A stretch of 64,000 bases of DNA from Acidihalobacter yilgarnensis. GTDB taxonomy: Bacteria; Pseudomonadota; Gammaproteobacteria; DSM-5130; Acidihalobacteraceae. The notes beneath the pieces were generated by a model. It saw only the letters and a program-made list of their open reading frames with translations, was not told the DNA's origin and did no database searches. The stretch's first letter is position 1. Each line of letters opens with the position of its first letter. Made by a program: the position numbers and the translations under genes. Shown here piece by piece: positions 1 through 64,000 of this stretch. The stretch spans positions 310,001 through 374,000 of the forward strand of contig NZ_CP017415.1 of assembly GCF_001753245.1 (NCBI RefSeq), read 5' to 3'.

Positions 1-360
1 ATCTTCTTCGATCAGGACTGGGGCTCCATGCCTGGCGCGTTCGCTGTCGCCTCTGGCGGCATCCACGTCTGGCACATGCCCGCGCTGGTCAGCATCTTCG
101 GCGACGACTCTGTGCTGCAGTTCGGTGGTGGCACGCTGGGCCATCCTTGGGGTAATGCGGCGGGTGCGCATGCCAACCGCGTGGCGGTGGAAGCCTGTGT
201 CGAGGCGCGCAACCAGGGTCGTGAACTCGAGAAAGAGGGTAAAGAAATCCTTACCGGGGCTGCCCAGCATTCGCCCGAACTCAAGGTTGCCATGGAAACT
301 TGGAAGGAAATCAAATTTGAGTTCGATACCGTCGACAAACTCGATCTGGGTCACAAGTAA
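1..360 (+). CDS. cbbL: RuBisCO large subunit, form IA (3' end only)
   Basis: Last ~119 residues of ribulose-1,5-bisphosphate carboxylase large chain; the 5' part lies outside the window. The frame is open from base 1. It carries the form I C-terminal landmarks: the loop-6-distal stretch [23 protein letters not shown], and [15 protein letters not shown], which binds the substrate phosphate. It catalyses CO2 fixation inside the carboxysome. The small-subunit gene follows 81 bp downstream in the same orientation, as in cso operons. Form IA is inferred from the carboxysome context and the sequence style. The operon promoter is upstream of the window. Confidence 0.97.
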
Positions 361-441
361 TTTTGTGGCCGGATCGGACATGCGGTTAGAGATCAAGCCT
401 ATCCAAGCGCGCCACGGCGCAGAAAGAACAGGAGTATTGCA

Positions 442-768
442 ATGGCTGTGAACCCTTATATTTCAAGCAAGCGTTATGAGACGTTCTCCTACCTGCCGGC
501 GTTTACGCCCGAGCAGGTGCGCAACCAGATCGCCTATGCCATTTCCCAGGGCTGGAACCCGGCGGTGGAGTACGCCCATCCAGACGATCAGGCCGACCAC
601 TACTGGCACATGTGGGGCCTGCCGATGTTCGGCGAGGATGCGGTCGACGTGGTGCTCAGCGAGATCGCAGCTTGTCATCGTGCCTTCCCGAACTATGTCG
701 TGCGGTTTGTGGCGTATGACAACTATACCCAGAGCCAGGGTTTGGCTTTCGTGGTCCATCGCGGATAG
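442..768 (+). CDS. cbbS: RuBisCO small subunit
   Basis: 108 residues, the normal length for a form IA small subunit. It starts MAVNPYISSKRYETFSYLPA and contains the conserved GWNPAVEY and YWHMWGLPMFG segments and the C-terminal NYTQSQGLAFVVHR. It caps the L8S8 holoenzyme together with CbbL, and in alpha-carboxysomes helps form the groove bound by CsoS2 N-repeats. The ATG is preceded by an aggag ribosome binding site a few bases upstream. It lies between cbbL and csoS2 in the canonical order. Confidence 0.97.
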   Translation: MAVNPYISSKRYETFSYLPAFTPEQVRNQIAYAISQGWNPAVEYAHPDDQADHYWHMWGLPMFGEDAVDVVLSEIAACHRAFPNYVVRFVAYDNYTQSQGLAFVVHRG

Positions 769-799
769 CCGAAAGTCTGACCCTTGTTCGGTGACAAAA

Positions 800-814
800 G
801 GCCCGCCGCGGGTC
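800..814 (+). promoter_or_regulatory. GC-rich hairpin between cbbS and csoS2
   Basis: A 6-bp stem (800-805 with 809-814, one G-T pair) closes a 3-nt loop in the 91-bp cbbS-csoS2 gap. No T-run follows, so it is not an intrinsic terminator. It could stabilise the 3' end of a cbbLS mRNA and help give the large excess of RuBisCO over shell protein. That role is inference. Confidence 0.35.
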
Positions 815-859
815 CGATTGACCGGTGGCGGCCCATGTTGGTGAAAGAAGGTAAACGAT

Positions 860-3556
860 ATGACGCATACTCAGCCTGAAACTCATGCCGAGGCGCGGCT
901 CTCGGGCCGCGAACTGGCACGCCAACGCCGTAAGGCGATGGCTTCCCAGGGCAAGCGCGCGGTCAAGCCGGCTCGCCAAGCCGCCGCTCACGTGGCGGCC
1001 GCGTCCGGTGGCCAGGTGTTGGCGAAGAAAAGTGCCCCTACGGCGGCAAGCGTTGCGCCGACCGGGCCGTCGGGCCGGATGCTGGCCCGGAGTCGACGCG
1101 AGGCGATGGCGCGCAACGGCAAAGCCGCGTTGCCGAACGCGCGGTCGAGTGGAAGGCCTGTGCGTGCGGCCCGGAGCGAGCCTGCTGGGGCGAAGAATTG
1201 TGCCGAAGCATGCTCCTGCGGTTGCAAGGGCGCGCGCGAGGATGCGTTGACCGTCGATACTGGGCAGTCGGCGGAACGTCGCGTTGCCATGGCGAGCGAG
1301 GCAACGTCACTCACCCCCAAGGAAATAGCCGCGCGTCTGGTGAAGAATCAGGTGCATGGCAGCGGGCGCGATATCGCACTGGCGCGTCGCAAGGCCCTGG
1401 GGCAGGAAGGCAAGGCGGGACTCAAGCGCGCGGCGCAGGCGACCAAGATCGCGAAGTATCTGCCTGAGAAGGACTGGCGGGTAGCTATTGCCAAGGGTGT
1501 AACTGGCCGCCAGGTGGCCATGCAGCGTCGCAAAGTGAGAGCGCTTGCCGGCCGCGGCGAGACAGGACAGTCCGCTGATGAGACGCGTAAGTCGGCCAGT
1601 CGCCGTACTGCGCGTGCGCTTGCTGCGCCGCCGAAGGTCGAGCAGGGCCATACGTTGTCGGGTCAGGAAGTCACCGGCACCATGGTAGAGCGTGCGCGCC
1701 AAGTCACCGGCAACGAATCGGGTTCATGCCGGTCCGTGACCGGAACCGAGTATATCGGCCTGGAACAATTTGACGCTTTCTGCCAGGCGCGACCCGAGGC
1801 GAATCCGGCCAAGGTCACGCTGAGCCGGACGCTGCATGGTCGCTCCGTGTCGGGTACCGAGGTGGCGCCCGACGACAGCGTTACGGGTGCGGAATCTGGC
1901 GCTTGTCGCGAGGTGACGGGTACACAGTATCTGTCCGCCGACCATTTCGAGCGTTTTTGCCCGACCCGGCCGCAGCCGCCGGCGAGCAAGGTGGGCATGA
2001 CACGGACACAGAAAGACCAAGCGCTCACCGGCACGATGGTGCTTTCAGAGAGTCGTGTCACCGGCGGTGAAGCCGGCGCAGGCAGAGACATCACTGGCAC
2101 CGGCTATGCGCGCGCCAAAGCGCCGAAGCCTGCTGCGGAAAAGGTGGCGGTCATGCATACGGCGAGTGGCGGCCAGGTGACGGGCACCACCGTCGGCCGT
2201 TCGGAGCACGTGACCGGTAACGAGCCAGGTACGTGTCGTGTCGTGAGCGGCACGGAGTATCTGAGTTCGGAGCAGTATGCCGCGTTCTGCGAAAACAGCC
2301 CGCCCCGGCCGCCGCGCAAGGTCAGTATCATGTCGACGCCAGCCGAACAGCCGGTAACGGGTACCTCGGTCTCGCGCGACGCGAAAGTGACAGGCAACGA
2401 GCCGGGCTCCTGCCGCGCCGTCACCGGTACGCCGTACTTTAATAGCCGTGATTTTGGCGATGTCTGTGCGAGCAATGGACCCGCCAAGGTGGGTGCAGCC
2501 GCGACACGGGCCGGTACGCAGGTATCCGGCACGGAGGTACGCTCCAACCCAAAAATGACAGGTGACGAGGAAGGTCGGTGCACCCTCGTCACCGGAACCG
2601 ACTATGTCGGCGCGCAGGATTTGCGGGCCGTCTGTGTCGAAGGCACCCCGCCCGATCAGGCCGTAACCAAAGTAGCGGTTGATCGGACTTGGCAGGGCGA
2701 AACGATCACCGGTGCGGCTGTCGGTCGTGCCGCCAAAATGACTGGTGACGAATACGGCGGTTGCGCACCTATCAGCGGCACGCCTTACATCGGCCAAGGT
2801 CAGTATGTGCAGTTCTGCGAGCCGCGCGAAGCCGAGGCACAACTGGCGCGCGTGCCCACGCGTGGCATTGTTTCCGCCGCTGATATCACGGGCGACAGGC
2901 CGGGTGCAGGCGGATCCGTCATGACTGGCGACGAGCGCGGCGCGTGTGAACCAGTAACGGGTACGCCGTACGTGGGTCCGGACAATCTGTCTGCAGAATG
3001 CGCCATCGGTGGTGTCGGCAGCGGACGCTTCGTCGGTTCGCGCCGGGAAGTCGCTGAGCCGCCGCGGCCGTCTGCGCCTCGGGATTTCAGTATTGTGCCC
3101 CCCGCTAGGCAGGCATGCGAGGAGCGGCGCGGGCAGGCGGTGACCGGCGCACAAATCAACAGCGATCGGATTACCGGTAGCGCGAATCGCGCTCAGGGTC
3201 TGATCACGGGTACGCCTGAGTTTCGTCATCGCGACATCGATAGTAGGGCGGCCGAGACCGAGGCCGCTTCGGTAAAACTGCACAACAGGCCGAGCGACGA
3301 GGCAAGTCCACGCAATTTGCAGATCACGGGCGATACGTGGAGTGCGCAACAGAGAGAGAAGGTGACCGGCACCGAGGGCCACTTCTCCGTGATGCGCAAC
3401 CCGACCCAGCGAGGCAATCCGCGGGGTGCGGGGCGCAATGCGCAAGGCCATCGTGACGTTGAGCGTCCGGAGGTGCCGGAAAGTCCAGTCACTGGCTCGG
3501 CAGGCGCCACAATGCGCGGTGCGGTTGTGACGGTGTCTAGAGGCGCACGCGGGTAA
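860..3556 (+). CDS. csoS2: Carboxysome scaffold protein CsoS2
   Basis: 898 residues, close to known CsoS2 proteins. It is intrinsically disordered and links RuBisCO to the shell during assembly. The N-region has four basic helical repeats (about residues 16-32, 72-88, 169-185 and 216-234) of the GRxxAxxRRxAxxxxGK type that bind RuBisCO. From ~264 come M-repeats built on VTGT / VTGNE / VTGTxY triads with paired cysteines. The C-region (~660-898) ends in a GARG tail that anchors to the shell. A cysteine cluster (C114, C118, C120, C122) sits in the N-region. An in-frame slippery heptamer and stem-loop at 2548-2593 would produce a short form of about 568 residues lacking the C-region, matching the known CsoS2A/CsoS2B pair. 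The start follows a gaaggt-type ribosome binding site. Confidence 0.96.
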   Translation: MTHTQPETHAEARLSGRELARQRRKAMASQGKRAVKPARQAAAHVAAASGGQVLAKKSAPTAASVAPTGPSGRMLARSRREAMARNGKAALPNARSSGRPVRAARSEPAGAKNCAEACSCGCKGAREDALTVDTGQSAERRVAMASEATSLTPKEIAARLVKNQVHGSGRDIALARRKALGQEGKAGLKRAAQATKIAKYLPEKDWRVAIAKGVTGRQVAMQRRKVRALAGRGETGQSADETRKSASRRTARALAAPPKVEQGHTLSGQEVTGTMVERARQVTGNESGSCRSVTGTEYIGLEQFDAFCQARPEANPAKVTLSRTLHGRSVSGTEVAPDDSVTGAESGACREVTGTQYLSADHFERFCPTRPQPPASKVGMTRTQKDQALTGTMVLSESRVTGGEAGAGRDITGTGYARAKAPKPAAEKVAVMHTASGGQVTGTTVGRSEHVTGNEPGTCRVVSGTEYLSSEQYAAFCENSPPRPPRKVSIMSTPAEQPVTGTSVSRDAKVTGNEPGSCRAVTGTPYFNSRDFGDVCASNGPAKVGAAATRAGTQVSGTEVRSNPKMTGDEEGRCTLVTGTDYVGAQDLRAVCVEGTPPDQAVTKVAVDRTWQGETITGAAVGRAAKMTGDEYGGCAPISGTPYIGQGQYVQFCEPREAEAQLARVPTRGIVSAADITGDRPGAGGSVMTGDERGACEPVTGTPYVGPDNLSAECAIGGVGSGRFVGSRREVAEPPRPSAPRDFSIVPPARQACEERRGQAVTGAQINSDRITGSANRAQGLITGTPEFRHRDIDSRAAETEAASVKLHNRPSDEASPRNLQITGDTWSAQQREKVTGTEGHFSVMRNPTQRGNPRGAGRNAQGHRDVERPEVPESPVTGSAGATMRGAVVTVSRGARG
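2548..2593 (+). promoter_or_regulatory. Programmed -1 ribosomal frameshift signal in csoS2
   Basis: The heptamer C CCA AAA (2548-2554) lies in the X XXY YYZ phase relative to the csoS2 reading frame. A 6-nt spacer (2555-2560) separates it from a perfect 10-bp stem, 2561-2570 paired with 2584-2593, around a 13-nt loop. Slippage by -1 leads to a TGA at 2563-2565 after three codons, ending the protein at about residue 568. All three elements are directly visible. Frameshifting in csoS2 is established for Halothiobacillus neapolitanus; activity here is inferred. Confidence 0.82.
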
Positions 3557-3561
3557 AGGCC

Positions 3562-5127
3562 ATGCGTACGCGTACCCGACAACGCCAACCAACCCGCCGT
3601 GCCACGCGCTCGGTATCGCCTCTGCCCGGCGGTACTCTGTTGTCCGGCGCTGATGCGCTGATGCCCGCGCGCGTGATGCTGGCCAACCCGGCCTGCAATC
3701 TGGGTGAGAGCCAGCATTGTGAGCACGTGTTGGTCGATCGCGAGCTGAACAAGGCGCTGTATGGTTACGAGGGCATGCTGCAGGCTCGTTTCGACGGTGT
3801 TGACGAGACATTGAAGGCGGTGGCCGAACTGCCCCGAGACGAGGGGTTTGTGGCGCGGGCACAGCAGCTGGCGTGTACACGTCTCGGCTGTGAACTGCCG
3901 GCATTTATGTTGCAGGGGCCGTGGATCGCGGGGTTGGATATGCCCGCGCTGTACGCCCACTGTCTGTTCGAGATGTGTCGACACAGCGTGGCGCAGGCCC
4001 CGCAGGAGCAGCAGAGCTGGCTCAAGGGTATGGCGATCGACGATGCCTTCCTCACGGAGTGCGGCTACCACACGCTGGACATCACGCCCTGTGCTGATGG
4101 CCGCCTTCAGGGCGTGTTGCCCTTCGTGCTTCGGATTGCGCCGACCAGCGACGCGGTCGTGCTCAAGGCTTATGCGGGCGCATTGTTCGATATCGAGCTG
4201 GACATGGCTGACTGGAGCCAACGCGAGTTGGCGCAGCGCCTAAGTGGACGTCGCGAAACCCGCTATTTGAAGATGGCGGTGTACCACTACAGCAGTTCCA
4301 AACCATCTAGCGAAGGCTGCGCGGCGCATGGCAGCGACGAACAGGCGGCGCGCGATGCCGCGATCGACCGCTTGAGACAGCTGCGTAATGGCATTGCTCA
4401 GGCCTTTGGCGCCGGGCTCGGCCCAGATGTGCTGTTGCTCGGTGTGGATACGGACCTGGACGCGATCCGCGTACATTTTCCAGATGCGAATGGTGAGCCG
4501 ACGGCAACGGCAACCGTGGACGCAGCGCGTATTTATCGCGAAACACTGGGCATGACGGCAGAGCAGGCGCGCGCACATATCGCATCGGCCGTCGAACAGG
4601 TCGCTGACAAGCTCCGTAGCACGGGCCGGGCAGGTATGAAGGCCCTGATTGCGAGATTGCTGGAAGCCAATCTGTCGCAAATCGAATATGTCATCCAGCA
4701 CCATGAGGGGCGCTACGAAAGTCTTGGCCATGGTGAACGTTTCATTTGCGTCGGCGATCCCATCGACGATCTGCAGATGCGCAACCTCTATTACTTCGCG
4801 CATCTCGACACGCTAGAAGAAGGAGCAGCCTGCGTCGACGTCGGCATGCATATCTTCGAAAAGCTGAATCTGTCACGCGGCTTCCCGATACCGGTAATCG
4901 TGCATTTCAGCTATGCCTCGGTCATCCCGGGCGCGCGTGAGCGTGTGATCGAGCGAGGGGAGCGAGTGATGAGCGCTATACAAGCGCGTTACCGGGATCG
5001 CATGCCCTCAGGGATGATCAAATTCGCACTGTGCGTCAGCGATGCGACCGGAGCAGAGCGTTTGGCGCTGGTGCGTGAATGCGTTACGAATGCTCAGGCC
5101 GGAAACAGCGAAGGAATGGTTTCATGA
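3562..5127 (+). CDS. csoSCA: Carboxysomal carbonic anhydrase CsoSCA
   Basis: 521 residues, the usual size for CsoSCA (formerly CsoS3), a divergent beta-class carbonic anhydrase. It converts imported bicarbonate to CO2 inside the carboxysome. Candidate zinc ligands are C177 in the CADGR motif, which also gives the D/R dyad typical of the family, then H242 (VYHYS) and C253 (EGC). The spacing agrees with the H. neapolitanus enzyme. The first ~40 residues are arginine-rich and probably disordered, as expected for the RuBisCO-binding N-terminal peptide. It starts 5 bp after csoS2, and its TGA overlaps the csoS4A ATG, suggesting translational coupling. Confidence 0.95.
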   Translation: MRTRTRQRQPTRRATRSVSPLPGGTLLSGADALMPARVMLANPACNLGESQHCEHVLVDRELNKALYGYEGMLQARFDGVDETLKAVAELPRDEGFVARAQQLACTRLGCELPAFMLQGPWIAGLDMPALYAHCLFEMCRHSVAQAPQEQQSWLKGMAIDDAFLTECGYHTLDITPCADGRLQGVLPFVLRIAPTSDAVVLKAYAGALFDIELDMADWSQRELAQRLSGRRETRYLKMAVYHYSSSKPSSEGCAAHGSDEQAARDAAIDRLRQLRNGIAQAFGAGLGPDVLLLGVDTDLDAIRVHFPDANGEPTATATVDAARIYRETLGMTAEQARAHIASAVEQVADKLRSTGRAGMKALIARLLEANLSQIEYVIQHHEGRYESLGHGERFICVGDPIDDLQMRNLYYFAHLDTLEEGAACVDVGMHIFEKLNLSRGFPIPVIVHFSYASVIPGARERVIERGERVMSAIQARYRDRMPSGMIKFALCVSDATGAERLALVRECVTNAQAGNSEGMVS

Positions 5128-5372
5128 AGATCATGCGGGTCGTGCAGACACTGGTGTCCACCAATCGGATCGATAGCATGGGTCATCGGCCGCTGCTGGT
5201 CGTGCAGGAAAAGGAAGGTGGGATACCGAGCGTCGCGATCGATGCGATCGGCTGCGTGCCTGGTGACTGGGTAATCTGCGTGGGTTCCTCGGCGGCGCGC
5301 GATGCGGCGGGCGCCAAGGATTTCCCATCTGACCTGACGATCGTGGGCATCATCGACCATTGGAATCCGTAG
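5124..5372 (+). CDS. csoS4A: Carboxysome shell vertex pentamer CsoS4A
   Basis: 82 residues, a BMC-P (EutN/CcmL-fold) protein that forms the pentamers capping shell vertices. It begins MKIMRVVQTLVSTNRI and ends DLTIVGIIDHW, both typical of CsoS4. The ATG overlaps the csoSCA stop (ATGA). An upstream in-frame ATG at 5079 was rejected because it lies inside csoSCA. The paralogue csoS4B follows after 9 bp. Confidence 0.95.
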   Translation: MKIMRVVQTLVSTNRIDSMGHRPLLVVQEKEGGIPSVAIDAIGCVPGDWVICVGSSAARDAAGAKDFPSDLTIVGIIDHWNP

Positions 5373-5381
5373 GGGAGTGCC

Positions 5382-5648
5382 ATGGAGATTATGCGCGTGA
5401 AGGATGACCTCGTTTGCACACGACGCGCAGCGGGCCTAGGCGGCGAGGATCTACGCATCCTGGAATCGCTGAGCGGCGCGTTATCGGTAGCGGTGGATCC
5501 GGTGGGCGCACCTGCCGGAAGTTGGGTTTTCACGACTAGTGGCAGCGCCGCGCGCTATGCGCTGCCGGATCCGAGGACTCTGACCGATCTCACGATCTGC
5601 GGAATCATCGATCACTGGGAGGTAGCGCAAGCCTGCGGCATGAAGTGA
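5382..5648 (+). CDS. csoS4B: Carboxysome shell vertex pentamer CsoS4B
   Basis: 88 residues, the second BMC-P pentamer. It shares the IMRV start, the conserved GxWVFTTSGSAAR turn and the C-terminal TICGIIDHW with CsoS4A, with a short extra tail (EVAQACGMK). A ggggagtgcc ribosome binding site precedes the ATG. It probably seals vertices together with CsoS4A. Confidence 0.95.
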   Translation: MEIMRVKDDLVCTRRAAGLGGEDLRILESLSGALSVAVDPVGAPAGSWVFTTSGSAARYALPDPRTLTDLTICGIIDHWEVAQACGMK

Positions 5649-5729
5649 TGGTGGCGTGGCGAGCCGGCTGGCTTGAAACGCGTTATTGGTTTTTATTGAA
5701 TCAATGTTGACATGAAAGGAGATGGACAA

Positions 5730-6026
5730 ATGGCGGATTACAGCGGTGTAGCGTTGGGCATGATTGAAACCCGTGGCCTGGTGCCGGCGATTGAAGCGGC
5801 GGATGCGATGACCAAGGCGGCGGAAGTGCGTCTGATCGGTCGTCAGTTCGTGGGTGGTGGTTACGTCACGGTGCTGGTGCGCGGTGAGACGGGTGCGGTG
5901 AACGCGGCGGTTCGTGCCGGCGCTGATGCCTGCGAGCGTGTGGGTGATGGCCTGGTGGCAGCACACATCATTGCGCGCGTGCACAACGAGGTCGAGGGTA
6001 TCCTGCCTAAGGCGCCGAGCGCCTGA
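5730..6026 (+). CDS. csoS1C: Major carboxysome shell hexamer CsoS1 (copy 1)
   Basis: 98 residues with one BMC domain (Pfam00936 type). It has the family N-terminus MADYSGVALGMIETRGLVPA and the pore-lining RQFVGGGYV loop. Hexamers tile the shell facets. The start was set at 5730 behind an aaaggag ribosome binding site; an ATG 18 bp upstream lies before that site. Its coding sequence is almost identical to copy 2. The C/A/B assignment follows gene order in H. neapolitanus and is tentative. Confidence 0.95.
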   Translation: MADYSGVALGMIETRGLVPAIEAADAMTKAAEVRLIGRQFVGGGYVTVLVRGETGAVNAAVRAGADACERVGDGLVAAHIIARVHNEVEGILPKAPSA

Positions 6027-6074
6027 AGCGAGCCCAAGGGCGAATTTCAATAATGATTGCTTGAGGAACTGAAA

Positions 6075-6374
6075 ATGGCGGATTACAGCGGTGTAGCGTT
6101 GGGCATGATTGAAACCCGTGGCCTGGTGCCGGCGATTGAAGCGGCGGATGCGATGACCAAGGCGGCGGAAGTGCGTCTGATCGGTCGTCAGTTCGTGGGC
6201 GGTGGTTACGTCACGGTGCTGGTGCGCGGTGAGACGGGTGCGGTGAACGCGGCGGTTCGTGCCGGCGCTGATGCCTGCGAGCGTGTGGGTGATGGCCTGG
6301 TGGCAGCACACATCATTGCGCGCGTGCACAACGAAGTTGAGGGTATTCTGCCGAAAGCGCCACCGAGCGAGTAA
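6075..6374 (+). CDS. csoS1A: Major carboxysome shell hexamer CsoS1 (copy 2)
   Basis: 99 residues, identical to copy 1 up to the last few amino acids (ending APPSE instead of APSA). Almost the whole coding sequence is conserved at nucleotide level, apart from scattered third-position changes. The ATG at 6075 was chosen because it matches copy 1 and has gaggaac upstream. High identity suggests recent duplication or gene conversion that keeps shell hexamers interchangeable. Confidence 0.95.
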   Translation: MADYSGVALGMIETRGLVPAIEAADAMTKAAEVRLIGRQFVGGGYVTVLVRGETGAVNAAVRAGADACERVGDGLVAAHIIARVHNEVEGILPKAPPSE

Positions 6375-6421
6375 TCGCCAGCGCCGGCTTCGTACACAAC
6401 GATTGATCGAGGAACAACTGA

Positions 6422-6760
6422 ATGGCGGATTACAACGGAATAGCGCTGGGCATGATCGAAACCCGTGGTCTGGTGCCGGCGATTGAAGCGGCGGACGCGA
6501 TGACCAAGGCGGCGGAAGTGCGCCTGATCGGTCGTCAGTTCGTGGGCGGTGGTTACGTCACGGTGCTGGTGCGTGGTGAGACGGGTGCGGTGAACGCGGC
6601 GGTCCGCGCTGGCGCTGATGCCTGCGAGCGCGTGGGTGATGGCCTGGTGGCGGCACACATCATTGCGCGCGTGCACAACGAGGTCGAGTGCATCCTGCCC
6701 AAGGCGCCCGACGCGTCAGGCAGTGGCCGCGACAGTGAGATCGCGCCTGCGCTCAGCTAA
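6422..6760 (+). CDS. csoS1B: Shell hexamer CsoS1 with C-terminal extension (copy 3)
   Basis: 112 residues. The BMC domain matches copies 1 and 2 except for MADYNGIAL at the start and VECILPK instead of VEGILPK near the end. It carries a ~13-residue serine/aspartate-rich tail, as in CsoS1B of H. neapolitanus. Silent differences are more frequent than between copies 1 and 2. The added cysteine and tail could mark a minor, specialised hexamer. Confidence 0.94.
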   Translation: MADYNGIALGMIETRGLVPAIEAADAMTKAAEVRLIGRQFVGGGYVTVLVRGETGAVNAAVRAGADACERVGDGLVAAHIIARVHNEVECILPKAPDASGSGRDSEIAPALS

Positions 6761-6773
6761 GGGGCTGAGCGGC

Positions 6774-7220
6774 ATGAACCAGCGAGTCGATCCACGCACG
6801 CTCGGTTGGCTAAATCGAGCGCTTAATCACGAGATGAGCGCCGTACAACAGTACCTGGCCCAAAGCGTGCTCGCACGTTTGTGGGGCGATGAGGCGCTCT
6901 CCGCCAGACTGCGCAAGGAATGCATGGAGGAACTCGACCATGCGGAGTGGTTGATGGAGCGGTTGATTCTGGACGGAGTAGCGCCGAATGCCGGCACGCT
7001 CCCGCCCGCTCGGCTCGGCCGCGAGGCTAGGGCATTGCTGGATGCTGATCGCGAACTGGAGGTTGATGCCGTCGCTTTATACAAGATGGCACTGGCGCAT
7101 GTGCGCCGCGTTCGCGACCCAGCCGGTGAGCAGTTGTTCGCACAATTGCTCACGGAAGAGGCTGAACACGTGCGCGAGCTAGATCGCCTCGATGACACAG
7201 CCAGGAGGCATGAGGAATGA
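6774..7220 (+). CDS. Bacterioferritin-like (ferritin-fold) protein of the carboxysome operon
   Basis: 148 residues, predicted four-helix bundle. The N-terminal helix NHEMSAVQQYLAQS and the motif EELDHAEWLMERL resemble bacterioferritin metal ligands (E, then ExxH), with a second LLTEEAEHVRELD site. A bacterioferritin-like gene in this position is common in proteobacterial cso operons, but its role is unknown. The ATG at 6774 follows ggggctgagc. It overlaps acRAF by 4 bp, so it is co-translated. Iron storage or redox protection of the carboxysome are guesses. Confidence 0.85.
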   Translation: MNQRVDPRTLGWLNRALNHEMSAVQQYLAQSVLARLWGDEALSARLRKECMEELDHAEWLMERLILDGVAPNAGTLPPARLGREARALLDADRELEVDAVALYKMALAHVRRVRDPAGEQLFAQLLTEEAEHVRELDRLDDTARRHEE

Positions 7221-7480
7221 GCGTAACACCGCCCGATGGCTGGACGACGAGCAGTGCGGGGCCGGCGACCTGGTTCAAGCGCTTCGAATTTTCCGATTAC
7301 GCTAGGTTACGCCGCTTTCTAGACGATATGGCAGCGCTTGCGGAAGAGACGGGCGTACATCCCGACAATATCGGTTTTGGGCGCAATTATGTGAATGTCA
7401 CCCTGGAGGCGCAAGCCGAACAGGATGTCCAGCAGGGCGACTTCATTCAGCGTCTGGACCGTTTGTCCGAGCAGGATTGA
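7217..7480 (+). CDS. acRAF: acRAF, alpha-carboxysome RuBisCO assembly factor
   Basis: 87 residues, related to pterin-4a-carbinolamine dehydratases: WFKRFEFSDYARLRRFLDDMAAL followed by HPDNIGFGRNYVNVTL. In cso operons this family (acRAF) acts as a RuBisCO chaperone rather than a dehydratase. The usual catalytic triple-histidine pattern is not evident, in line with a non-enzymatic role. It overlaps the ferritin-like gene and lies 9 bp before mcdA. Confidence 0.88.
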   Translation: MSVTPPDGWTTSSAGPATWFKRFEFSDYARLRRFLDDMAALAEETGVHPDNIGFGRNYVNVTLEAQAEQDVQQGDFIQRLDRLSEQD

Positions 7481-7489
7481 CGAGCCTCC

Positions 7490-8116
7490 ATGCACTATAT
7501 CGCGGTGATCAATCAGAAGGGTGGGGTCGGCAAGACGACCATTTCGATCAACCTTGCGGCGGGTTTCGCGCAGCGGTTGCCCACGCTACTGATTGATCTC
7601 GACCCTCAGGGTACAGCGAGCGCATGGGCGTCTGTGGCCAGCCGCCCGCTGCCGATGCGGGTTAGCCACATGCCAGCCGGCTTTGATGCAAACCGGCCGG
7701 TTGCCGAGGGTGATCAGCCGGAAGTGGTGATTGTCGACTGTCCCCCGACCTTGGACAGCGATACGGTGATCCAGGTCCTGCGTTCGGTCGACCAGGTGTT
7801 GATCCCGGTGCTGCCGTCGCCGCTGGATCTGTGGTCCAGTTTGCGCTTAGCCGAATCCGTCGAGGAGGCTCAGCGCGTCAGCGGCAAGCTACAGGCGCGG
7901 CTCTTGATTAATCAGCTGGAGCCGCGTAGCGCGCTATCGAGTGCAATGGAGGGCGCGCTGCGCGAATTTTCCATTCCCTCTTTGTCGACGGCAGTACGTC
8001 GACGCGCGGTTTATCGCAGTACGGCGATGGAAGGCTTGACCGTATTCCAGGTGGGTACGAACGGCGCGCCAGCGCGCGCTGAATTCAACGCGATAATAGA
8101 CGAGGTGCGGACATGA
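7490..8116 (+). CDS. mcdA: ParA-type carboxysome positioning ATPase McdA
   Basis: 208 residues, the short ParA/MinD ATPase type. The deviant Walker A KGGVGKTT is at residues 10-17. [14 protein letters not shown] is the switch / Walker B region, and [13 protein letters not shown] follows the A' motif. McdA coats the nucleoid and, with McdB, spaces carboxysomes so that they are inherited evenly. It overlaps mcdB by 4 bp. The location downstream of acRAF identifies it as McdA rather than a chromosome ParA. Confidence 0.92.
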
Positions 8117-8370
8117 CCAGTATGAGCGATAAGCTGAGCGCCAGCGTACGCAAGGCCAAGGCGCAAGGGGCTGAGGAAGCCAAGGCCGAGACGAAGACCG
8201 AATCGTCTGCGAGCACGCCGCGTAAGACAAGCAGCACGCGCCGTGCTGGTACGACACGAGCCGCCAGTCGCGCGGCCAAGCCTGCGGCCACTTCTCACGC
8301 CGAAGCCAGCGCATCGGCGCCTAAGGCCACATACGCAGAGCTTTTCCCGGCCCGGGTCTGGCCAGACTGA
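8113..8370 (+). CDS. mcdB: Carboxysome positioning adaptor McdB
   Basis: 85 residues of low complexity: a charged lysine/glutamate N-part, a Thr/Ser/Arg/Ala-rich middle and a short conserved-looking tail [12 protein letters not shown]. This is the disordered style of alpha-carboxysome McdB, with a C-terminal tryptophan motif. It should bind the carboxysome and stimulate McdA ATPase. Identification rests mainly on overlap with mcdA and on composition. Confidence 0.85.
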
Positions 8371-8417
8371 TACCTCGCGTCACCCGCACTTGGCCCACTT
8401 TGGATCGGAACCCCATC

Positions 8418-9326
8418 ATGCGCAGACTCACACCCAAGCAACTTCAGGCCCAGCATCGCCGCGAGGGCGCTAGACCCGCCGCCGAACAGACTTCCGCGCC
8501 GATCGCCGACGTCCCTAGCGGCAGCGCCGACCTGCTGGCCGACTACCGAGTGACCCAGGAGCCCTACTATCGGACCCTGGGTGATGAAGTTGAATTGTAC
8601 GAGGCGGCCTACGAAATCCGCATGCCCATGATGCTCAAGGGCCCAACCGGCTGCGGCAAGACTCGTTTCGTCGAATACATGGCTTGGAAGCTCGGCAAGC
8701 CATTGATTACAGTTTCCTGCAACGAAGACATGACTGCATCGGATCTGATCGGTCGCTATCTGCTTGACGCTAACGGTACGCGCTGGCAAGACGGGCCGTT
8801 GACGCTGGCTGCACGCCACGGCGCGCTTTGCTATTTAGATGAGGTGGTCGAGGCTCGCCAGGACACGACCGTAGCCATTCATCCGCTAACCGATTCGCGT
8901 CGTATCCTGCCGCTGGAGAAGAAGGGTGAGGTGGTCCAGGCGCATCCTGACTTCCAGCTCGTGGTTTCCTACAACCCTGGCTACCAGTCGGTGATGAAGG
9001 ATCTCAAGCAGTCGACCAAGCAGCGCTTTGGCGCCCTCGACTTCGACTATCCAGAGCACGATGTCGAAGTGGAGATTGTCGCGCATGAATCGGGCGTCGA
9101 TGCTGAAACCGCTTCCAAGCTCGTACACATTGCAGAGCGCGCTCGAAATCTCAAGGGGCACGGGCTCGACGAAGGTCTTTCAACCCGCATGCTTGCCTAT
9201 GCCGGCTCACTGATCGCCAAGGGCGTCGATCCGTTGAAGGCCTGCCGCGTTGCGCTGGTACGTCCGATTACCGACGATCTGGACATGCGCGACGCACTGG
9301 ACGCCGCCGTGACGACCTATTTCTAG
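8418..9326 (+). CDS. cbbQ: CbbQ, AAA+ subunit of the RuBisCO activase
   Basis: 302 residues, MoxR-type AAA+ ATPase. Walker A GPTGCGKT is at 75-82 and Walker B YLDE at 139-142. [21 protein letters not shown] contains the sensor-1 asparagine and arginine finger region typical of CbbQ/NorQ. With CbbO it removes inhibitory sugar phosphates from RuBisCO. ATG 8418 is preferred; an in-frame TTG lies 18 bp upstream. cbbO follows after 27 bp. Confidence 0.93.
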
Positions 9327-9353
9327 ACGCCGCGACGACGACTGCACCCCCGC

Positions 9354-11702
9354 ATGAGCATACGTCTGGAAGAGCAAAGCGCATTGATTGAGGCGCTGCC
9401 TGAGCGTACCGCATCACTGTTGCGCGACACTTGGTCGGAGGCAACACGGACGTTTTCCGGTGCCGGGCTGCGTAATTTTCTGCGCGGGGTAGAAGCATTC
9501 AATGACCTCGGCCGCAGCGAAAACCTTTTGCTCAGCTACATCGAGAAGGCGCCGCAGCTGGCGCGCGCAGTCGGCGAGGACAGTGTCCCGTTATTGGTCG
9601 AATTCATCCTGGCGATGTCCTCTAAAACCTCGGGCGAGGTACTGGGGCTGTTAGTGGATGCGGCGCCTGGCGCCGCTGCACGCCTGGGGGATATCGAAGT
9701 ATTCACCCAATTTCTCGATCTGATGTCGCATGTGGCCGCCACCGCGCCGCGTGGTACACGGCCGCTGCTCGAACACCTGGATCGCCTGTTCAGCCAGCTC
9801 ACCCTGGGTGGCCTGCGCCGCTGGGTGCAGTGGGGATTGAAAACCTACGCCAACGATATCGAGGGCCAGCATCGCTATTTCTCGCTGAAAAGCCCGGATT
9901 CGCTCAGCGTATTGCAGCGTGAACGCAAAGGCACGGTTTTCATTGAGGTGCAGCGGCGCCTCAACATGTATTTGCGTGCGATATGGGGGCGGGATTTCTT
10001 CATGCGCCCGACCGCAGGTGACTACGAGGATCGCGAGGGGCTACGCCCCTATATTGAGCGCTACGTTATCCATATCGCCGATGCATATGACGATTACCGC
10101 TCTGATGACGATACGTCGTCCGACGGCGTCGTCGTCGGTACGGACATCTACCGCGCGGCTGCCAACCATTGCGCCGCGCACTTGGTATTTACCCGCGAGC
10201 CACTGCCGTCGGAGGGTCTCAGTGCGCTGGAACGCGCGGTATGCGAGCTGATTGAGGACGCACGGGTCGAAACGCTGGCCTGCGCACGCTATCCAAACAT
10301 GCGCAACGCTTGGCTGGCGATGCATCCGATACCTTCGACGGAGATACCGCAAACGCCAGGTGATCTGTTGCATCGACTTGCCTACAGCCTGCTGGATGAA
10401 CAGCATGAGGATCCGCACGTTTGGGTTGCCGATGCGGTCGCACGCTTTCGTGCGCTACCTTCTCTGGAGAACGGGGTTTTCAGCCTGGAACTCGGCGTTC
10501 AGCTCGCACAGACCTTGACCGAATACGGTTTACCACCCTATCAGGCTCGACGTGACAGACAGCGGGCGATCTACCGTGACGACAACCGCTTCATCTGGAG
10601 CGGTGGGGACTACGATACGGATGAGGCGTTGATGGCGACATGGGAGCCCAAGCAGCAGCGCCGAGATATCAACGTGATGGAAATGGTCAATGCCGTCGAT
10701 GTCGAATTCGCCGGCGACGATGCACAGGAAATCTGGGTGCTCGGTACCGAGTTCATGCTCGACGATGGTACCTCGCTCAACGAGCTGGAGGGTGGTCAAC
10801 CGGTCAGCCTCCCGGTGCATTATCACGAGTGGGACTACCAGATACAGCTCGAACGTCCAGAGTGGGCAACGGTCATCGAGCGGCGGCCGCAGATGGGCGA
10901 TATCGACACGATTGAGCAGACTCTCGATGAACTCAAGCCCACCGTCTCGCGGCTCAAACATAAGATCGAATCGCTGGTGCCGCAGGGGATGCAGCGCATC
11001 CGGCACCTGGAGGATGGCGACGACCTGGATATCGACGCGGCCGTGCGGGCGATGATTGACCTGCGCTTAGGGCGGCAGCCCGATCCTCGGGTCATGATGC
11101 GTAACCGTCTACACAATCGTGACGTCGCCGTACTGATGCTGCTCGACGTCTCCGAGTCGGCCAACGACGCGGTGCCGGGTGGCGACGAGACCATCCTGTC
11201 CTTGACCCGCAAGGCCTGCCTGGTGCTCGCCGAGGCACTGGAAAAGATCGGCGATCCTTTCGCGCTGCACGCGTTTTCTTCCGACGGCCGCCACGATGTC
11301 CGCTATCAGCGCATCAAGGATTTCAATCAGCCCTACGATGACATCGGCAAGGCCCGGCTCGCCGGCATGACGGCCGGTTATTCGACCCGCCTCGGCACGG
11401 CGCTGCGTCATGCCGGCAGCTATCTGCGCCAACTCCCGCAGCAGAAGAAATTGCTGCTGGTGATTACTGATGGTGAACCCGCTGATGTGGATGTTCGCGA
11501 TCCCCAGTATCTGCGTTACGACGCGCGCTACGCGGTCGATGAATTGCGGCGCGAGGGCGTCGTGACCTACGGCCTGAGTTTGGACCCCTATGCCGATCAA
11601 TACGTCTCGCAGATTTTCGGTGTTGGGCGCTATGCGGTCGTCGACCACGTCGAGCGTTTGCCGGAGAAACTGTCGACGCTTTACATGGGATTGACGCGAT
11701 GA
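9354..11702 (+). CDS. cbbO: CbbO, von Willebrand factor A subunit of the RuBisCO activase
   Basis: 782 residues, normal for CbbO. A long helical N-terminal part precedes a C-terminal VWA domain with the MIDAS motif DVSES (D598, S600, S602) and a later TDGEPAD. It is the adaptor that recruits the CbbQ ring to RuBisCO through the metal site. It overlaps csoS1D by 4 bp, so activase and shell gene are coupled. Confidence 0.94.
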
Positions 11703-12349
11703 ACCCGATGAATATCGAGTTGCGCACCTTCGTCTTCATCGACGCGTTGCAGCCGCAGCTTGCCTCCTATCTGGCGACCTCGTCACAGGGCTTCCTGCCG
11801 ATTCCGGGCGACGCCTGCCTGTGGGTCGAGGTTGCGCCGGGCATGGCGGTGCATCAGTTGTCCGATCTCGCGCTTAAATCGACCAACGTGCGTATGGGCC
11901 AACAGGTGGTCGAGCGTTCGTTCGGTTCGATGGAAATTCACTTCCGTAACCAGAGTGAGGTCAAAGCGGCCGGCGATGCCATTCTTGGCCGGTTGGACGT
12001 GTCGGTCGAGCAGCGGATGGGTTGCAACATTCCCTGGCTGGAGATCATCCGTGCCATTACCCCGGATCACGCTACCCTGATCAACCGTCAGCAGCGCTAC
12101 GGCTCCATGATTCTGCCGGGCAAGTGTCTGTTCATCATGGAAACGCAACCGGCCGGTTATGTCATCCATGCGGCCAACGAGGCGGAAAAGGCGGCCAACG
12201 TGACGCTGGTCGATGTCAAACCGTTCGGTAATTTCGGTCGTCTGACCATGATGGGCAATGATGCTGATGTCGAGCAGGCAGCGGAAGCGGCTCGACGGGC
12301 AGTGGAATCGATCAATCGGCGGGCAAAACCCGTGATGCAGGTGGACTGA
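11699..12349 (+). CDS. csoS1D: Tandem-BMC shell pseudohexamer CsoS1D
   Basis: 216 residues with two fused BMC-like domains (about 8-105 and 110-208). The segments [16 protein letters not shown] and [15 protein letters not shown] resemble known CsoS1D. Its trimers stack into a double-layered pseudohexamer with a gated large pore, thought to pass RuBP/3-PGA. It overlaps cbbO at its start and ends 2 bp before the protease gene. Confidence 0.94.
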
Positions 12350-12351
12350 GC

Positions 12352-13179
12352 ATGCGCATCGACACCTTAGCGAAACGCCTGATGTTCAACACCGTGCGCG
12401 TGGATACGGTACTGGAAGACGGCACCGAGGGTTCGGGCACGGGTTTCGTGGTTGCACACCAGGGCCCACACGGCCTGCGTCGCTTCATCGTCACCAACCG
12501 TCACCTGGTTGAGGGCGTGCGTAGCGGAGGGCTTGTGTTCACTCAGGGGCGGGACGGACAGCCCTTGATCGGTACCCGGTTCGAACTTGAGATTGAGGAA
12601 TTTCCGCACGCGTGGTTCCTGCATCCCGATCCGGAAATGGATCTTGCCATTGTGCCGATGGCGCCGCTGGAGCGCGCCGCGCGCGACCAGGGCGTGCAGC
12701 TTTACTACCACGACATCGACACCGTACTGGTGCCCGACGCGGCCACCGTCAACGGTTTCGATGCACTTGAGGAAATTCTGTTCATCGGTTATCCCAATGG
12801 GGTCTGGGATCACGTGAACCTGCTGCCGATCATGCGTCGTGGCACCACTGCCACGCCCATCGGTATGGATTTCGAGGGACAGGCCGAATTTCTCATCGAT
12901 GCCGCTGTCTATCCCGGCTCCAGCGGCAGCCCGGTATTCCTATACCGGGGCGAGAGTACGGCACCTGCCGGCGCTGCGCGCGCGCCGTTGTATTTTCTCG
13001 GTGTGATTGCCGCGGTCTTCTTTCGTGAGGAGGAGAACCAGCTGGTGCCCGGGCCGGTACCTGCCGGCCAGGGCAGCGCCAGGGTGCGCCAGTCTGAGAT
13101 GATCGATCTCGGTCTGGTCATCAAGTCCAAGGCGGTGGTCGATCTGATCGAGGAATATTGCCGCCGCTGGCGCGAATGA
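12352..13179 (+). CDS. Trypsin-like serine protease attached to the carboxysome operon
   Basis: 275 residues. A chymotrypsin-fold triad is visible: H51 in VTNRHLVEG, D97 in MDLAIV, and S191 in YPGSSGSPVF. The GSGTGFVV segment near residue 28 is typical of the first barrel. There is no signal peptide or membrane segment, so it should act in the cytoplasm. No PDZ domain is seen, unlike DegP/HtrA. The ATG lies 2 bp after csoS1D, so it is probably the last gene of the operon. Substrate unknown; maturation or quality control of carboxysome proteins is an inference from position only. Confidence 0.85.
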   Translation: MRIDTLAKRLMFNTVRVDTVLEDGTEGSGTGFVVAHQGPHGLRRFIVTNRHLVEGVRSGGLVFTQGRDGQPLIGTRFELEIEEFPHAWFLHPDPEMDLAIVPMAPLERAARDQGVQLYYHDIDTVLVPDAATVNGFDALEEILFIGYPNGVWDHVNLLPIMRRGTTATPIGMDFEGQAEFLIDAAVYPGSSGSPVFLYRGESTAPAGAARAPLYFLGVIAAVFFREEENQLVPGPVPAGQGSARVRQSEMIDLGLVIKSKAVVDLIEEYCRRWRE

Positions 13180-13203
13180 CGCAGCACCGATCGAGAGCAC
13201 GTC

Positions 13204-13530
13204 TCAGTTGGTGAATTTCACCAACCGGCTCACCTGGATGTCGGAGATGAAGATCACGCCCGAATGCTTGTTGAAGAACGGCGTGAAGCCTTCGACGATG
13301 GGCTCCACCAGTGCTTCGGGCACTGCGGTGATGATCATGATCAGCACGTCGTCCTCGTTGAACATCACGTGTCCTTCGTAGAAGCCGTGGCTGCCCTTGC
13401 CGGATAGCTGGTTGACGATGGTGTACCCCTTGACGCCCGCACGGTCGAGCAGGTCGGTCGCGAACTCCATATGCTCACCTTCGAGGATGATTTCCAGTTT
13501 TTTCAGGGGATTCAGCTTCAGATTTTGCAT
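13204..13530 (-). CDS. PII-like protein of the inorganic-carbon cluster (CPII/SbtB type)
   Basis: 108 residues with a ferredoxin-like PII fold: KKLEIILEGEHMEFATDLLDRAGVKGYTIV, then a short T-loop region GKGSHGFYEGHVMF. It is the last gene of the dabB-TM-dabA operon, 16 bp after dabA. Carboxysome-associated PII proteins bind adenine nucleotides and bicarbonate and tune carbon import, which fits this place. The start at 13530 was chosen because conserved sequence begins there; the longer frame runs into dabA. Confidence 0.87.
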   Translation of the reverse strand: MQNLKLNPLKKLEIILEGEHMEFATDLLDRAGVKGYTIVNQLSGKGSHGFYEGHVMFNEDDVLIMIITAVPEALVEPIVEGFTPFFNKHSGVIFISDIQVSRLVKFTN

Positions 13531-13546
13531 CGCGCTACTCTCGAAA

Positions 13547-16500
13547 TCAGTGTGTGGAAGCGACAGGGGGAGCGGCCAGCTCCGACCATTCGCGCCGTTC
13601 GTCGTCGAAGAAATGGATTTGCCCGTTTTCGGGGTCGACCACCACCAGCCTGATCCAGCCGTTGTGGACCAATGATTTGACGGGTGCAACCGCATTTAGG
13701 GCGTCGCAGGCATGCGAGAACGGCGCCTCGATGACGGTGATCAGGCGCAGTGGTTCATGGTAGGGACGACCATTCTTGAGCACGGTCTGTGCCGGCAGGC
13801 CGGTGCGCAGATCGCCGATGTTGCCGCTCATGACCGCGAAGCGGCCGGCGACGTTGTGATACACCTTGCTGCCGCTGCCATAGTGTTCGTTGTCGACAGC
13901 AGAAAAGTAATGCTCCATGTTGATCCACTGACCGACGACGAGCGGGCCGGTCAGGATGTTTTCAAGCAGCCTGCGACGCGGATCCAGCCGCCAGTCGTAA
14001 GAGTGCAGGAATGCGCGTCCGTCGAGGGACGTGCCCTGGGTCATGCCACGTCGGCCGATGATGAAATAGGCATTGCGCGAAAGCCCCCATTCTGGACGTA
14101 CCTGCGACCAGTCTAGCGCGTTGCGACGCACCATCCGTTCTGCCTGATCGGGGTCGAGACGGCGTGCGGGCATCGTCATGAGCTTGGGCGCGCGCTCCAC
14201 AGCGGACAGCCGGGAGGCAGCACGTAGGCCCTTGCGTAGGCGGTCAATATACAAAAGATGGCCGGCCGGAAGCAGTTCCAGGTCATGCGGCACGACCTCG
14301 TCTGTCGTGGTGTTGTGCAGCGCGGGTATGAACCAAGTGTCGTCTGGGATATCGATGCCTTGCTTGCGCAGCCGGCCGCGAACCTCCGGCTTGTTGGCCA
14401 TGTAGGCCAGCGCACGGGCATTGTTGAGGCCGAGGTTGCCGCCGCAGGCACCGCAGTCCAGTGCGGATTCGTAGGGGTTGTTCTGCGACAGACTGCCGTG
14501 GCCGATGAGCAGGACGAAGCGCGAGAAATTGCGTGCCAGACCAATGGAGCTCAGGGCCTGGGCCACGAAACGTACCTGCTCGCGCAGCGAGAAGCCGATC
14601 CTGGCCAATTGCTCCATCTGCCGCGCGGCTTCGTCTCGGTTGATGCGGTAATGCGCACGCAAGCGTGCCAGCAATGCATCGAGCCGCACGCGGTCGATAC
14701 CTAGCCGTTCCACCAAAGAGTCGTTTACGACTTGATGTTCCAGTGCAATTTCGCGCAGTTCGCGGACCACGTTGTCGGGGATGGCCTCATCCTGGCGGCC
14801 AAGCTCCTGTTTGAGCGCGATCATGATCAGTGCGCGCTGAACGGCGCGCACGATCGAATCGGCTTGCTCGCTGGTGAGCTTGTCCAGCAGCAGCCGGGTG
14901 GCGGGTTTGTGCGGTATCAGGCGCTCACGCCAGCGGTTGTACAGGCTCGGGGCAAAGGTCTTGCCGAACATGTCGAAGCCGAACAGTAGGCCGACCGCCT
15001 CGACCGTGGCAAACGGTGCGACGACGGACTCTTTAAGTTCGTGCAGCGCGTGCTCCAGGGCGCTAATCGCGGCGGGCTCGCCGGCCTGCTGATCGATGCT
15101 CATTTCCAGTGTCAGGTTGCGTGGTGTGGCCACCGCAGGGCACAGATGGGTTTCGCTGCCCTTGCCGAGTTCGATGAAGCTCATCGGCACGCCGAAAAAA
15201 CCGGCGATGCCGTAGGTCTGGTAGTCGCCGATGGATTCGAGTTGACGGCGGAGCGGTTCCGAGCGCGTGTCGATGCAGAACAGGGCTTGCGCGAAGGGGC
15301 GCTTGTCTGACGTCTCGGCTGGCTGGATACACAGGTCGCGCAACAGAGATTGTGTGGCGCTGGCCTCCATAGCACGTAGCCACAACATGCCTTCGGCGCG
15401 CTCGAACTCGACCAGTGTGATCAGCAGGGTTTCCAGTTCGTCCACGGAAAGTCGGCCGAGGTCGACGCCAGCGCCCTGGGCGAGCGCACGCAGACGATCG
15501 GCCTGCTGTGCAGTCTCCTGGGCGCGCAGGGCCTCGGCATAGCGAGAACAGAGCACGCTCGTGACCTTCGCATCGCTGCATAACAGCGCTTCTTCGACCT
15601 CCAGGGCGAATGCGGGGAGGATTTCCCCGCTGTGCAGCTCATGCTGCAGAAATGCGCGGTGAGTGTCACGGTCGAGGTAGGTATGCATGGACGGCGCATC
15701 GATATTGCGCCAGGGCAGGTGACGTGCGTGTTCTTGCAGTAATGCGAGACTCAGCGACAGACGCAGGGCTAGCAGGTCGACGAGATCGGCTGGATGTGTT
15801 TTTTGCCAGTGATACTGCTTAGCGTGCGAGCGCCAGCGGATGAAGCCGGACCAGCCATGCAGCCGAGTGAGTTCGCGGGTGAAGTAGTCTTCCCACGCAT
15901 GTTCCGGGATCTTCAAGGCCTCCATCACCAGAGCAATCATGGTCTCGGGTTGCTGCGCGCGCGTCAGCAGCTGTTCCATGTCGAGGCCGCGCAGCTTGAA
16001 GCGCAGATTGCGCAAGGCGAGCTGGCGCCACGCGCGGTACAGTCCTTGGTCGCGGTCCGGCATGCCCCAGGCGGACTGTCCTTCATCGAAAAAGTCCAGG
16101 CAGCTCTTGACCAGCAGGTCGTCCAGCGTGGTGCCTATATCGGTTGCCAACAGCGCATCGACCGATTCGTATACTGGGCGAGTCTCGCCCATCGCCTGGT
16201 GAAGTAGCGCTCGCAGCGTGTCGTCGGTGGGGTTTGTCCGGGCGCTGTCACCGGGCTCCCCACGCAGGTGGCTGGCGACGTCGCGCGGCGTTGCCAGCTT
16301 GCTTTGGCGGGTCACCGGCGTTTCGATGCAGGTGGCTAAGTGCAGGAATAACTTTTGTCCGTCTAAGGCTTGCGGCAGCGCATGACGGGCACTGAAGTTG
16401 GCAATCTGCGCCGCCAGCGCGTCTGGTTTTACACTGCCGTCGGCGAGGTAGCGCTGATATTCCGTGCGGGATAGGAAGCCGCGCGCATGGAACAGTTCCT

Positions 16501-16657
16501 CGCCGAGCGCTACCGCTCGCTCGAAAGTGAGGTGCTCAAGGCCGTGCAGCGGGTTGTGGTGAATGAAGCTGCGCATCGGCCAGAAATTGGGAATGGCTTC
16601 GCCCGCGATATAAACCATCGAGCGAATTTTGAGGGCGCGGGATAGAGGCAGGGTCAT
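13547..16657 (-). CDS. dabA: DabA, carbonic-anhydrase-like subunit of the DAB inorganic carbon pump
   Basis: 1036 residues of the DUF2309/UPF0753 family. Beta-CA-like zinc-site residues are C461 and D463 (FCIDTRSEP), H720 (IGHGSLS) and C735 (DCGACGG). The H-to-C spacing of 15 equals that in H. neapolitanus DabA. It converts CO2 to bicarbonate vectorially, coupled to cation flow through DabB. It is longer than the ~830-residue H. neapolitanus DabA, so it may be another subtype. A 1-bp gap separates it from the upstream membrane gene. Confidence 0.93.
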   Translation of the reverse strand: MTLPLSRALKIRSMVYIAGEAIPNFWPMRSFIHHNPLHGLEHLTFERAVALGEELFHARGFLSRTEYQRYLADGSVKPDALAAQIANFSARHALPQALDGQKLFLHLATCIETPVTRQSKLATPRDVASHLRGEPGDSARTNPTDDTLRALLHQAMGETRPVYESVDALLATDIGTTLDDLLVKSCLDFFDEGQSAWGMPDRDQGLYRAWRQLALRNLRFKLRGLDMEQLLTRAQQPETMIALVMEALKIPEHAWEDYFTRELTRLHGWSGFIRWRSHAKQYHWQKTHPADLVDLLALRLSLSLALLQEHARHLPWRNIDAPSMHTYLDRDTHRAFLQHELHSGEILPAFALEVEEALLCSDAKVTSVLCSRYAEALRAQETAQQADRLRALAQGAGVDLGRLSVDELETLLITLVEFERAEGMLWLRAMEASATQSLLRDLCIQPAETSDKRPFAQALFCIDTRSEPLRRQLESIGDYQTYGIAGFFGVPMSFIELGKGSETHLCPAVATPRNLTLEMSIDQQAGEPAAISALEHALHELKESVVAPFATVEAVGLLFGFDMFGKTFAPSLYNRWRERLIPHKPATRLLLDKLTSEQADSIVRAVQRALIMIALKQELGRQDEAIPDNVVRELREIALEHQVVNDSLVERLGIDRVRLDALLARLRAHYRINRDEAARQMEQLARIGFSLREQVRFVAQALSSIGLARNFSRFVLLIGHGSLSQNNPYESALDCGACGGNLGLNNARALAYMANKPEVRGRLRKQGIDIPDDTWFIPALHNTTTDEVVPHDLELLPAGHLLYIDRLRKGLRAASRLSAVERAPKLMTMPARRLDPDQAERMVRRNALDWSQVRPEWGLSRNAYFIIGRRGMTQGTSLDGRAFLHSYDWRLDPRRRLLENILTGPLVVGQWINMEHYFSAVDNEHYGSGSKVYHNVAGRFAVMSGNIGDLRTGLPAQTVLKNGRPYHEPLRLITVIEAPFSHACDALNAVAPVKSLVHNGWIRLVVVDPENGQIHFFDDERREWSELAAPPVASTH

Positions 16658-16658
16658 T

Positions 16659-17417
16659 TCAACCTCCCTGCAGCAGAGTTGTGAAAAGCGCTAGGCTGAC
16701 CAGCAGCAGCGCGGCGAGCGAGGCCACGAGACCGTAAAGCGACTTGTCGGGGAGATCCGTGACCGCGGGAAGTGACTGCGGTCTACCGAACATAAAGCTT
16801 TGTAGCAGCACGACGGCCGCCCAGGTCCACAGGATCCAGACGAATAGAATGCCGGTGGCGATACCCGGGTCGGTATGCAGGACGATGCCCGTCAATACGA
16901 AAAAACCGGGGAAGACCGGGCTTGCCACGGCCGCCAGCGTGGTTAGCGTGAGGCTGCCGGCCAGGCGAGGTTGGTGCAGGTGAAGTCCGCCGTAGAGCCC
17001 GCCGTAGGCGGCACCGAATCGTTGTTCGAGTGCATCGCCCACGATGGCCATCAATGCCAGTGGCGCGCCGAGACTGAGCGCGGACTGCCAGCCTGACGTG
17101 AATTCCGGACGCAGCAACCAGAGCATCGAGTAGGCTGAGGCGCCCAGGTAGGCGCTCCATAGGCGCAGGTCACGCGTGGCCAGTAGCCGGACGGCATAAA
17201 GCAGCGCGCTCAATAACACCCAGATGCGCAGCCAGTCTGGTATGGCTAAGGCAGATCCCAGCAGGATCACGCCTGCGAGCGGCCAGAGCAGGAACAGGGC
17301 AGCGCGTATCGGAGCGGACTGTATCCGGCGCCCGAGCAATTGCACAAAAAGTGCGCTGAAGGGGAATACCGGTAGGAACAGCAGTGCCATAACGAGACGC
17401 GGAGTCAATTCGGTCAT
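16659..17417 (-). CDS. Small NuoM-like membrane protein between dabB and dabA
   Basis: 252 residues, mostly hydrophobic, with about seven or eight predicted membrane segments. The stretch VFPGFFVLTGIVLH followed by a helix and FMFGRP resembles the late helices of NuoM/NuoN-type proton-pumping subunits, so it may be a reduced antiporter-like paralogue. The ATG overlaps the dabB stop (ATGA), so it is translationally coupled. I do not know a named function. A role as an accessory DAB subunit is inferred from position. Confidence 0.75.
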   Translation of the reverse strand: MTELTPRLVMALLFLPVFPFSALFVQLLGRRIQSAPIRAALFLLWPLAGVILLGSALAIPDWLRIWVLLSALLYAVRLLATRDLRLWSAYLGASAYSMLWLLRPEFTSGWQSALSLGAPLALMAIVGDALEQRFGAAYGGLYGGLHLHQPRLAGSLTLTTLAAVASPVFPGFFVLTGIVLHTDPGIATGILFVWILWTWAAVVLLQSFMFGRPQSLPAVTDLPDKSLYGLVASLAALLLVSLALFTTLLQGG

Positions 17418-19081
17418 CACAGCCACCTCAGCCAGCGGTTGAGTCGGGCGGAAACACGGAACAGTGTTCGACCGAACAGGGAGTAGAAATCGCTGATGTA
17501 CAACTCGCGGGAGAGATGCGTGTAGGCGGAGAGCCACACAGCGCCATTGCGAGGGCCATTGTCGTGCCGGTCGGATCGATACACGAGCAGCCAGCCCGCG
17601 AAGATGACCAGCGCGGCCAGACCTACTAGGGTGTAGAAAAAGGGTTGCGTGATGCCGGCAGCGTGGTAGATGGCTAGGCGCATGGCTTCGTCCGGATACA
17701 GGAATACGCCGAACGCATAACTAATGAGGGTGTAACCGACCACGATGATCAGCAGGGAGAAGACGGCGAGCGCGATCATGCGCCAGGGATCCGCGGTCTC
17801 CATGCGGTGTATCGAATAGAGCAGCTGCGCACCCGTCATCCAACCGAAGAAGAGTAGGATCACCGCCCCTTGTTCCTGCAAGATGTCGTTGCTGACAAAC
17901 CAGTGCGCGAAGCCGAGCAGCAGCGCCGGGGTGGCGACGGTGAGCAGGGCCATCGTCAGCCAGGAGGGCTTGCTGGCGCTCGGTTGACGCTCGACTACGA
18001 AGGTGTAGACGCTGTTCTTCGGCACGTCGTCGCTGTGCCGGGCGCGGCCGATAACACTACCCGAGCTGAGAAATAAGGTCCCCTTGAACAGACCGTGGGC
18101 GATGAGATGGAAGATGGCCAGCGAGAACGCGCCCAGACCGCATTCCATGATCATGAAACCCATCTGCCCCATGGTTGAATAGCCCAGCGATTTCTTGATG
18201 TCGTTCTGGATGAGCATCAGCATCGAGCCGATGATCGCGGTGAACAGACCGACGAAGAAGGCCCAGTGCAGCACCGGGCCGGCGTCAATGAACAGCGGTG
18301 CGAAGCGGTTGATGATGAAGGCGCCCGCGTTGACGATGCCCGCGTGCATCAAGGCTGAGACGGGCGTTGGGCCCTCCATGGTATAGGGCAGCCAGGTGTG
18401 CAGCAGGAATTGTGCGGAACGCGCAAACGCCGATAGCACGATGAGCGCGGATGCGGTCATCACCACCGGGAGGCCTTCGGTTGTGATCGAGGGGTTATCG
18501 CGCACCAGTTCGAACAGATGGGGCAGATAGAGCGTGCCATAGGCGTGATAGAGCAGGGCCACGGCAATTACGATCGGGATGTCGCCGAGTCGGTAGGTTA
18601 AAAGGGTCCAGAGTGCGTAGCGCTGGGCGCTGCGGCTGCGCGTCTCGAAGCCGAGCAGGAAATACAGCAGCACCCCAATGAGGTGCCAGGCGACTAGCAG
18701 CAGGATCAAGTTGCCGGCCGTGACCATGAGTATCAGCGAGGCCGTCATCAGGTCGAGCAGCATGAAGAAATGCGCGTAGCGGGGTTCTTCTGCCATGTAG
18801 CGCAGCGAGTAGATGTGCACGACCAGACTGATTGCGGCGATGACCAGGGCCATCAGCGTGCCCAACGGGTCGAGTAGGAGCAGGGTTTGGCTGGTTTGTG
18901 GGGCGCCGGAGTGATGTTCGAACAGTTGTCCGGCAAAGAGCACGGCGGCCGCTAGCGCGGTGAGTACACTGAAGGTCGCGCTGATCTTGCCGGCGCGCAG
19001 CGGAGCGCCGGCGGGCGCCAGTCTGACGGCGCCCGCCGAGACCAGGGGTAGAGAGATGAGCAGTAAGAGCAGTACGTCCAT
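17417..19081 (-). CDS. dabB: DabB, NuoL-like cation-translocating subunit of the DAB pump
   Basis: 554 residues, a proton-conducting antiporter-like membrane protein related to NuoL/MrpA. Visible family motifs include LLVAWHLIGVLLYFLLGF, WLPYTMEGPTPVSALMHAGIVNAGAFIINRF and the lysine-bearing QNDIKKSLGYSTMGQMGFM. It supplies ion flux to energise DabA. It is the first gene of the minus-strand operon that converges on the carboxysome operon. Confidence 0.92.
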   Translation of the reverse strand: MDVLLLLLISLPLVSAGAVRLAPAGAPLRAGKISATFSVLTALAAAVLFAGQLFEHHSGAPQTSQTLLLLDPLGTLMALVIAAISLVVHIYSLRYMAEEPRYAHFFMLLDLMTASLILMVTAGNLILLLVAWHLIGVLLYFLLGFETRSRSAQRYALWTLLTYRLGDIPIVIAVALLYHAYGTLYLPHLFELVRDNPSITTEGLPVVMTASALIVLSAFARSAQFLLHTWLPYTMEGPTPVSALMHAGIVNAGAFIINRFAPLFIDAGPVLHWAFFVGLFTAIIGSMLMLIQNDIKKSLGYSTMGQMGFMIMECGLGAFSLAIFHLIAHGLFKGTLFLSSGSVIGRARHSDDVPKNSVYTFVVERQPSASKPSWLTMALLTVATPALLLGFAHWFVSNDILQEQGAVILLFFGWMTGAQLLYSIHRMETADPWRMIALAVFSLLIIVVGYTLISYAFGVFLYPDEAMRLAIYHAAGITQPFFYTLVGLAALVIFAGWLLVYRSDRHDNGPRNGAVWLSAYTHLSRELYISDFYSLFGRTLFRVSARLNRWLRWL

Positions 19082-19572
19082 CGGTTTCCCGTCCCTTATT
19101 GTCTAGCGGTCGGCTGGCTGTCCCGTATACCAGCAGTCCAGTCCGTTGGCGCTGCCAGCACAGTCATCTGCCAGCGGTCGGGTGTGAGGTTGCGTTTCTG
19201 CATATAGAGGCCCTGGAGCCGGATGATCATGGATCGTCTCCCTGCTGGCAGCAATCTGCGCACCCGCGTGCGCGTGGTCTCCCAAATATCCGCTTATGCG
19301 ATTCATCAATTTACGTGATGCAAAGTCGTTCAGCTATAGGCGAATTTAATCTGAAATCAGCATGCGGATGCAAGCCCCCGAAGTGTCTGGATTGCGAGGC
19401 CGATATCGGTATGCGTCCTGGCGCGTCCGTTGACATTTCAATGTCGTGGCATGCTGACTGCGCGTCGCGGATTGAAAGCGGTATGATGCCCGAGGGATTA
19501 GCCGTCCTTGGCGGTGGAGACGCTAAACTGTTGGCGGTCGGGTTAACTTCGATAAGAACAGGAGACGATTGC
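19082..19572. other. Gene-free intergenic region between dabB and an outer-membrane barrel
   Basis: About 490 bp with no convincing gene; the one long plus-strand frame is an upstream extension of the barrel gene without family features. It should hold the promoters for the divergent dab operon and barrel gene. A dyad CATCA-N7-TGATG lies at 19304-19320. A perfect palindrome, GACATT-TC-AATGTC at 19432-19445, overlaps a consensus TTGACA (19430-19435). Both could be regulator sites. Confidence 0.5.
19432..19445. promoter_or_regulatory. Palindrome overlapping a TTGACA element
   Basis: A perfect 6-2-6 inverted repeat whose left arm is part of TTGACA at 19430-19435. No strong -10 lies 17 bp downstream (GCTGAC). 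It is a candidate operator for the barrel gene at 19573. The binding protein is unknown. Confidence 0.3.
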
Positions 19573-20385
19573 ATGAATAGATGGACTGTAGTGGCTGCCG
19601 GCATGTTGCTGGCGTCTGGGGGCACGGCCTGGGCGGGCGAGGTCAATACGACCATCGTCAACGCCGATCGCTATCTTTCCGTGCAGGTGGGCGGGTTGCA
19701 GCAGAATTACCGCGAGACAAATAATGGCACGGTGCCGGACAAGGAGCAGGGCTTCATTCCGCGCATCGGCGTGGAGTATTCCCTGCTCGGTTTGGAGCGA
19801 CCCTTCCGCTTCGTGCTCGGCGCGAGCTATGCGAGCGGCAATACATACTACAAAGGTGGCTTACAGAACGGGACGCCGTACGATACCAACACCGGCAATC
19901 ATATCTTGGACGCCCATGTCGGCCTTGGCTACGCCTTCGGTTTTGGCTCCTTCGCACTGACGCCAGGTATCGAGTATGGCGAGCATAGCTGGGAGCGCAA
20001 CATCAATCATGGCACCAGTAGCGGTTACCAGGAACGATATGGCAACCAGTACATGGCTGCCACATTGGAAGGGCAATTCGCGTTGAGCCAGAGCACCGTG
20101 CTGAGCCTGTCCGGCGCCTACGGCACCACGCTCAATCCGACGATGACCAATAATCTGTATCCAGGTCTAACGTATTATCTCGGTACCAAGCCTTGGGCGA
20201 GGGTGGGCCTCAAGCTCGATTATGCGGCCTATAGCAATTTGCATATGGGTGTCCAATTGAGCTACACGCGCTTCGCATACGGGGTCTCATCCCTCTATCC
20301 CGTCGGTAACAATCTCGGCACCTACGAACCCAACAGCGAGACTAGGCAGACCGCGTTCGACCTTTCGCTGAGCTACAATTTCTAA
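19573..20385 (+). CDS. Putative outer-membrane beta-barrel protein
   Basis: 270 residues with a Sec signal peptide ending near residue 21 (GGTAWAGE). Alternating amphipathic strands run through the protein and it ends in an aromatic LSYNF, the usual barrel C-terminus. The ATG at 19573 follows an aggagacg ribosome binding site. No known family is recognised. It stands alone, divergent from the dab operon; function unknown. Confidence 0.75.
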   Translation: MNRWTVVAAGMLLASGGTAWAGEVNTTIVNADRYLSVQVGGLQQNYRETNNGTVPDKEQGFIPRIGVEYSLLGLERPFRFVLGASYASGNTYYKGGLQNGTPYDTNTGNHILDAHVGLGYAFGFGSFALTPGIEYGEHSWERNINHGTSSGYQERYGNQYMAATLEGQFALSQSTVLSLSGAYGTTLNPTMTNNLYPGLTYYLGTKPWARVGLKLDYAAYSNLHMGVQLSYTRFAYGVSSLYPVGNNLGTYEPNSETRQTAFDLSLSYNF

Positions 20386-20457
20386 TCTGACTTACTGATT
20401 CTCTAGAGTCTATGTCGCCGGGTCGCCCCGGCGGCATCGTGTCAGGCGGAGGTTGTA

Positions 20458-21129
20458 ATGGCTGCTGCTATGCTTGACGGACTGCCTGCCGGCTCGCTGG
20501 TATTCATGGGGGGCGTTTTCGCGCTATCGGCCGGTTTAGTCATACGTAGAGCACCATGGCGTCGCTTCATCGACGAACCCGCGTTGATCCATCTGTTCAT
20601 CGCTACGGTGCTGTGCCTGTCGGCGCTTTGGCAGCTGAGGGCAGGCACCGCGCCTGGGCTTGCGCTGCACTTTCTGGGGATCTCCACCCTTACCCTCATG
20701 TTTGGCTGGGCGCTGGCACTCGTGGCCGCCGCGCTGGCGCTGCTCGGCAGCGCCCTGGTCTGGGGGGCGCCATTGGCATCGCTGCCGATGGATGTGCTCG
20801 TTGTTGCGGTCCTGCCGGTGGCGGTGTGCTGGTGGTTGTACCGCCTGGTGATGCGTTATCTGCCAGCGCATCTCTTCGTGTATCTCTATCTATGCGGTTT
20901 TTTGGGTGGGTTGCTCAGCACGGTCGTCAGCGTATTTGCCGTCGCGGGCCTGCTGGGCTTGAGTGGCGTCTATGCGCCTGATCGCTTGATGCGCGATTAT
21001 CTGACCTACCTGCCACTGTTAGCATTCCCTGAGGGTTTGCTCAACGGCATGCTGCTGACTGCCCTGGTCGCATTGAGGCCCACCTGGTTGGCCACGTACA
21101 GCGATGCGCGTTATTTGAAAGGCAAATAG
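20458..21129 (+). CDS. CbiM-like energy-coupling factor transporter permease
   Basis: 223 residues, about six membrane segments. It resembles the CbiM-like S-component family through HFLGISTLTLMFGWALALVAAALAL and the late AFPEGLLNGMLLTALVALRPTW. CbiM proteins bind Co or Ni for ECF uptake, but the N-terminal metal-binding MHI motif of true CbiM is absent and no ATPase genes are nearby. The metal and role are therefore open. It is preceded by a ggaggttgtaatg start. Confidence 0.65.
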   Translation: MAAAMLDGLPAGSLVFMGGVFALSAGLVIRRAPWRRFIDEPALIHLFIATVLCLSALWQLRAGTAPGLALHFLGISTLTLMFGWALALVAAALALLGSALVWGAPLASLPMDVLVVAVLPVAVCWWLYRLVMRYLPAHLFVYLYLCGFLGGLLSTVVSVFAVAGLLGLSGVYAPDRLMRDYLTYLPLLAFPEGLLNGMLLTALVALRPTWLATYSDARYLKGK

Positions 21130-21228
21130 CGGCTGCGGTCGGATTTGGCTAAGATTTGTGGAGATCGCCGCGTCACGAACGCGGCGGCGCGTGTATGACA
21201 ACATCTGCGATTACAAAGGGAGAAAGCC

Positions 21229-21564
21229 GTGGTAGCGAGTCGAAAGGCTGTATTGATCGGGGGAGCCGTGGCCATGCTGTGGCTATGGGGCAGTGTGGCG
21301 ATGGCGGCCGGCGACATTGCCGCAGGGCGAGCCAAGGCTGCGATGTGCATGAGCTGCCACGGCGCACAGGGCATCAGCGCTGTGCCGACCTATCCTAACC
21401 TGGCCGGTCAGAAGGAGGCCTATCTGGTCAAGGCGATGCACGAGTTCAAGGATGGCACTCGCAAGAATGCGACCATGAATGCCATGGTGGCTGCGCTGAG
21501 TGACAAGGATATGGACAATCTTGCTGCCTACTTCAGCAGCCTGAAGTCCGCAAGCTGCAAGTAA
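21229..21564 (+). CDS. Periplasmic class I c-type cytochrome
   Basis: 111 residues starting at GTG, with an aaagggag ribosome binding site. Signal peptide to ~residue 27 (VAMAAGD). One haem site CMSCH (C40, C43, H44), followed by [14 protein letters not shown] and a likely methionine ligand in NATMNAM. This is the cytochrome c553/c4-like small family of electron carriers. It could serve respiratory sulfur or iron oxidation; the partner is unknown. Confidence 0.88.
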
Positions 21565-21587
21565 GGCGCTAGCGTAGCGCGATGTTC

Positions 21588-21614
21588 GGGCGGGACGGGT
21601 GCACAGGCCCGCCC
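21588..21614. terminator. Hairpin between convergent cytochrome and CopD-like genes
   Basis: A 7-bp GC-only stem (21588-21594 with 21608-21614) lies between two convergent stop codons. No T-run follows on either strand, so termination would be weak or Rho-assisted. Confidence 0.35.
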
Positions 21615-21623
21615 CGTCCGATA

Positions 21624-22088
21624 TCAGGCGGCCGACATCAAGGGCCCGGCGCTCGCGATGGCAACCACGACCAACCCCAAGATCAGGTTGATTCCGATGA
21701 GCATGCGGATTTGCCCGAGCCGGCGGCCGGCCTCGGCAAAGTCTTCCACTGCGATGGCAAGGCGCATGCGCTTGAAGGGGGCGAAGAAGATGTGGGCGTA
21801 CATCGCCATCATCACCAGCCCGATACCGAACATGGCGTGGATGTAGGGCGCGGTCTTCATGCCGCCGAGGTAAGCGAACATCATCCACAAGCCGGTGCCA
21901 AGCAGTAGTAGTACCGCCAACCACACCCAGGGGAAGAAGCGCGCGAAGGTGGCTTCCCACAGACGCAGGCGCGCGGGCGCCTCGAGTACAGCTGCGGCGG
22001 CGGGGCGTAGGGCCATATAGGCGAAGAACATGCCGCCGACCCAGACGACGGCGGAGAGCAGGTGCAGGGTAATCAGCAGCATCAGCAT
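21624..22088 (-). CDS. CopD-like integral membrane protein
   Basis: 154 residues with four predicted helices. HLLSAVVWVGGMFFAYMALRP is the pattern of CopD-domain / DUF4149-like membrane proteins, with a histidine and tryptophan near the N-terminus. YIHAMFGIGLVMMAMYAH in the third helix offers further histidines that could bind haem or copper. It is a single gene, convergent with the cytochrome. Function not established. Confidence 0.65.
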   Translation of the reverse strand: MLMLLITLHLLSAVVWVGGMFFAYMALRPAAAAVLEAPARLRLWEATFARFFPWVWLAVLLLLGTGLWMMFAYLGGMKTAPYIHAMFGIGLVMMAMYAHIFFAPFKRMRLAIAVEDFAEAGRRLGQIRMLIGINLILGLVVVAIASAGPLMSAA

Positions 22089-22252
22089 GGCGGTTCCTTG
22101 TCGCGTGGTATCCCGGAAGACGGGGTGGCGCCGGCATTGTGCGTCATGGCATGTACGGGAGACAACATTGTGTGCCTGACCAAGGGCTGTAAATCCTCAT
22201 CCGATGGGTTAGAGTTCGCGTCCTTAGAATCTAGACTGAGGTAGGCTTCCGC

Positions 22253-22945
22253 ATGGCTAACGACAACCTGATTGCACCTTCCATCCTCTCAGCGGACTTC
22301 GCGCGTCTGGGCGAGGAGGTCAAACACGTACTGTCGGCGGGGGCCGATATCGTCCACTTCGATGTCATGGACAATCACTACGTGCCGAACCTGACCATCG
22401 GCCCACTGGTATGTAAAGCGCTGCGGGATCACGGCATCACCGCGCCCATCGATGTCCATCTGATGGTCAAACCGGTAGATCGGATCATCCCGGATTTTGC
22501 CGAGGCGGGCGCGAGCTACATCACCTTCCACCCCGAAGCCAGCGAGCATGTGGATCGTAGCCTGCAGCTGATCCGAAGCTTGGGTTGCAAGGCCGGGCTG
22601 GTATTCAATCCGGCAACGCCATTGTCCTATCTGGACTACGTCATGGATAAGGTAGATATGATCCTGCTGATGTCCGTGAACCCTGGCTTCGGCGGTCAGG
22701 CATTCATTCCGACCACGTTGGACAAGCTGCGCGCGGCGCGTGCACGCATTGACGAATCCGGTCTGCCGATCCGCCTGGAGATCGACGGTGGCGTGAAAGT
22801 GGACAACATTCGCGAGATCAAGGCGGCGGGCGCGGATACCTTTGTTGCTGGCTCGGCGATTTTCGGTGCAGGTCGGGCGGAAGACGCGAATCGTTACGAC
22901 AGCGTCATCGCCGCAATGCGCGATGAGCTTTCCAAGGCGGGGTGA
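22253..22945 (+). CDS. rpe: Ribulose-phosphate 3-epimerase
   Basis: 230 residues, a TIM barrel starting [17 protein letters not shown]. Metal-site motifs are [12 protein letters not shown] and DVHLMV, and VNPGFGGQ plus EIDGGVK are the phosphate-binding end. It interconverts ribulose 5-P and xylulose 5-P in the Calvin and pentose phosphate cycles. gph starts 7 bp downstream, the common rpe-gph pairing. Confidence 0.97.
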
Positions 22946-22952
22946 TCGCATC

Positions 22953-23639
22953 ATGCTGCGACGTCCGAAGCTGATTCTGATCGATCTCGACGGTACGTTG
23001 GTCGATAGCGTGCCGGATCTCGCATGGTGTGCGAATGAAACCTTGATTCGCCTGGGCATGGCGCCGCACGATGAATCAGCGGTCCGCTGCTGGGTCGGTA
23101 ATGGCGTTGACCGTTTGTTGGAGCGGGCCCTGGTTAACGATATCGACGGTATGCCGGATCTGGAGCTGCGTGCCCGGGCCATTCCGATTTTCTACGAGCT
23201 TTACGCAGAGCACACGGCTACGCGCAGCCGCTTGTATCCAGGAGTAGAAGCGGGCCTGGATGCCTTCGCAACGTTGGGTTGTCGTATCGGTTGCGTGACC
23301 AACAAGGCTGAACGCTTTACTCTGCCGCTGCTGGAAAAACTCGGTATTCTCGGCCGCTTTGAGTTGGTGGTCAGCGGCGACAAATTACCCGAGCGCAAAC
23401 CCTCGCCACGACCGCTGTTGTACGCGGCTGAACACTTCCGTGTGGCGCCTGAGGACTCGACCATGATCGGCGATTCCCGCAGTGATGTTGCGGCCGCCCG
23501 TGCGGCAGGATTCCAGATCGTGTGCGTCAGCTACGGTTACAATCATGGCGTCGATATTCGCGAGGAGCGGCCCGATGCGGTGGTCGATTCGATGGATGAG
23601 GTGGTGGCGCTGTTCGAACTCGATACGGCGGGCCCATAA
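22953..23639 (+). CDS. gph: Phosphoglycolate phosphatase
   Basis: 228 residues, HAD superfamily. Nucleophile motif DLDGTLVDS near the N-terminus, TNKAERF as motif II, the conserved lysine in ERKPSPRPL, and MIGDSRSDVAAARAAG as motif III/IV. It removes 2-phosphoglycolate, the product of RuBisCO oxygenation or DNA repair. The ATG at 22953 follows rpe closely; longer frames run into rpe. Confidence 0.95.
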   Translation: MLRRPKLILIDLDGTLVDSVPDLAWCANETLIRLGMAPHDESAVRCWVGNGVDRLLERALVNDIDGMPDLELRARAIPIFYELYAEHTATRSRLYPGVEAGLDAFATLGCRIGCVTNKAERFTLPLLEKLGILGRFELVVSGDKLPERKPSPRPLLYAAEHFRVAPEDSTMIGDSRSDVAAARAAGFQIVCVSYGYNHGVDIREERPDAVVDSMDEVVALFELDTAGP

Positions 23640-23683
23640 CACGTCGCTTACGTTCCTCTAGCCAAGCGACGGTTGGCTGTGCT

Positions 23684-23689
23684 TATAAT
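23684..23689 (+). promoter_or_regulatory. Candidate -10 element for the trp leader transcript
   Basis: A perfect TATAAT stands about 60 bp before the leader peptide and 163 bp before trpE. No good -35 is visible at 17 bp. A 6-bp hairpin (AGCCAA / TTGGCT) that may end gph transcription lies just upstream. Confidence 0.45.
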
Positions 23690-23747
23690 CGGACCTCGGC
23701 GCGGGCGCGCTGAGGTTAACGACGACATAAAACCGACAGATTCCGAT

Positions 23748-23801
23748 ATGGCCTTTTTTCGAGTCAAAGCGATGTGGTGCGCGATGCGATGGTGGCGTTG
23801 A
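23748..23801 (+). CDS. trpL: Putative trp operon leader peptide
   Basis: A 17-codon reading frame, MAFFRVKAMWCAMRWWR, with three tryptophan codons, two adjacent, just before the stop. This is the hallmark of trp attenuator leaders (E. coli trpL also has adjacent Trp codons followed by Arg). It lies 51 bp before trpE. The Trp codons sit next to sequence able to pair with the following CCAC segment. No clear intrinsic terminator with a T-run is seen, so the exact attenuation mode is open. Confidence 0.7.
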   Translation: MAFFRVKAMWCAMRWWR

Positions 23802-23852
23802 TCAGGCTTCGCTGACCACGCACGTTCGCAATCCCAGACTCGGAATTACGCC

Positions 23853-25346
23853 ATGAGCCCTGAACAGTTCGCCCAACTCGCCCAGCGCGGGTTCAATCGC
23901 ATACCCGTCGTCCGCGAGGTACTCGCGGATCTCGACACCCCGCTTTCCGCCTACCTCAAGCTTGCCGACGCGCCCTATACCTATCTATTTGAATCGGTAG
24001 AGGGCGGCGAGAAATGGGGGCGTTATTCCATGATCGGCCTGCCGGCCCGCGATATCGTGCGCGTACGCGGGCAAGAGGTGACGGTCGAATCGGCAGGGCG
24101 GGTGGTCCTGCGCGAAGAAGCTGCGGACCCGCTCGCCTGGATCGAGGCCTTTCAGGCGCGCTATCACGTGGCCGAGCGGGATGATCTACCGCGCTTTACC
24201 GGCGGCCTGGTCGGTTACTTCGGCTTCGATACCATTCGCTATATTGAACCACGCCTCGCGCATGGCGCCGACGGCAAGCTTGATCCCATCGGCAACCCCG
24301 ACATTCTGCTCATGGTGTCCGAGGAGGTCGTGGTATTCGATAACCTGAGCGGCAAGCTTTCCTGCATCGTCCACGCCGATCCTTCCGAACCGGAGGCGCT
24401 GGTGCGTGCCGAAGCGCGCCTGGAGACACTGTCGGCACGTCTTCGCGAAGCGCATGCGGGGTACCGGGCGCAAAAGGCGGCGCGGTGTGTCGACGAGTCG
24501 GACTTCGAGTCGAGCTTTAGCCGCGAGGGTTACGAGGATGCAGTACGCCGCATCCGCGAATACATCGTCGAAGGCGACGTCATGCAGGTGGTGCCGTCGC
24601 AGCGCATGTCGATCCCTTTTTCGGCGAGGCCGTTGGACCTCTATCGCGCGCTGCGTCAGCTCAACCCCTCGCCCTATATGTATTACCTCGACCTCGAGGA
24701 TTTCCATATTGTGGGTTCTTCGCCGGAAATCCTGGCGAGGCTGGAGGATGGGCTGGTCACCGTGCGTCCGATCGCCGGCACGCGTCCTCGTGGCCGCGGT
24801 GAGGCTGAGGATCGCGCCTTGGAGCGCGAGTTGCTTGCCGATCCCAAGGAGTTGGCCGAGCATCTCATGCTGATTGATCTGGGCCGCAATGATGCTGGGC
24901 GCGTCAGCGAGGTGGGTACGGTTGAGGTCACCGAGCAAATGGCCATTGAGCGCTATTCGCACGTCATGCACATCGTTTCGCACGTGACCGGGCGTTTGCG
25001 GCCTGGGCTGGGCGCGATGGATGTGCTGCGGGCGACCTTTCCTGCAGGTACGGTCAGCGGCGCGCCCAAGATCCGCGCACTGGAAATCATCGACGAGCTG
25101 GAGCCCGTACGTCGCGGCATCTATTCGGGCGCGGTCGGCTATCTTGCCTGGAACGGCAATATGGATACCGCGATCGCGATTCGTACCGCCGTCATCAAGA
25201 ACGGTACCCTGCACATCCAGGCGGGGGGCGGCATCGTCTACGATTCGGTGCCTGCGACCGAATGGGAGGAGACGTTGAACAAACGTCGCGCCATGTTCCG
25301 TGCCGTTGCCCTGGCCGAGGCCGGGCTTGATGGCGTACACCGGTGA
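23853..25346 (+). CDS. trpE: Anthranilate synthase component I
   Basis: 497 residues. The chorismate-binding core includes [36 protein letters not shown] and [17 protein letters not shown]. The N-terminal [16 protein letters not shown] region corresponds to the tryptophan feedback site. With TrpG it makes anthranilate from chorismate and glutamine. It is the first gene of a trpE-trpG-trpD-trpC cluster with a Trp-rich leader upstream. Confidence 0.97.
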
Positions 25347-25359
25347 GGGAGGACCAGCC

Positions 25360-25962
25360 ATGCTTTTGATGATCGACAACTACGATTCCTTCACCTACAA
25401 CCTGGTTCAGTACCTTGGTGAGCTGGGCGCGCAGGTGGAGGTCCGCCGTAACGATGCCCTCGCGCCGGAGGATATCGAGCGCCTCGCACCTTCGCACATC
25501 GTTATCTCTCCTGGGCCGTGCACGCCGAACGAGGCCGGCATCTCGCTGGCCGTGGTCGAGCGCTTCGCGGGGCGGATTCCCATTCTCGGCGTCTGCTTGG
25601 GGCACCAGTGCATCGGTCAGGTGTACGGCGGTCGCGTGATCCACGCGCGCGAGATCATGCATGGCAAGACTTCGCCCATTCATCATGCCGGCGCCGGGGT
25701 GTTCGCGGGACTGCCCAATCCCATGCAGGCGACGCGCTACCATTCGCTTGTCGTCGCACACGAGGGGCTTCCCGAGATATTGGAAGTGACGGCGTGGACC
25801 GAAGACGGCGCGGGTGGCTTTGACGAGATCATGGGCCTGCGCCACCGCGAGCTGGCGGTCGAGGGTGTGCAGTTCCACCCCGAATCCATCCTTAGTCCGC
25901 AGGGGCACGATCTGCTGGCCAACTTCCTGCGCGTGGATTCGCCGCGGAGGGCTGCCGCATGA
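25360..25962 (+). CDS. trpG: Anthranilate synthase component II (glutamine amidotransferase)
   Basis: 200 residues, class I glutamine amidotransferase. It starts [19 protein letters not shown]; the nucleophile cysteine is in [11 protein letters not shown] and the HxE pair is in QFHPES. It supplies ammonia to TrpE, and may double as PabA because no other copy is seen here. The start at 25360 follows a gagggagga ribosome binding site. It overlaps trpD by 4 bp. Confidence 0.96.
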
Positions 25963-26993
25963 ACCTGCCCGATGCCATCGCTAGGTTGCTTGCGCGCGAA
26001 GATCTCAGCACCGCCGAGATGAGCGATGTCATGGGGCTCATCATGGGAGGGGAGGCGAGCGCAGCGCAGATCGGTGCCTTTCTCATGGGGCTTGCGATGA
26101 AGGGCGAAACCGTTACCGAGGTCGCTGCCGCGGCGCATGTGATGCGTAGCCTGGCCAAGCCGGTGCATATCGACACGGTGGGCGTCGTGGATATCGTCGG
26201 CACCGGCGGTGACGGCGCACGCACCTTCAACGTCTCGACCACGGCCAGCTTTGTGGTCGCCGCCGCCGGCGGGCGTGTGGCCAAGCATGGCAACCGTTCG
26301 GTATCCAGTTCGTCTGGCTCGGCGGATGTACTGGAGGCCATCGGTGTGCCTCTGGATCTGAATCCGGAGCAGATCGCACGTTGTGTGGAGGAAGTCGGTG
26401 TCGGCTTCATGTTCGCCCCGATGCACCATGCAGCGATGAAGCACGCCATCGCGCCACGGCGCGAAATGGGTGTGCGCACGATTTTCAATGTACTCGGCCC
26501 GCTGACCAACCCCGCTGGTGTGCCTAACCAGCTGCTGGGCGTATTCAGTCCGCGCTGGCTGGAGCCGCTGGCCGAGGTGCTCAAGCGCCTCGGTAGCCGG
26601 CATGTCATGGTCGTGCATGCCGAGGATGGGCTTGACGAAATCAGCATCGCCGCGCCTACGCGCATTGCCGAGCTGCGCGATGGCCGGATTTCGAGTTATC
26701 GCTTGGCGCCGGAGGATTACGGGTTGGTACGCGCGCCCCTGGATGCGATTCGGGTCGATGATCCCGCCGCGAGTCTGGCCATGATGTCGGGCGTGCTGGC
26801 GGGCGAGTTGGGCCCCGCCCGCGACATCGTACTACTCAATGCAGGGGCGGCTCTTTACGTCTCTGGGCACGCGACGGATGTGGCGAATGGCGTGCTTCTT
26901 GCGGCCAAAGCGATCGATAGTGGAGCAGCACGTGCCCGACTCGACGCGCTCGCTCGCTTCACCCGGCAGCTTGTCGAGGAGCGGCAAGGATGA
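25959..26993 (+). CDS. trpD: Anthranilate phosphoribosyltransferase
   Basis: 344 residues. Phosphoribosyl pyrophosphate-binding [14 protein letters not shown] and the [18 protein letters not shown] motif are present, as is [16 protein letters not shown]. It attaches ribose phosphate to anthranilate. It overlaps trpG and trpC by 4 bp each, so the three are translationally coupled. Confidence 0.97.
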
Positions 26994-27790
26994 ATGCACC
27001 GCGTCCCGATATCTTGCAGACGATCCTCAAGCGCAAGGCGGAGGAACTCGACGAACGCCGTCGTCATACACCGCTTGCAGAGTTGCGTGCCCGTCTCGAC
27101 GAGGCCTCACCCGTACGCCCATTCGTCGGCGCGCTCGAGGCTAGCATCGCCGCAGGACGGGCCGGCGTGATTGCCGAGATCAAGCGCGCGTCGCCCAGCC
27201 AGGGTTTGATTCGCAAACACTTCGATCCCCCCTCGATTGCACATGGCTATGCCGTGGGTGGTGCAAGTTGTTTATCGGTATTGACCGACCGCGATTTCTT
27301 TCAGGGCGACGATGCCTACCTACAGGCTGCGAGGGCGGCCTGTGGCTTGCCGGTACTGCGCAAGGATTTCGTGATCGATCCCTATCAGGTGTACGAGGCG
27401 CGCACGCTCGGTGCTGACTGTGTCCTGCTGATCGTTGCGGCGCTTGCCGACGGGATGCTCGCCGATTGTCTCGCGTTGTCTCGCGAGCTGGGTATGGATG
27501 CGTTGATCGAGGTGCACGACGCGGCCGAACTAGCGCGTGCACTGGCTCTGCCGGATGGGCTGCTCGGCATCAACAACCGTAACCTGCGCACGTTTGAAAC
27601 CCGGCTGGAAAATACCCTGGACCTGCTGGAGCGAATCCCAGCCGCGCGCCGCGTGGTGACGGAAAGCGGTATTCACAGCCGTGCGGACGTCGCACGGATG
27701 CGCGCGGCCGGTGTGCATGCGTTTCTGGTTGGGGAGGCGTTTATGCGCGCCGACGAACCGGGTACGCAGCTTGCCGCGCTCTTCGATTGA
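26990..27790 (+). CDS. trpC: Indole-3-glycerol phosphate synthase
   Basis: 266 residues, TIM barrel. Motifs include [63 protein letters not shown] and [12 protein letters not shown]. It closes the indole ring of the tryptophan precursor. It is the last gene of the cluster; trpF, trpB and trpA are not in the window. Confidence 0.97.
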
Positions 27791-27826
27791 CGTCGCGCGC
27801 TAGCGCGATCAGGAGGTTTGACGATT

Positions 27827-28243
27827 ATGAAGGCACGGGTCAAATGGCTGGATCACATGAGCTTCGTGGGCGAATCCGAGAGCGGCCATTCGGTGGTCAT
27901 GGATGGTGCCGCCGAGTTTGGTGGTCGTAATCTCGGACTGCGCCCGATGGAGATGCTGTTGCTTGGCATGGGCGGTTGCTCTTCCTTTGACGTGGTGAAT
28001 ATTCTCAAGCGAGGCCGCCAGGAGATCGCGGGTTGTGAGGTTCTGCTCGATGCTGAACGCGCGACCGAAGATCCCAAGGTTTTTACCCGCATTCACGCGC
28101 ATTTCGTGGTTAGTGGCCACGACCTGAGCGAGAAGCGCGTGGCGCAGGCGGTGCAGCTTTCGGCCGAAAAATATTGCTCGGCCTCGATCATGCTCGGCCA
28201 GATGGCTGAGATTACGCACGACTACGAAATCGTAGCGATCTGA
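27827..28243 (+). CDS. OsmC-family protein
   Basis: 138 residues. GRNLGLRPMEMLLLGMGGCSSFDVVNIL is the family core with the first reactive cysteine; the second is in EKYCSASIMLG. OsmC/YhfA proteins reduce organic hydroperoxides or are of unknown use. The ATG at 27827 follows a perfect aggagg at 27811-27816. A TTG 9 bp earlier is too close to that site. Confidence 0.88.
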   Translation: MKARVKWLDHMSFVGESESGHSVVMDGAAEFGGRNLGLRPMEMLLLGMGGCSSFDVVNILKRGRQEIAGCEVLLDAERATEDPKVFTRIHAHFVVSGHDLSEKRVAQAVQLSAEKYCSASIMLGQMAEITHDYEIVAI

Positions 28244-28275
28244 CGCTCGCGCTGGCCGAATCAGGGAGGTTTTCA

Positions 28276-28680
28276 ATGCAACGTCCACCCGTAACGGGCG
28301 GGATGCGCCATCTGGCCTTGAACGTCATCAAGCTAGAGGCTGCCGAACGCTTCTACGTCGAGCTTCTGGGTATGAAGGTTGAGTGGCGCCCGGATCCCGA
28401 CAACATCTATCTGTGCTCCGGATGCGACAATCTGGCGTTGCATCGCGCGCCGTATGAATCGCATGTGGCGCACGGTCAGCGGCTCGATCACCTCGGCTTC
28501 ATCCTGCGGACGCCGGAGGATGTGGACGCTTGGCACGCTTTTTTGCAGACGCATGAGGTACCAATGGATCAGCCGCCCAAAACCCACCGTGACGGTGCGC
28601 GCAGCTTTTACTGTTTCGATCCGGATGGCAACCGGGTCCAAATGATCTATCATCCGCCCGTCGCCGCCGCCTGCGGCTGA
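28276..28680 (+). CDS. VOC-family (glyoxalase/dioxygenase fold) protein
   Basis: 134 residues, one vicinal-oxygen-chelate domain. [25 protein letters not shown] opens the first beta-alpha-beta unit with a metal histidine; LDHLGFIL and [16 protein letters not shown] give the later ligands. The substrate cannot be told. It lies between the OsmC gene and speD in the same direction. Confidence 0.85.
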
Positions 28681-28684
28681 ATCG

Positions 28685-29524
28685 ATGGCAAATCCTGGGA
28701 GGGCGCAGCGGGTGTCCAAGGCTAAACAGCGCAAAATCAAGCTCCATGGCTTTAATAATCTGACCAAGAGCCTGAGTTTTAATATTTACGATATCTGCTA
28801 CGCGCAGACCGAGGAACACCGGGCCGAGTACATCGCCTATATCGATGAGGTCTATAACGCCAAGCGGCTGACGCAAATCATCACCGAAGTGTCCGATATC
28901 ATCGGAGCCAATATTCTCGATGTGTCGCAACAGGACTACGAGCCCCAGGGGGCGAGCGTAGTCATGCTCATTTCCGAGGAGCCGGTTGTCTCCGAGCAGG
29001 TGGCAAACGTGGAGGAGCCTGGGCCGTTGCCGGAAACCGTGCTGGCGCACCTCGATAAAAGCCATATCACCGTGCATACCTATCCGGAGAGTCATCCCCA
29101 GGGGGGAATCAGCACATTTCGGGCAGACATCGACGTGTCGACCTGTGGGCGGATATCTCCGCTGCGTGCCCTGAACTACCTGATCCACAGTTTCGAGTCT
29201 GATATCGTAACGGTCGATTATCGCGTGCGTGGCTTTACTCGTGATATCCGTGGCAAAAAGCACTACATCGATCACAAGATCAACTCGATCCAGAATTTTC
29301 TTGCCAGCGATACGCGCGAGCGCTACCAGATGATCGACGTGAACGTCTATCAGGAGCACATCTTCCACACCAAGATGTTGCTCAAGGAGTTCGGCATCGA
29401 CAACTATCTGTTCGGCATGGGGCGTGAGGATTACACCACTGCGGAGATCAAGAAAATTGAACGCCGTCTCAAACGCGAGATGGCGGAAATTTTCTATGGT
29501 CGCAACCTGGTACGCGCGAGCTGA
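28685..29524 (+). CDS. speD: S-adenosylmethionine decarboxylase proenzyme
   Basis: 279 residues, E. coli-type SpeD. The self-cleavage site is the serine in [13 protein letters not shown], which becomes the pyruvoyl group. [20 protein letters not shown] and the C-terminal AEIFYGRN are also family features. It makes decarboxylated SAM for spermidine. No speE lies next to it. Confidence 0.95.
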
Positions 29525-29556
29525 GTAAGCAGCGCCTGGGTGGCGGTTGGCAGGCG

Positions 29557-30195
29557 TTAGATCCGTTCGGCGGTTGCGGTCATCACCTTGGAGACCACGC
29601 GCATCAGCCCGCGTATCGGCGCCGGCAGCTTCGCGGCGCCGGCGGTGCGGGCCTTATGTGCGTGGTGCGCTTCGTCCTCCCGCATTTGTACGAGTACTGC
29701 GCGACTGCGCTGGTCGTCCTGTGGCAGCCTGGCGAGGTGATCGTCTAGGTGACGTACCACCTGCTGTTCGGTTTCGTCCACGAAGCCGAGGCTCCAGCGG
29801 TCCCCTGCAATCCCCGCGAGGGCGCCGATACCGAAGCTGCCCCAATACCAAAACGGGTTCAGATAACTCTTATGGGCGCCGGTCGCTTCCAGGCGCGCTT
29901 CGCACCAGGACAGATGATCGTTTTCCTCATCGGCGGAGCGGCGCATTTGCTCGCGTATGCCGGCGTCCCTGGCGGTGATGGCCTGTCCCTGATAAAGGCC
30001 TTGGGCCGCTACTTCGCCCGCATGATCGATACGCAGAAGTCGGCCGGTAAGGTGGCGTTCGTCATCGCTGAGTTCGGCCTCGGGTAAGCCGGTGGCGGGA
30101 TTGGGGCGCGCGGTGGTTGCGGGTTTTGCGTAGACCGTGCGTAACGACTGGTCGATCGCACCAAGGAAGTGATCTAGCGGGCTGAGATGTCGCAT
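29557..30195 (-). CDS. coq7: 3-demethoxyubiquinol hydroxylase Coq7
   Basis: 212 residues, di-iron carboxylate protein. Iron ligands appear in RIDHAGEVAAQGLY, DEENDHLSWCE and REDEAHHAHKA. It carries out the C6 hydroxylation step of ubiquinone synthesis. It is convergent with speD and lies 9 bp from the Fe-S gene. With ubiH and ubiI further on, the window holds all three ubiquinone ring hydroxylases. Confidence 0.95.
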   Translation of the reverse strand: MRHLSPLDHFLGAIDQSLRTVYAKPATTARPNPATGLPEAELSDDERHLTGRLLRIDHAGEVAAQGLYQGQAITARDAGIREQMRRSADEENDHLSWCEARLEATGAHKSYLNPFWYWGSFGIGALAGIAGDRWSLGFVDETEQQVVRHLDDHLARLPQDDQRSRAVLVQMREDEAHHAHKARTAGAAKLPAPIRGLMRVVSKVMTATAERI

Positions 30196-30204
30196 GGGTC
30201 AAGC

Positions 30205-31500
30205 CTAAGCGACGGGCCTGGATGCCGCAAGAGGGGCAAGCCGGCGAGCGATCAGATTTACGGGATGCACGACCTCGATGGACAGGCCCGCCCGCTGCAG
30301 GGCAGCCCGGATGTGCAGGGCGCAGCCGACATTCGAACTGACGAGGATGTCGGGTGCCATTTTCGCAAGGTCTGCGACCTTGTCCGCAACCAGCGCATCG
30401 GCCATTTCGGGGTGATCGATCATGTAACGGCCAGCAGCGCCGCAGCAACGGCCGTTATGCGCCACTTCCAGTAATTCGATGCCGGGGAGGCGGGCCAGTG
30501 TTTGTGTGACGGCGTCATCGCTATGCATTACCCGTTTCAGTGAGCAAGGCGTATGTACCGCGACGCGTAGCGTCGTGGGTAGCAAAGACGCGCGCGACCA
30601 GTCGGCCCTTTGTAGAAACGCGCAGATATCTTCGGTGGCATTGGCCATTTCGCGTGAATCTTCGCCGCACCAGGCGGTCGAGTCCTTGAGCGTCGCACCA
30701 CAGCCGCTGGCGGTGCTCAAAATCGGCAGATCGGTTCGGAAGGCGGCCTGATTTTCACGCGCCAGTGTTTGGGCGCCCGCTTCGTCGCCCGCGTGTAAAT
30801 GCAGTGCGCCGCAGCAAGTCTGGGCTACGGGTATGTGCACGCGATAGCCGAGGCGAGTGAGTACCTGTCTGGCAGAGATTAGCGTCTCTTGATCGAAGAC
30901 TTCGCTAGCGCAGCCGGTGAATAGCTGTACTTCGCCGGCATTTTCGGATTGATCCGGGTCTTGGTTCGGTGGGTTATCCGTCTCGACGAGTGTGGTTTTT
31001 TGCATGGGTGGGAGCAGGCTGTGTAGCCTGCCGGCGCCCATGAGGCGGTCAATGCCCGTGAATCGAGATAAGCGCCAGGGCCCGCCGTGCCGCCAGGCTC
31101 TCAAGCAGACGCGCATAAGGTACCGAAAACGACGACTGTGTGTGAACTGGCGGAGCAACCAGGACTCCAAGGGCCGTACTGGCGGTCGCGCACCTCGGTC
31201 GAGCAGTTCGGCGCGCGCAGCGTCGAGCAGGCTGGCATACGGGACGCGTGACGGGCACATGTCCTCGCAAGCGCGGCAGACGAGGCAGCTCTCAAGATGC
31301 TCGGTGAGACGTGCGTCGGCGGGGAGGTCGCCTCGCGCCAGGGCTTGGATCAGGGAAACGCGCCCGCGCGGGGAGTCACCTTCCTGTCGTGTCTGAAGGT
31401 AGGTCGGACAATGCGGGAGGCAGAGCCCGCATTGCACGCAGCTGTCGGTTGCGGCGAAGCGTTCGGGATGTGCGGCGGCATATGCCTGATGGGTATCCAT
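30205..31500 (-). CDS. glcF: Glycolate oxidase iron-sulfur subunit-like protein
   Basis: About 431 residues. Two 4Fe-4S motifs (CVQCGLCLPHCPTY and CLVCRACEDMCPS) precede two CCG domains (FTGCASEVFD ... CCGAL and HTPCSLKR ... CCGAAGRYM). This matches GlcF, which with GlcD/GlcE oxidises glycolate to glyoxylate; GlcD and GlcE are not adjacent. It would follow Gph in phosphoglycolate salvage. Start at 31500 is preferred; an ATG at 31524 overlaps the divergent gene's start. Confidence 0.85.
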   Translation of the reverse strand: MDTHQAYAAAHPERFAATDSCVQCGLCLPHCPTYLQTRQEGDSPRGRVSLIQALARGDLPADARLTEHLESCLVCRACEDMCPSRVPYASLLDAARAELLDRGARPPVRPLESWLLRQFTHSRRFRYLMRVCLRAWRHGGPWRLSRFTGIDRLMGAGRLHSLLPPMQKTTLVETDNPPNQDPDQSENAGEVQLFTGCASEVFDQETLISARQVLTRLGYRVHIPVAQTCCGALHLHAGDEAGAQTLARENQAAFRTDLPILSTASGCGATLKDSTAWCGEDSREMANATEDICAFLQRADWSRASLLPTTLRVAVHTPCSLKRVMHSDDAVTQTLARLPGIELLEVAHNGRCCGAAGRYMIDHPEMADALVADKVADLAKMAPDILVSSNVGCALHIRAALQRAGLSIEVVHPVNLIARRLAPLAASRPVA

Positions 31501-31522
31501 CCTATTCACCGGAGGTTTGTAC

Positions 31523-32239
31523 ATGCGTTTGTTTGCCTATATTACAGTCTTGTGCTGTCTGTCCGCCTATTGCGCGACAGCATGTGCAGAACCGCCACCT
31601 GCAGGTTGGTCCGGCAACACGCAGGTGGGTGGCGTGCAGACGACCGGCAATACGCAATCGAGCACCGCAGATGGGAAGTTCAAGCTCAATTTTCTACGTC
31701 ATCCTTGGCAGAATACGGTTCGCTTGAGTGGTTTGTACGCGTCTACCAACGGCACGACGAATGCGCAAAATTGGCAAGGCTCGAATCAGACGCGGTATTC
31801 CATCACCAAGCACAACTATCTATTCGGTCTGTTCAATGCCCAGGCAGTGCGTTTCAGCGGTTATGACTATCAAGTTTCCGAGGTATTCGGACTTGGCCGG
31901 CGCCTGTACGATAGTCCTCGGCAGACGCTCGATATTGAGGCCGGTATGGGCGCCCGTCAGAGCCGCCTGTCCGAGGGTGGGGCGCGTAGTGTAGGGATCA
32001 GTCGCTTGGGCATGAGCTACGACTTCGATATTACGGAGCATTCTGAATTTACACAGCATGTCTCTATGGAAACCGGTGTGAACAACACCTTCATCAAGTC
32101 GGTCAGTGCGCTCAAGATGAGCATTTATGGTCCCTTGAGCGCAAATCTGAGTTACACCATCACGCACAATAGCAACGTTCCGACGGGTACGCGCAAGACG
32201 GATACGATATCGTCGGTCACCCTGGAATATGTCTTTTGA
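31523..32239 (+). CDS. DUF481-like outer-membrane protein
   Basis: 238 residues with a signal peptide cleaved near residue 22 (CATACAEP). The mature start GWSGNTQVGGVQTTGNTQS is the hallmark of DUF481 (YdiY) beta-barrels, and the chain ends in LEYVF. Salt or acid induction is known for E. coli YdiY; the role here is unknown. A ggagg site at 31511-31515 supports ATG 31523. Its start region overlaps that of the divergent glcF-like gene. Confidence 0.83.
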   Translation: MRLFAYITVLCCLSAYCATACAEPPPAGWSGNTQVGGVQTTGNTQSSTADGKFKLNFLRHPWQNTVRLSGLYASTNGTTNAQNWQGSNQTRYSITKHNYLFGLFNAQAVRFSGYDYQVSEVFGLGRRLYDSPRQTLDIEAGMGARQSRLSEGGARSVGISRLGMSYDFDITEHSEFTQHVSMETGVNNTFIKSVSALKMSIYGPLSANLSYTITHNSNVPTGTRKTDTISSVTLEYVF

Positions 32240-32586
32240 TGTCAGACAAACCACAATCGATTACCCCGGAGCTTGCGATGAGCTATTACGAACGGCATGT
32301 TTTTTTCTGCACCAACCAGCGCGAAGGTGGAAAGGCCTGTTGTGGTGATCATGGTTCGGCCGAGTTGCGCGCCTACGCGAAAGAACGCACCAAGGAGTTG
32401 GCGATTGCGGGCGCCGGCCGGGTGAGGGTCAATATCGCGGGTTGCATGGGGCGTTGTGAAGAAGGGCCGGTGTTGGTCGTCTATCCCGAGGGGGTTTGGT
32501 ATACCTACGAGGATAAGGCCGATTTGGATGAAATCATCGAAGAGCATCTGCAGCACGGCCGTATCGTAGATGCCTTGAGAATCTGA
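32239..32586 (+). CDS. Thioredoxin-fold 2Fe-2S ferredoxin
   Basis: 115 residues. Cysteines in VFFCTNQREGGKACCG and NIAGCMGRCEEGPVLVVYPEG form the shethna-type (2Fe-2S) thioredoxin-like cluster site, as in NuoE-like ferredoxins. The ATG overlaps the stop of the DUF481 gene. The electron partner is unknown. It is followed by a ~430-bp region without a protein gene. Confidence 0.88.
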   Translation: MSDKPQSITPELAMSYYERHVFFCTNQREGGKACCGDHGSAELRAYAKERTKELAIAGAGRVRVNIAGCMGRCEEGPVLVVYPEGVWYTYEDKADLDEIIEEHLQHGRIVDALRI

Positions 32587-32594
32587 AGATCCAA

Positions 32595-32623
32595 TTGACT
32601 TGAATATTATAATATTGTAATGT
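32595..32623 (+). promoter_or_regulatory. Candidate promoter after the ferredoxin gene
   Basis: TTGACT (32595-32600), a 17-bp AT-rich spacer and TAATGT (32618-32623) form a good sigma-70 promoter 9 bp after the ferredoxin stop. A perfect TATAAT also lies inside the spacer at 32608-32613. Transcription would start near 32630 and run into the terminator at 32693-32722. Confidence 0.55.
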
Positions 32624-32629
32624 ACGTGC

Positions 32630-32722
32630 GTGATGTGAGTCTCGCCAGATCATTGGCCTCATTCCACATCCCATCCTCCTTTGGTGGTATTGAGCGCGGC
32701 CTTTCTGGCCGCGCTTTTTTTT
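32630..32722 (+). ncRNA. Candidate small RNA of ~93 nt
   Basis: The segment between a sigma-70-like promoter and a strong intrinsic terminator has no good ORF. It contains a pyrimidine-rich CATCCTCCTTTGG stretch that is complementary to ribosome binding sites and is followed directly by the terminator hairpin and a run of eight T, the layout of Hfq-type sRNAs. No known RNA family is recognised. Confidence 0.4.
32693..32722 (+). terminator. Intrinsic terminator
   Basis: A 9-bp stem (32693-32701 with 32707-32715) with a 5-nt loop is followed by T-run 32715-32722. It ends the ferredoxin transcript and/or the candidate small RNA. Confidence 0.88.
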
Positions 32723-32910
32723 GCTTGGTCGAGTGTGGTGATAGATGGGTGCACGGCTTGTTTGACGTTATTACCAGAACACGGTCATGTATGTTCTTGC
32801 TGAATATTGGCATGAGTTGATGCTGGCCTCTCCCCTGATTCGTGCTTTGGGTGCTTGAGGCAAGGTCGGTCCCCGCCTTCTTTCGATGGGCTGCAGGTAG
32901 GCATGGATGC

Positions 32911-32939
32911 TTGCACGCGAGCGCGACGTCGGTTAAGAT
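32911..32939 (+). promoter_or_regulatory. Promoter of rplM-rpsI
   Basis: TTGCAC (32911-32916), a 17-bp spacer and TAAGAT (32934-32939) give a clear sigma-70 promoter 75 bp before rplM. The leader (about 32946-33013) is GC-rich and could fold for L13 autoregulation, which is known in E. coli. The preceding stretch from 32723 shows no further feature. Confidence 0.65.
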
Positions 32940-33013
32940 TCGGCCCCTTTCTGTTGGGCGGCGGAGCGTGTGCATCGCGCCGCGTAAGATCACATTCGGA
33001 GCAGCGATACACG

Positions 33014-33442
33014 ATGAAGACCTTTAGTGCAAAACCGGCCGAGGTGCGGCGCGATTGGTACTTGGTGGATGCCAAGGACAAGACCTTGGGCCGTCTTGCT
33101 ACCGAGATCGCACGTCGACTGCGCGGCAAGCACAAACCCGAATACACGCCGCATGTCGATACCGGCGACTACATCGTGGTTGTCAATGCGGGCCAGATCC
33201 GCGTGACCGGCTCCAAGACCACCGACAAGATCTACTATCATCACACCGGCTACATCGGCAACATGAAGTCGGCGAGCTTCGAGAAGATGATGCAGAAGGA
33301 TCCGACCAAGGTGCTTGAGATGGCGGTCAAGGGTATGCTGCCCAAAAATCCGCTGGGTCGCGCGATGCATAAGAAGCTGAAAGTATACGCCGGTGCCGAG
33401 CACCGCCATGTGGCGCAGCAGCCTGCGCCGCTCGAACTCTAA
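33014..33442 (+). CDS. rplM: 50S ribosomal protein L13
   Basis: 142 residues, the exact E. coli length. It starts [20 protein letters not shown] and contains [27 protein letters not shown] and [12 protein letters not shown]. It precedes rpsI by 17 bp in the universal L13-S9 operon. Longer upstream frames were rejected because L13 begins here. Confidence 0.98.
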
Positions 33443-33459
33443 CGTATCAGGAAAGATTC

Positions 33460-33852
33460 ATGGCACTGACTCAGTATTACGGCACCGGCCGTCGCAAAAG
33501 CTCTGCAGCACGCGTCTTTCTGCGCCCAGGCTCCGGCTCGATCACGATCAACACCAAGTCTATCGATGAGTATTTCGGGCGTGAAACGGCCCGGATGATC
33601 GCGCGGCAGCCGCTTGAGGCTGTTCAGTTGAGCGACAAGTTCGACATCAAGATCACCGTCGAAGGCGGTGGTTCCAGTGGTCAGGCAGGCGCCATTCGTC
33701 TGGGCATCGCACGCGCCCTCCAGATTTACGATGAGAGCCTGCGTCCCGAGCTGCGCCGTCACGGCTTCCTGACCCGGGATGCGCGTGAGGTCGAGCGAAA
33801 GAAGGTCGGTCTGCGCAAGGCTCGCCGCGCAACCCAGTTCTCCAAGCGCTAA
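33460..33852 (+). CDS. rpsI: 30S ribosomal protein S9
   Basis: 130 residues. [21 protein letters not shown] at the start and the invariant C-terminal [17 protein letters not shown], which contacts P-site tRNA, are present. A tRNA-Gln gene follows after 16 bp. Confidence 0.98.
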
Positions 33853-33868
33853 TCCTCTCGTCTGTTCT

Positions 33869-33942
33869 TGGGGGATCGTCTAGCGGCAGGACTACGGACT
33901 CTGACTCCGTAAACCTAGGTTCGAATCCTAGTCCCCCAGCCA
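33869..33942 (+). tRNA. glnU-like: tRNA-Gln (anticodon CUG)
   Basis: 74 nt folding into a full cloverleaf. Acceptor TGGGGGA / TCCCCCA with GCCA encoded, anticodon stem ACGGA / TCCGT around the loop CTCTGAC, and a T-arm CTAGG-TTCGAAT-CCTAG. The anticodon CTG reads CAG glutamine. The gene lies just after rpsI and before an intrinsic terminator, so it may be in the same transcript. Confidence 0.96.
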
Positions 33943-33948
33943 AAATAA

Positions 33949-33974
33949 AAAGGCCCCGTTACCGGGGCTTTTTT
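33949..33974 (+). terminator. Intrinsic terminator after tRNA-Gln
   Basis: A 6-bp GC stem (33953-33958 with 33963-33968), extended by weaker pairs and flanked by A and T runs, ends the rplM-rpsI-tRNA transcript. Confidence 0.88.
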
Positions 33975-34102
33975 ATTGCGCGCGGGTGTGTGCATCGCAA
34001 ATTATGTCTCCGCAGGGAGACAGGCTATAAGCGTGGTTTGGCGTCAAATGTTGCATTTATGTTACATAGACGCACATATGTGTGTTTTTCACACAGAAAT
34101 CC

Positions 34103-34131
34103 TTGCGTGTGTATTGTCCGCCGCGTATAAA
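34103..34131 (+). promoter_or_regulatory. Porin promoter
   Basis: TTGCGT (34103-34108), a 17-bp spacer and TATAAA (34126-34131), 59 bp before the porin ATG. The stretch upstream (34050-34100) is AT-rich with repeated CACA/TGTG, which could bind a regulator. Confidence 0.65.
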
Positions 34132-34189
34132 GGCGAAGTCCTGCAACACAGGGCTCGTTGACAACAAAATTCGCAAGGAGTCATGACTC

Positions 34190-35287
34190 ATGAAGAAAAC
34201 CCTTATCGCTGCCGCGGTGGGCGCGGTGATTGCGGTCCCCGTCGTTGCACAGGCGGATGTGACCCTGTACGGCAAATTCGAGCCATCGCTCGACTACCTC
34301 AACACCAACACCACCGGTGGCGTGACCAACGGCAGCTCGACCAGCAAGAGCATCTCTGGGTTCTCCCTGAACAGCTCGCGTTGGGGCGTCAAGGGTTCCG
34401 AGGATCTGGGTGACGGCCTGCGCGCGCTGTTCCAGGTCGAGAGCACGATTTCCACCGACGGCAAGGCCGCACTGGGCAACCGTAACACCTTCGCGGGCAT
34501 CGCCGGCGGCTTCGGCACGGTGATTGCCGGTCGTCACGACACTCCGATGAAGAGCCTGGGCCGTGCGGTCGACCTGTTCGGCGATCAGATTGGCGACAGC
34601 CGTAACCTGATCAGCGGCAAGTACGACAGCAGCAAGGGCTTCGACCAGCGCGTGCCGGACATGATCGCCTACGTCACCCCGCAGATGGGCGGCTTCAAGG
34701 TTGTCGGTCAGTACGGCTTTGACGGCGGCGTGAAGAGCGGTTCTCTGTACAGCCTGTTGGGCGAGTACAAGATGGGTCCGATGATGGTCGGCCTGGCCTA
34801 CGAGAACCATGGCAAAGGCCTGTACAACGGCAGCAAGGCCGAGACCGGCGTGCGTTTGGCAGGTAGCTACAAGATCGGCGCCTTCAAGCTGGTGGGCCTG
34901 GTCGAGCAGCTGACCAATCTGGGCGGTTACCAGTACATCGGTAACAGCTCCGCGAACCCGAAGGCCAAGGCCACCGTGTATGGCTTCGGTGGCATGTACA
35001 CCATGGGCTCGAACGCGATCAAGGCGCAGGTGTACCAGGCCAACCCGGATGGCAGCAACAACAACTCCACGATGTTCGCGATCGGCTTTGATCACACCTT
35101 CAGCAAGCGTGTGATGGCCTTTGTCGACTACGCGCACATGACCAACCAGAGTGGCGCGATGATGAACGTATGGGGCGGCGGTCACAGCGCCACCTACGTC
35201 AATGCCAACAACAGCCCCGCGACCGTTACGGTGGGTGCTGGCAAGAACCCCTATGCCATCTCCACCGGCATGATGATCAAGTTCTAA
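34190..35287 (+). CDS. Gram-negative general porin
   Basis: 365 residues. Signal peptide of 22 residues (cleaved after AQA) followed by DVTLYGKFEPSLDY, the usual first strand of trimeric 16-strand porins (OmpC/Omp32 class). SRWGVKGSEDLGDGLRALFQVES is the second hallmark, and the chain ends in a phenylalanine (MMIKF). Codon use is highly biased, suggesting strong expression. It has its own promoter and terminator. Confidence 0.95.
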   Translation: MKKTLIAAAVGAVIAVPVVAQADVTLYGKFEPSLDYLNTNTTGGVTNGSSTSKSISGFSLNSSRWGVKGSEDLGDGLRALFQVESTISTDGKAALGNRNTFAGIAGGFGTVIAGRHDTPMKSLGRAVDLFGDQIGDSRNLISGKYDSSKGFDQRVPDMIAYVTPQMGGFKVVGQYGFDGGVKSGSLYSLLGEYKMGPMMVGLAYENHGKGLYNGSKAETGVRLAGSYKIGAFKLVGLVEQLTNLGGYQYIGNSSANPKAKATVYGFGGMYTMGSNAIKAQVYQANPDGSNNNSTMFAIGFDHTFSKRVMAFVDYAHMTNQSGAMMNVWGGGHSATYVNANNSPATVTVGAGKNPYAISTGMMIKF

Positions 35288-35313
35288 GCCTTTTGGCCTA
35301 GCACTGGTTCCGG

Positions 35314-35345
35314 GACGGGCGCCTTAAGGGCGCCCGTCTTTGTTT
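35314..35345 (+). terminator. Intrinsic terminator of the porin gene
   Basis: A perfect 10-bp stem (35314-35323 with 35329-35338), 5-nt loop and a following T-rich tract, 26 bp after the porin stop. Confidence 0.88.
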
Positions 35346-35448
35346 GTGGGCTCAGAAACTGCCGCATGCGGCAATTCCACCTTTGTGCACGGCTTTTTGT
35401 TTGTGGGCGATCCCCGTATGCTTGGCGCTTTGCACCGGCACGCCTGCA

Positions 35449-38400
35449 ATGTCTGAACGTATTCGCGAAATCCCCTATAACTACACCTCCTTTTCCGACC
35501 GTGAAATCGTGATCCGGTTTCTCGGCGAGGCCATGTGGGAGATCCTCGACCGGCTACGCAATACCCGCCGTACGGGAATTTCCGCGCGCATGTTGTTCGA
35601 GGTGCTCGGCGACATGTGGGTGGTCACCCGCAATCCCTACATCCAGGATGATCTGCTCGGTAATCGCAAACGTCAGGTGCAGCTGATCGAGGCCATGCGT
35701 CATCGACTGGATCAGATCGTGGCGCGGGCCGAGGGTAATGACGACGCCCTGCGTCTGGCCGAGGCGGCGCGTACCGCGGTGATGCGTTTTGCCGAAGGCT
35801 TCCCCGCCGAACGCAAGCGACGCGCACGCGCATTGCGGAGATTCTCGCGGCACACGCGGCGCGACAACATCGATTTCGGTGGTCTGGCTCGGGTGTCGCA
35901 TGTCACTGATGCCACCGATTGGCGCGTGGAGCTGCCCTTCGTTGTGCTCACGCCTGACAGCGAGGCGGAGATGGCTGCACTGGTGCAGGATTGTATCGCC
36001 CTAGGCCTCACCGTGATCCCGCGCGGCGGTGGCACCGGTTATACGGGCGGGGTCATTCCATTGACGCCGGACAGTGCGGTCATCAACACCGAGAAGCTGG
36101 AGGGGCTCTCCGAGGTGCGTCTTGCCGATCTGCCGGAAGGACCGGCGCAGGTGGCGACGGTGCGTGCCGAGGCGGGAGTGGTCACCAATCGGGTGTCCGA
36201 GCGCGCGGCCGAGCATGGTCTTGCCTTCGCGGTTGACCCGACCTCTCAGGATGCCTCGACCATTGGTGGCAACGTGGCGATGAATGCCGGCGGCAAGAAG
36301 GCGGTGCTGTGGGGCACGACGCTGGACAATCTAGTGTCCTGGCGCATGGTGACGCCAGAAGCGGAATGGCTTGAGGTCGAGCGGCTCGGACATAACCTTG
36401 GCAAGATTCATGAGCAGACGCAGGTGCGCTTTCGCGTGACGCGCTACCGCGCGGATGGCAAGACGCCGCGCGGCAAGCCTGAAATCTTGAGCTTTGCCGG
36501 CGCCAGTTTCCGCAAGGCGGGACTCGGCAAGGATGTGACCGACAAGTTTCTCGGTGGATTGCCGGGGATACAGAAGGAAGGCTGCGATGGCCTAATTACC
36601 TCCGCGGTCTTCATTTTGCACCGTATGGCGGCGCATACGCGCACGGTGTGCATGGAGTTTTACGGCGCCGACCTGCATCAAGCCGTGCCGGCCATCGTGG
36701 AGATCAAGAATTTGCTCGACGAAGACTCAAATGTGGTCCTCGCCGGTCTGGAACACCTTGATGAGCGTTATGTACGCGCGGTCAAGTACACGCCCAAGGG
36801 CGCGCGCGGCGAACGGCCCAAAATGGTGCTGATCGCGGATATCGCTGGCGATGACGAGGACGCAGTGGCGCGTGCGGCTTCCCGTGTGGTGCGAGTCACC
36901 AATCAGCGAGGTGGTGAGGGATTCGTGGCGGTGAGCCCAGAGGCGCGCCGCAAGTTCTGGGCAGACAGGGCACGTACCGCAGCGATCGCGGCACATACTA
37001 ATGCATTCAAGATCAATGAGGATGTGGTGATTCCCCTGGAACACCTCGCCGCTTACAGCGAGGGCGTGGAACGCATCAATATCCGCCTGTCGATCAGCAA
37101 CAAACTGCGCGTGGTCGAGGCCATGATCGCCTGTCTGGCAGGCGATCTGCCCGAACTCAAGCGTGTGATCGGCTACGAGGCCAGCGATGAGGGTGAGCGC
37201 CTGTTATCGGTCAAGCGCACGGCTGCGCTTGACCACCTGCGTGCGGTCGAAGGGCGTTGGCGCGGACTGCTGGCCTATGGCGAGGCCCTGGCGTCGGACC
37301 ATTTGGCCTGGGTGCCGGAAGCGTTACGCGGCCGCGTGCGCGAAGGAGACACGCCGATGCGCCTGATGCTGCGCCGCGATCTGGTGGTGTCCTATCGCGC
37401 CGAGGTTGAGCGGCCACTCAAGGAGATTTTCGACGGGCGCGAGTTCGAGCCCTTGTGCGCACGACTCGACGGTATCCACCGCGAGATTCTATCGGGTCGG
37501 CTGTTCGTTGCCCTGCACATGCACGCGGGCGACGGCAACATACACACCAACATTCCGGTCAATTCGAACGATTACGCGATGATGCGTGAGGCGGAGACAG
37601 TCGTCGACGAGATCATGGGCTTGGCCAAGGGGTTGGATGGGGTGATCTCCGGCGAGCATGGCATCGGTCTGACCAAGATGCAGTACCTCGAACCGGCGGC
37701 TATCGAATCGTTTGCCGCCTACAAGCAGCAGGTAGACCCTGAGGGACATTTCAATCGGGGCAAGCTGATGCCCGGCTCCGGTCTGATGCGCGCCTATACG
37801 CCGTCACTGCGGTTGGTTGAGCAGGAGGCGTTGATTCTTGAGGCGAGCGAACTGGGTGACCTGAACAACGACATCAAGGACTGTCTGCGTTGCGGCAAGT
37901 GCAAGCCAGTGTGCGCAACGCATGTTCCGCGCGCGAATTTGCTGTATTCCCCGCGCAACAAGATATTAGCGACAGGCTTGATTATCGAAGCATTTCTCTA
38001 TGAGGAACAGACCCGGCGGGGCATTTCCCTGCATCATTTCGAGGAAATGAATGACGTGGCCGATCATTGCACGGTATGCCACAAGTGCCTCAACCCCTGT
38101 CCGGTGAATATCGATTTCGGTGATGTGAGCGTGCGTATGCGCCATATCCTCAAGCAGCGCGGTAAGCGTACGCGCAGTCCAGTGACGGCCTTATCAATGG
38201 CCTTTCTCAACGTCAAGGATCCTGCGACGATACGGTTGCTGCGCAAGACGATGATCGAGTGGGGATACCGCGCCCAGCGCTTCGGACACGGTGTTTTCCG
38301 GCGTCTGGGCCTGTTGCGCAACCATCGGCCGCCGGCGGCGACCACCGGCAAGCCGACGTTGCGCGCGCAGGTGGTGCAGTTCGTGAAAAAACCTATGCCC

Positions 38401-39291
38401 GGCGGATTGCCAGCGCAGACCATGCGTGGCTCCCTCGGCCTCGAAGACGCCAATATGGTGCCGGTGCTGCGCGATCCGGTGGCGACCACCGACGAATCCG
38501 AGGCCGTGTTCTACTTCCCCGGTTGCGGCTCCGAGCGCCTGTTCAGCCAGATCGGGCTGGCGACCTTGGCCATGCTCTACGAGGTCGGCGCGCAGACCGT
38601 GTTGCCGCCGGGTTATCTGTGCTGCGGCTATCCGCAAACTTCCGGGGGTGACGTCGAGAAGGGGCGACAGATCACCACCGAGAATCGCGTGTTATTTCAC
38701 CGGGTGGCGAACACGCTCAATTATCTCGATATCAAGACGGTGATCGTTTCCTGCGGCACTTGCATGGATCAGCTGCTCAAATATGAATTCGAACGGATAT
38801 TCCCGGGTTGCCGTTTACTCGATATCCACGAGTATCTGATGGAAAAAGGCGTCAAGCTCGATGGCGTTGAGGGCGTGCAATATCTCTATCACGATCCCTG
38901 CCACACACCGATGAAGACCTACGATCCGATCCAGGTCGCCTCGGATCTGATGGGGCAGTCGGTTAGTCTCTCGGACCGTTGCTGCGGCGAAGCCGGCACC
39001 TTCGCGGTCAGTCGCCCGGATATTGCGACGCAGGTGCGTTTTCGCAAGGAAGAGGAACTTCGAGGGGGGATCAAGGCGCTGACGGGCAGCGAGCGGGCGG
39101 AGGCTGGCAACGTCAAGATGCTTACCAGTTGCCCGGCCTGCCAGCAAGGGCTGGCGCGCTATGCCGAGGATACCGGGTTGGATACCGACTACATCGTGGT
39201 CGAGCTGGCGCGTCACCGCATGGGTGCGGCGTGGGCGGAGGGTTTCGTCGAGCGCGTGCGCAACGGCGGTATTGAGCGCGTACTGCTGTAG
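35449..39291 (+). CDS. Large FAD-linked oxidase / Fe-S oxidoreductase (DUF3683, GlcD/GlcF fusion type)
   Basis: 1280 residues. An N-terminal DUF3683-like region (~1-120) precedes a PCMH-type FAD domain (~150-430, with [17 protein letters not shown] and [20 protein letters not shown]). The FAD-oxidase C-terminal domain (~580-790) holds [16 protein letters not shown] and SGEHGIG. Then come two 4Fe-4S motifs ([23 protein letters not shown]) and two CCG domains. It is a one-chain 2-hydroxyacid dehydrogenase, D-lactate or glycolate-like, donating to the quinone pool. The exact substrate is unknown. A glycolate role would fit a RuBisCO organism lacking adjacent glcD. Confidence 0.85.
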
Positions 39292-39310
39292 TGCCGCCTG
39301 CCGGCGGACG

Positions 39311-39742
39311 CTAGAGCATGCGGCTCAGGTGGTGCGAGCGAATGGCGTAGCCAGCGCGCAAGTAGAAGCGATGCGCGTCGAAGCGCTGCACCCCAGAGTC
39401 GAGTACGAGCTGTGCGCAGCCTGCGTCACGGGCGGTTTCCTCCAGCCATGCGAGCAGGCGGCTTCCGTGTCCGTGCGAGCGCACGGCCTCGTCGGTCACC
39501 AGGTCGTCGACGTAGAGGAAGCGCCCGACCGAGAGGTTTTCGGTCAGGCGGAACCCGGCAACCGCGCGGACTTTGCCCACATCCTCCAGCAGCGCGAGAC
39601 GGAATCCACCCGCCATTAGGCGTCGAACACGTGTCGTGAAGTCTTCGGTGGCAAGATGCGGCCGCAGTTGTGACATCACCGCGAAACCGCGACGGATGTC
39701 TTCGTCGCTTTGCGCCTCGCGGATGTGTGGGTCAACGTTCAT
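39311..39742 (-). CDS. GNAT-family N-acetyltransferase
   Basis: 143 residues. [31 protein letters not shown] is GNAT motif A with a modified R/Q-x-x-G-x-G/A acetyl-CoA loop. FYLRAGY closes motif B. The substrate is unknown. It overlaps rpiA by 4 bp and is read after it. Confidence 0.88.
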
Positions 39743-40401
39743 TTCAGGGTTTCGATGCCTTGGGCCGTACTGAGTAGCAGCACGTCGGCCGGGCGCACCG
39801 CGAACAGGCCAACGGTGACGATACCGGGGATCATGTTCAGCTCGCTCTCCAGCTTCACCGGGTCCATGATTTCAAGGTTGTGGACATCGAGAATGAGATT
39901 GCCGTTATCGGTCGTGAAGCCTTCGCGCAGCACGGGCTTTCCGCCGCGACGGACCAGCTCGCGGGCTACGTAGCTACGGGCCATGGGGATGACTTCGAGC
40001 GGCAGCGGGAAGCGACCTAGGTAGCTCACGAGCTTGCTGTCGTCTGCGATGCAGACGAAGCGCGTACTGGCGCCCGCGACGATTTTCTCGCGCGTCAGCG
40101 CGCCGCCACCGCCCTTGATGAGATGAAGTTGACGCGTGGCCTCGTCCGCTCCATCCACATAGAGAGGCAGGTCGCCGACGGCGTTGAGGTCGAAGACCGG
40201 AATGCCGTGCGATTTGAGACGTTGGGCTGAGACCTCGGAGCTGGCCACGGTACCGTCGATTCGCCCCTTGATGCCGGCGAGCAGGTCGATGAAGTGATTT
40301 GCCGTGGAGCCGGTACCGACGCCGACGACCATGCCGTTCTCAACGTAGCTCAGTGCGGCCTCGGCCGCGGCGCGTTTCAATGCATCCTGATCCATCTGCA
40401 C
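39739..40401 (-). CDS. rpiA: Ribose-5-phosphate isomerase A
   Basis: 220 residues. [23 protein letters not shown] and [14 protein letters not shown] are the signature loops, and the catalytic base is in the latter. It interconverts ribose 5-P and ribulose 5-P in the Calvin and pentose phosphate cycles. It is divergent from ilvA with ~97 bp between. Confidence 0.97.
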
Positions 40402-40498
40402 TCCAAGTCCGTGGTGGGTTTCAGCATCATACCCGGATCGGGCAAGTCCTCGGAAGCGGCCTATTGCGAGGTCCAGGCCTGCCCTGTATCGTGCGGCG

Positions 40499-42009
40499 AT
40501 GGACGATTATGTAAGACGCATCCTGACCGCAAGGGTCTACGACGTGGCACGGGAAACGCCGCTGGATGTGGCTCATGGACTTTCCCGCCGTATCCGCAAC
40601 CGGGTGCTGCTCAAACGCGAGGATTTGCAACCCGTCTATAGCTTCAAGCTGAGAGGGGCCTACAACAAGATCGTGAATCTCAGCGATGAGGAGCGCGCGC
40701 GTGGCGTGATTACCGCTTCCGCGGGCAATCACGCCCAGGGCGTGGCCCTGGCTGCACGCCATCTGGGTGTGCGGGCGGTGATCGTGATGCCGCGTACCAC
40801 GCCGTCGATCAAGGTGGATGCCGTGCGCGCCTACGGCGCCAAGGCGGTGCTTGAGGGCGACGACTTCGATGCCGCCTTTGCCCATACGCAGAAACTGATC
40901 GCTGCCGAAGGTTTGGTTTTTGTCCCGCCCTTCGACGATCCGGACGTGATCGCCGGTCAGGGCACCATCGCCGTCGAATTGATGCGGCAACATCGCGATC
41001 CCATCGACGCCATCTTCGTGCCAGTCGGTGGCGGCGGGCTCATCGCCGGCATCGCCGCCTACTTCAAGTCACTCAGTCCACAGACGCGCATCATCGGCGT
41101 TGAGCCGGACGATGCCGCTTCCATGCATGCCGCATTGCGTCGCGGTCGTCGTGTCAAGCTCAAGCAGGTTGGCATCTTTGCCGACGGTGCGGCCGTGCGC
41201 GAGGTTGGGCGGGAGCCATTCCGCTTAGCAAAGCAGTATGTCGACGAGGTGCTGTTGGTCGACTCGGACGAGATTTGCGCCGCGATCAAGGACATCTTCG
41301 ACGAGACGCGTGCGATTTCCGAGCCCGCCGGGGCGCTTGCGCTCGCCGGGCTGAAGCGATGGGTTGCACGCGAGGGGGTCGTTGATCGCACGTTGGTGGC
41401 GATCAATAGCGGCGCCAACATGAATTTCGATCGCTTACGATACGTTGCGGAGCGTGCGGAGATTGGCGAACGTCGCGAGGCCTTGCTGGCCGTGACCGTA
41501 GCCGAGCGCCCCGGTAGCTTCCGAAAATTCTGTCGCGTGCTTGGCCGCCGCGCGATCACCGAGTTCAATTACCGTTATTCGGATCCAGACACGGCACAGG
41601 TCTTCGCGGGTATACGATTGAGCGAAGGGGATGCCGAACGCAAGACCATCATCGAGCGTTTGGAATCTAAAGGGTATCCGGTGCTCGATCTGACCGACAA
41701 CGAAATGGCGAAGCTGCATATGCGCTATATGGTTGGTGGTCGAACCCCCCAATCCGACAACGAAATACTCTACCGCTTCGAATTTCCGGAGCGTCCAGGT
41801 GCACTGTTGGAATTCCTATTGCGTATGGGGGCTGCGTGGAACATCAGCTTGTTCCACTATCGCAACCACGGTGCCGCCGATGGCCGCGTCCTGATCGGCA
41901 TGCAGGTCCCCCCGAGGAAAAGCCGCTGGTCGCGACCTTCCTCGATGATCTCGGTTACCCCTACTGGGAAGAGACGCAGAACCCGGCCTACCGGTTATTT
42001 TTGGCCTGA
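40499..42009 (+). CDS. ilvA: Threonine ammonia-lyase, biosynthetic (frameshifted near the 3' end)
   Basis: About 503 residues if corrected, the normal length. PLP lysine in [23 protein letters not shown], and [12 protein letters not shown], followed by two ACT-like regulatory domains. It forms 2-oxobutyrate for isoleucine. In a run of six C at 41908-41913 one base appears missing. Adding it restores the family C-terminus ([20 protein letters not shown]) and a stop at 42007-42009. As given, the frame would run 232 bp further, over the convergent gene. Confidence 0.93.
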
Positions 42010-42018
42010 GACTTACGG

Positions 42019-42354
42019 TTACTTGCCTTTTTTCGCTAACGCTTCCTCGTTGAACGCGGAATCGATAGCGGCAATCACCTTTTCTACCATCCGAAAACCG
42101 TCCACCGGCGCATCGTCGGCCATGTACTTGAGCCGCAGCCGACCGAGCGAATTGATGACTCGGACGCGCTCGTCCAGCGCTGCATCTACGGAATCGACGC
42201 CGAGCTTGTCTGCCAAGCAGGCAATGATTTCTCCGGCATAGGCATTGGCGTGACTGTTGGTTCGGGCCTTGATCAAGGTTTCGGCGGGACTGCCGTCGAG
42301 TATCGGGTAGCCGCTATGGTGGTCCAGGTAGGTGAGTAGTTCGGACAGGATCAT
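42019..42354 (-). CDS. Conserved hypothetical protein
   Basis: 111 residues, soluble, helical, with no signal or membrane segment. Segments LLTYLDHHSGYPILDG and RLRLKYMADDAP are distinctive, but no family is recognised. It ends 10 bp from the corrected ilvA stop, tail to tail. Confidence 0.65.
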   Translation of the reverse strand: MILSELLTYLDHHSGYPILDGSPAETLIKARTNSHANAYAGEIIACLADKLGVDSVDAALDERVRVINSLGRLRLKYMADDAPVDGFRMVEKVIAAIDSAFNEEALAKKGK

Positions 42355-42384
42355 GGGTGTCTCCGTTTGCAGAGAGGGGTGGCC

Positions 42385-43062
42385 TCAGGCCGTGAGCAGC
42401 CCGGCTGAGAGCGATGTTGCGCAGGCTTCGCCGACGCGTTGCAGGTAATACATCAGGTCGATCGGCAGCGAGATGCCGTCGTGTACCTGGATGGGATATA
42501 GGTCGGCGGTGAGTAGCAGATCGGCACTGCTGATTTCGCCTGTGTAGAACCGCCGCTGCGCAAGGTGACGCGCCAACTCGTCGAGCCTGGACAACTGCCG
42601 GAGCTGCGCATAACCATCATAGCGGTCGTTCGCCAACGCCTCTAGCGACATACCGAAGCGCGTCGTTACCTCGGCCTTGTAGGCGGCGAGGACTTGCGGA
42701 TCTTCGCCAATGTCCCGGTAGGCAGGCCGAATGGGGGCGTAGAGTCGCTCCAATACATGGTGTACGCGATGACGCCAGTCAAGCAAGGCCGCCCATGCCG
42801 CGGGATCGAGGCGGCCGTCGACCAGGGGCGGCGTATCCGGGAACAGGGTATCGATCCGTAGCAGGATGTCCGCCGAGTCGGTCAGAAGGCGACCGTCGTC
42901 GAGTTGCAGCACCGGCACGCTGCGGGCGAGCCCCAAGTCGAAAAAGGTTTCGTCGTCGGTGTAATCGAGCGCGCGTTCCACATAGGGCACGGCCTTGTAG
43001 CCGAGCGCGAGCCTGACCCGTTGCGATTCGGGTGACGACCAGAAGTAGTAGAGGGTCGGCAC
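42385..43062 (-). CDS. Glutathione S-transferase-family protein
   Basis: 225 residues. N-terminal thioredoxin-like domain LYYFWSSPESQRVRLALGYKAVPYVE with VPVLQLDDGRLLTDSADIL (the cis-proline and the glutathione-binding S/D), then an all-helical C-domain. Substrate unknown. It lies 7 bp from the EVE-domain gene and reads in the same direction. Confidence 0.87.
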   Translation of the reverse strand: MPTLYYFWSSPESQRVRLALGYKAVPYVERALDYTDDETFFDLGLARSVPVLQLDDGRLLTDSADILLRIDTLFPDTPPLVDGRLDPAAWAALLDWRHRVHHVLERLYAPIRPAYRDIGEDPQVLAAYKAEVTTRFGMSLEALANDRYDGYAQLRQLSRLDELARHLAQRRFYTGEISSADLLLTADLYPIQVHDGISLPIDLMYYLQRVGEACATSLSAGLLTA

Positions 43063-43069
43063 CGCAAGG

Positions 43070-43522
43070 CTACTCTAGAGCGAGAATCGCCTGCCAGTGG
43101 CGCTCGTCCACGGGCAGGATGGAAAGACGCTGGCCCTTGCGCAGCAGAGGCATATCGGCCAGCTCAGGACGCGTGCGCAGCTCGGCGAGGGTGATGACGC
43201 GGCGCAGCTTGCGCTCGAATGCTACTTCGACAAGCTGCCAGCGCGGGGCTTCCGGTACGCTTTTGGGGTCGTAGTACTTGGCTTCAGGGTCGAAGGCAGT
43301 GGGGTCAGGTTTGGCCTGACTCGCGATGCGCATGATGCCCGCCACGCCTGTCGGGTCGGCGTTGGAGTGGTAGAACAGCGCGAGGTCGCCAGGTTGCATG
43401 CCATCGCGCATGAAATTACGTGCCTGGTAGTTGCGGATGCCATCCCAAGGTTCACGGCCCACGCGCTCAAGATCGTCGATGCCGAAGGTGTCAGGCTCCG
43501 ATTTCATCAGCCAATAGTGCAT
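43070..43522 (-). CDS. EVE-domain protein
   Basis: 150 residues. MHYWLMKSEPDTFGIDDL, WDGIRNYQARNFMRDGM and GDLALFYHSNADPTGVAGI define the EVE (PUA-like) fold that reads modified nucleic acid bases. It often sits near zapA and 5-FCL genes in proteobacteria, as here. Start at 43522 by homology. Confidence 0.93.
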   Translation of the reverse strand: MHYWLMKSEPDTFGIDDLERVGREPWDGIRNYQARNFMRDGMQPGDLALFYHSNADPTGVAGIMRIASQAKPDPTAFDPEAKYYDPKSVPEAPRWQLVEVAFERKLRRVITLAELRTRPELADMPLLRKGQRLSILPVDERHWQAILALE

Positions 43523-43588
43523 TTGTCTGCCATTTCGTGATGCGGGAGGCCCGCAGTATAAACCAAGGGGTGGGCACACAAGGGCATG

Positions 43589-44179
43589 CTACGGGACGCC
43601 GAACCGCCTCGCGCCGGCGGGGGTGACGATGCCGGCCAGCGGGACATCCCAGGCCTCGCAGGGCAGGGCTTCGACCTCCTGGAAGTCGTAAGCCAGCCCG
43701 ATGAGCGCCGGTCGCTTCCAGTTCGGAAGGAGGCGCTGATAGGCGAAGGTGCGGTCGTAAAAGCCTCCCCCCATGCCCAGACGATTGCCATGACGGTCGA
43801 AACCGACCAAGGGCGTGAGCACGAGATCTAGCGCGCGGCCTTCCAGCCGTCGATTGGCCGAAGCCGCGGGCTCAGCGATGCCGAAGCGGTTGTGGCGCAT
43901 TGGTGTGTTCGTTGTCCAGCGCTGAAACCAGAGTCGCCCGTCCGGGGCGAGCACGGGTAGAAAAATGCGTTTGCCAACACGATGTGCGGCCAGTAGCGCT
44001 GGCCAGGCATCGAGTTCCCCGCCGACCGCAAGATAGCCGGCGATATTGCGAGCGGCGCGAAACCAGGGGGTATGGATGAGGTGCTTGGCGACGAGGCAGC
44101 CCGCATGCGTGCGCTCGGCTTGTGAGAGAGCGGCGCGCCGGCGGCGGAGATCTCGTCGGAGTGGGTCGCGCGCATTCAT
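43589..44179 (-). CDS. ygfA: 5-formyltetrahydrofolate cyclo-ligase
   Basis: 196 residues. An N-terminal basic region (RRDLRRRRAAL), the folate/ATP site around VLTPLVGFDRHGNRLGMGGGFYDRTFAY. It converts 5-formyl-THF to 5,10-methenyl-THF. It lies directly after the 6S RNA, the classic ssrS-ygfA unit. Confidence 0.95.
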   Translation of the reverse strand: MNARDPLRRDLRRRRAALSQAERTHAGCLVAKHLIHTPWFRAARNIAGYLAVGGELDAWPALLAAHRVGKRIFLPVLAPDGRLWFQRWTTNTPMRHNRFGIAEPAASANRRLEGRALDLVLTPLVGFDRHGNRLGMGGGFYDRTFAYQRLLPNWKRPALIGLAYDFQEVEALPCEAWDVPLAGIVTPAGARRFGVP

Positions 44180-44189
44180 GATAAAAAAG

Positions 44190-44379
44190 AGGACACGCTC
44201 CGTAGGTGCCGTGGTGGCCTTCGACCTTGAACCAGAGGTTCAAGTGGGGGCTTCGGCAGTGAACGTAGGCTTTCCGCTGTGTGCGGACATGCACATGTTC
44301 TCCGCAAACCGGCTCCCTGGGTAAAAAACTAGGCTCAAGGGTACTACCCGGTCACTCACGAACACCACAGAGGTGTCCT
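44190..44379 (-). ncRNA. ssrS: 6S RNA
   Basis: About 190 nt between zapA and ygfA, the conserved gammaproteobacterial site. On the minus strand the ends pair (GGACAC near 44379 with GTGTCC near 44191). The conserved hairpin CTTGAACC-TCT-GGTTCAAG is seen near the 3' side. 6S RNA mimics an open promoter and sequesters sigma-70 RNA polymerase in stationary phase. The ends are estimated to a few bases. A TATAGT -10 (44387-44392) stands just upstream. Confidence 0.9.
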
Positions 44380-44386
44380 GATATTC

Positions 44387-44392
44387 ACTATA
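44387..44392 (-). promoter_or_regulatory. -10 element of ssrS
   Basis: TATAGT on the minus strand, about 8 bp before the inferred 6S RNA start. It abuts the zapA stop codon region, so any -35 lies inside the zapA coding sequence. Confidence 0.55.
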
Positions 44393-44722
44393 TCACGAGC
44401 CCTTGGCGGTGCTCTGTTTTTCCGGCGAGCCAACGTGATCCAAGGTGATCGCAACGGCAGCATCGAGGTTTTTGATTCGGGTTAGCAGGACTTGGTCGGC
44501 GAGCGATTGTGTAGCGTTTTGTTGCATCAGTTCGTGGATTAGGTTCAACGCGGTCATGACGGCGATGCGCTCTCCGCCGACGACGCGGCCGGTCGTGCGG
44601 ATTTCCCGCATACGTACGTTGAGTGCCTGCGCGGATGCAACGAGCGCTTCCCGCTCGTCCTCCGCGCACATGACTTGATATTCGCGCTCGAGGATATGCA
44701 CGCTGACAGGAATCTGGTTCAT
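44393..44722 (-). CDS. zapA: Cell division protein ZapA
   Basis: 109 residues. VSVHILEREYQVMCAEDEREALVASAQALN is the ZapA head domain; GGERIAVMTALNLIHELM begins the coiled coil. It bundles FtsZ filaments. It overlaps the upstream ZapB-like gene by 4 bp and precedes 6S RNA. Confidence 0.95.
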   Translation of the reverse strand: MNQIPVSVHILEREYQVMCAEDEREALVASAQALNVRMREIRTTGRVVGGERIAVMTALNLIHELMQQNATQSLADQVLLTRIKNLDAAVAITLDHVGSPEKQSTAKGS

Positions 44723-44952
44723 GGTGTTTCTTCCAGGTTCTTGAGGCGGCCGATCATGGCCTCGACGCGATGTTTGGTCAGTTCGTGCTTCTCGATCAGG
44801 CCGCTGCGCTCATGCTGCAGTCCCTGCAGTTGGCGTTTGAGCGTCTGGTTTTCCTTGTGTTGCCGTTCGCACAGTACGGTGAGTTCGAGGACGCGGCGCT
44901 CCAGCTCGCGTAGAGCGGCTTCGTAGAAGGCTGGGGCGGAGTCGTCAATCAT
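44719..44952 (-). CDS. Small coiled-coil protein, TIGR02449/ZapB-like
   Basis: 77 residues, almost entirely heptad-patterned: RELERRVLELTVLCERQHKE through RVEAMIGRLKNLEE. Such proteins sit next to zapA in many gammaproteobacteria (TIGR02449) and are likely division-ring partners. The start at 44952 was chosen because the longer frame runs into the divergent gene's start. Confidence 0.82.
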   Translation of the reverse strand: MIDDSAPAFYEAALRELERRVLELTVLCERQHKENQTLKRQLQGLQHERSGLIEKHELTKHRVEAMIGRLKNLEETP

Positions 44953-45080
44953 GCGGTAAATATAGGCGCCCTGGCCGAACAGGGTCAACCACTGAGACCG
45001 CATACCGTGTGGGGATGCCTGGTGGTCTACGCGAGTGTTAGTATTGCGCTTTAACTCGCCCCCATAGTGTTCCCGCCGCC

Positions 45081-45395
45081 ATGAATTCATCGCCGGATCC
45101 GCAGGATTTTTTCCAGGCCAATCCGCTGTCCGCGCAAGCGATCATAATCGAGGGCGTCACCCGACATGGTAAACCCTGCCGAGTCGTCGACAATACGGGG
45201 GCGGTGCCGGTGCCGGAGCTGCAAGCGCTACTTGACCAACTGATTAAGGATGGCCGCTTCGGCTTGTCCGGGCGCTCGCTGGCAGGTGATAGCCGTATGT
45301 TGATCGGCGCACCGGATTTCTCCCATGTGCAGTTTGGGGATGCGGTCTACCGCTTCATACTGTTTCCCTACGAGGCACGCATAGAGGCCTTCTGA
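45081..45395 (+). CDS. Conserved hypothetical protein
   Basis: 104 residues, soluble, with no recognised domain. VTRHGKPCRVVDNTGAVP and HVQFGDAVYRFILFPYEARI look structured. It starts ~130 bp from the divergent zapB-like gene and ends 2 bp before the UPF0149 gene, so it leads the ygfB-pepP-ubiH-ubiI run. Confidence 0.65.
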   Translation: MNSSPDPQDFFQANPLSAQAIIIEGVTRHGKPCRVVDNTGAVPVPELQALLDQLIKDGRFGLSGRSLAGDSRMLIGAPDFSHVQFGDAVYRFILFPYEARIEAF

Positions 45396-45397
45396 CG

Positions 45398-45946
45398 ATG
45401 AGTACTCACTTCGAATCGCTGGACGAAACCCTGCGACGCGCGGGCGCGGCAATGGGCGCGGCGGAAGGGCACGGCGCGCTGTGCGGCCGGCTCGCGATAC
45501 TGGAGGCGGGCGGTGAGGAGCCTTGGATACGTGAGCTTCTCGACGGCGTCGACACGAGCGATGCACGTGTTTGTCGCGAGGCCTTGTCCTCGCTCTACCA
45601 CGATACCCGCCGCGCGCTAGACGATGCAGACCTATCCTTCCAGCCACTGTTGCCCGGGGACGATATCGCACTGGGTCTGCGCGTCGAAGCCCTGGGACAG
45701 TGGTGCTATGGATTCAGCACCGGACTGGTGCTCGCCGGTCTGACGCCCGAGCGGCTCGCGGACCTGGTAGAGCACGTGCGCGAATTCGTCGAAGATATCG
45801 GTCAGATCGCCCAGGTGTCGCCCGAAATGGTCGCTTACGACGAAAGCGAAGCCGATTATGCAGAACTGCTTGAATATGTACGGGTCGGCGTGTTGCTGCT
45901 GTTTGAGGAACTTCAACCCAGAGCACCGCTCCCCGGCTTGCACTGA
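45398..45946 (+). CDS. ygfB: UPF0149 (YgfB/YecA-like) family protein
   Basis: 182 residues. AEGHGALCGRLAI near the N-terminus and LGQWCYGFSTGLVLAGL in the middle are UPF0149 features. The gene is commonly found before pepP-ubiH, as here. Its molecular role is poorly known. Confidence 0.88.
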   Translation: MSTHFESLDETLRRAGAAMGAAEGHGALCGRLAILEAGGEEPWIRELLDGVDTSDARVCREALSSLYHDTRRALDDADLSFQPLLPGDDIALGLRVEALGQWCYGFSTGLVLAGLTPERLADLVEHVREFVEDIGQIAQVSPEMVAYDESEADYAELLEYVRVGVLLLFEELQPRAPLPGLH

Positions 45947-45981
45947 GGCCGCCGCACCGCCCTGCCCGAAGGAGATCCACG

Positions 45982-47331
45982 ATGACCCTCCCTACTTCCG
46001 AATTCGCCCGTCGCCGCCGTCAGCTGATGCGCCAGATCGGCGAGCGGGGTATCGTGATCATGCCAGCCGCACCCGTCAGATTGCGCAACAGGGATGCCGA
46101 TTACCGCTATCGTCAGGACAGCGATTTCCTGTATCTGACCGGATTCTCCGAACCGGAGGCAGTTGCGGTGCTGATACCTGGACGCCCCCAGGGTGAATTC
46201 ATTCTGTTCTGCCGCGAGCGCGATCTTGCGCAGGAAACCTGGCATGGCCGCCGCGCCGGCCAGGCGGGCGCCGTGGAGCGCTATGGTGCGGACGATTCCT
46301 TCCCCATCACGGACATCGACGACATCCTCCCCGGTCTGCTGGAAGACCGCGACCGTGTGTTCTACAGCATGGGACGGGATGCCGCCTTCGACCGCCAGCT
46401 CATGGAATGGATCAACCGCCTGCGGGCCCAGTCGCGCTCCGGCCGCCAGTCACCTCACGAATTCGTTTCGCTGGAATACCTGCTGCACGAGATGCGCCTG
46501 TTCAAATCGGCCGCCGAGCTTAAGCTGATGCGCCGGGCGGCGGAAATCGCCATTGAGGGTCACCGACGCATGATGGCGGTGTGCAGCCCGGGTTTGTATG
46601 AATACGAGATTGAGGCCGAGTTCATATACACGGCGCGTCGTCACCGCGCCGAGCTGGCCTATCAGTCCATCGTCGGCGGCGGCGAAAACGGCTGCATCCT
46701 GCACTACGTCGATAACGATGCCCCGCTGCGTGACGGCGAGCTCCTGTTGATCGATGCCGGCGCCGAGTATGCCGGTTATGCCAGCGACATTACGCGTACC
46801 TTCCCGGTCAACGGCCGTTTCACCCCGGCGCAGCGGGAGCTGTACGAGCTTGTACTCGATGCACAGCATGCGGCCATCAAGAAGACGCGCCCCGGCAATC
46901 ATTGGAACGACCCACATACCGCAGCGGTACGTGTGTTGACCCGCGGATTGGTTGAGCTGGGTCTGCTCAAGGGACAGCCGGCGAAGCTGATTCGCGAGGG
47001 TGCCTATCAGCGCTTCTACATGCACCGCACCGGCCACTGGCTCGGATTGGACGTGCACGATGTCGGCGAATACAAAATCGACGGGGAATGGCGTCTGCTG
47101 GAGCCGGGCATGGTATTGACCGTCGAGCCGGGCTTGTACATCAATCCAGCTCGCGACGTGCCCAAACGCTTCCACAACATCGGTATCCGCATCGAGGACG
47201 ATGTACGGGTAACGGCAAAGGGTTGTGAAGTGCTGACCGTAGACATGCCCAAGGCAGTAGACGAGATCGAGGCCTTGGTTGGCAGTTTGGTAGCCGACCC
47301 TGGGGCAACGTCCGTGCGGCGCCGCGCATGA
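45982..47331 (+). CDS. pepP: Xaa-Pro aminopeptidase
   Basis: 449 residues. Metal ligands lie in LLIDAGAEYAGYASDITRTFP (two Asp), HRTGHWLGLDVHDVG (His), TVEPGLY and GIRIEDDV (Glu). An N-terminal creatinase domain with YRQDSDFLYLTGF precedes it. It removes N-terminal residues next to proline. It overlaps ubiH by 4 bp. Confidence 0.97.
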   Translation: MTLPTSEFARRRRQLMRQIGERGIVIMPAAPVRLRNRDADYRYRQDSDFLYLTGFSEPEAVAVLIPGRPQGEFILFCRERDLAQETWHGRRAGQAGAVERYGADDSFPITDIDDILPGLLEDRDRVFYSMGRDAAFDRQLMEWINRLRAQSRSGRQSPHEFVSLEYLLHEMRLFKSAAELKLMRRAAEIAIEGHRRMMAVCSPGLYEYEIEAEFIYTARRHRAELAYQSIVGGGENGCILHYVDNDAPLRDGELLLIDAGAEYAGYASDITRTFPVNGRFTPAQRELYELVLDAQHAAIKKTRPGNHWNDPHTAAVRVLTRGLVELGLLKGQPAKLIREGAYQRFYMHRTGHWLGLDVHDVGEYKIDGEWRLLEPGMVLTVEPGLYINPARDVPKRFHNIGIRIEDDVRVTAKGCEVLTVDMPKAVDEIEALVGSLVADPGATSVRRRA

Positions 47332-48548
47332 ATGTCGACTACGACATACTGATTGTCGGTGGCGGCATGGTTGGTGCGAGTCTGGGAGCGGCGCTGGCCG
47401 GTTCAGGTCGTCGCGTGGGGATTCTCGAAGCGCGACCCTATGGCACGCCAGGACAGCCGAGCTACGATGATCGCAGTACGGCCTTGGCGCTTGGATCGCG
47501 TCACTTGCTTGATCGGCTTGGCGTATGGCCGGCGCTGAGCGCAGAGGCGGCACCCATCACCCACATACACGTCAGCGACCGTGGTCATTTCGGCGTAGCG
47601 CATATCGATGCCGCTGAGCAGGGTGTGCGCGCACTGGGCTATGTCGTACCCAATCGTGCGCTCGGCGCGGCTTTGTTGCCGGTATTGGAACAGGCGGCGG
47701 GCGTAGAGCTGATCGCGCCTGCCGAAGTGGCCGATATCGAGCAGGACGATGATGGGGTTGTGGTCCGCCTCGCCGGTGGTGTGCCGTTCGAGCGCTTGAG
47801 GGCGCGCTTGGTAGTCGCCGCCGACGGTACGGGCTCGCCGATTCGCGAACAAGTGGGCATCCCGGTCGAAACGCGCGCATACGGGCAGTCTGCGTTGATT
47901 GCCAATGTCAGTGTGACACGGTTACAGGCAGGCGTCGCCTATGAGCGCTTTACCGACGAGGGGCCGCTGGCGATGCTGCCGATGGGAGGTGATCGCTATT
48001 CCCTGGTTTGGACGCATCGCGAAGCTGATTTGCCGGCGACGCTCGCCCTTGGCGATGCCGAATTCCTCGCTGCGCTACAGCAACGCTTTGGCTGGCGCCT
48101 CGGCCGGCTCAAGGCCGTCGGCCGCAGGGCCTCCTATCCCCTGGGCCTGACGCGAGCGCTGGAAACTTCGTATGGCCGAGTGGTGTTGGTGGGTAATGCC
48201 TTGCACACCCTGCATCCAGTCGCAGGGCAAGGGTTTAATCTGGCGTTAAGAGACGTCGAGGCGCTTGCGCGGGCGCTGGAGGGCATCGACGATCCCGGCG
48301 AACCAGCAGTTCTGGCGCAGTACCGACGCCTGCGGGAGGGCGATATGCGCACGGTGGTCAGCCTGACCGATGCAATGGTGCGGCTATTTTCCGGCTTGTC
48401 TCCTTTGCCGGGTGCCTTGCGCAGCCTGGGATTGGTGGCTGCCGATTGCCTACCCGATCTTAATCGTCTGCTGGCGCGTCAGCACATGGGTCTGTACGGC
48501 GCCATCGCGCCAACACGCCCGCCGGCATTCGCAGAATTTCGGGCATGA
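47328..48548 (+). CDS. ubiH: 2-polyprenyl-6-methoxyphenol hydroxylase UbiH
   Basis: 406 residues, FAD monooxygenase. GGGMVGASLGAAL for ADP binding, RSTALALGSRHLL, and GNALHTLHPVAGQGFNLALRDV for FAD ribityl binding. It hydroxylates the ubiquinone ring at C1. It overlaps both pepP and ubiI by 4 bp, so the run is coupled. Confidence 0.93.
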   Translation: MNVDYDILIVGGGMVGASLGAALAGSGRRVGILEARPYGTPGQPSYDDRSTALALGSRHLLDRLGVWPALSAEAAPITHIHVSDRGHFGVAHIDAAEQGVRALGYVVPNRALGAALLPVLEQAAGVELIAPAEVADIEQDDDGVVVRLAGGVPFERLRARLVVAADGTGSPIREQVGIPVETRAYGQSALIANVSVTRLQAGVAYERFTDEGPLAMLPMGGDRYSLVWTHREADLPATLALGDAEFLAALQQRFGWRLGRLKAVGRRASYPLGLTRALETSYGRVVLVGNALHTLHPVAGQGFNLALRDVEALARALEGIDDPGEPAVLAQYRRLREGDMRTVVSLTDAMVRLFSGLSPLPGALRSLGLVAADCLPDLNRLLARQHMGLYGAIAPTRPPAFAEFRA

Positions 48549-49744
48549 GTACCGCACATTACGAAGTTGTGGTCGTGGGCGGTGGCATGGTCGGTACCGC
48601 ACTGGCTCGCGCGCTCGGCCGGCAGGGTCGTCGGGTCGCCCTGATAGAGGCGCACAAGCCTCAGCCCTGGCATGTGGACGAGGACTACGATCTGCGGGTA
48701 TCCGCGATCAATCGCGCCTCCCAGCATCTGTTCGAGCATCTCGGCGCCTGGTCGGGCATGCGTGCTCGCCGTGTCAGCGCCTATCGGCGGATGCACGTTT
48801 GGGATGCCGGCGGCGCGGGTGCGATTAGCTTCGATGCGGCGGAAATCGGTGAGCCGGATCTCGGGCATATCGTCGAGAATCGTGTGATTCAGGAGGCGCT
48901 GGGCGAGGGGCTCGAAGGTGTGGCGCAGTATTGTCCCGTTGCTCTGGAGGCAATGACGATCGATGGTACGCAGGTGCGCCTGTTGTTGACCGATGGCATC
49001 GAGCTGAGTGCAGCACTGGTGGTTGGTGCCGATGGTGCCCATTCACGCGTTAGGGCGCTGGCGGGGATCGAACGAGAGGAGCGCCCATACGGACAGAAAG
49101 CGATCGTCACGACCTTGAGTACCGAGCGTTCCCACCAAGACACCGCGTGGCAGCGATTCCTGTCGACCGGCCCGGTGGCCTTGCTGCCTCTGGCCGATGG
49201 CCGCTGCTCCTTGGTCTGGTCGGCGGACACGGCGGTGGCAGACGGCTTGATGGCGCTGTCCGACGACGATTTTCGCCTTGAGCTTGGACGCGCCACTGCG
49301 CTGTGCCTAGGTTGTGTGACGGAGATTGGCGCGCGTGCCGCCTTCCCGCTCGTCGGCAGTCGCGTGCGGCCGTATGTCCGCCCCCGGATCGCCTTGGTCG
49401 GTGATGCGGCACACACTATCCACCCGTTGGCGGGTCAGGGTGTGAATCTGGGATTCATGGATGTGGCGGCCTTGGCCGGGGTGCTCGGGGGTACGCGACG
49501 GGAAGTCGGCGGCCTGAGGGTTCTGCGCGCCTACGAACGCGCGCGTCGCGCCGAGAACGAAGGTGCAATGCGGGTAATGGAGGGGTTCAAGCAGGTGTTC
49601 GGGAGTGGTTTGCCGGGACTTGCCTGGTTGCGCGGCCAAGGGCTAGCGCTGGCGGGAGGCATTCCGCCACTAAAGCGCCGGCTTGCCTCGCAGGCCCTGA
49701 TGGGCGGTCATTTCACGCCACCCACCAAGGCTGATCAAGGCTAG
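48545..49744 (+). CDS. ubiI: FAD-dependent 2-octaprenylphenol hydroxylase (UbiI/VisC type)
   Basis: 399 residues, paralogue of UbiH. GGGMVGTALARALG, DLRVSAINRASQHLFEHLGAW, and GDAAHTIHPLAGQGVNLGFMDVAAL are present. It introduces the C5 hydroxyl of ubiquinone. It is convergent with slyD, with a 15-bp gap. Confidence 0.92.
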   Translation: MSTAHYEVVVVGGGMVGTALARALGRQGRRVALIEAHKPQPWHVDEDYDLRVSAINRASQHLFEHLGAWSGMRARRVSAYRRMHVWDAGGAGAISFDAAEIGEPDLGHIVENRVIQEALGEGLEGVAQYCPVALEAMTIDGTQVRLLLTDGIELSAALVVGADGAHSRVRALAGIEREERPYGQKAIVTTLSTERSHQDTAWQRFLSTGPVALLPLADGRCSLVWSADTAVADGLMALSDDDFRLELGRATALCLGCVTEIGARAAFPLVGSRVRPYVRPRIALVGDAAHTIHPLAGQGVNLGFMDVAALAGVLGGTRREVGGLRVLRAYERARRAENEGAMRVMEGFKQVFGSGLPGLAWLRGQGLALAGGIPPLKRRLASQALMGGHFTPPTKADQG

Positions 49745-49759
49745 GCGATACGCCGGATC

Positions 49760-50245
49760 TTAGTGCGCATGGTCGCCTGGACTGTGCGCATGGCCGTGCG
49801 ACAACTCTTCCTCGGTGGCATCACGCACGTCGACCACGGTGACGTCGAAATTGAGCGGCATGCCAGCCAGCGGATGGTTGGCGTCGATAGTCACATCGTC
49901 ACCGTCCACCGAGACGATCCGCACGACCTGCATGGTGCCGTCGTTCGCCTGGGCATGGAATTCCATGCCGACTTCCAGCGTGTCCACACCCTCGAACATC
50001 GCGCGGTCGATTGCCTGGATCAGGCCTTCGTGGTGTTGTCCGTAGGCGTCGTCGGGTTCGACATGCACCTGAACCACATCGCCGGCACTTTTGCCCTCAA
50101 GGGCGGTCTCAAGGCCAGGAATGATGTTGCGTGCGCCATGGAGATAGGCCATGGGTTCGCCCCCGCGGGAGCTGTCGATCACCTCGCCAGCGTCATCGGT
50201 CAAGGTGTAGTCGATGGTGACGATGGTGTTGTTGCTGATTTGCAT
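49760..50245 (-). CDS. slyD: FKBP-type peptidyl-prolyl isomerase SlyD
   Basis: 161 residues. ISNNTIVTIDYTLTDDAGEVIDSS, the HGARNIIPGLETALEGKSAGD flap, and HPLAGMPLNFDVTVVDVRDATEEELSHGHAH. The short histidine-rich tail binds nickel or other metals. It helps fold proteins and deliver Ni. Start at 50245 by homology. Confidence 0.95.
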   Translation of the reverse strand: MQISNNTIVTIDYTLTDDAGEVIDSSRGGEPMAYLHGARNIIPGLETALEGKSAGDVVQVHVEPDDAYGQHHEGLIQAIDRAMFEGVDTLEVGMEFHAQANDGTMQVVRIVSVDGDDVTIDANHPLAGMPLNFDVTVVDVRDATEEELSHGHAHSPGDHAH

Positions 50246-50339
50246 CGATGCGGTCTCTGAACGTGTATGTCCGGCCAAGTTTACGTGATGATCGGCGGCC
50301 TGCCCAGCGCGCGCCCGGCAACCGCGGGATGTGCAGGCG

Positions 50340-51557
50340 TCAGCCGCCGAGCAGACGCTTGGTGTCGTCGATATCGAGTTGCGCGTCGTTGAGGAACTCT
50401 TGTATCCGCTCAGGTGTTGGAGGCGTGAGTCCCAGCTTGGCGAAGGCAGGGACTTCCTCGAAGGGCGGCCGGGCGTCGTGTAGGCCATGCTGCGCGGGCA
50501 GGAGCAGTTGTGCGACGACCACCAGGTCGGCGTAATCGGCCTCCGTGCCTGGGTTGCGGGTCCAGTCCTCGGCGCTCTGGACGACCGTCTGGAGATCGTT
50601 GTTGAGCTGCCAGTGATCGACAATCAGCATGCCGACCGGAATGCGCAGGTTGATGATGGCGGACTCCAAACGCTCGGCATCGCCCAGTAGGTTGTAGCGT
50701 TCGGCGTGCTGCAGGATGGGTATGCCGCCGATGTCGTGCAGCAGGCCGGCGAGCAATGCGTGGCTGGCTTCCAGCGAGGGTGTGCAGCGCTCGGCGAGGG
50801 TCTGACAGAGTGCCGAGACCTGTACGCTGTGCTCCCACAGCGCGCGCATGCGCTGGCGGACTGCGACCTGCTTGGTGTGGAAGACCGTGGTCAATGCCAG
50901 GCTGATGGCCAGCGAACGTGTGGTTTCCAGACCGAGTCGCCCGACCGCATCGGCCAGATTGGTGACCGGTTGGCCGCCACGCCGTGCCGCGGTATTCGCG
51001 GCACGCAGGATGCCAGCGGCCACTGCCGGGTCGATCTGCACAATCCTGGCGATGTCCTTGAGACTGATCTCCGGACGCAAGGTCGCATCGCGTATACGCA
51101 TCGCGACCTCGGGCATGCTCGGAAGCTCCAAGTTGCCGCTGCTGAGCGAGCGCAGGATGTGCCCGAGCAGCGTGCCTTCTTCCTCGGTGATCGGCGTGTC
51201 TTCGACCTCATAGTCGTTTTCGCGCTGTTCGTGCAGGATGATCTCGAACAGACGGCGGTCCACGCGCAGAAGGCGGCATGGCGTCTGCGCGATCACGTCT
51301 CCCGGGCGTTCGTCGCCGAAGATTGGACGTTTGGCGCGTATGCTGCCGCTGTCGATGGATTCGTTGCCGTTGGCGCGTTTAAGCGTCAGGGTACCGTCCA
51401 GCAGATAGATCAGCCAACGGTCGCTGCCTGCGCCATCCAGCGAGTCGCGGGGCTTGAGGCTGAGTATTTGTCCCTTTTCCGCTAGTCGGTTGCGGTTCTC
51501 TGGGTTGAGTTCGGCGATGGGGACCAGATCGTCGATTTCTTCGAGCAAAATAGGCAT
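50340..51557 (-). CDS. Cyclic-nucleotide-binding HDOD regulator
   Basis: 405 residues. The N-terminal cNMP-binding-like domain (~10-115) includes LSLKPRDSLDGAGSDRWLIYLLDG. The HDOD domain (~145-335) has the LPSMPEVAMRIRDATLRPEISLKDIARIVQIDPAVAAGILRAAN block and HALLAGLLHDIGGIPIL. HDOD proteins relay signals without phosphodiesterase activity. Target unknown. Confidence 0.85.
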   Translation of the reverse strand: MPILLEEIDDLVPIAELNPENRNRLAEKGQILSLKPRDSLDGAGSDRWLIYLLDGTLTLKRANGNESIDSGSIRAKRPIFGDERPGDVIAQTPCRLLRVDRRLFEIILHEQRENDYEVEDTPITEEEGTLLGHILRSLSSGNLELPSMPEVAMRIRDATLRPEISLKDIARIVQIDPAVAAGILRAANTAARRGGQPVTNLADAVGRLGLETTRSLAISLALTTVFHTKQVAVRQRMRALWEHSVQVSALCQTLAERCTPSLEASHALLAGLLHDIGGIPILQHAERYNLLGDAERLESAIINLRIPVGMLIVDHWQLNNDLQTVVQSAEDWTRNPGTEADYADLVVVAQLLLPAQHGLHDARPPFEEVPAFAKLGLTPPTPERIQEFLNDAQLDIDDTKRLLGG

Positions 51558-51618
51558 GGGCTGGCTTCTTTGAATTCGGGTTCAATCATCGGGTATCCGT
51601 TGGCCGCTGCCAAGTGAA

Positions 51619-52122
51619 TCAGGGACGAAGGCGCGGTTGCGGGCGCTCATGATGGTCGATTAGCTCATGCGTCGCGAGCCATTCGCGGGCGTCGGCCGCA
51701 TCGTGCAGGAACCATTGACGCGTGGAGCCGAGGCGGAAGCTGTATCCCCATGCATCCATGTCGCACATCAATCGATCCCGGCCGAGGCCGGTCAGCTCGT
51801 CGGCCAGCAATATTTGTAGATAGCATACCGCGCATTCCTCGGGGTCCGTGCCGCCGGCGTCCGTGTGCAGGTGGCGGCGCCGTTCGGTATCCATGCAGAT
51901 CACGTGCGCGAATTCATGCAGCAACGAGTGTACCGGGGTATCGCCGCGCACCTTGAGCGTATTGCCGATTAGCCCGGCCTCGGGTGCGCCCCAGTAGCTG
52001 CCGGGGATCTCTGCGCCATCGGGTAGCAATGACAGATGAAGGCCATAGCGCGCGACCAGTGCCTCGGCGGCACCTGCCGGGAGATCTCTCAGCGTTAGGC
52101 AAGGCGGGAGAGGGGCATTCAC
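51619..52122 (-). CDS. Hypothetical protein with a zincin-like HEFAH motif
   Basis: 167 residues, no signal peptide. SLLHEFAHVICMDTERRR contains HExxH, the zinc-protease pattern, and GGTDPEECAVCYLQILLADE supplies a downstream Glu and Cys that could complete the site. No named family is recognised. It overlaps the next upstream gene by 4 bp. Confidence 0.65.
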   Translation of the reverse strand: MNAPLPPCLTLRDLPAGAAEALVARYGLHLSLLPDGAEIPGSYWGAPEAGLIGNTLKVRGDTPVHSLLHEFAHVICMDTERRRHLHTDAGGTDPEECAVCYLQILLADELTGLGRDRLMCDMDAWGYSFRLGSTRQWFLHDAADAREWLATHELIDHHERPQPRLRP

Positions 52123-52538
52123 GAGCAGTGTCCATCGGTCAGTGCGGTCGGATTTTGACTATTTGTCTGGGTGCGAAGGCGAGCGGGGCAGTTATCCGGG
52201 TGCGCCGCGCACCAAGCTCTGGCCAGTCCCTCGTAGACGGGTATGCGGGTGTCGAGGTAGAAACGGGCCTGTTCCCAACAAGTAATCGGCGGCGCGCCGT
52301 TGGCCTCGACGACGGCCCCCTTCATCGTGACAAGAATGACCGTTGCCGCTTGCCGACGGTCGAGACGCAGTATCTGCTGCCAGGTGGTTGGCATGAAGTA
52401 GAGTCTGATTAAATCCGGGCGCTGCGAGAGCAGCATACGAATGACGTTTTTGAGGGCGCGATCGGCCTCATCCCAGCCGCCGACGAGATCGGACTCGATG
52501 AGTTTGAGGATTTCCTCGCGTCCCTTGAGTGTGAGCAT
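52119..52538 (-). CDS. Hypothetical protein
   Basis: 139 residues, helical N-part (REEILKLIESDLVGGWDEADRAL) and a C-terminal tail with paired cysteines (ARAWCAAHPDNCPAR). No family recognised. The 4-bp overlap suggests it is co-translated with the HEFAH-motif protein. Confidence 0.55.
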   Translation of the reverse strand: MLTLKGREEILKLIESDLVGGWDEADRALKNVIRMLLSQRPDLIRLYFMPTTWQQILRLDRRQAATVILVTMKGAVVEANGAPPITCWEQARFYLDTRIPVYEGLARAWCAAHPDNCPARLRTQTNSQNPTALTDGHCS

Positions 52539-52627
52539 GGGTGCCCCCCGCGCTACTTGTGGTTAGACTTGCCGCGCCGATCGTGTTTGGCGACGGAAGT
52601 TTGCAGTTTCATGGGAGTGCGCTGACT

Positions 52628-53002
52628 ATGCAAGCAATCCAGGGGCGGATGATTATCAACGTGATGCGCGGTTGCCTGAGCGAGGTTTCGGCCACACTCA
52701 AGGCCTTGCGTGGACAGGTGGCCGAGACGAAGGAGGGCGACGCATTGCGTAATGGCCTGTTTTTTTCGTTGGACTTGAATCTGGCCGCGATCCATCTGTT
52801 GGGGATCAAATTGATGGAGGCCGAGCCGGTCGGCGAAGTCGATTTGAGCGGTGCTGAGCGCGTCGTGCTGGGGATGGCGGGGAGCTTTATGGCGGAACCG
52901 GTTGCACAGTTGATCGACGACGCGCTCGAGGGTTTTGCGGTCCCTGACGAACGGGTCAGTCGCGAATTGGCATCCGGCGCTGCGGGCAGACGGCTTCAGT
53001 AG
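52628..53002 (+). CDS. Hypothetical soluble protein
   Basis: 124 residues, predicted helical. GLFFSLDLNLAAIHLLGIKLMEAEP is the most ordered region. No family recognised. ATG 52628 was chosen because the upstream part of the frame looks non-coding. It is convergent with ibaG. Confidence 0.5.
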   Translation: MQAIQGRMIINVMRGCLSEVSATLKALRGQVAETKEGDALRNGLFFSLDLNLAAIHLLGIKLMEAEPVGEVDLSGAERVVLGMAGSFMAEPVAQLIDDALEGFAVPDERVSRELASGAAGRRLQ

Positions 53003-53013
53003 CGCCGCCGACA

Positions 53014-53256
53014 TCAGGCGTTGCGGTCTGTCCATTCCTTGGGCGTGTAGGCCTTGATGGTCAGCGCGTGGATGGCGCCGCTGGCAATGTGCTCGCCCAC
53101 AGTGGCGAAGACCAGCTGATGTTCCTTGACCGGGCTCATGCCTTCGAAGGCTTCGCTGACGACCACGGCTTCGAATTTGCTGCCGTCGCCAGTCACCGTG
53201 ACCTGGCAACCTGGAATGCCCTGCTCGATCAGCGTCTTAACGTTTTCGGGGATCAT
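53014..53256 (-). CDS. ibaG: BolA-family protein IbaG
   Basis: 80 residues. VTVTGDGSKFEAVVVSEAFEGMSPVKEHQLVFATVGEHIASGAIHALTIKAYTP is the BolA fold with the conserved histidine. IbaG partners monothiol glutaredoxins in Fe-S handling and acid response. Start at 53256 by homology; a GTG/ATG 30 bp upstream looks unlikely. Confidence 0.93.
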   Translation of the reverse strand: MIPENVKTLIEQGIPGCQVTVTGDGSKFEAVVVSEAFEGMSPVKEHQLVFATVGEHIASGAIHALTIKAYTPKEWTDRNA

Positions 53257-53323
53257 GCTGTCCTCGTCGGATGGGGCGGGCGGCAAAGCTTACACCAGTT
53301 CATCCCAGACGCAAGTTGACCGA

Positions 53324-53788
53324 TTACCAACGTGTCTTTTCCCAGCGCTCGGGATGAGCCCAATGGCGCGCGTTGAGCCAGTCCGGGGTGCGCTTATAGT
53401 CGTAGAGATCGAAGTGATAAAGCGCCAGCCCTTTTGCGGATTGTGGGTACACGCCCAGTGGCCGCATCCCGAGCGCGACCATGCGCGGTGCTGACCATAG
53501 GTCGGGGTCGGCCAGACAGTAGATTTCCTCGGCATGAAGGTCGCGCAGCGCGGCGATCAGACGTTCACCGGTCGCTTGCGGAAGCGTTTCCAGGCATCCG
53601 GCCATCAGGGCCAAGGGATAGCGGTGCGCCGGCGGTCGCGCAAGCAGATCCAGCGCATCCGTTGGCGCGGGTCCACCCAGCGCGAGCAGTCGTTGGCATA
53701 GCGGGTGTTCTCCGGGCGCAAGCAAGACTAGCTGGTCCGATGGCCGTGAGAGTGCAAGCCTTTCTAAATCCGCGAACGGGTCGGGCAT
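53324..53788 (-). CDS. Hypothetical protein (possibly DUF6231)
   Basis: 154 residues. LVLLAPGEHPL, ALMAGCLETLPQATGERLIAALRDL and the C-terminal YHFDLYDYKRTPDWLNARHWAHPERW suggest a methyltransferase-like but degenerate fold. The C-terminus resembles a small proteobacterial DUF. The call is from memory. It is divergent from the cNMP-binding gene. Confidence 0.6.
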   Translation of the reverse strand: MPDPFADLERLALSRPSDQLVLLAPGEHPLCQRLLALGGPAPTDALDLLARPPAHRYPLALMAGCLETLPQATGERLIAALRDLHAEEIYCLADPDLWSAPRMVALGMRPLGVYPQSAKGLALYHFDLYDYKRTPDWLNARHWAHPERWEKTRW

Positions 53789-53879
53789 GAGTAGCCTCCG
53801 GGGGTTAGGGCGGCGGATGAGCGCTATCGCTTCAGGTATACTCGCGCCGGAACGATATCTTGTCAGGGGAGCCGCCATA

Positions 53880-54368
53880 ATGCAGAAAAAGGTAGACGAT
53901 CTCGTCCAGTTTCTCAGCGAACACGGCCTGTGTGCCTCCTTGACGACGAAGGAGGTCGAGAAGATGCTCGAATTCACCGAAGAGATGTATCTCGATCGCG
54001 GTCAGGTGGTGATGGAGATCGGCGACGTGGGCGAGGCGCTGTTTTTCGTCGTCGAGGGTGAAATCGTCCTGCTATACGACACGGGTACCATGGAGACTGA
54101 GGTCGGGCGCCGACGCCAAGGCGAGCTGATGGGCGAGATGTCCTTCTTCGACCGCAAGCCTCGACTGACCCGCATGCGCGCTACGCGCAACCGCACGCGC
54201 CTGCTCAAGCTTTCTCGCCCGATGTATGAGCGCATGCGTGTGGAGCAGCCCTTCATCACGGTCAACTTTCTGGAATACGCGATCGTGAGTCTGGATCATC
54301 TGATTCGGGAGATGAGCACGGACGTCGCCGTGTTGACGGATTACTATTTCGCGCCAGGCAAAAAATAA
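53880..54368 (+). CDS. Cyclic-nucleotide-binding domain protein
   Basis: 162 residues, a single cNMP-binding fold: YLDRGQVVMEIGDVGEALFFVVEGEIVLLYDT and GELMGEMSFFDRKPRLTRMRA. No DNA-binding domain follows, so it is a stand-alone sensor. The key arginine and serine of cAMP binders are not clearly conserved. ATG 53880 follows an aggggagcc ribosome binding site. Confidence 0.85.
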   Translation: MQKKVDDLVQFLSEHGLCASLTTKEVEKMLEFTEEMYLDRGQVVMEIGDVGEALFFVVEGEIVLLYDTGTMETEVGRRRQGELMGEMSFFDRKPRLTRMRATRNRTRLLKLSRPMYERMRVEQPFITVNFLEYAIVSLDHLIREMSTDVAVLTDYYFAPGKK

Positions 54369-54402
54369 CCGCCGGTAGGTGCCGAGCCGGTCGAGGGGGG
54401 CT

Positions 54403-55608
54403 TTACCCCTCATCCGATGTCGGCATGAGACTGGCCTGGCCATCGTGCATGCGCACGGTGAGCTGCCCTTCGATGACCGCCCGTAATGTGTGACCGACGA
54501 CATGCGCGCGCCAGCCTTGCATAACGGGTAGGTCCGTTTTCCCGCTGGCCAGGTGCTCAAGCTCTCGGCGCGTGGCCAGCATCGCCGGGGCGATATCCTG
54601 ACGTCTGGCTTCGAGTCGCAGCGTTGCCATCAGTAGATCGGCGAGCGCTTCTTGCTCCGGACTGAGCACTAGGCGGTCGGCCAGGATTGGCCATTCGGAT
54701 TCGGGGCGTTCGCGTGCCTCGGCCACGAGGCGCAATAGCGTATCGCCATGACGTCCGACGACCGCGTCCGGCAGGCCGCGGATGCGCTGCAACATGTCAC
54801 GTGATGCTGGGGGGCGGCGCGCAATGTCGATCAGCGGCTCGTCGGCCAATATCCAGCGTCTGGGGCGGTCGGCGACTTGCGCCTGACGTTCGCGCCAAGC
54901 AGCGAGTGATTGTGCGATGCTCAGTTGTACGCCCTGGAGATGGTGTACCCCTTTCAGTCGATGCCACACTGCCTCGGGGTCGGTGGTGTAGGTGTCGGGG
55001 TCGCCCAGTCTGCGAAAGTCGTCGCCCAGCCAGGACAGGCGCCCGCGCGCGCTGAGTGCCGTATGTTGCTGGGCGTAGAGTTCACCGAGATAGCGCACGT
55101 CATCGGCTGCATAGTGAATCTGCGCGGGGTCCAGCGGGCGTTGCGACCAGTCGGTGCGCGCATGCCCCTTGTCCAACGTCACGTCAATGGCTTCGGCGAC
55201 CAATCGTCCATAGCCGATTTGTTCGCCTTGCCCGAGTAGTGCCGCGGCGATCTGGGTATCGAAGACCGGCATCGGGATTTCACCCCAGAGCTGATAAAGG
55301 ATTTCCAGATCCTGATGGGCAGCGTGCAAGATTTTGGTGATGCCTTTATTACAGAGTATCGGACGCAGAGCATCGATATCGGGTAGCGCCAATGGATCAA
55401 CGCAGGCCACGATGCCGGGCGCGGCGAGTTGGATCAGGCACAGGCGGGCACGATAGGTCTTCTCACGTAAAAACTCGGTATCGATCGCCAACCAAGGGGC
55501 ATCCGCCAGCCTAGACGCGAGCGCTGCCAAGGCCTCCGGAGTATCGATATACAAGTCCTCGGCGTTGGGGACTCTTGGGCTCGCGACGACGACCGTATCC
55601 ATCGCCAT
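54403..55608 (-). CDS. rnd: Ribonuclease D
   Basis: About 401 residues. DEDDy exonuclease motifs: AIDTEFLREKTY, ILHAAHQDLEIL and YAADDVRYL. The HRDC domain follows with RRWILADEPLIDIARRPP. It trims tRNA 3' ends. The ATG overlaps the DUF1244 gene stop. Confidence 0.93.
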   Translation of the reverse strand: MAMDTVVVASPRVPNAEDLYIDTPEALAALASRLADAPWLAIDTEFLREKTYRARLCLIQLAAPGIVACVDPLALPDIDALRPILCNKGITKILHAAHQDLEILYQLWGEIPMPVFDTQIAAALLGQGEQIGYGRLVAEAIDVTLDKGHARTDWSQRPLDPAQIHYAADDVRYLGELYAQQHTALSARGRLSWLGDDFRRLGDPDTYTTDPEAVWHRLKGVHHLQGVQLSIAQSLAAWRERQAQVADRPRRWILADEPLIDIARRPPASRDMLQRIRGLPDAVVGRHGDTLLRLVAEARERPESEWPILADRLVLSPEQEALADLLMATLRLEARRQDIAPAMLATRRELEHLASGKTDLPVMQGWRAHVVGHTLRAVIEGQLTVRMHDGQASLMPTSDEG

Positions 55609-55901
55609 CAATCCCGTTGCGCCTTCGCGAAGGCCTGTGTCTGCTCTGGGCTGGCCTCGCGCTGATAGCGGGCTTTCCACTCGGCGTAAGGCATGCCATA
55701 GACGATCTCGCGCGCGGCTTCGTAATCGACGGCCTGGTGTCGCTCATTGGCGGCGGCGCTGTACCATTTGGACAGGCAGTTGCGGCAGAAACCGGCAAGA
55801 TTCATCAGGTCGATGTTCTGTACGTCGCTACGTTCGCGGAGATGTTCGACGAGGCGGCGGAAGGCGGCGGCCTCGATCTCGGTGCGTGTCTGGTCGTCCA
55901 T
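55608..55901 (-). CDS. DUF1244 family protein
   Basis: 97 residues. VQNIDLMNLAGFCRNCLSKWY with CxxC and IVYGMPYAEWKARYQ are the DUF1244 signature. Function unknown. It is read immediately before rnd. Confidence 0.87.
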   Translation of the reverse strand: MDDQTRTEIEAAAFRRLVEHLRERSDVQNIDLMNLAGFCRNCLSKWYSAAANERHQAVDYEAAREIVYGMPYAEWKARYQREASPEQTQAFAKAQRD

Positions 55902-55929
55902 GGGGTATCTCCTGTGAGGGCGTCTGCGA

Positions 55930-56418
55930 TCAGCCGGTGAGCTGCAGGCGCCGACGGATATGACGGAGGAGCAGAAATATCAGCGGCCAGAGCAGCATAC
56001 TGGTCAGCACGGGTATCCAGTACACGCGCTGATCGGGGGCATGGCCAGTGATGCCATATACCCAGAGCAGCAGTATACGGTAGACCAATAACATCAAGCC
56101 GACCGCGATCGATTGCTGCCAGAGCGGGTAGACGCGCACGCGCTGATGGGTGCGTATGCTCAGGTAGGCGACGATGGTCAGCGCGAGGGCGTGTTGACCC
56201 AGCAGGGAACCCGTCAACACGTCGAGCAGCAATCCGGTGAGCCAAGCGGTGCCGAGGCTGATGCGCCTGGGCAGGGCCATGCTCCAGTAGATGATGGCCA
56301 TGGCCACCCACTCGGGACGGGTAGCCGTCAGCGACGCCGGCATGGCGATTACGCTGAGGCTCAGGGCGATGACGAGCGTGAGTCCGATGCCCAAATTACG
56401 CTTGAGCGGCGACGTCAT
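55930..56418 (-). CDS. mreD: Rod shape-determining protein MreD
   Basis: 162 residues with about five membrane helices; WLTGLLLDVLTGSLLGQHAL is the conserved core. Inner-membrane part of the elongasome with MreC and MreB. It overlaps mreC by 4 bp. Confidence 0.93.
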   Translation of the reverse strand: MTSPLKRNLGIGLTLVIALSLSVIAMPASLTATRPEWVAMAIIYWSMALPRRISLGTAWLTGLLLDVLTGSLLGQHALALTIVAYLSIRTHQRVRVYPLWQQSIAVGLMLLVYRILLLWVYGITGHAPDQRVYWIPVLTSMLLWPLIFLLLRHIRRRLQLTG

Positions 56419-57302
56419 TTCCGTTTCCCGTGTGGACTGGTGTCGGTGTGCGGCGTCTCATCCAGGACGGGTTTATGCGGTGGGTGATACCACAGCAGCA
56501 GGACTTCGCGATAGCGGTCGAGTTGCGCGGTTGGCTGACATAGGACTTTGGCGAAGGGATCGCCTGGTTCCCGGTTGACCTGAGTGACCCGACATACTGG
56601 GTAGTGAGGTGGGAAGCGCTCGCCCAGGCCGGAAGTGCTGAGCAGATCGCCGACGCGGATGTCGGCGTTGACCGGTGCGCTGCGTACGTCGAGTGCATCG
56701 GGTTGCCCGGTACCGATGGCGAGTAGGCGCAGGCCGCTGCGCGTGTCGATGACCGGCACCGCGCTGCTGGGATCGGCAATCAGCAGGACCTGCGCATTGA
56801 ATGGGCCAACCTGGATCACTTGGCCCATCAACCCGCCGGCATCGATGACCGGCTGCCCTTGGTAGACGCCATCGCGGCTGCCCTGGTTGATCAGTTCGCG
56901 CTGGCTGTAGGGGTCGAGATCGATCGACACCAAACGTGCGATTTTGACCTTTTCAGTGGTGTGCTCGGAGGCGTTGAGGAGTTGGCGCAGATGCGCGTTC
57001 TCGCTGGCCAGCGCCTGGTATTTCTGCAAGCGGGCCTTGAGCAGGAGGTTGTTGCGTTGGAGTTCGCGGTTGCTGTCGATCAGCTGCGTGTGGCTGCTGA
57101 AGGCCTCCCCAAGCCAGTGGCCAGCGCGATTGGGGAGGCTGGCCAGAAGCTGTAGGGGGTAGACGACGTATTCGAGCGTGCTGCGCGCCTCGCTCAGTAC
57201 CGTCAGGCGTTGATCCGCCGTCATCAGTGCGATGGAGAGCGCGACCAGTAGCACCAGTTTGAGGTGCAGCGTGGGGCCTAGGTTGAACAGTGGCTGCTTA
57301 AT
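56415..57302 (-). CDS. mreC: Rod shape-determining protein MreC (apparent ATT start)
   Basis: 295 residues from ATT at 57302. The N-terminus KQPLFNLGPTLHLKLVLLVA aligns with the E. coli start KPIFSRGPSLQ. A membrane helix, then a coiled coil (QLIDSNRELQRNNLLLKARLQKY) and the beta-domain with INQGSRDGVYQGQPVI and LLSTSGLGERFPPHYPV. An in-frame TGA lies 18 bp before the ATT, and the first ATG/GTG is the GTG at 57254, which would remove the conserved start. GGGGAG 8 bp upstream supports ATT. Confidence 0.88.
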   Translation of the reverse strand: MKQPLFNLGPTLHLKLVLLVALSIALMTADQRLTVLSEARSTLEYVVYPLQLLASLPNRAGHWLGEAFSSHTQLIDSNRELQRNNLLLKARLQKYQALASENAHLRQLLNASEHTTEKVKIARLVSIDLDPYSQRELINQGSRDGVYQGQPVIDAGGLMGQVIQVGPFNAQVLLIADPSSAVPVIDTRSGLRLLAIGTGQPDALDVRSAPVNADIRVGDLLSTSGLGERFPPHYPVCRVTQVNREPGDPFAKVLCQPTAQLDRYREVLLLWYHPPHKPVLDETPHTDTSPHGKRK

Positions 57303-57338
57303 GCCTGGCGCTCCCCGTCAGCAGGCTTACCTGCGCGG

Positions 57339-58487
<1,149 letters not shown>

Positions 58488-58514
58488 TCAATTCCTTCAC
58501 GAGGTTGCCCCATC

Positions 58515-58802
58515 ATGTCCCTTGCCCCTGACGAGGTCAGGCGTATCGCCAAGCTGGCACGTCTGGCGCTCGATGCTGACGCGGTCGAGGCCTACGCGCA
58601 CGATCTGTCTTCGATCCTGGCCTTCGTCGAACAGCTCGACGCGGCGCCCACCGAGGGCGTTGAGCCGATGGCGCATCCGCAGGACGCGACCCAGCGTCTA
58701 CGCCCCGATGCGATTACCGAGACGAATACCCGCGAGCGCTTCCAGGCCATTGCCCCGGCCGTTGAGGCGGGTCTTTATCTGGTGCCCAAAGTCATCGAAT
58801 AA
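58515..58802 (+). CDS. gatC: Asp/Glu-tRNA amidotransferase subunit C
   Basis: 95 residues. [32 protein letters not shown] then [17 protein letters not shown]. It stabilises GatAB, which makes Gln-tRNA(Gln) and/or Asn-tRNA(Asn) by transamidation. First of gatC-gatA-gatB. Confidence 0.96.
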
Positions 58803-58828
58803 GCTCGTATACCCCCCACGGAATCCGC

Positions 58829-60282
58829 ATGCACACGAAAACCATTGCAGAACTGTCCCGGGCGCTTGCCGGGGGCGAAATCTCCAGCGTCGAGTTGACG
58901 CACCACTTTCTGGCGCGCATCCGGCAGCACGGGGAAGCGCTCAACGCCTTGATTACCGTTACCGAGTCCCAGGCGCTGCTTCAGGCGGCGGCGGCTGATG
59001 CGCGCATCGCGGCCGGGGACGGCGGTCCTCTGACCGGCATCCCGCTGCTGCACAAGGATATCTTCTGCACCGACGGGGTGCGGACTTCCTGCGGCTCGCG
59101 CATGCTCGATAATTTTGTCGCGCCCTACGATGCCGCCGTGGTCACACGTCTGCAAGATGCGGGGATGGTCATGCTCGGCAAGGCCAATATGGACGAGTTC
59201 GCGATGGGTTCGTCCAACGAGAACAGCTTTTACGGCCCAGCCAAAAACCCCTGGGATACCGCGCGTATCCCAGGCGGTTCCTCCGGCGGTTCAGCCGCCG
59301 CCGTGGCGGCGCGTCTGGCGCCGGCGGCAACCGGCACGGATACCGGCGGATCGATTCGTCAACCGGCCTCAATGTGCGGCATCACCGGCATTAAGCCGAC
59401 CTATGGCCGCGTGTCGCGCTGGGGCATGATCGCCTTCGCTTCCAGCTTGGATCAGGGGGGCCGCTGGCGGCCAGTGCCGAGGATTGCGCGCTGTTGCTCG
59501 GCGCCATGGCCGGCTTCGATCCGCGCGATTCGACCAGCATCGACCGTCCGGTACCCGACTACACCACCGGGTTGGATGCGGACCTTGCCGGCCTTCGCAT
59601 TGGCTTGCCCAAGGAATATTTCGGCGAAGGTCTCGACGCTGGCGTGGCGGCGGCGATCAGCGCAGCAGTGGACGTGTTTCGGAGTCTTGGTGCAACGGTC
59701 AGCGAGATCAGCCTGCCGAATACGCATCTTGCGGTGCCGGCCTATTACGTGGTCGCGCCGGCGGAATGTTCATCGAATCTGTCGCGCTTTGACGGCGTGC
59801 GCTTCGGTCACCGCTGCGAGGATCCGGCGGATCTTACCGATCTCTATGAGCGTTCGCGCGGCGAGGGCTTCGGCGACGAGGTCAAACGGCGCATCATGGT
59901 CGGCACCTATGCCCTGTCTGCCGGTTACTACGACGCCTATTACCTCAAGGCGCAGAAGGTGCGACGCCTGATCAGCGAGGACTATCGCCGTGCGTTCGCA
60001 TCAGTCGATCTGATCCTCGGGCCGACCAGTCCGAGCACCGCCTTCTCCATTGGCGAAAAAGCGACCGATCCGGTGAGTATGTATCTTTCCGACATCTACA
60101 CCATCGCGGTGAACCTCGCCGGCCTGCCGGGGATGTCGGTGCCCGCCGGTTTCGCTGCTGGGCTGCCGGTGGGGTTGCAGATTGTGGGTAACTACTTCGA
60201 GGAGGGGCGCATGCTCAATGCGGCGCACCGCTTCCAGCAGGCCACCGACTGGCATACCCGCATTCCGCAGGGTTTCGAATGA
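58829..60282 (+). CDS. gatA: Asp/Glu-tRNA amidotransferase subunit A (frameshifted in the middle)
   Basis: About 484 residues if corrected. Amidase signature with the catalytic Ser-cisSer-Lys: [22 protein letters not shown] and [13 protein letters not shown]. In a run of six G at 59455-59460 one base appears missing. After it, the correct frame continues as [16 protein letters not shown] through the stop at 60282. The upstream frame otherwise runs in nonsense to 59971. gatB follows 45 bp later. Confidence 0.93.
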
Positions 60283-60327
60283 GTTTCAGGCATTTTCATC
60301 GGCACAGCACACTTGGGTAACCACGCT

Positions 60328-61764
60328 ATGGAATGGGAAGTCGTTATCGGGTTGGAGATACACGCCCAGCTCGCCACCCGCAGCAAAATTTTCTCCGGCG
60401 CCGCCACCGCCTATGGCGCGGCACCCAACACCCAGGCCTGCGCTGTCGATCTGGGCATGCCTGGAGTGTTGCCGGTGCTTAACGCCGAGGCCGTGCGTAT
60501 GGCCGCGAAGTTCGGCCTGGCCGTCGGTGCGCGCGTGGCCGAGCGCTCGGTGTTCGCGCGCAAGAATTACTTTTACCCCGACCTGCCCAAGGGCTACCAG
60601 ATTTCGCAGTACGAACTGCCCGTGGTCAACCAGGGCCAGATCGAGATTGAGCTGGAGGGCGGCGAGACCAAGATCATCGGCGTGACCCGCGCGCACCTCG
60701 AAGAGGATGCGGGTAAATCGCTGCATGAGGAGTTTGCGGGCGCTACCGGCATCGATCTCAACCGGGCCGGCACCCCGTTGCTGGAGATCGTCTCCGAGCC
60801 GGACATGCGTTCGGCCAAGGAAGCGGTCGCTTACATGAAGAAGATTCACACCTTGGTGCGATATCTGGGCATCTGCGACGGCAACATGCAGGAGGGTTCG
60901 TTCCGTTGCGACGCCAACGTGTCCGTGCGCCCGATGGGGCAGGAGACGTTCGGCACCCGTACCGAGACCAAAAATCTCAATTCCTTCCGCTTTGTCGAGC
61001 GTGCGATCAACTACGAGATCGAGCGCCAGATCGACATCCTGGAAGGTGGTGGGTCGATCACGCAGGAAACGCGCCTGTACGATGCCAACAAGGACGAGAC
61101 GCGTCCCATGCGTTCCAAGGAAGAGGCCAACGATTACCGCTACTTCCCTGATCCAGACCTGCTGCCGTTGGACATTGACGCTGCCTTTCTGAAGGCCGTG
61201 CGAGAGGATCTGCCGGAACTGCCGGATGAGAAAAAGCACCGCTTCATGGTGCATTACGGGTTGTCGGCCTACGACGCCGGCGTGCTGATCGTTAGCCGCG
61301 AGTTGGCAGATTTCTACGAGGCCGTGGTCGTGGCCTGCGGCGGTCAGGCCAAGCTGGCCGCCAACTGGGTGATGGGGGATTTCTCCGCCTTGCTCAACAA
61401 GGATGGATGCGAGCTTGCCGACAGTCCGGTGGATGCGGCCATGCTCGGCGGCCTGCTCGCACGTATTGAGGACGACACGATCTCCGGCAAAATCGCCAAG
61501 GAAGTGTTCGAGGCGATGTGGGCCGGCGAGGGCGACGCCGATGCAGTGATCGAGGCCCGTGGACTCAAACAGATCACTGATGTTTCGGCTATCGAGGGGA
61601 TCATCGACGAAATCATTGCCGCCAATCCGGCGCAGCTGGAGCAGTATCGCGGCGGTAAGGACAAGTTGTTCGGCTTCTTCGTCGGTCAGGCCATGAAGGC
61701 TACGCAGGGCAAGGCCAACCCGCAGCAGCTCAACGAGTTGCTCAAGCGCAAGCTCGCCGGCTGA
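60328..61764 (+). CDS. gatB: Asp/Glu-tRNA amidotransferase subunit B
   Basis: 478 residues. [23 protein letters not shown], the zinc/tRNA region [32 protein letters not shown] and the C-terminal helical GatB/YqeY domain. The kinase-like subunit activates misacylated tRNA. ATG 60328 was chosen over an upstream TTG. Confidence 0.97.
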
Positions 61765-61804
61765 TATCGATGGCATATGCTCGACGACCGGATGGCGGTG
61801 TTCG

Positions 61805-62716
61805 ATGAACGAAAACGATTCCCTGAGGCGTTTTCTGATCGAGCGTACCCACGTGCGCGGCGAGTGGGTGCATCTTGATGCCACTTGGCAGGCGTTGCTG
61901 GAGCGTGCGGAATATCCTGAGCCTGTGCGTCGCTTGCTGGGTGAGGCACTGGTTGCCACCGCTTTGCTGTCGGCCACCATCAAGTTCAGTGGCTCGCTGA
62001 TTCTGCAGATTCGCGGTGATGGGCCGGTGCCGTTGCTGGTGGTGCAGGCCCGCGTTGAGCGTCCGCGCAATGGGGAAGGCGAAGGCGACGGACGGCGTAC
62101 CTTGCGGGGGCTTGCCCACTGGAGTGGAGAAATTCTCCCGGGCACGCTGGCCGAGCTTTGCGGTAGTGGCCATCTTGCGCTCACCATCGACCCGGGCGAC
62201 GGCCGCGAGCGCTATCAGGGTATCGTCGCACTGGAGGGCGCCTCGTTGGCAGAGGCCCTGCAGGGTTACTTCGAGCGTTCCGAGCAATTACCGACCCGTT
62301 TGTGGCTGGCCATCGACGAGGCGCGTGCGGCGGGCCTGTTGCTGCAGGCGCTGCCCGTCGAGGTCGCTGACCCGGATGCCTGGCGACGTACCGTGGGATT
62401 GGCCGACACCTTGGCGCCGGATGAGCTGATCGCTTTGCCGGCGGAGGTGTTGCTTCACCGCCTGTATCACGAAGAACAGGTACGTCTATTCGACCGCGAA
62501 CCCGTCGGGTTTCACTGTGGCTGCTCGCGGCCGCGTGTGGAAGAAGTGATTCGTGGGCTGGGTCGGACGGAAGCGGACGATATCCTTGCCGAACAGGGCC
62601 GTATTTCCGTGGATTGCGAGTTCTGTGGGGCGCATTACGCGTTTGATGCCGTCGATGTGGAGGCGATCTTCGCCATTGACTCGCAGCCGCCTCCGGTGCC
62701 GCACACCGAGCACTGA
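61805..62716 (+). CDS. hslO: Redox-regulated chaperone Hsp33
   Basis: 303 residues. The C-terminal zinc switch has CGC (near residue 237) and CEFC about 30 residues later. Holdase active under oxidative stress. It lies 40 bp after gatB. Confidence 0.95.
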   Translation: MNENDSLRRFLIERTHVRGEWVHLDATWQALLERAEYPEPVRRLLGEALVATALLSATIKFSGSLILQIRGDGPVPLLVVQARVERPRNGEGEGDGRRTLRGLAHWSGEILPGTLAELCGSGHLALTIDPGDGRERYQGIVALEGASLAEALQGYFERSEQLPTRLWLAIDEARAAGLLLQALPVEVADPDAWRRTVGLADTLAPDELIALPAEVLLHRLYHEEQVRLFDREPVGFHCGCSRPRVEEVIRGLGRTEADDILAEQGRISVDCEFCGAHYAFDAVDVEAIFAIDSQPPPVPHTEH

Positions 62717-62738
62717 TTCGTCGCGCACGGCGCGGGCG

Positions 62739-63497
62739 TCAGACAGCGCCGTTTTGCCCGCCGCAGATCGGACAATCCGGGTCGCGCCGTAGTCGAATGC
62801 TACGCCACTCCATACGCAGGGCATCGAGAATCAACACCCGCCCGCACAGCAGTTCGCCCATGCCGGCGAGCAGCTTGAGTGCTTCCGTGGCCTGAATCGT
62901 GCCGATGATTCCGACGACCGGGGCCAGAATGCCGCGGTTTGAGCAAGTGTCGTCCTCGTCCGTCCCTTCCGGGTAGAGGCAACGATAGCAGGGGCTATCC
63001 GCGCGTCTTGGGTCGAACACGCTGACTTGGCCGTCGAAGCGGATGGCGGCGCCGGAAACCAGCGGCGTGCCCGTCTCGACGCACAGGCGGTTGAGGGTGT
63101 CGCGGATCACGAAGTTATCGGTGCAGTCGAGCACCACGTCGACGGCGGAGATCTCCGTCATCAAGGCCTCGGCATCCAGATGTTCGCGCAAGCCGCGCAC
63201 GCCCACCTCCGGGTTCAGGCCCCGAACGGCATCGATTGCCGAATCGACCTTGTGCCGTCCGATGTCGGCGGTGCCGTGTACGATCTGCCGCTGGAGGTTG
63301 GAGGCGTCGACGGTATCGAAATCCGCGAGCACCAGATGGCCTACGCCGGCAGCTGCGAGATACAGCGCAGCGGGTGAGCCGAGGCCGCCGAGCCCGACGA
63401 TAAGGGCGCGTGATTCCAGTAGGCGCAGTTGCCCCGGATAGCCCAGTTCCTTGAGCATGATGTGGCGGCTGTAGCGCAGGAGTTGGTCGTCGTCCAT
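62739..63497 (-). CDS. moeB: MoeB/ThiF/HesA-type sulfur-carrier adenylyltransferase
   Basis: 252 residues, E1-like fold. GLGGLGSPAALYLAAAGVGHLVLADFDTVDASNLQRQ binds ATP; structural zinc cysteines lie in SPCYRCLYPEG and PICGG. It activates MoaD or ThiS for molybdopterin or thiamine; which of the two cannot be told. It lies directly downstream of prmC on the same strand, as moeB often does. Confidence 0.9.
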   Translation of the reverse strand: MDDDQLLRYSRHIMLKELGYPGQLRLLESRALIVGLGGLGSPAALYLAAAGVGHLVLADFDTVDASNLQRQIVHGTADIGRHKVDSAIDAVRGLNPEVGVRGLREHLDAEALMTEISAVDVVLDCTDNFVIRDTLNRLCVETGTPLVSGAAIRFDGQVSVFDPRRADSPCYRCLYPEGTDEDDTCSNRGILAPVVGIIGTIQATEALKLLAGMGELLCGRVLILDALRMEWRSIRLRRDPDCPICGGQNGAV

Positions 63498-63539
63498 GTG
63501 TCTCGCGTAGGTTGGCGGGTCGCGGGAGATTGGCCGATG

Positions 63540-64000
63540 CTACACCGGGTGCGCCGCGGGGTCATCCGTGGGTCGACGCCCCAAGGTGACGCGCTCATGC
63601 CCTTCGAGGTCGCGGTAGGTCTGCACCTTCTCGTAGCCGCGGGCGGCGAACAGTGCGCGCACGGCGAGGCCCTGGTCGTACCCGTGTTCGAGCAGCAGCC
63701 AGCCGCCCGTGCGCAGCCGAACCAGGGCGTCAATCACGATACGGCGTATCGCGTTGAGGCCGTCCGGCCCGGCGCTCAGTGCCTCGGGAGGTTCGGTGGG
63801 CAGATCGCCTTGTCGAAGATGCGGATCGTTTTCCGCGATGTAGGGCGGGTTGGAGACGATCAGGTCGTAGCCGCTGTCTGCCAGCGCCGCAAGCCAGTCA
63901 CCTTTACGGAACTCGATGCGTTCAAGCCCGAGGCGGCGAGCGTTGTCGCGTGCGACGATCAGCGCCGTTTCGGATCGATCAGTGGCGACGACCTGTGCTC
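63540..64000 (-). CDS. prmC: Release factor glutamine methyltransferase PrmC (5' end missing)
   Basis: About 153 residues of the C-terminal methyltransferase domain; the start lies beyond the window. AQVVATDRSETALIVARDNARRL binds SAM, and SNPPYIAENDPHL is the diagnostic NPPY motif. It methylates the GGQ glutamine of RF1 and RF2. It ends 43 bp before moeB. Confidence 0.93.
   Translation of the reverse strand, partial: AQVVATDRSETALIVARDNARRLGLERIEFRKGDWLAALADSGYDLIVSNPPYIAENDPHLRQGDLPTEPPEALSAGPDGLNAIRRIVIDALVRLRTGGWLLLEHGYDQGLAVRALFAARGYEKVQTYRDLEGHERVTLGRRPTDDPAAHPV

Follow-up and report, generated by a model that had tools for sequence, protein, structure and literature searches.

An HtrA-fold serine protease linked to one lineage of alpha-carboxysome gene clusters

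In a CO2-fixing bacterium, a serine protease gene is linked to one branch of the alpha-carboxysomes, where it is nearly always present, and it is not found elsewhere. Given this distribution, the protease is probably a working part of the carbon-concentrating machinery of that branch. Its restriction to one lineage, together with the varying identity of the gene upstream, points to a lineage-specific component of the alpha-carboxysome CO2-concentrating mechanism (CCM), rather than to a general component or a specific partner of csoS1D. On balance, we favor the reading in which the protease acts on a client of its own cluster.

Results

The window (the whole stretch of DNA that was analyzed, 64,000 nucleotides) carries an extended cso cluster with csoS2, csoSCA, csoS4A and csoS4B, csoS1 genes, a bacterioferritin-like and a pterin-dehydratase-like gene, mcdA, and an mcdB candidate. 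These are followed by cbbQ, cbbO, csoS1D, and the protease gene, with genes for a PII protein, DabA, an unnamed ORF, and DabB on the opposite strand (Table 1). All elements of the extended alpha-carboxysome locus (CbbO, CbbQ, CsoS1D, McdAB, DAB, and PII) are thus in the window, but this cluster has the protease in addition. The ORF between dabA and dabB (16659-17537, minus strand) looks hydrophobic and has no significant Pfam family. For the csoS1D product, the top NCBIfam model is that of the beta-carboxysome protein CcmP, at 234 bits, under the cut-off of 340.

Table 1. Features of the cso cluster and the adjoining carbon-uptake module in the window
Feature	Position	Strand	Remarks
csoS2	860..3556	+	position and matches to cso loci
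csoSCA	3562..5127	+	lineage marker for the tree
mcdA, ParA-type ATPase	7490..8116	+	Pfam
mcdB candidate, 85 aa	8113..8370	+	no Pfam match; follows mcdA; 40% identity to the small post-mcdA gene of locus L017
cbbQ (AAA_5 + CbbQ_C)	8400..9326	+	start uncertain: TTG at 8400 or in-frame ATG at 8418
CbbQ N-terminal tail, lineage-specific	8400..8546	+	precedes conserved core RVTQEPYYR...
cbbO (VWA domain)	9354..11702	+	overlaps csoS1D by 4 nt
csoS1D, BMC-domain shell protein	11699..12349	+	2 nt upstream of the protease gene
HtrA-fold serine protease (PDC-S45 family)	12352..13179	+	ORF, ATG start, 275 aa
PII-like protein, convergent inorganic-carbon-uptake module	13204..13530	-	
dabA (PF10070)	13547..16657	-	
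dabB candidate (Proton_antipo_M)	17417..19081	-	

A preliminary description of this DNA had proposed a protease with an intact triad, no PDZ domain, and no signal peptide, starting 2 bp after csoS1D, and these features were confirmed. The csoS1D gene ends at 12349 and the ATG of the protease lies at 12352, leaving 2 nt between them. Trypsin_2 (PF13365, E 8.7e-12, residues 29-201, 46.4 bits against a cut-off of 27.6) is the sole Pfam match, so a PDZ domain is lacking. The triad consists of H51, D97, and S191, the last within G189-S-S-G-S, and both triad and GSSGS are kept in 85/85 of the close orthologues that were examined (identity of 55% or more, over 250 aa). Judged by hydropathy alone, there is no hydrophobic N-terminal segment (Kyte-Doolittle, best 19-residue mean of 0.5 for segments starting at residues 1-25). 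Simple scans of 11600-13700 gave no promoter-like sites and two terminator-like sites, both within the protease gene and at chance level (1.8 expected). A search of its own genome with the protease gave one match at E <= 0.01.

The AlphaFold2 model of the protease (pLDDT 83.7, pTM 0.85) resembles the protease domains of the HtrA/Deg family (S1C: DegP, DegS, Deg2, HhoA) at Z 17-20 and rmsd 2.4-3.6, with Deg2 at Z 20.0, DegS at 19.2, and DegP at 19.1. The triad is shared, as is the motif DAA-x-x-x-G-x-S-G, at which HhoA, a sequence match from the PDB, aligns to the protease. Typical HtrA/Deg members have one or more PDZ domains, whereas the window protease has neither a PDZ domain nor a hydrophobic leader and is only about 15-20% identical to them; the NCBIfam HhoA/HhoB/HtrA model scores 21.6 bits on it against a cut-off of 450. 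In chymotrypsin numbering, the residue that we take to form the floor of the S1 pocket is A185. HtrA proteases take small or aliphatic P1 residues, and A185 therefore suggests such a P1 residue for this protease, not Arg or Lys. By homology, and by its DAA motif, the pocket looks HtrA-like, so that of the earlier term "trypsin-like" the fold stands and the specificity does not. The predicted fold is also that of the magnetosome proteases of the MamO/MamE type, HtrA-like proteases dedicated to a bacterial organelle, albeit a different one; the model matches MamO, which has a known role and a degenerate site, at Z 17.4 and 17.1.

We scanned the GTDB species genomes and kept the best 80 of 89 relatives. 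These orthologues are 56-71% identical to the window protease, and such conservation in 80 further loci puts the reading frame far beyond chance. Their hosts include Thioalkalivibrio, Thiobacillus, Thiomonas, Nitrosomonas, Nitrobacter, Hydrogenophaga, Serpentinimonas, and Tepidimonas, among others, and their genomes are for the most part draft assemblies. The carboxysome link that had been proposed was borne out: among these best 80 of 89, a cso gene lies on the flanking stretch in 64/80, and the remaining 16 have SbtA, SbtB, c13, an LCIB-like carbonic anhydrase, DabA, or PII nearby. No locus has neither type, so that cso or carbon-uptake and associated genes stand beside the protease in 80/80. 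CsoSCA was found in 40 of the 49 tested genomes with orthologue loci; of the nine without it, three (L005, L049, L070) have only carbon-uptake and associated genes at the locus, and the other six have cso, mcdA, cbbQ, or cbbO there.

Neighbors were counted by tblastn with named queries over 82 loci, comprising the best 80 of 89, the locus of genome G110, and the window. The gene immediately upstream is csoS1D in 38/82, cbbO in 15/82 (one of them minus-strand in the table), and SulP in 13/82, with median gaps of 13 nt (n = 38), 7 nt (n = 15), and 13 nt (n = 13), respectively. In 58 of these 66 loci the gap is at most 21 nt, and in the others it is 40-157 nt. The adjacency to csoS1D that had been described thus holds for 38 loci, with cbbO or SulP taking its place elsewhere; since csoS1D is not beside the protease in over half of the loci, it was set aside as a specific partner, though it may still be a client. 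In Nitrobacter hamburgensis the cso cluster is on plasmid 1, with the protease, annotated as "serine protease" in the plasmid record, immediately behind the gene that takes the place of csoS1D. Within 250 bp downstream, the next matched gene is c13 in 42/82 and sbtA in 16/82 (17 with the minus-strand locus of G110). In Thiobacillaceae-type loci the protease stands with SulP and c13, some kb from csoS1D and away from cbbO/csoS1D. An LCIB-like carbonic anhydrase (PF18599, barely above the cut-off) is encoded at L006:8688-9833 and in similar Thiobacillaceae-type loci, on the opposite strand, where it precedes either the protease or SulP.

The orphan c13 is a protein of about 100 aa (e.g., L043:10862-11212) without a Pfam match, and its three-helix model found no match in the PDB by Foldseek at E <= 0.001. 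Where the stretch reaches 9 kb or more, c13 is present in 15/40 protease-bearing and 2/62 protease-free loci. As an obligatory partner it was rejected, being absent from the window and not universal. A second c13 copy in one locus (L032:15968-16276) lies right before a second cbbQ and a gene that, by its sequence, is presumably a form II Rubisco.

As a component of carboxysome loci, the protease stands within one cso lineage, but not in general: a close orthologue is missing in 92/100 sampled CsoSCA-bearing genomes, a few of which have distant homologues of 32-46% identity. A class-wide sample around the window's genome had CsoSCA in 68/369 genomes. Close orthologues (at least 70% identical) occurred in four, all with CsoSCA (G000, G001, G004, G110), and in 0/301 genomes without it; the best other match, 45% identical, was in a genome without CsoSCA (G202). 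Three of the 64 protease-free CsoSCA genomes of this sample had distant homologues (G025, 46%; G279, 34%; G194, 32%). An order-wide sample around genome G377 had CsoSCA in 32/300, with close orthologues (63-67%) in four, again all with CsoSCA (G377, G388, G391, G481), and in 0/268 genomes without it, the next best match being 40%. The two samples share at least one genome, and among the eight positives are both sample centers and two genomes closely related to that of the window.

A CsoSCA tree, made with a quick method, explains the absence from 92 of these 100 genomes, since it contains a single protease-bearing lineage. Its 133 rows are the 92 sampled genomes that lack the protease, all of them included, plus 41 rows that carry it, namely seven of the eight sampled (G001 left out), G002, N. 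hamburgensis, and 32 loci picked for the protease; L023 was too short to be included. A single branch (SH-aLRT 100, stem about 0.5) sets all 41 apart, with 0/92 protease-free rows inside the lineage, which spans alpha-, beta-, and gammaproteobacteria. FastTree trees of cbbS, csoS2, csoS4B, csoS1D, cbbO, cbbQ, and mcdA, each covering the loci that have the respective gene, gave the same split without error (supports 0.90-1.0). The csoS4A tree misplaces one of 41 rows and the cbbL tree one of five, and the pcd and csoS1 trees do not separate protease-bearing from protease-free loci. The relative stem length of the lineage branch is greatest in the csoS1D tree (2.54, against 1.49 for cbbO and 1.35 for csoSCA), but csoS1D of the lineage shows just three fixed differences and no indel.

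A passage in PMC9164163 describes a non-carboxysomal CsoSCA2. It was dismissed as a confounder, as csoS2 and csoS4 are present in 62/62 protease-free loci of at least 9 kb. The csoS4/csoS1 genes were present in 30/30 (L088-L117), 30/30 (L256-L285), and 14/14 downstream stretches checked; csoS2 was found in 32/36 of L286-L321, with none on the stretch of L321, a second Nitrobacter copy.

We also surveyed all 117 genomes of the family of G377, 64 of them with CsoSCA, and two alphaproteobacterial genomes (from a sample with CsoSCA in 2/190), for a total of 66 searched. Lineage CsoSCA occurred with the protease in 26 genomes and without it in one (G970); the other CsoSCA occurred without the protease in 39 and, where it was the only CsoSCA, never with it. 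The CsoSCA lineage consequently predicted presence or absence of the protease in 65/66 genomes, counts on which Fisher tests ignore relatedness. The survey is partly independent: 25 of the 26 carriers were already among the relatives from the GTDB scan (G955 is new), and it overlaps with the CsoSCA tree in eight of the 26 carriers and at least one of the 39 non-carriers (G461). On its contig, G970 has the lineage cluster from csoS2 to csoS1D and no protease in the assembly, so that either the gene was truly lost or the draft assembly is incomplete there. One draft genome (G397) combines the two lineages, with one cso cluster of each on two different contigs (L323, L324); one of these clusters was placed from a short 124-aa piece.

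Discussion

We infer that the protease is active, cotranscribed, cytoplasmic, and at work on a CCM protein. As a soluble, PDZ-less HtrA-fold protease, it would be made together with CbbO and CsoS1D or, after rearrangement, with bicarbonate-transport genes, and would find its client, in the cytoplasm, among the products of its own cluster. Limited proteolysis or quality control of a CCM protein is its most likely action. It may thus be the counterpart, in another bacterial organelle, of the HtrA-like proteases of magnetosomes. The shuffling of the gene between the cso and transport halves leaves room for several candidates: the CbbQ tail, the transporter/PII side, c13, or general quality control. 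CsoS2, CsoSCA, and McdB had been put forward as substrates, and no result singles any of them out. Some observations run against a CCM role, including the protease-less G970, the lack of the protease in most sampled cso genomes, the relatives on plasmids, in a phage, and in unrelated contexts, the scoring of the family as a defense candidate, the distance of some kb from csoS1D in Thiobacillaceae-type loci, and the 16/80 loci without a cso gene on the stretch.

The preliminary description had also called the protease an undescribed component. The protein family is already known, being modeled in PADLOC as PDC-S45, but a link to a cso lineage was not found described in the main texts of the open-licence papers searched. 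The passages on proteases or peptidases in PMC4207490, PMC9164163, PMC4633670, PMC8217296, PMC10880623, and PMC12918739 mention no cso-linked protease. A peptidase occurs in another type of microcompartment, GRM3, according to a passage in PMC4207490, and PMC5216662 refers, in a passage on a context other than cso, to a DO/DegQ-family protease. The lineage counts Nitrobacter, Nitrosomonas, Thiobacillus, Thiomonas, Hydrogenophaga, and Thioalkalivibrio among its members. Models and engineering of alpha-carboxysomes rest largely on Halothiobacillus and alpha-cyanobacteria. A lineage that adds a protease and whose activase subunit is altered implies that part of the natural carboxysome parts list is missing. 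The protease raises a well-defined question that experiments can address: which protein is cut, at what stage, and why in only one lineage.

CbbQ is longer in the lineage (median 307 aa, n = 38) than in protease-free loci (267 aa, n = 14). The extra length is an N-terminal tail, with a median of 46 residues ahead of the core, e.g. MRNDPFMRTYSPRQEALARA. CbbQ of protease-free loci starts 7-9 residues before the core in 15/15 loci with a readable cbbQ, these being drawn from 62 stretches of at least 9 kb, most of which lack cbbQ. Most lineage members have a tail motif around RTY-S/A-PR (R-T-Y-x-P-R type), with RLTPK as the window's variant. A regular expression finds the motif in 62/65 protease-bearing loci with a readable cbbQ and in 0/15 protease-free ones; in the three misses the motif lay beyond the span of the expression, the start was not settled, or another cbbQ was present. 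No comparable lineage-specific insertion was found in CsoS1D, CsoSCA, CbbO, or CsoS4B. Because tail and protease are confined to the same lineage, the tail is the leading single candidate client. The protease might trim it, maturing the Rubisco-activase subunit so that the activase is released or docked in the carboxysome. We nevertheless think this unlikely, as tail and protease on one branch amount to one event, not many, the tail is kept in G970 without the protease, and an HtrA-like S1 pocket gives no reason for cleavage at an arginine motif. A bolder and quite improbable idea is that alpha-carboxysomes include a hidden, horizontally spread type with its own maturation protease, which would cut a cluster client, perhaps the CbbQ tail, during assembly. 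If so, it would be comparable to the protease-driven maturation of virus capsids and magnetosomes. We know of no earlier proteolytic step in carboxysome biogenesis, so such a protease would be the first. Alternatively, the association could have arisen without any function, through a linked gene being inherited: every trait tied to the lineage falls on one and the same branch, and phylogeny alone cannot part function from linkage for a trait of that kind. The kept catalytic residues, the short upstream spacing, and the joint occurrence of gene and cluster in three classes speak for a role in the CCM (mechanism and ALTERNATIVES).

A role in carbon uptake, where the protease would regulate the levels of SbtA/SbtB, SulP, or DAB, or regulate the orphan c13, also seems to us unlikely. 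It would fit SulP as the gene directly before the protease, c13 or sbtA as the next one, the Thiobacillaceae-type arrangement, and the PII-dabA-dabB module that the protease faces in the window, and it makes SbtB, SulP, and c13 alternative clients to the CbbQ tail. However, no transporter is common to all lineage loci, and three Nitrobacter loci (L035, L040, L044) lack every queried transport gene in the 10 kb that follow the protease. Nor are transport genes more frequent around cso loci with the protease than around those without it (sbtA, 12/40 against 21/62; SulP, 9/40 against 17/62; dabA, 5/40 against 24/62), as counted on the available stretches, whose flanks are unequal in length. Far less probable is a defense protease that merely hitchhikes in the cluster. 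The window protease belongs to the PDC-S45 family, with a full-length profile match (E 1.6e-84, residues 1-269), and 30/30 members of an alignment that includes four distant homologues match it as well (13 also match RT-Protease_XI and four LmuA, weakly). Distant relatives lie on 105/106 plasmid records (the remaining record being N. hamburgensis) and in phage SfII (two records), one sharing a 13-kb plasmid with a restriction endonuclease, and further relatives occur in varied, unrelated chromosomal settings. Passages in PMC12429752 place PDC-S45 in a Sinorhizobium meliloti prophage, but they class it as predicted, within the group "Phage Defense Candidates". The window protease differs in its cso/carbon-uptake neighborhood, and the tie to cso genes, the short gene spacing, and the retention across three classes are unlike defense cargo. 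The protease tree has a single change between cso and non-cso rows, and the branch that sets the cso set off, though weakly supported (SH-aLRT 64), also speaks against a hitchhiker. The relatives on plasmids, in phages, and in varied settings suggest that the cso branch was domesticated from within a partly mobile family, the direction being inferred.

The C-terminal signature also differs, with EMIDLGLVIKS in the cso protease and PNNLGLVIKA or a near variant in three distant homologues. A 45% identical homologue (L138:6525-7364), from a genome without CsoSCA, shares EMIDLG and has an ORF on either side, one of 1161 and one of 1200 aa. Another distant homologue (L140:6861-9096) lies amid short same-strand ORFs, two of which have like beginnings, in what is possibly a cassette array.
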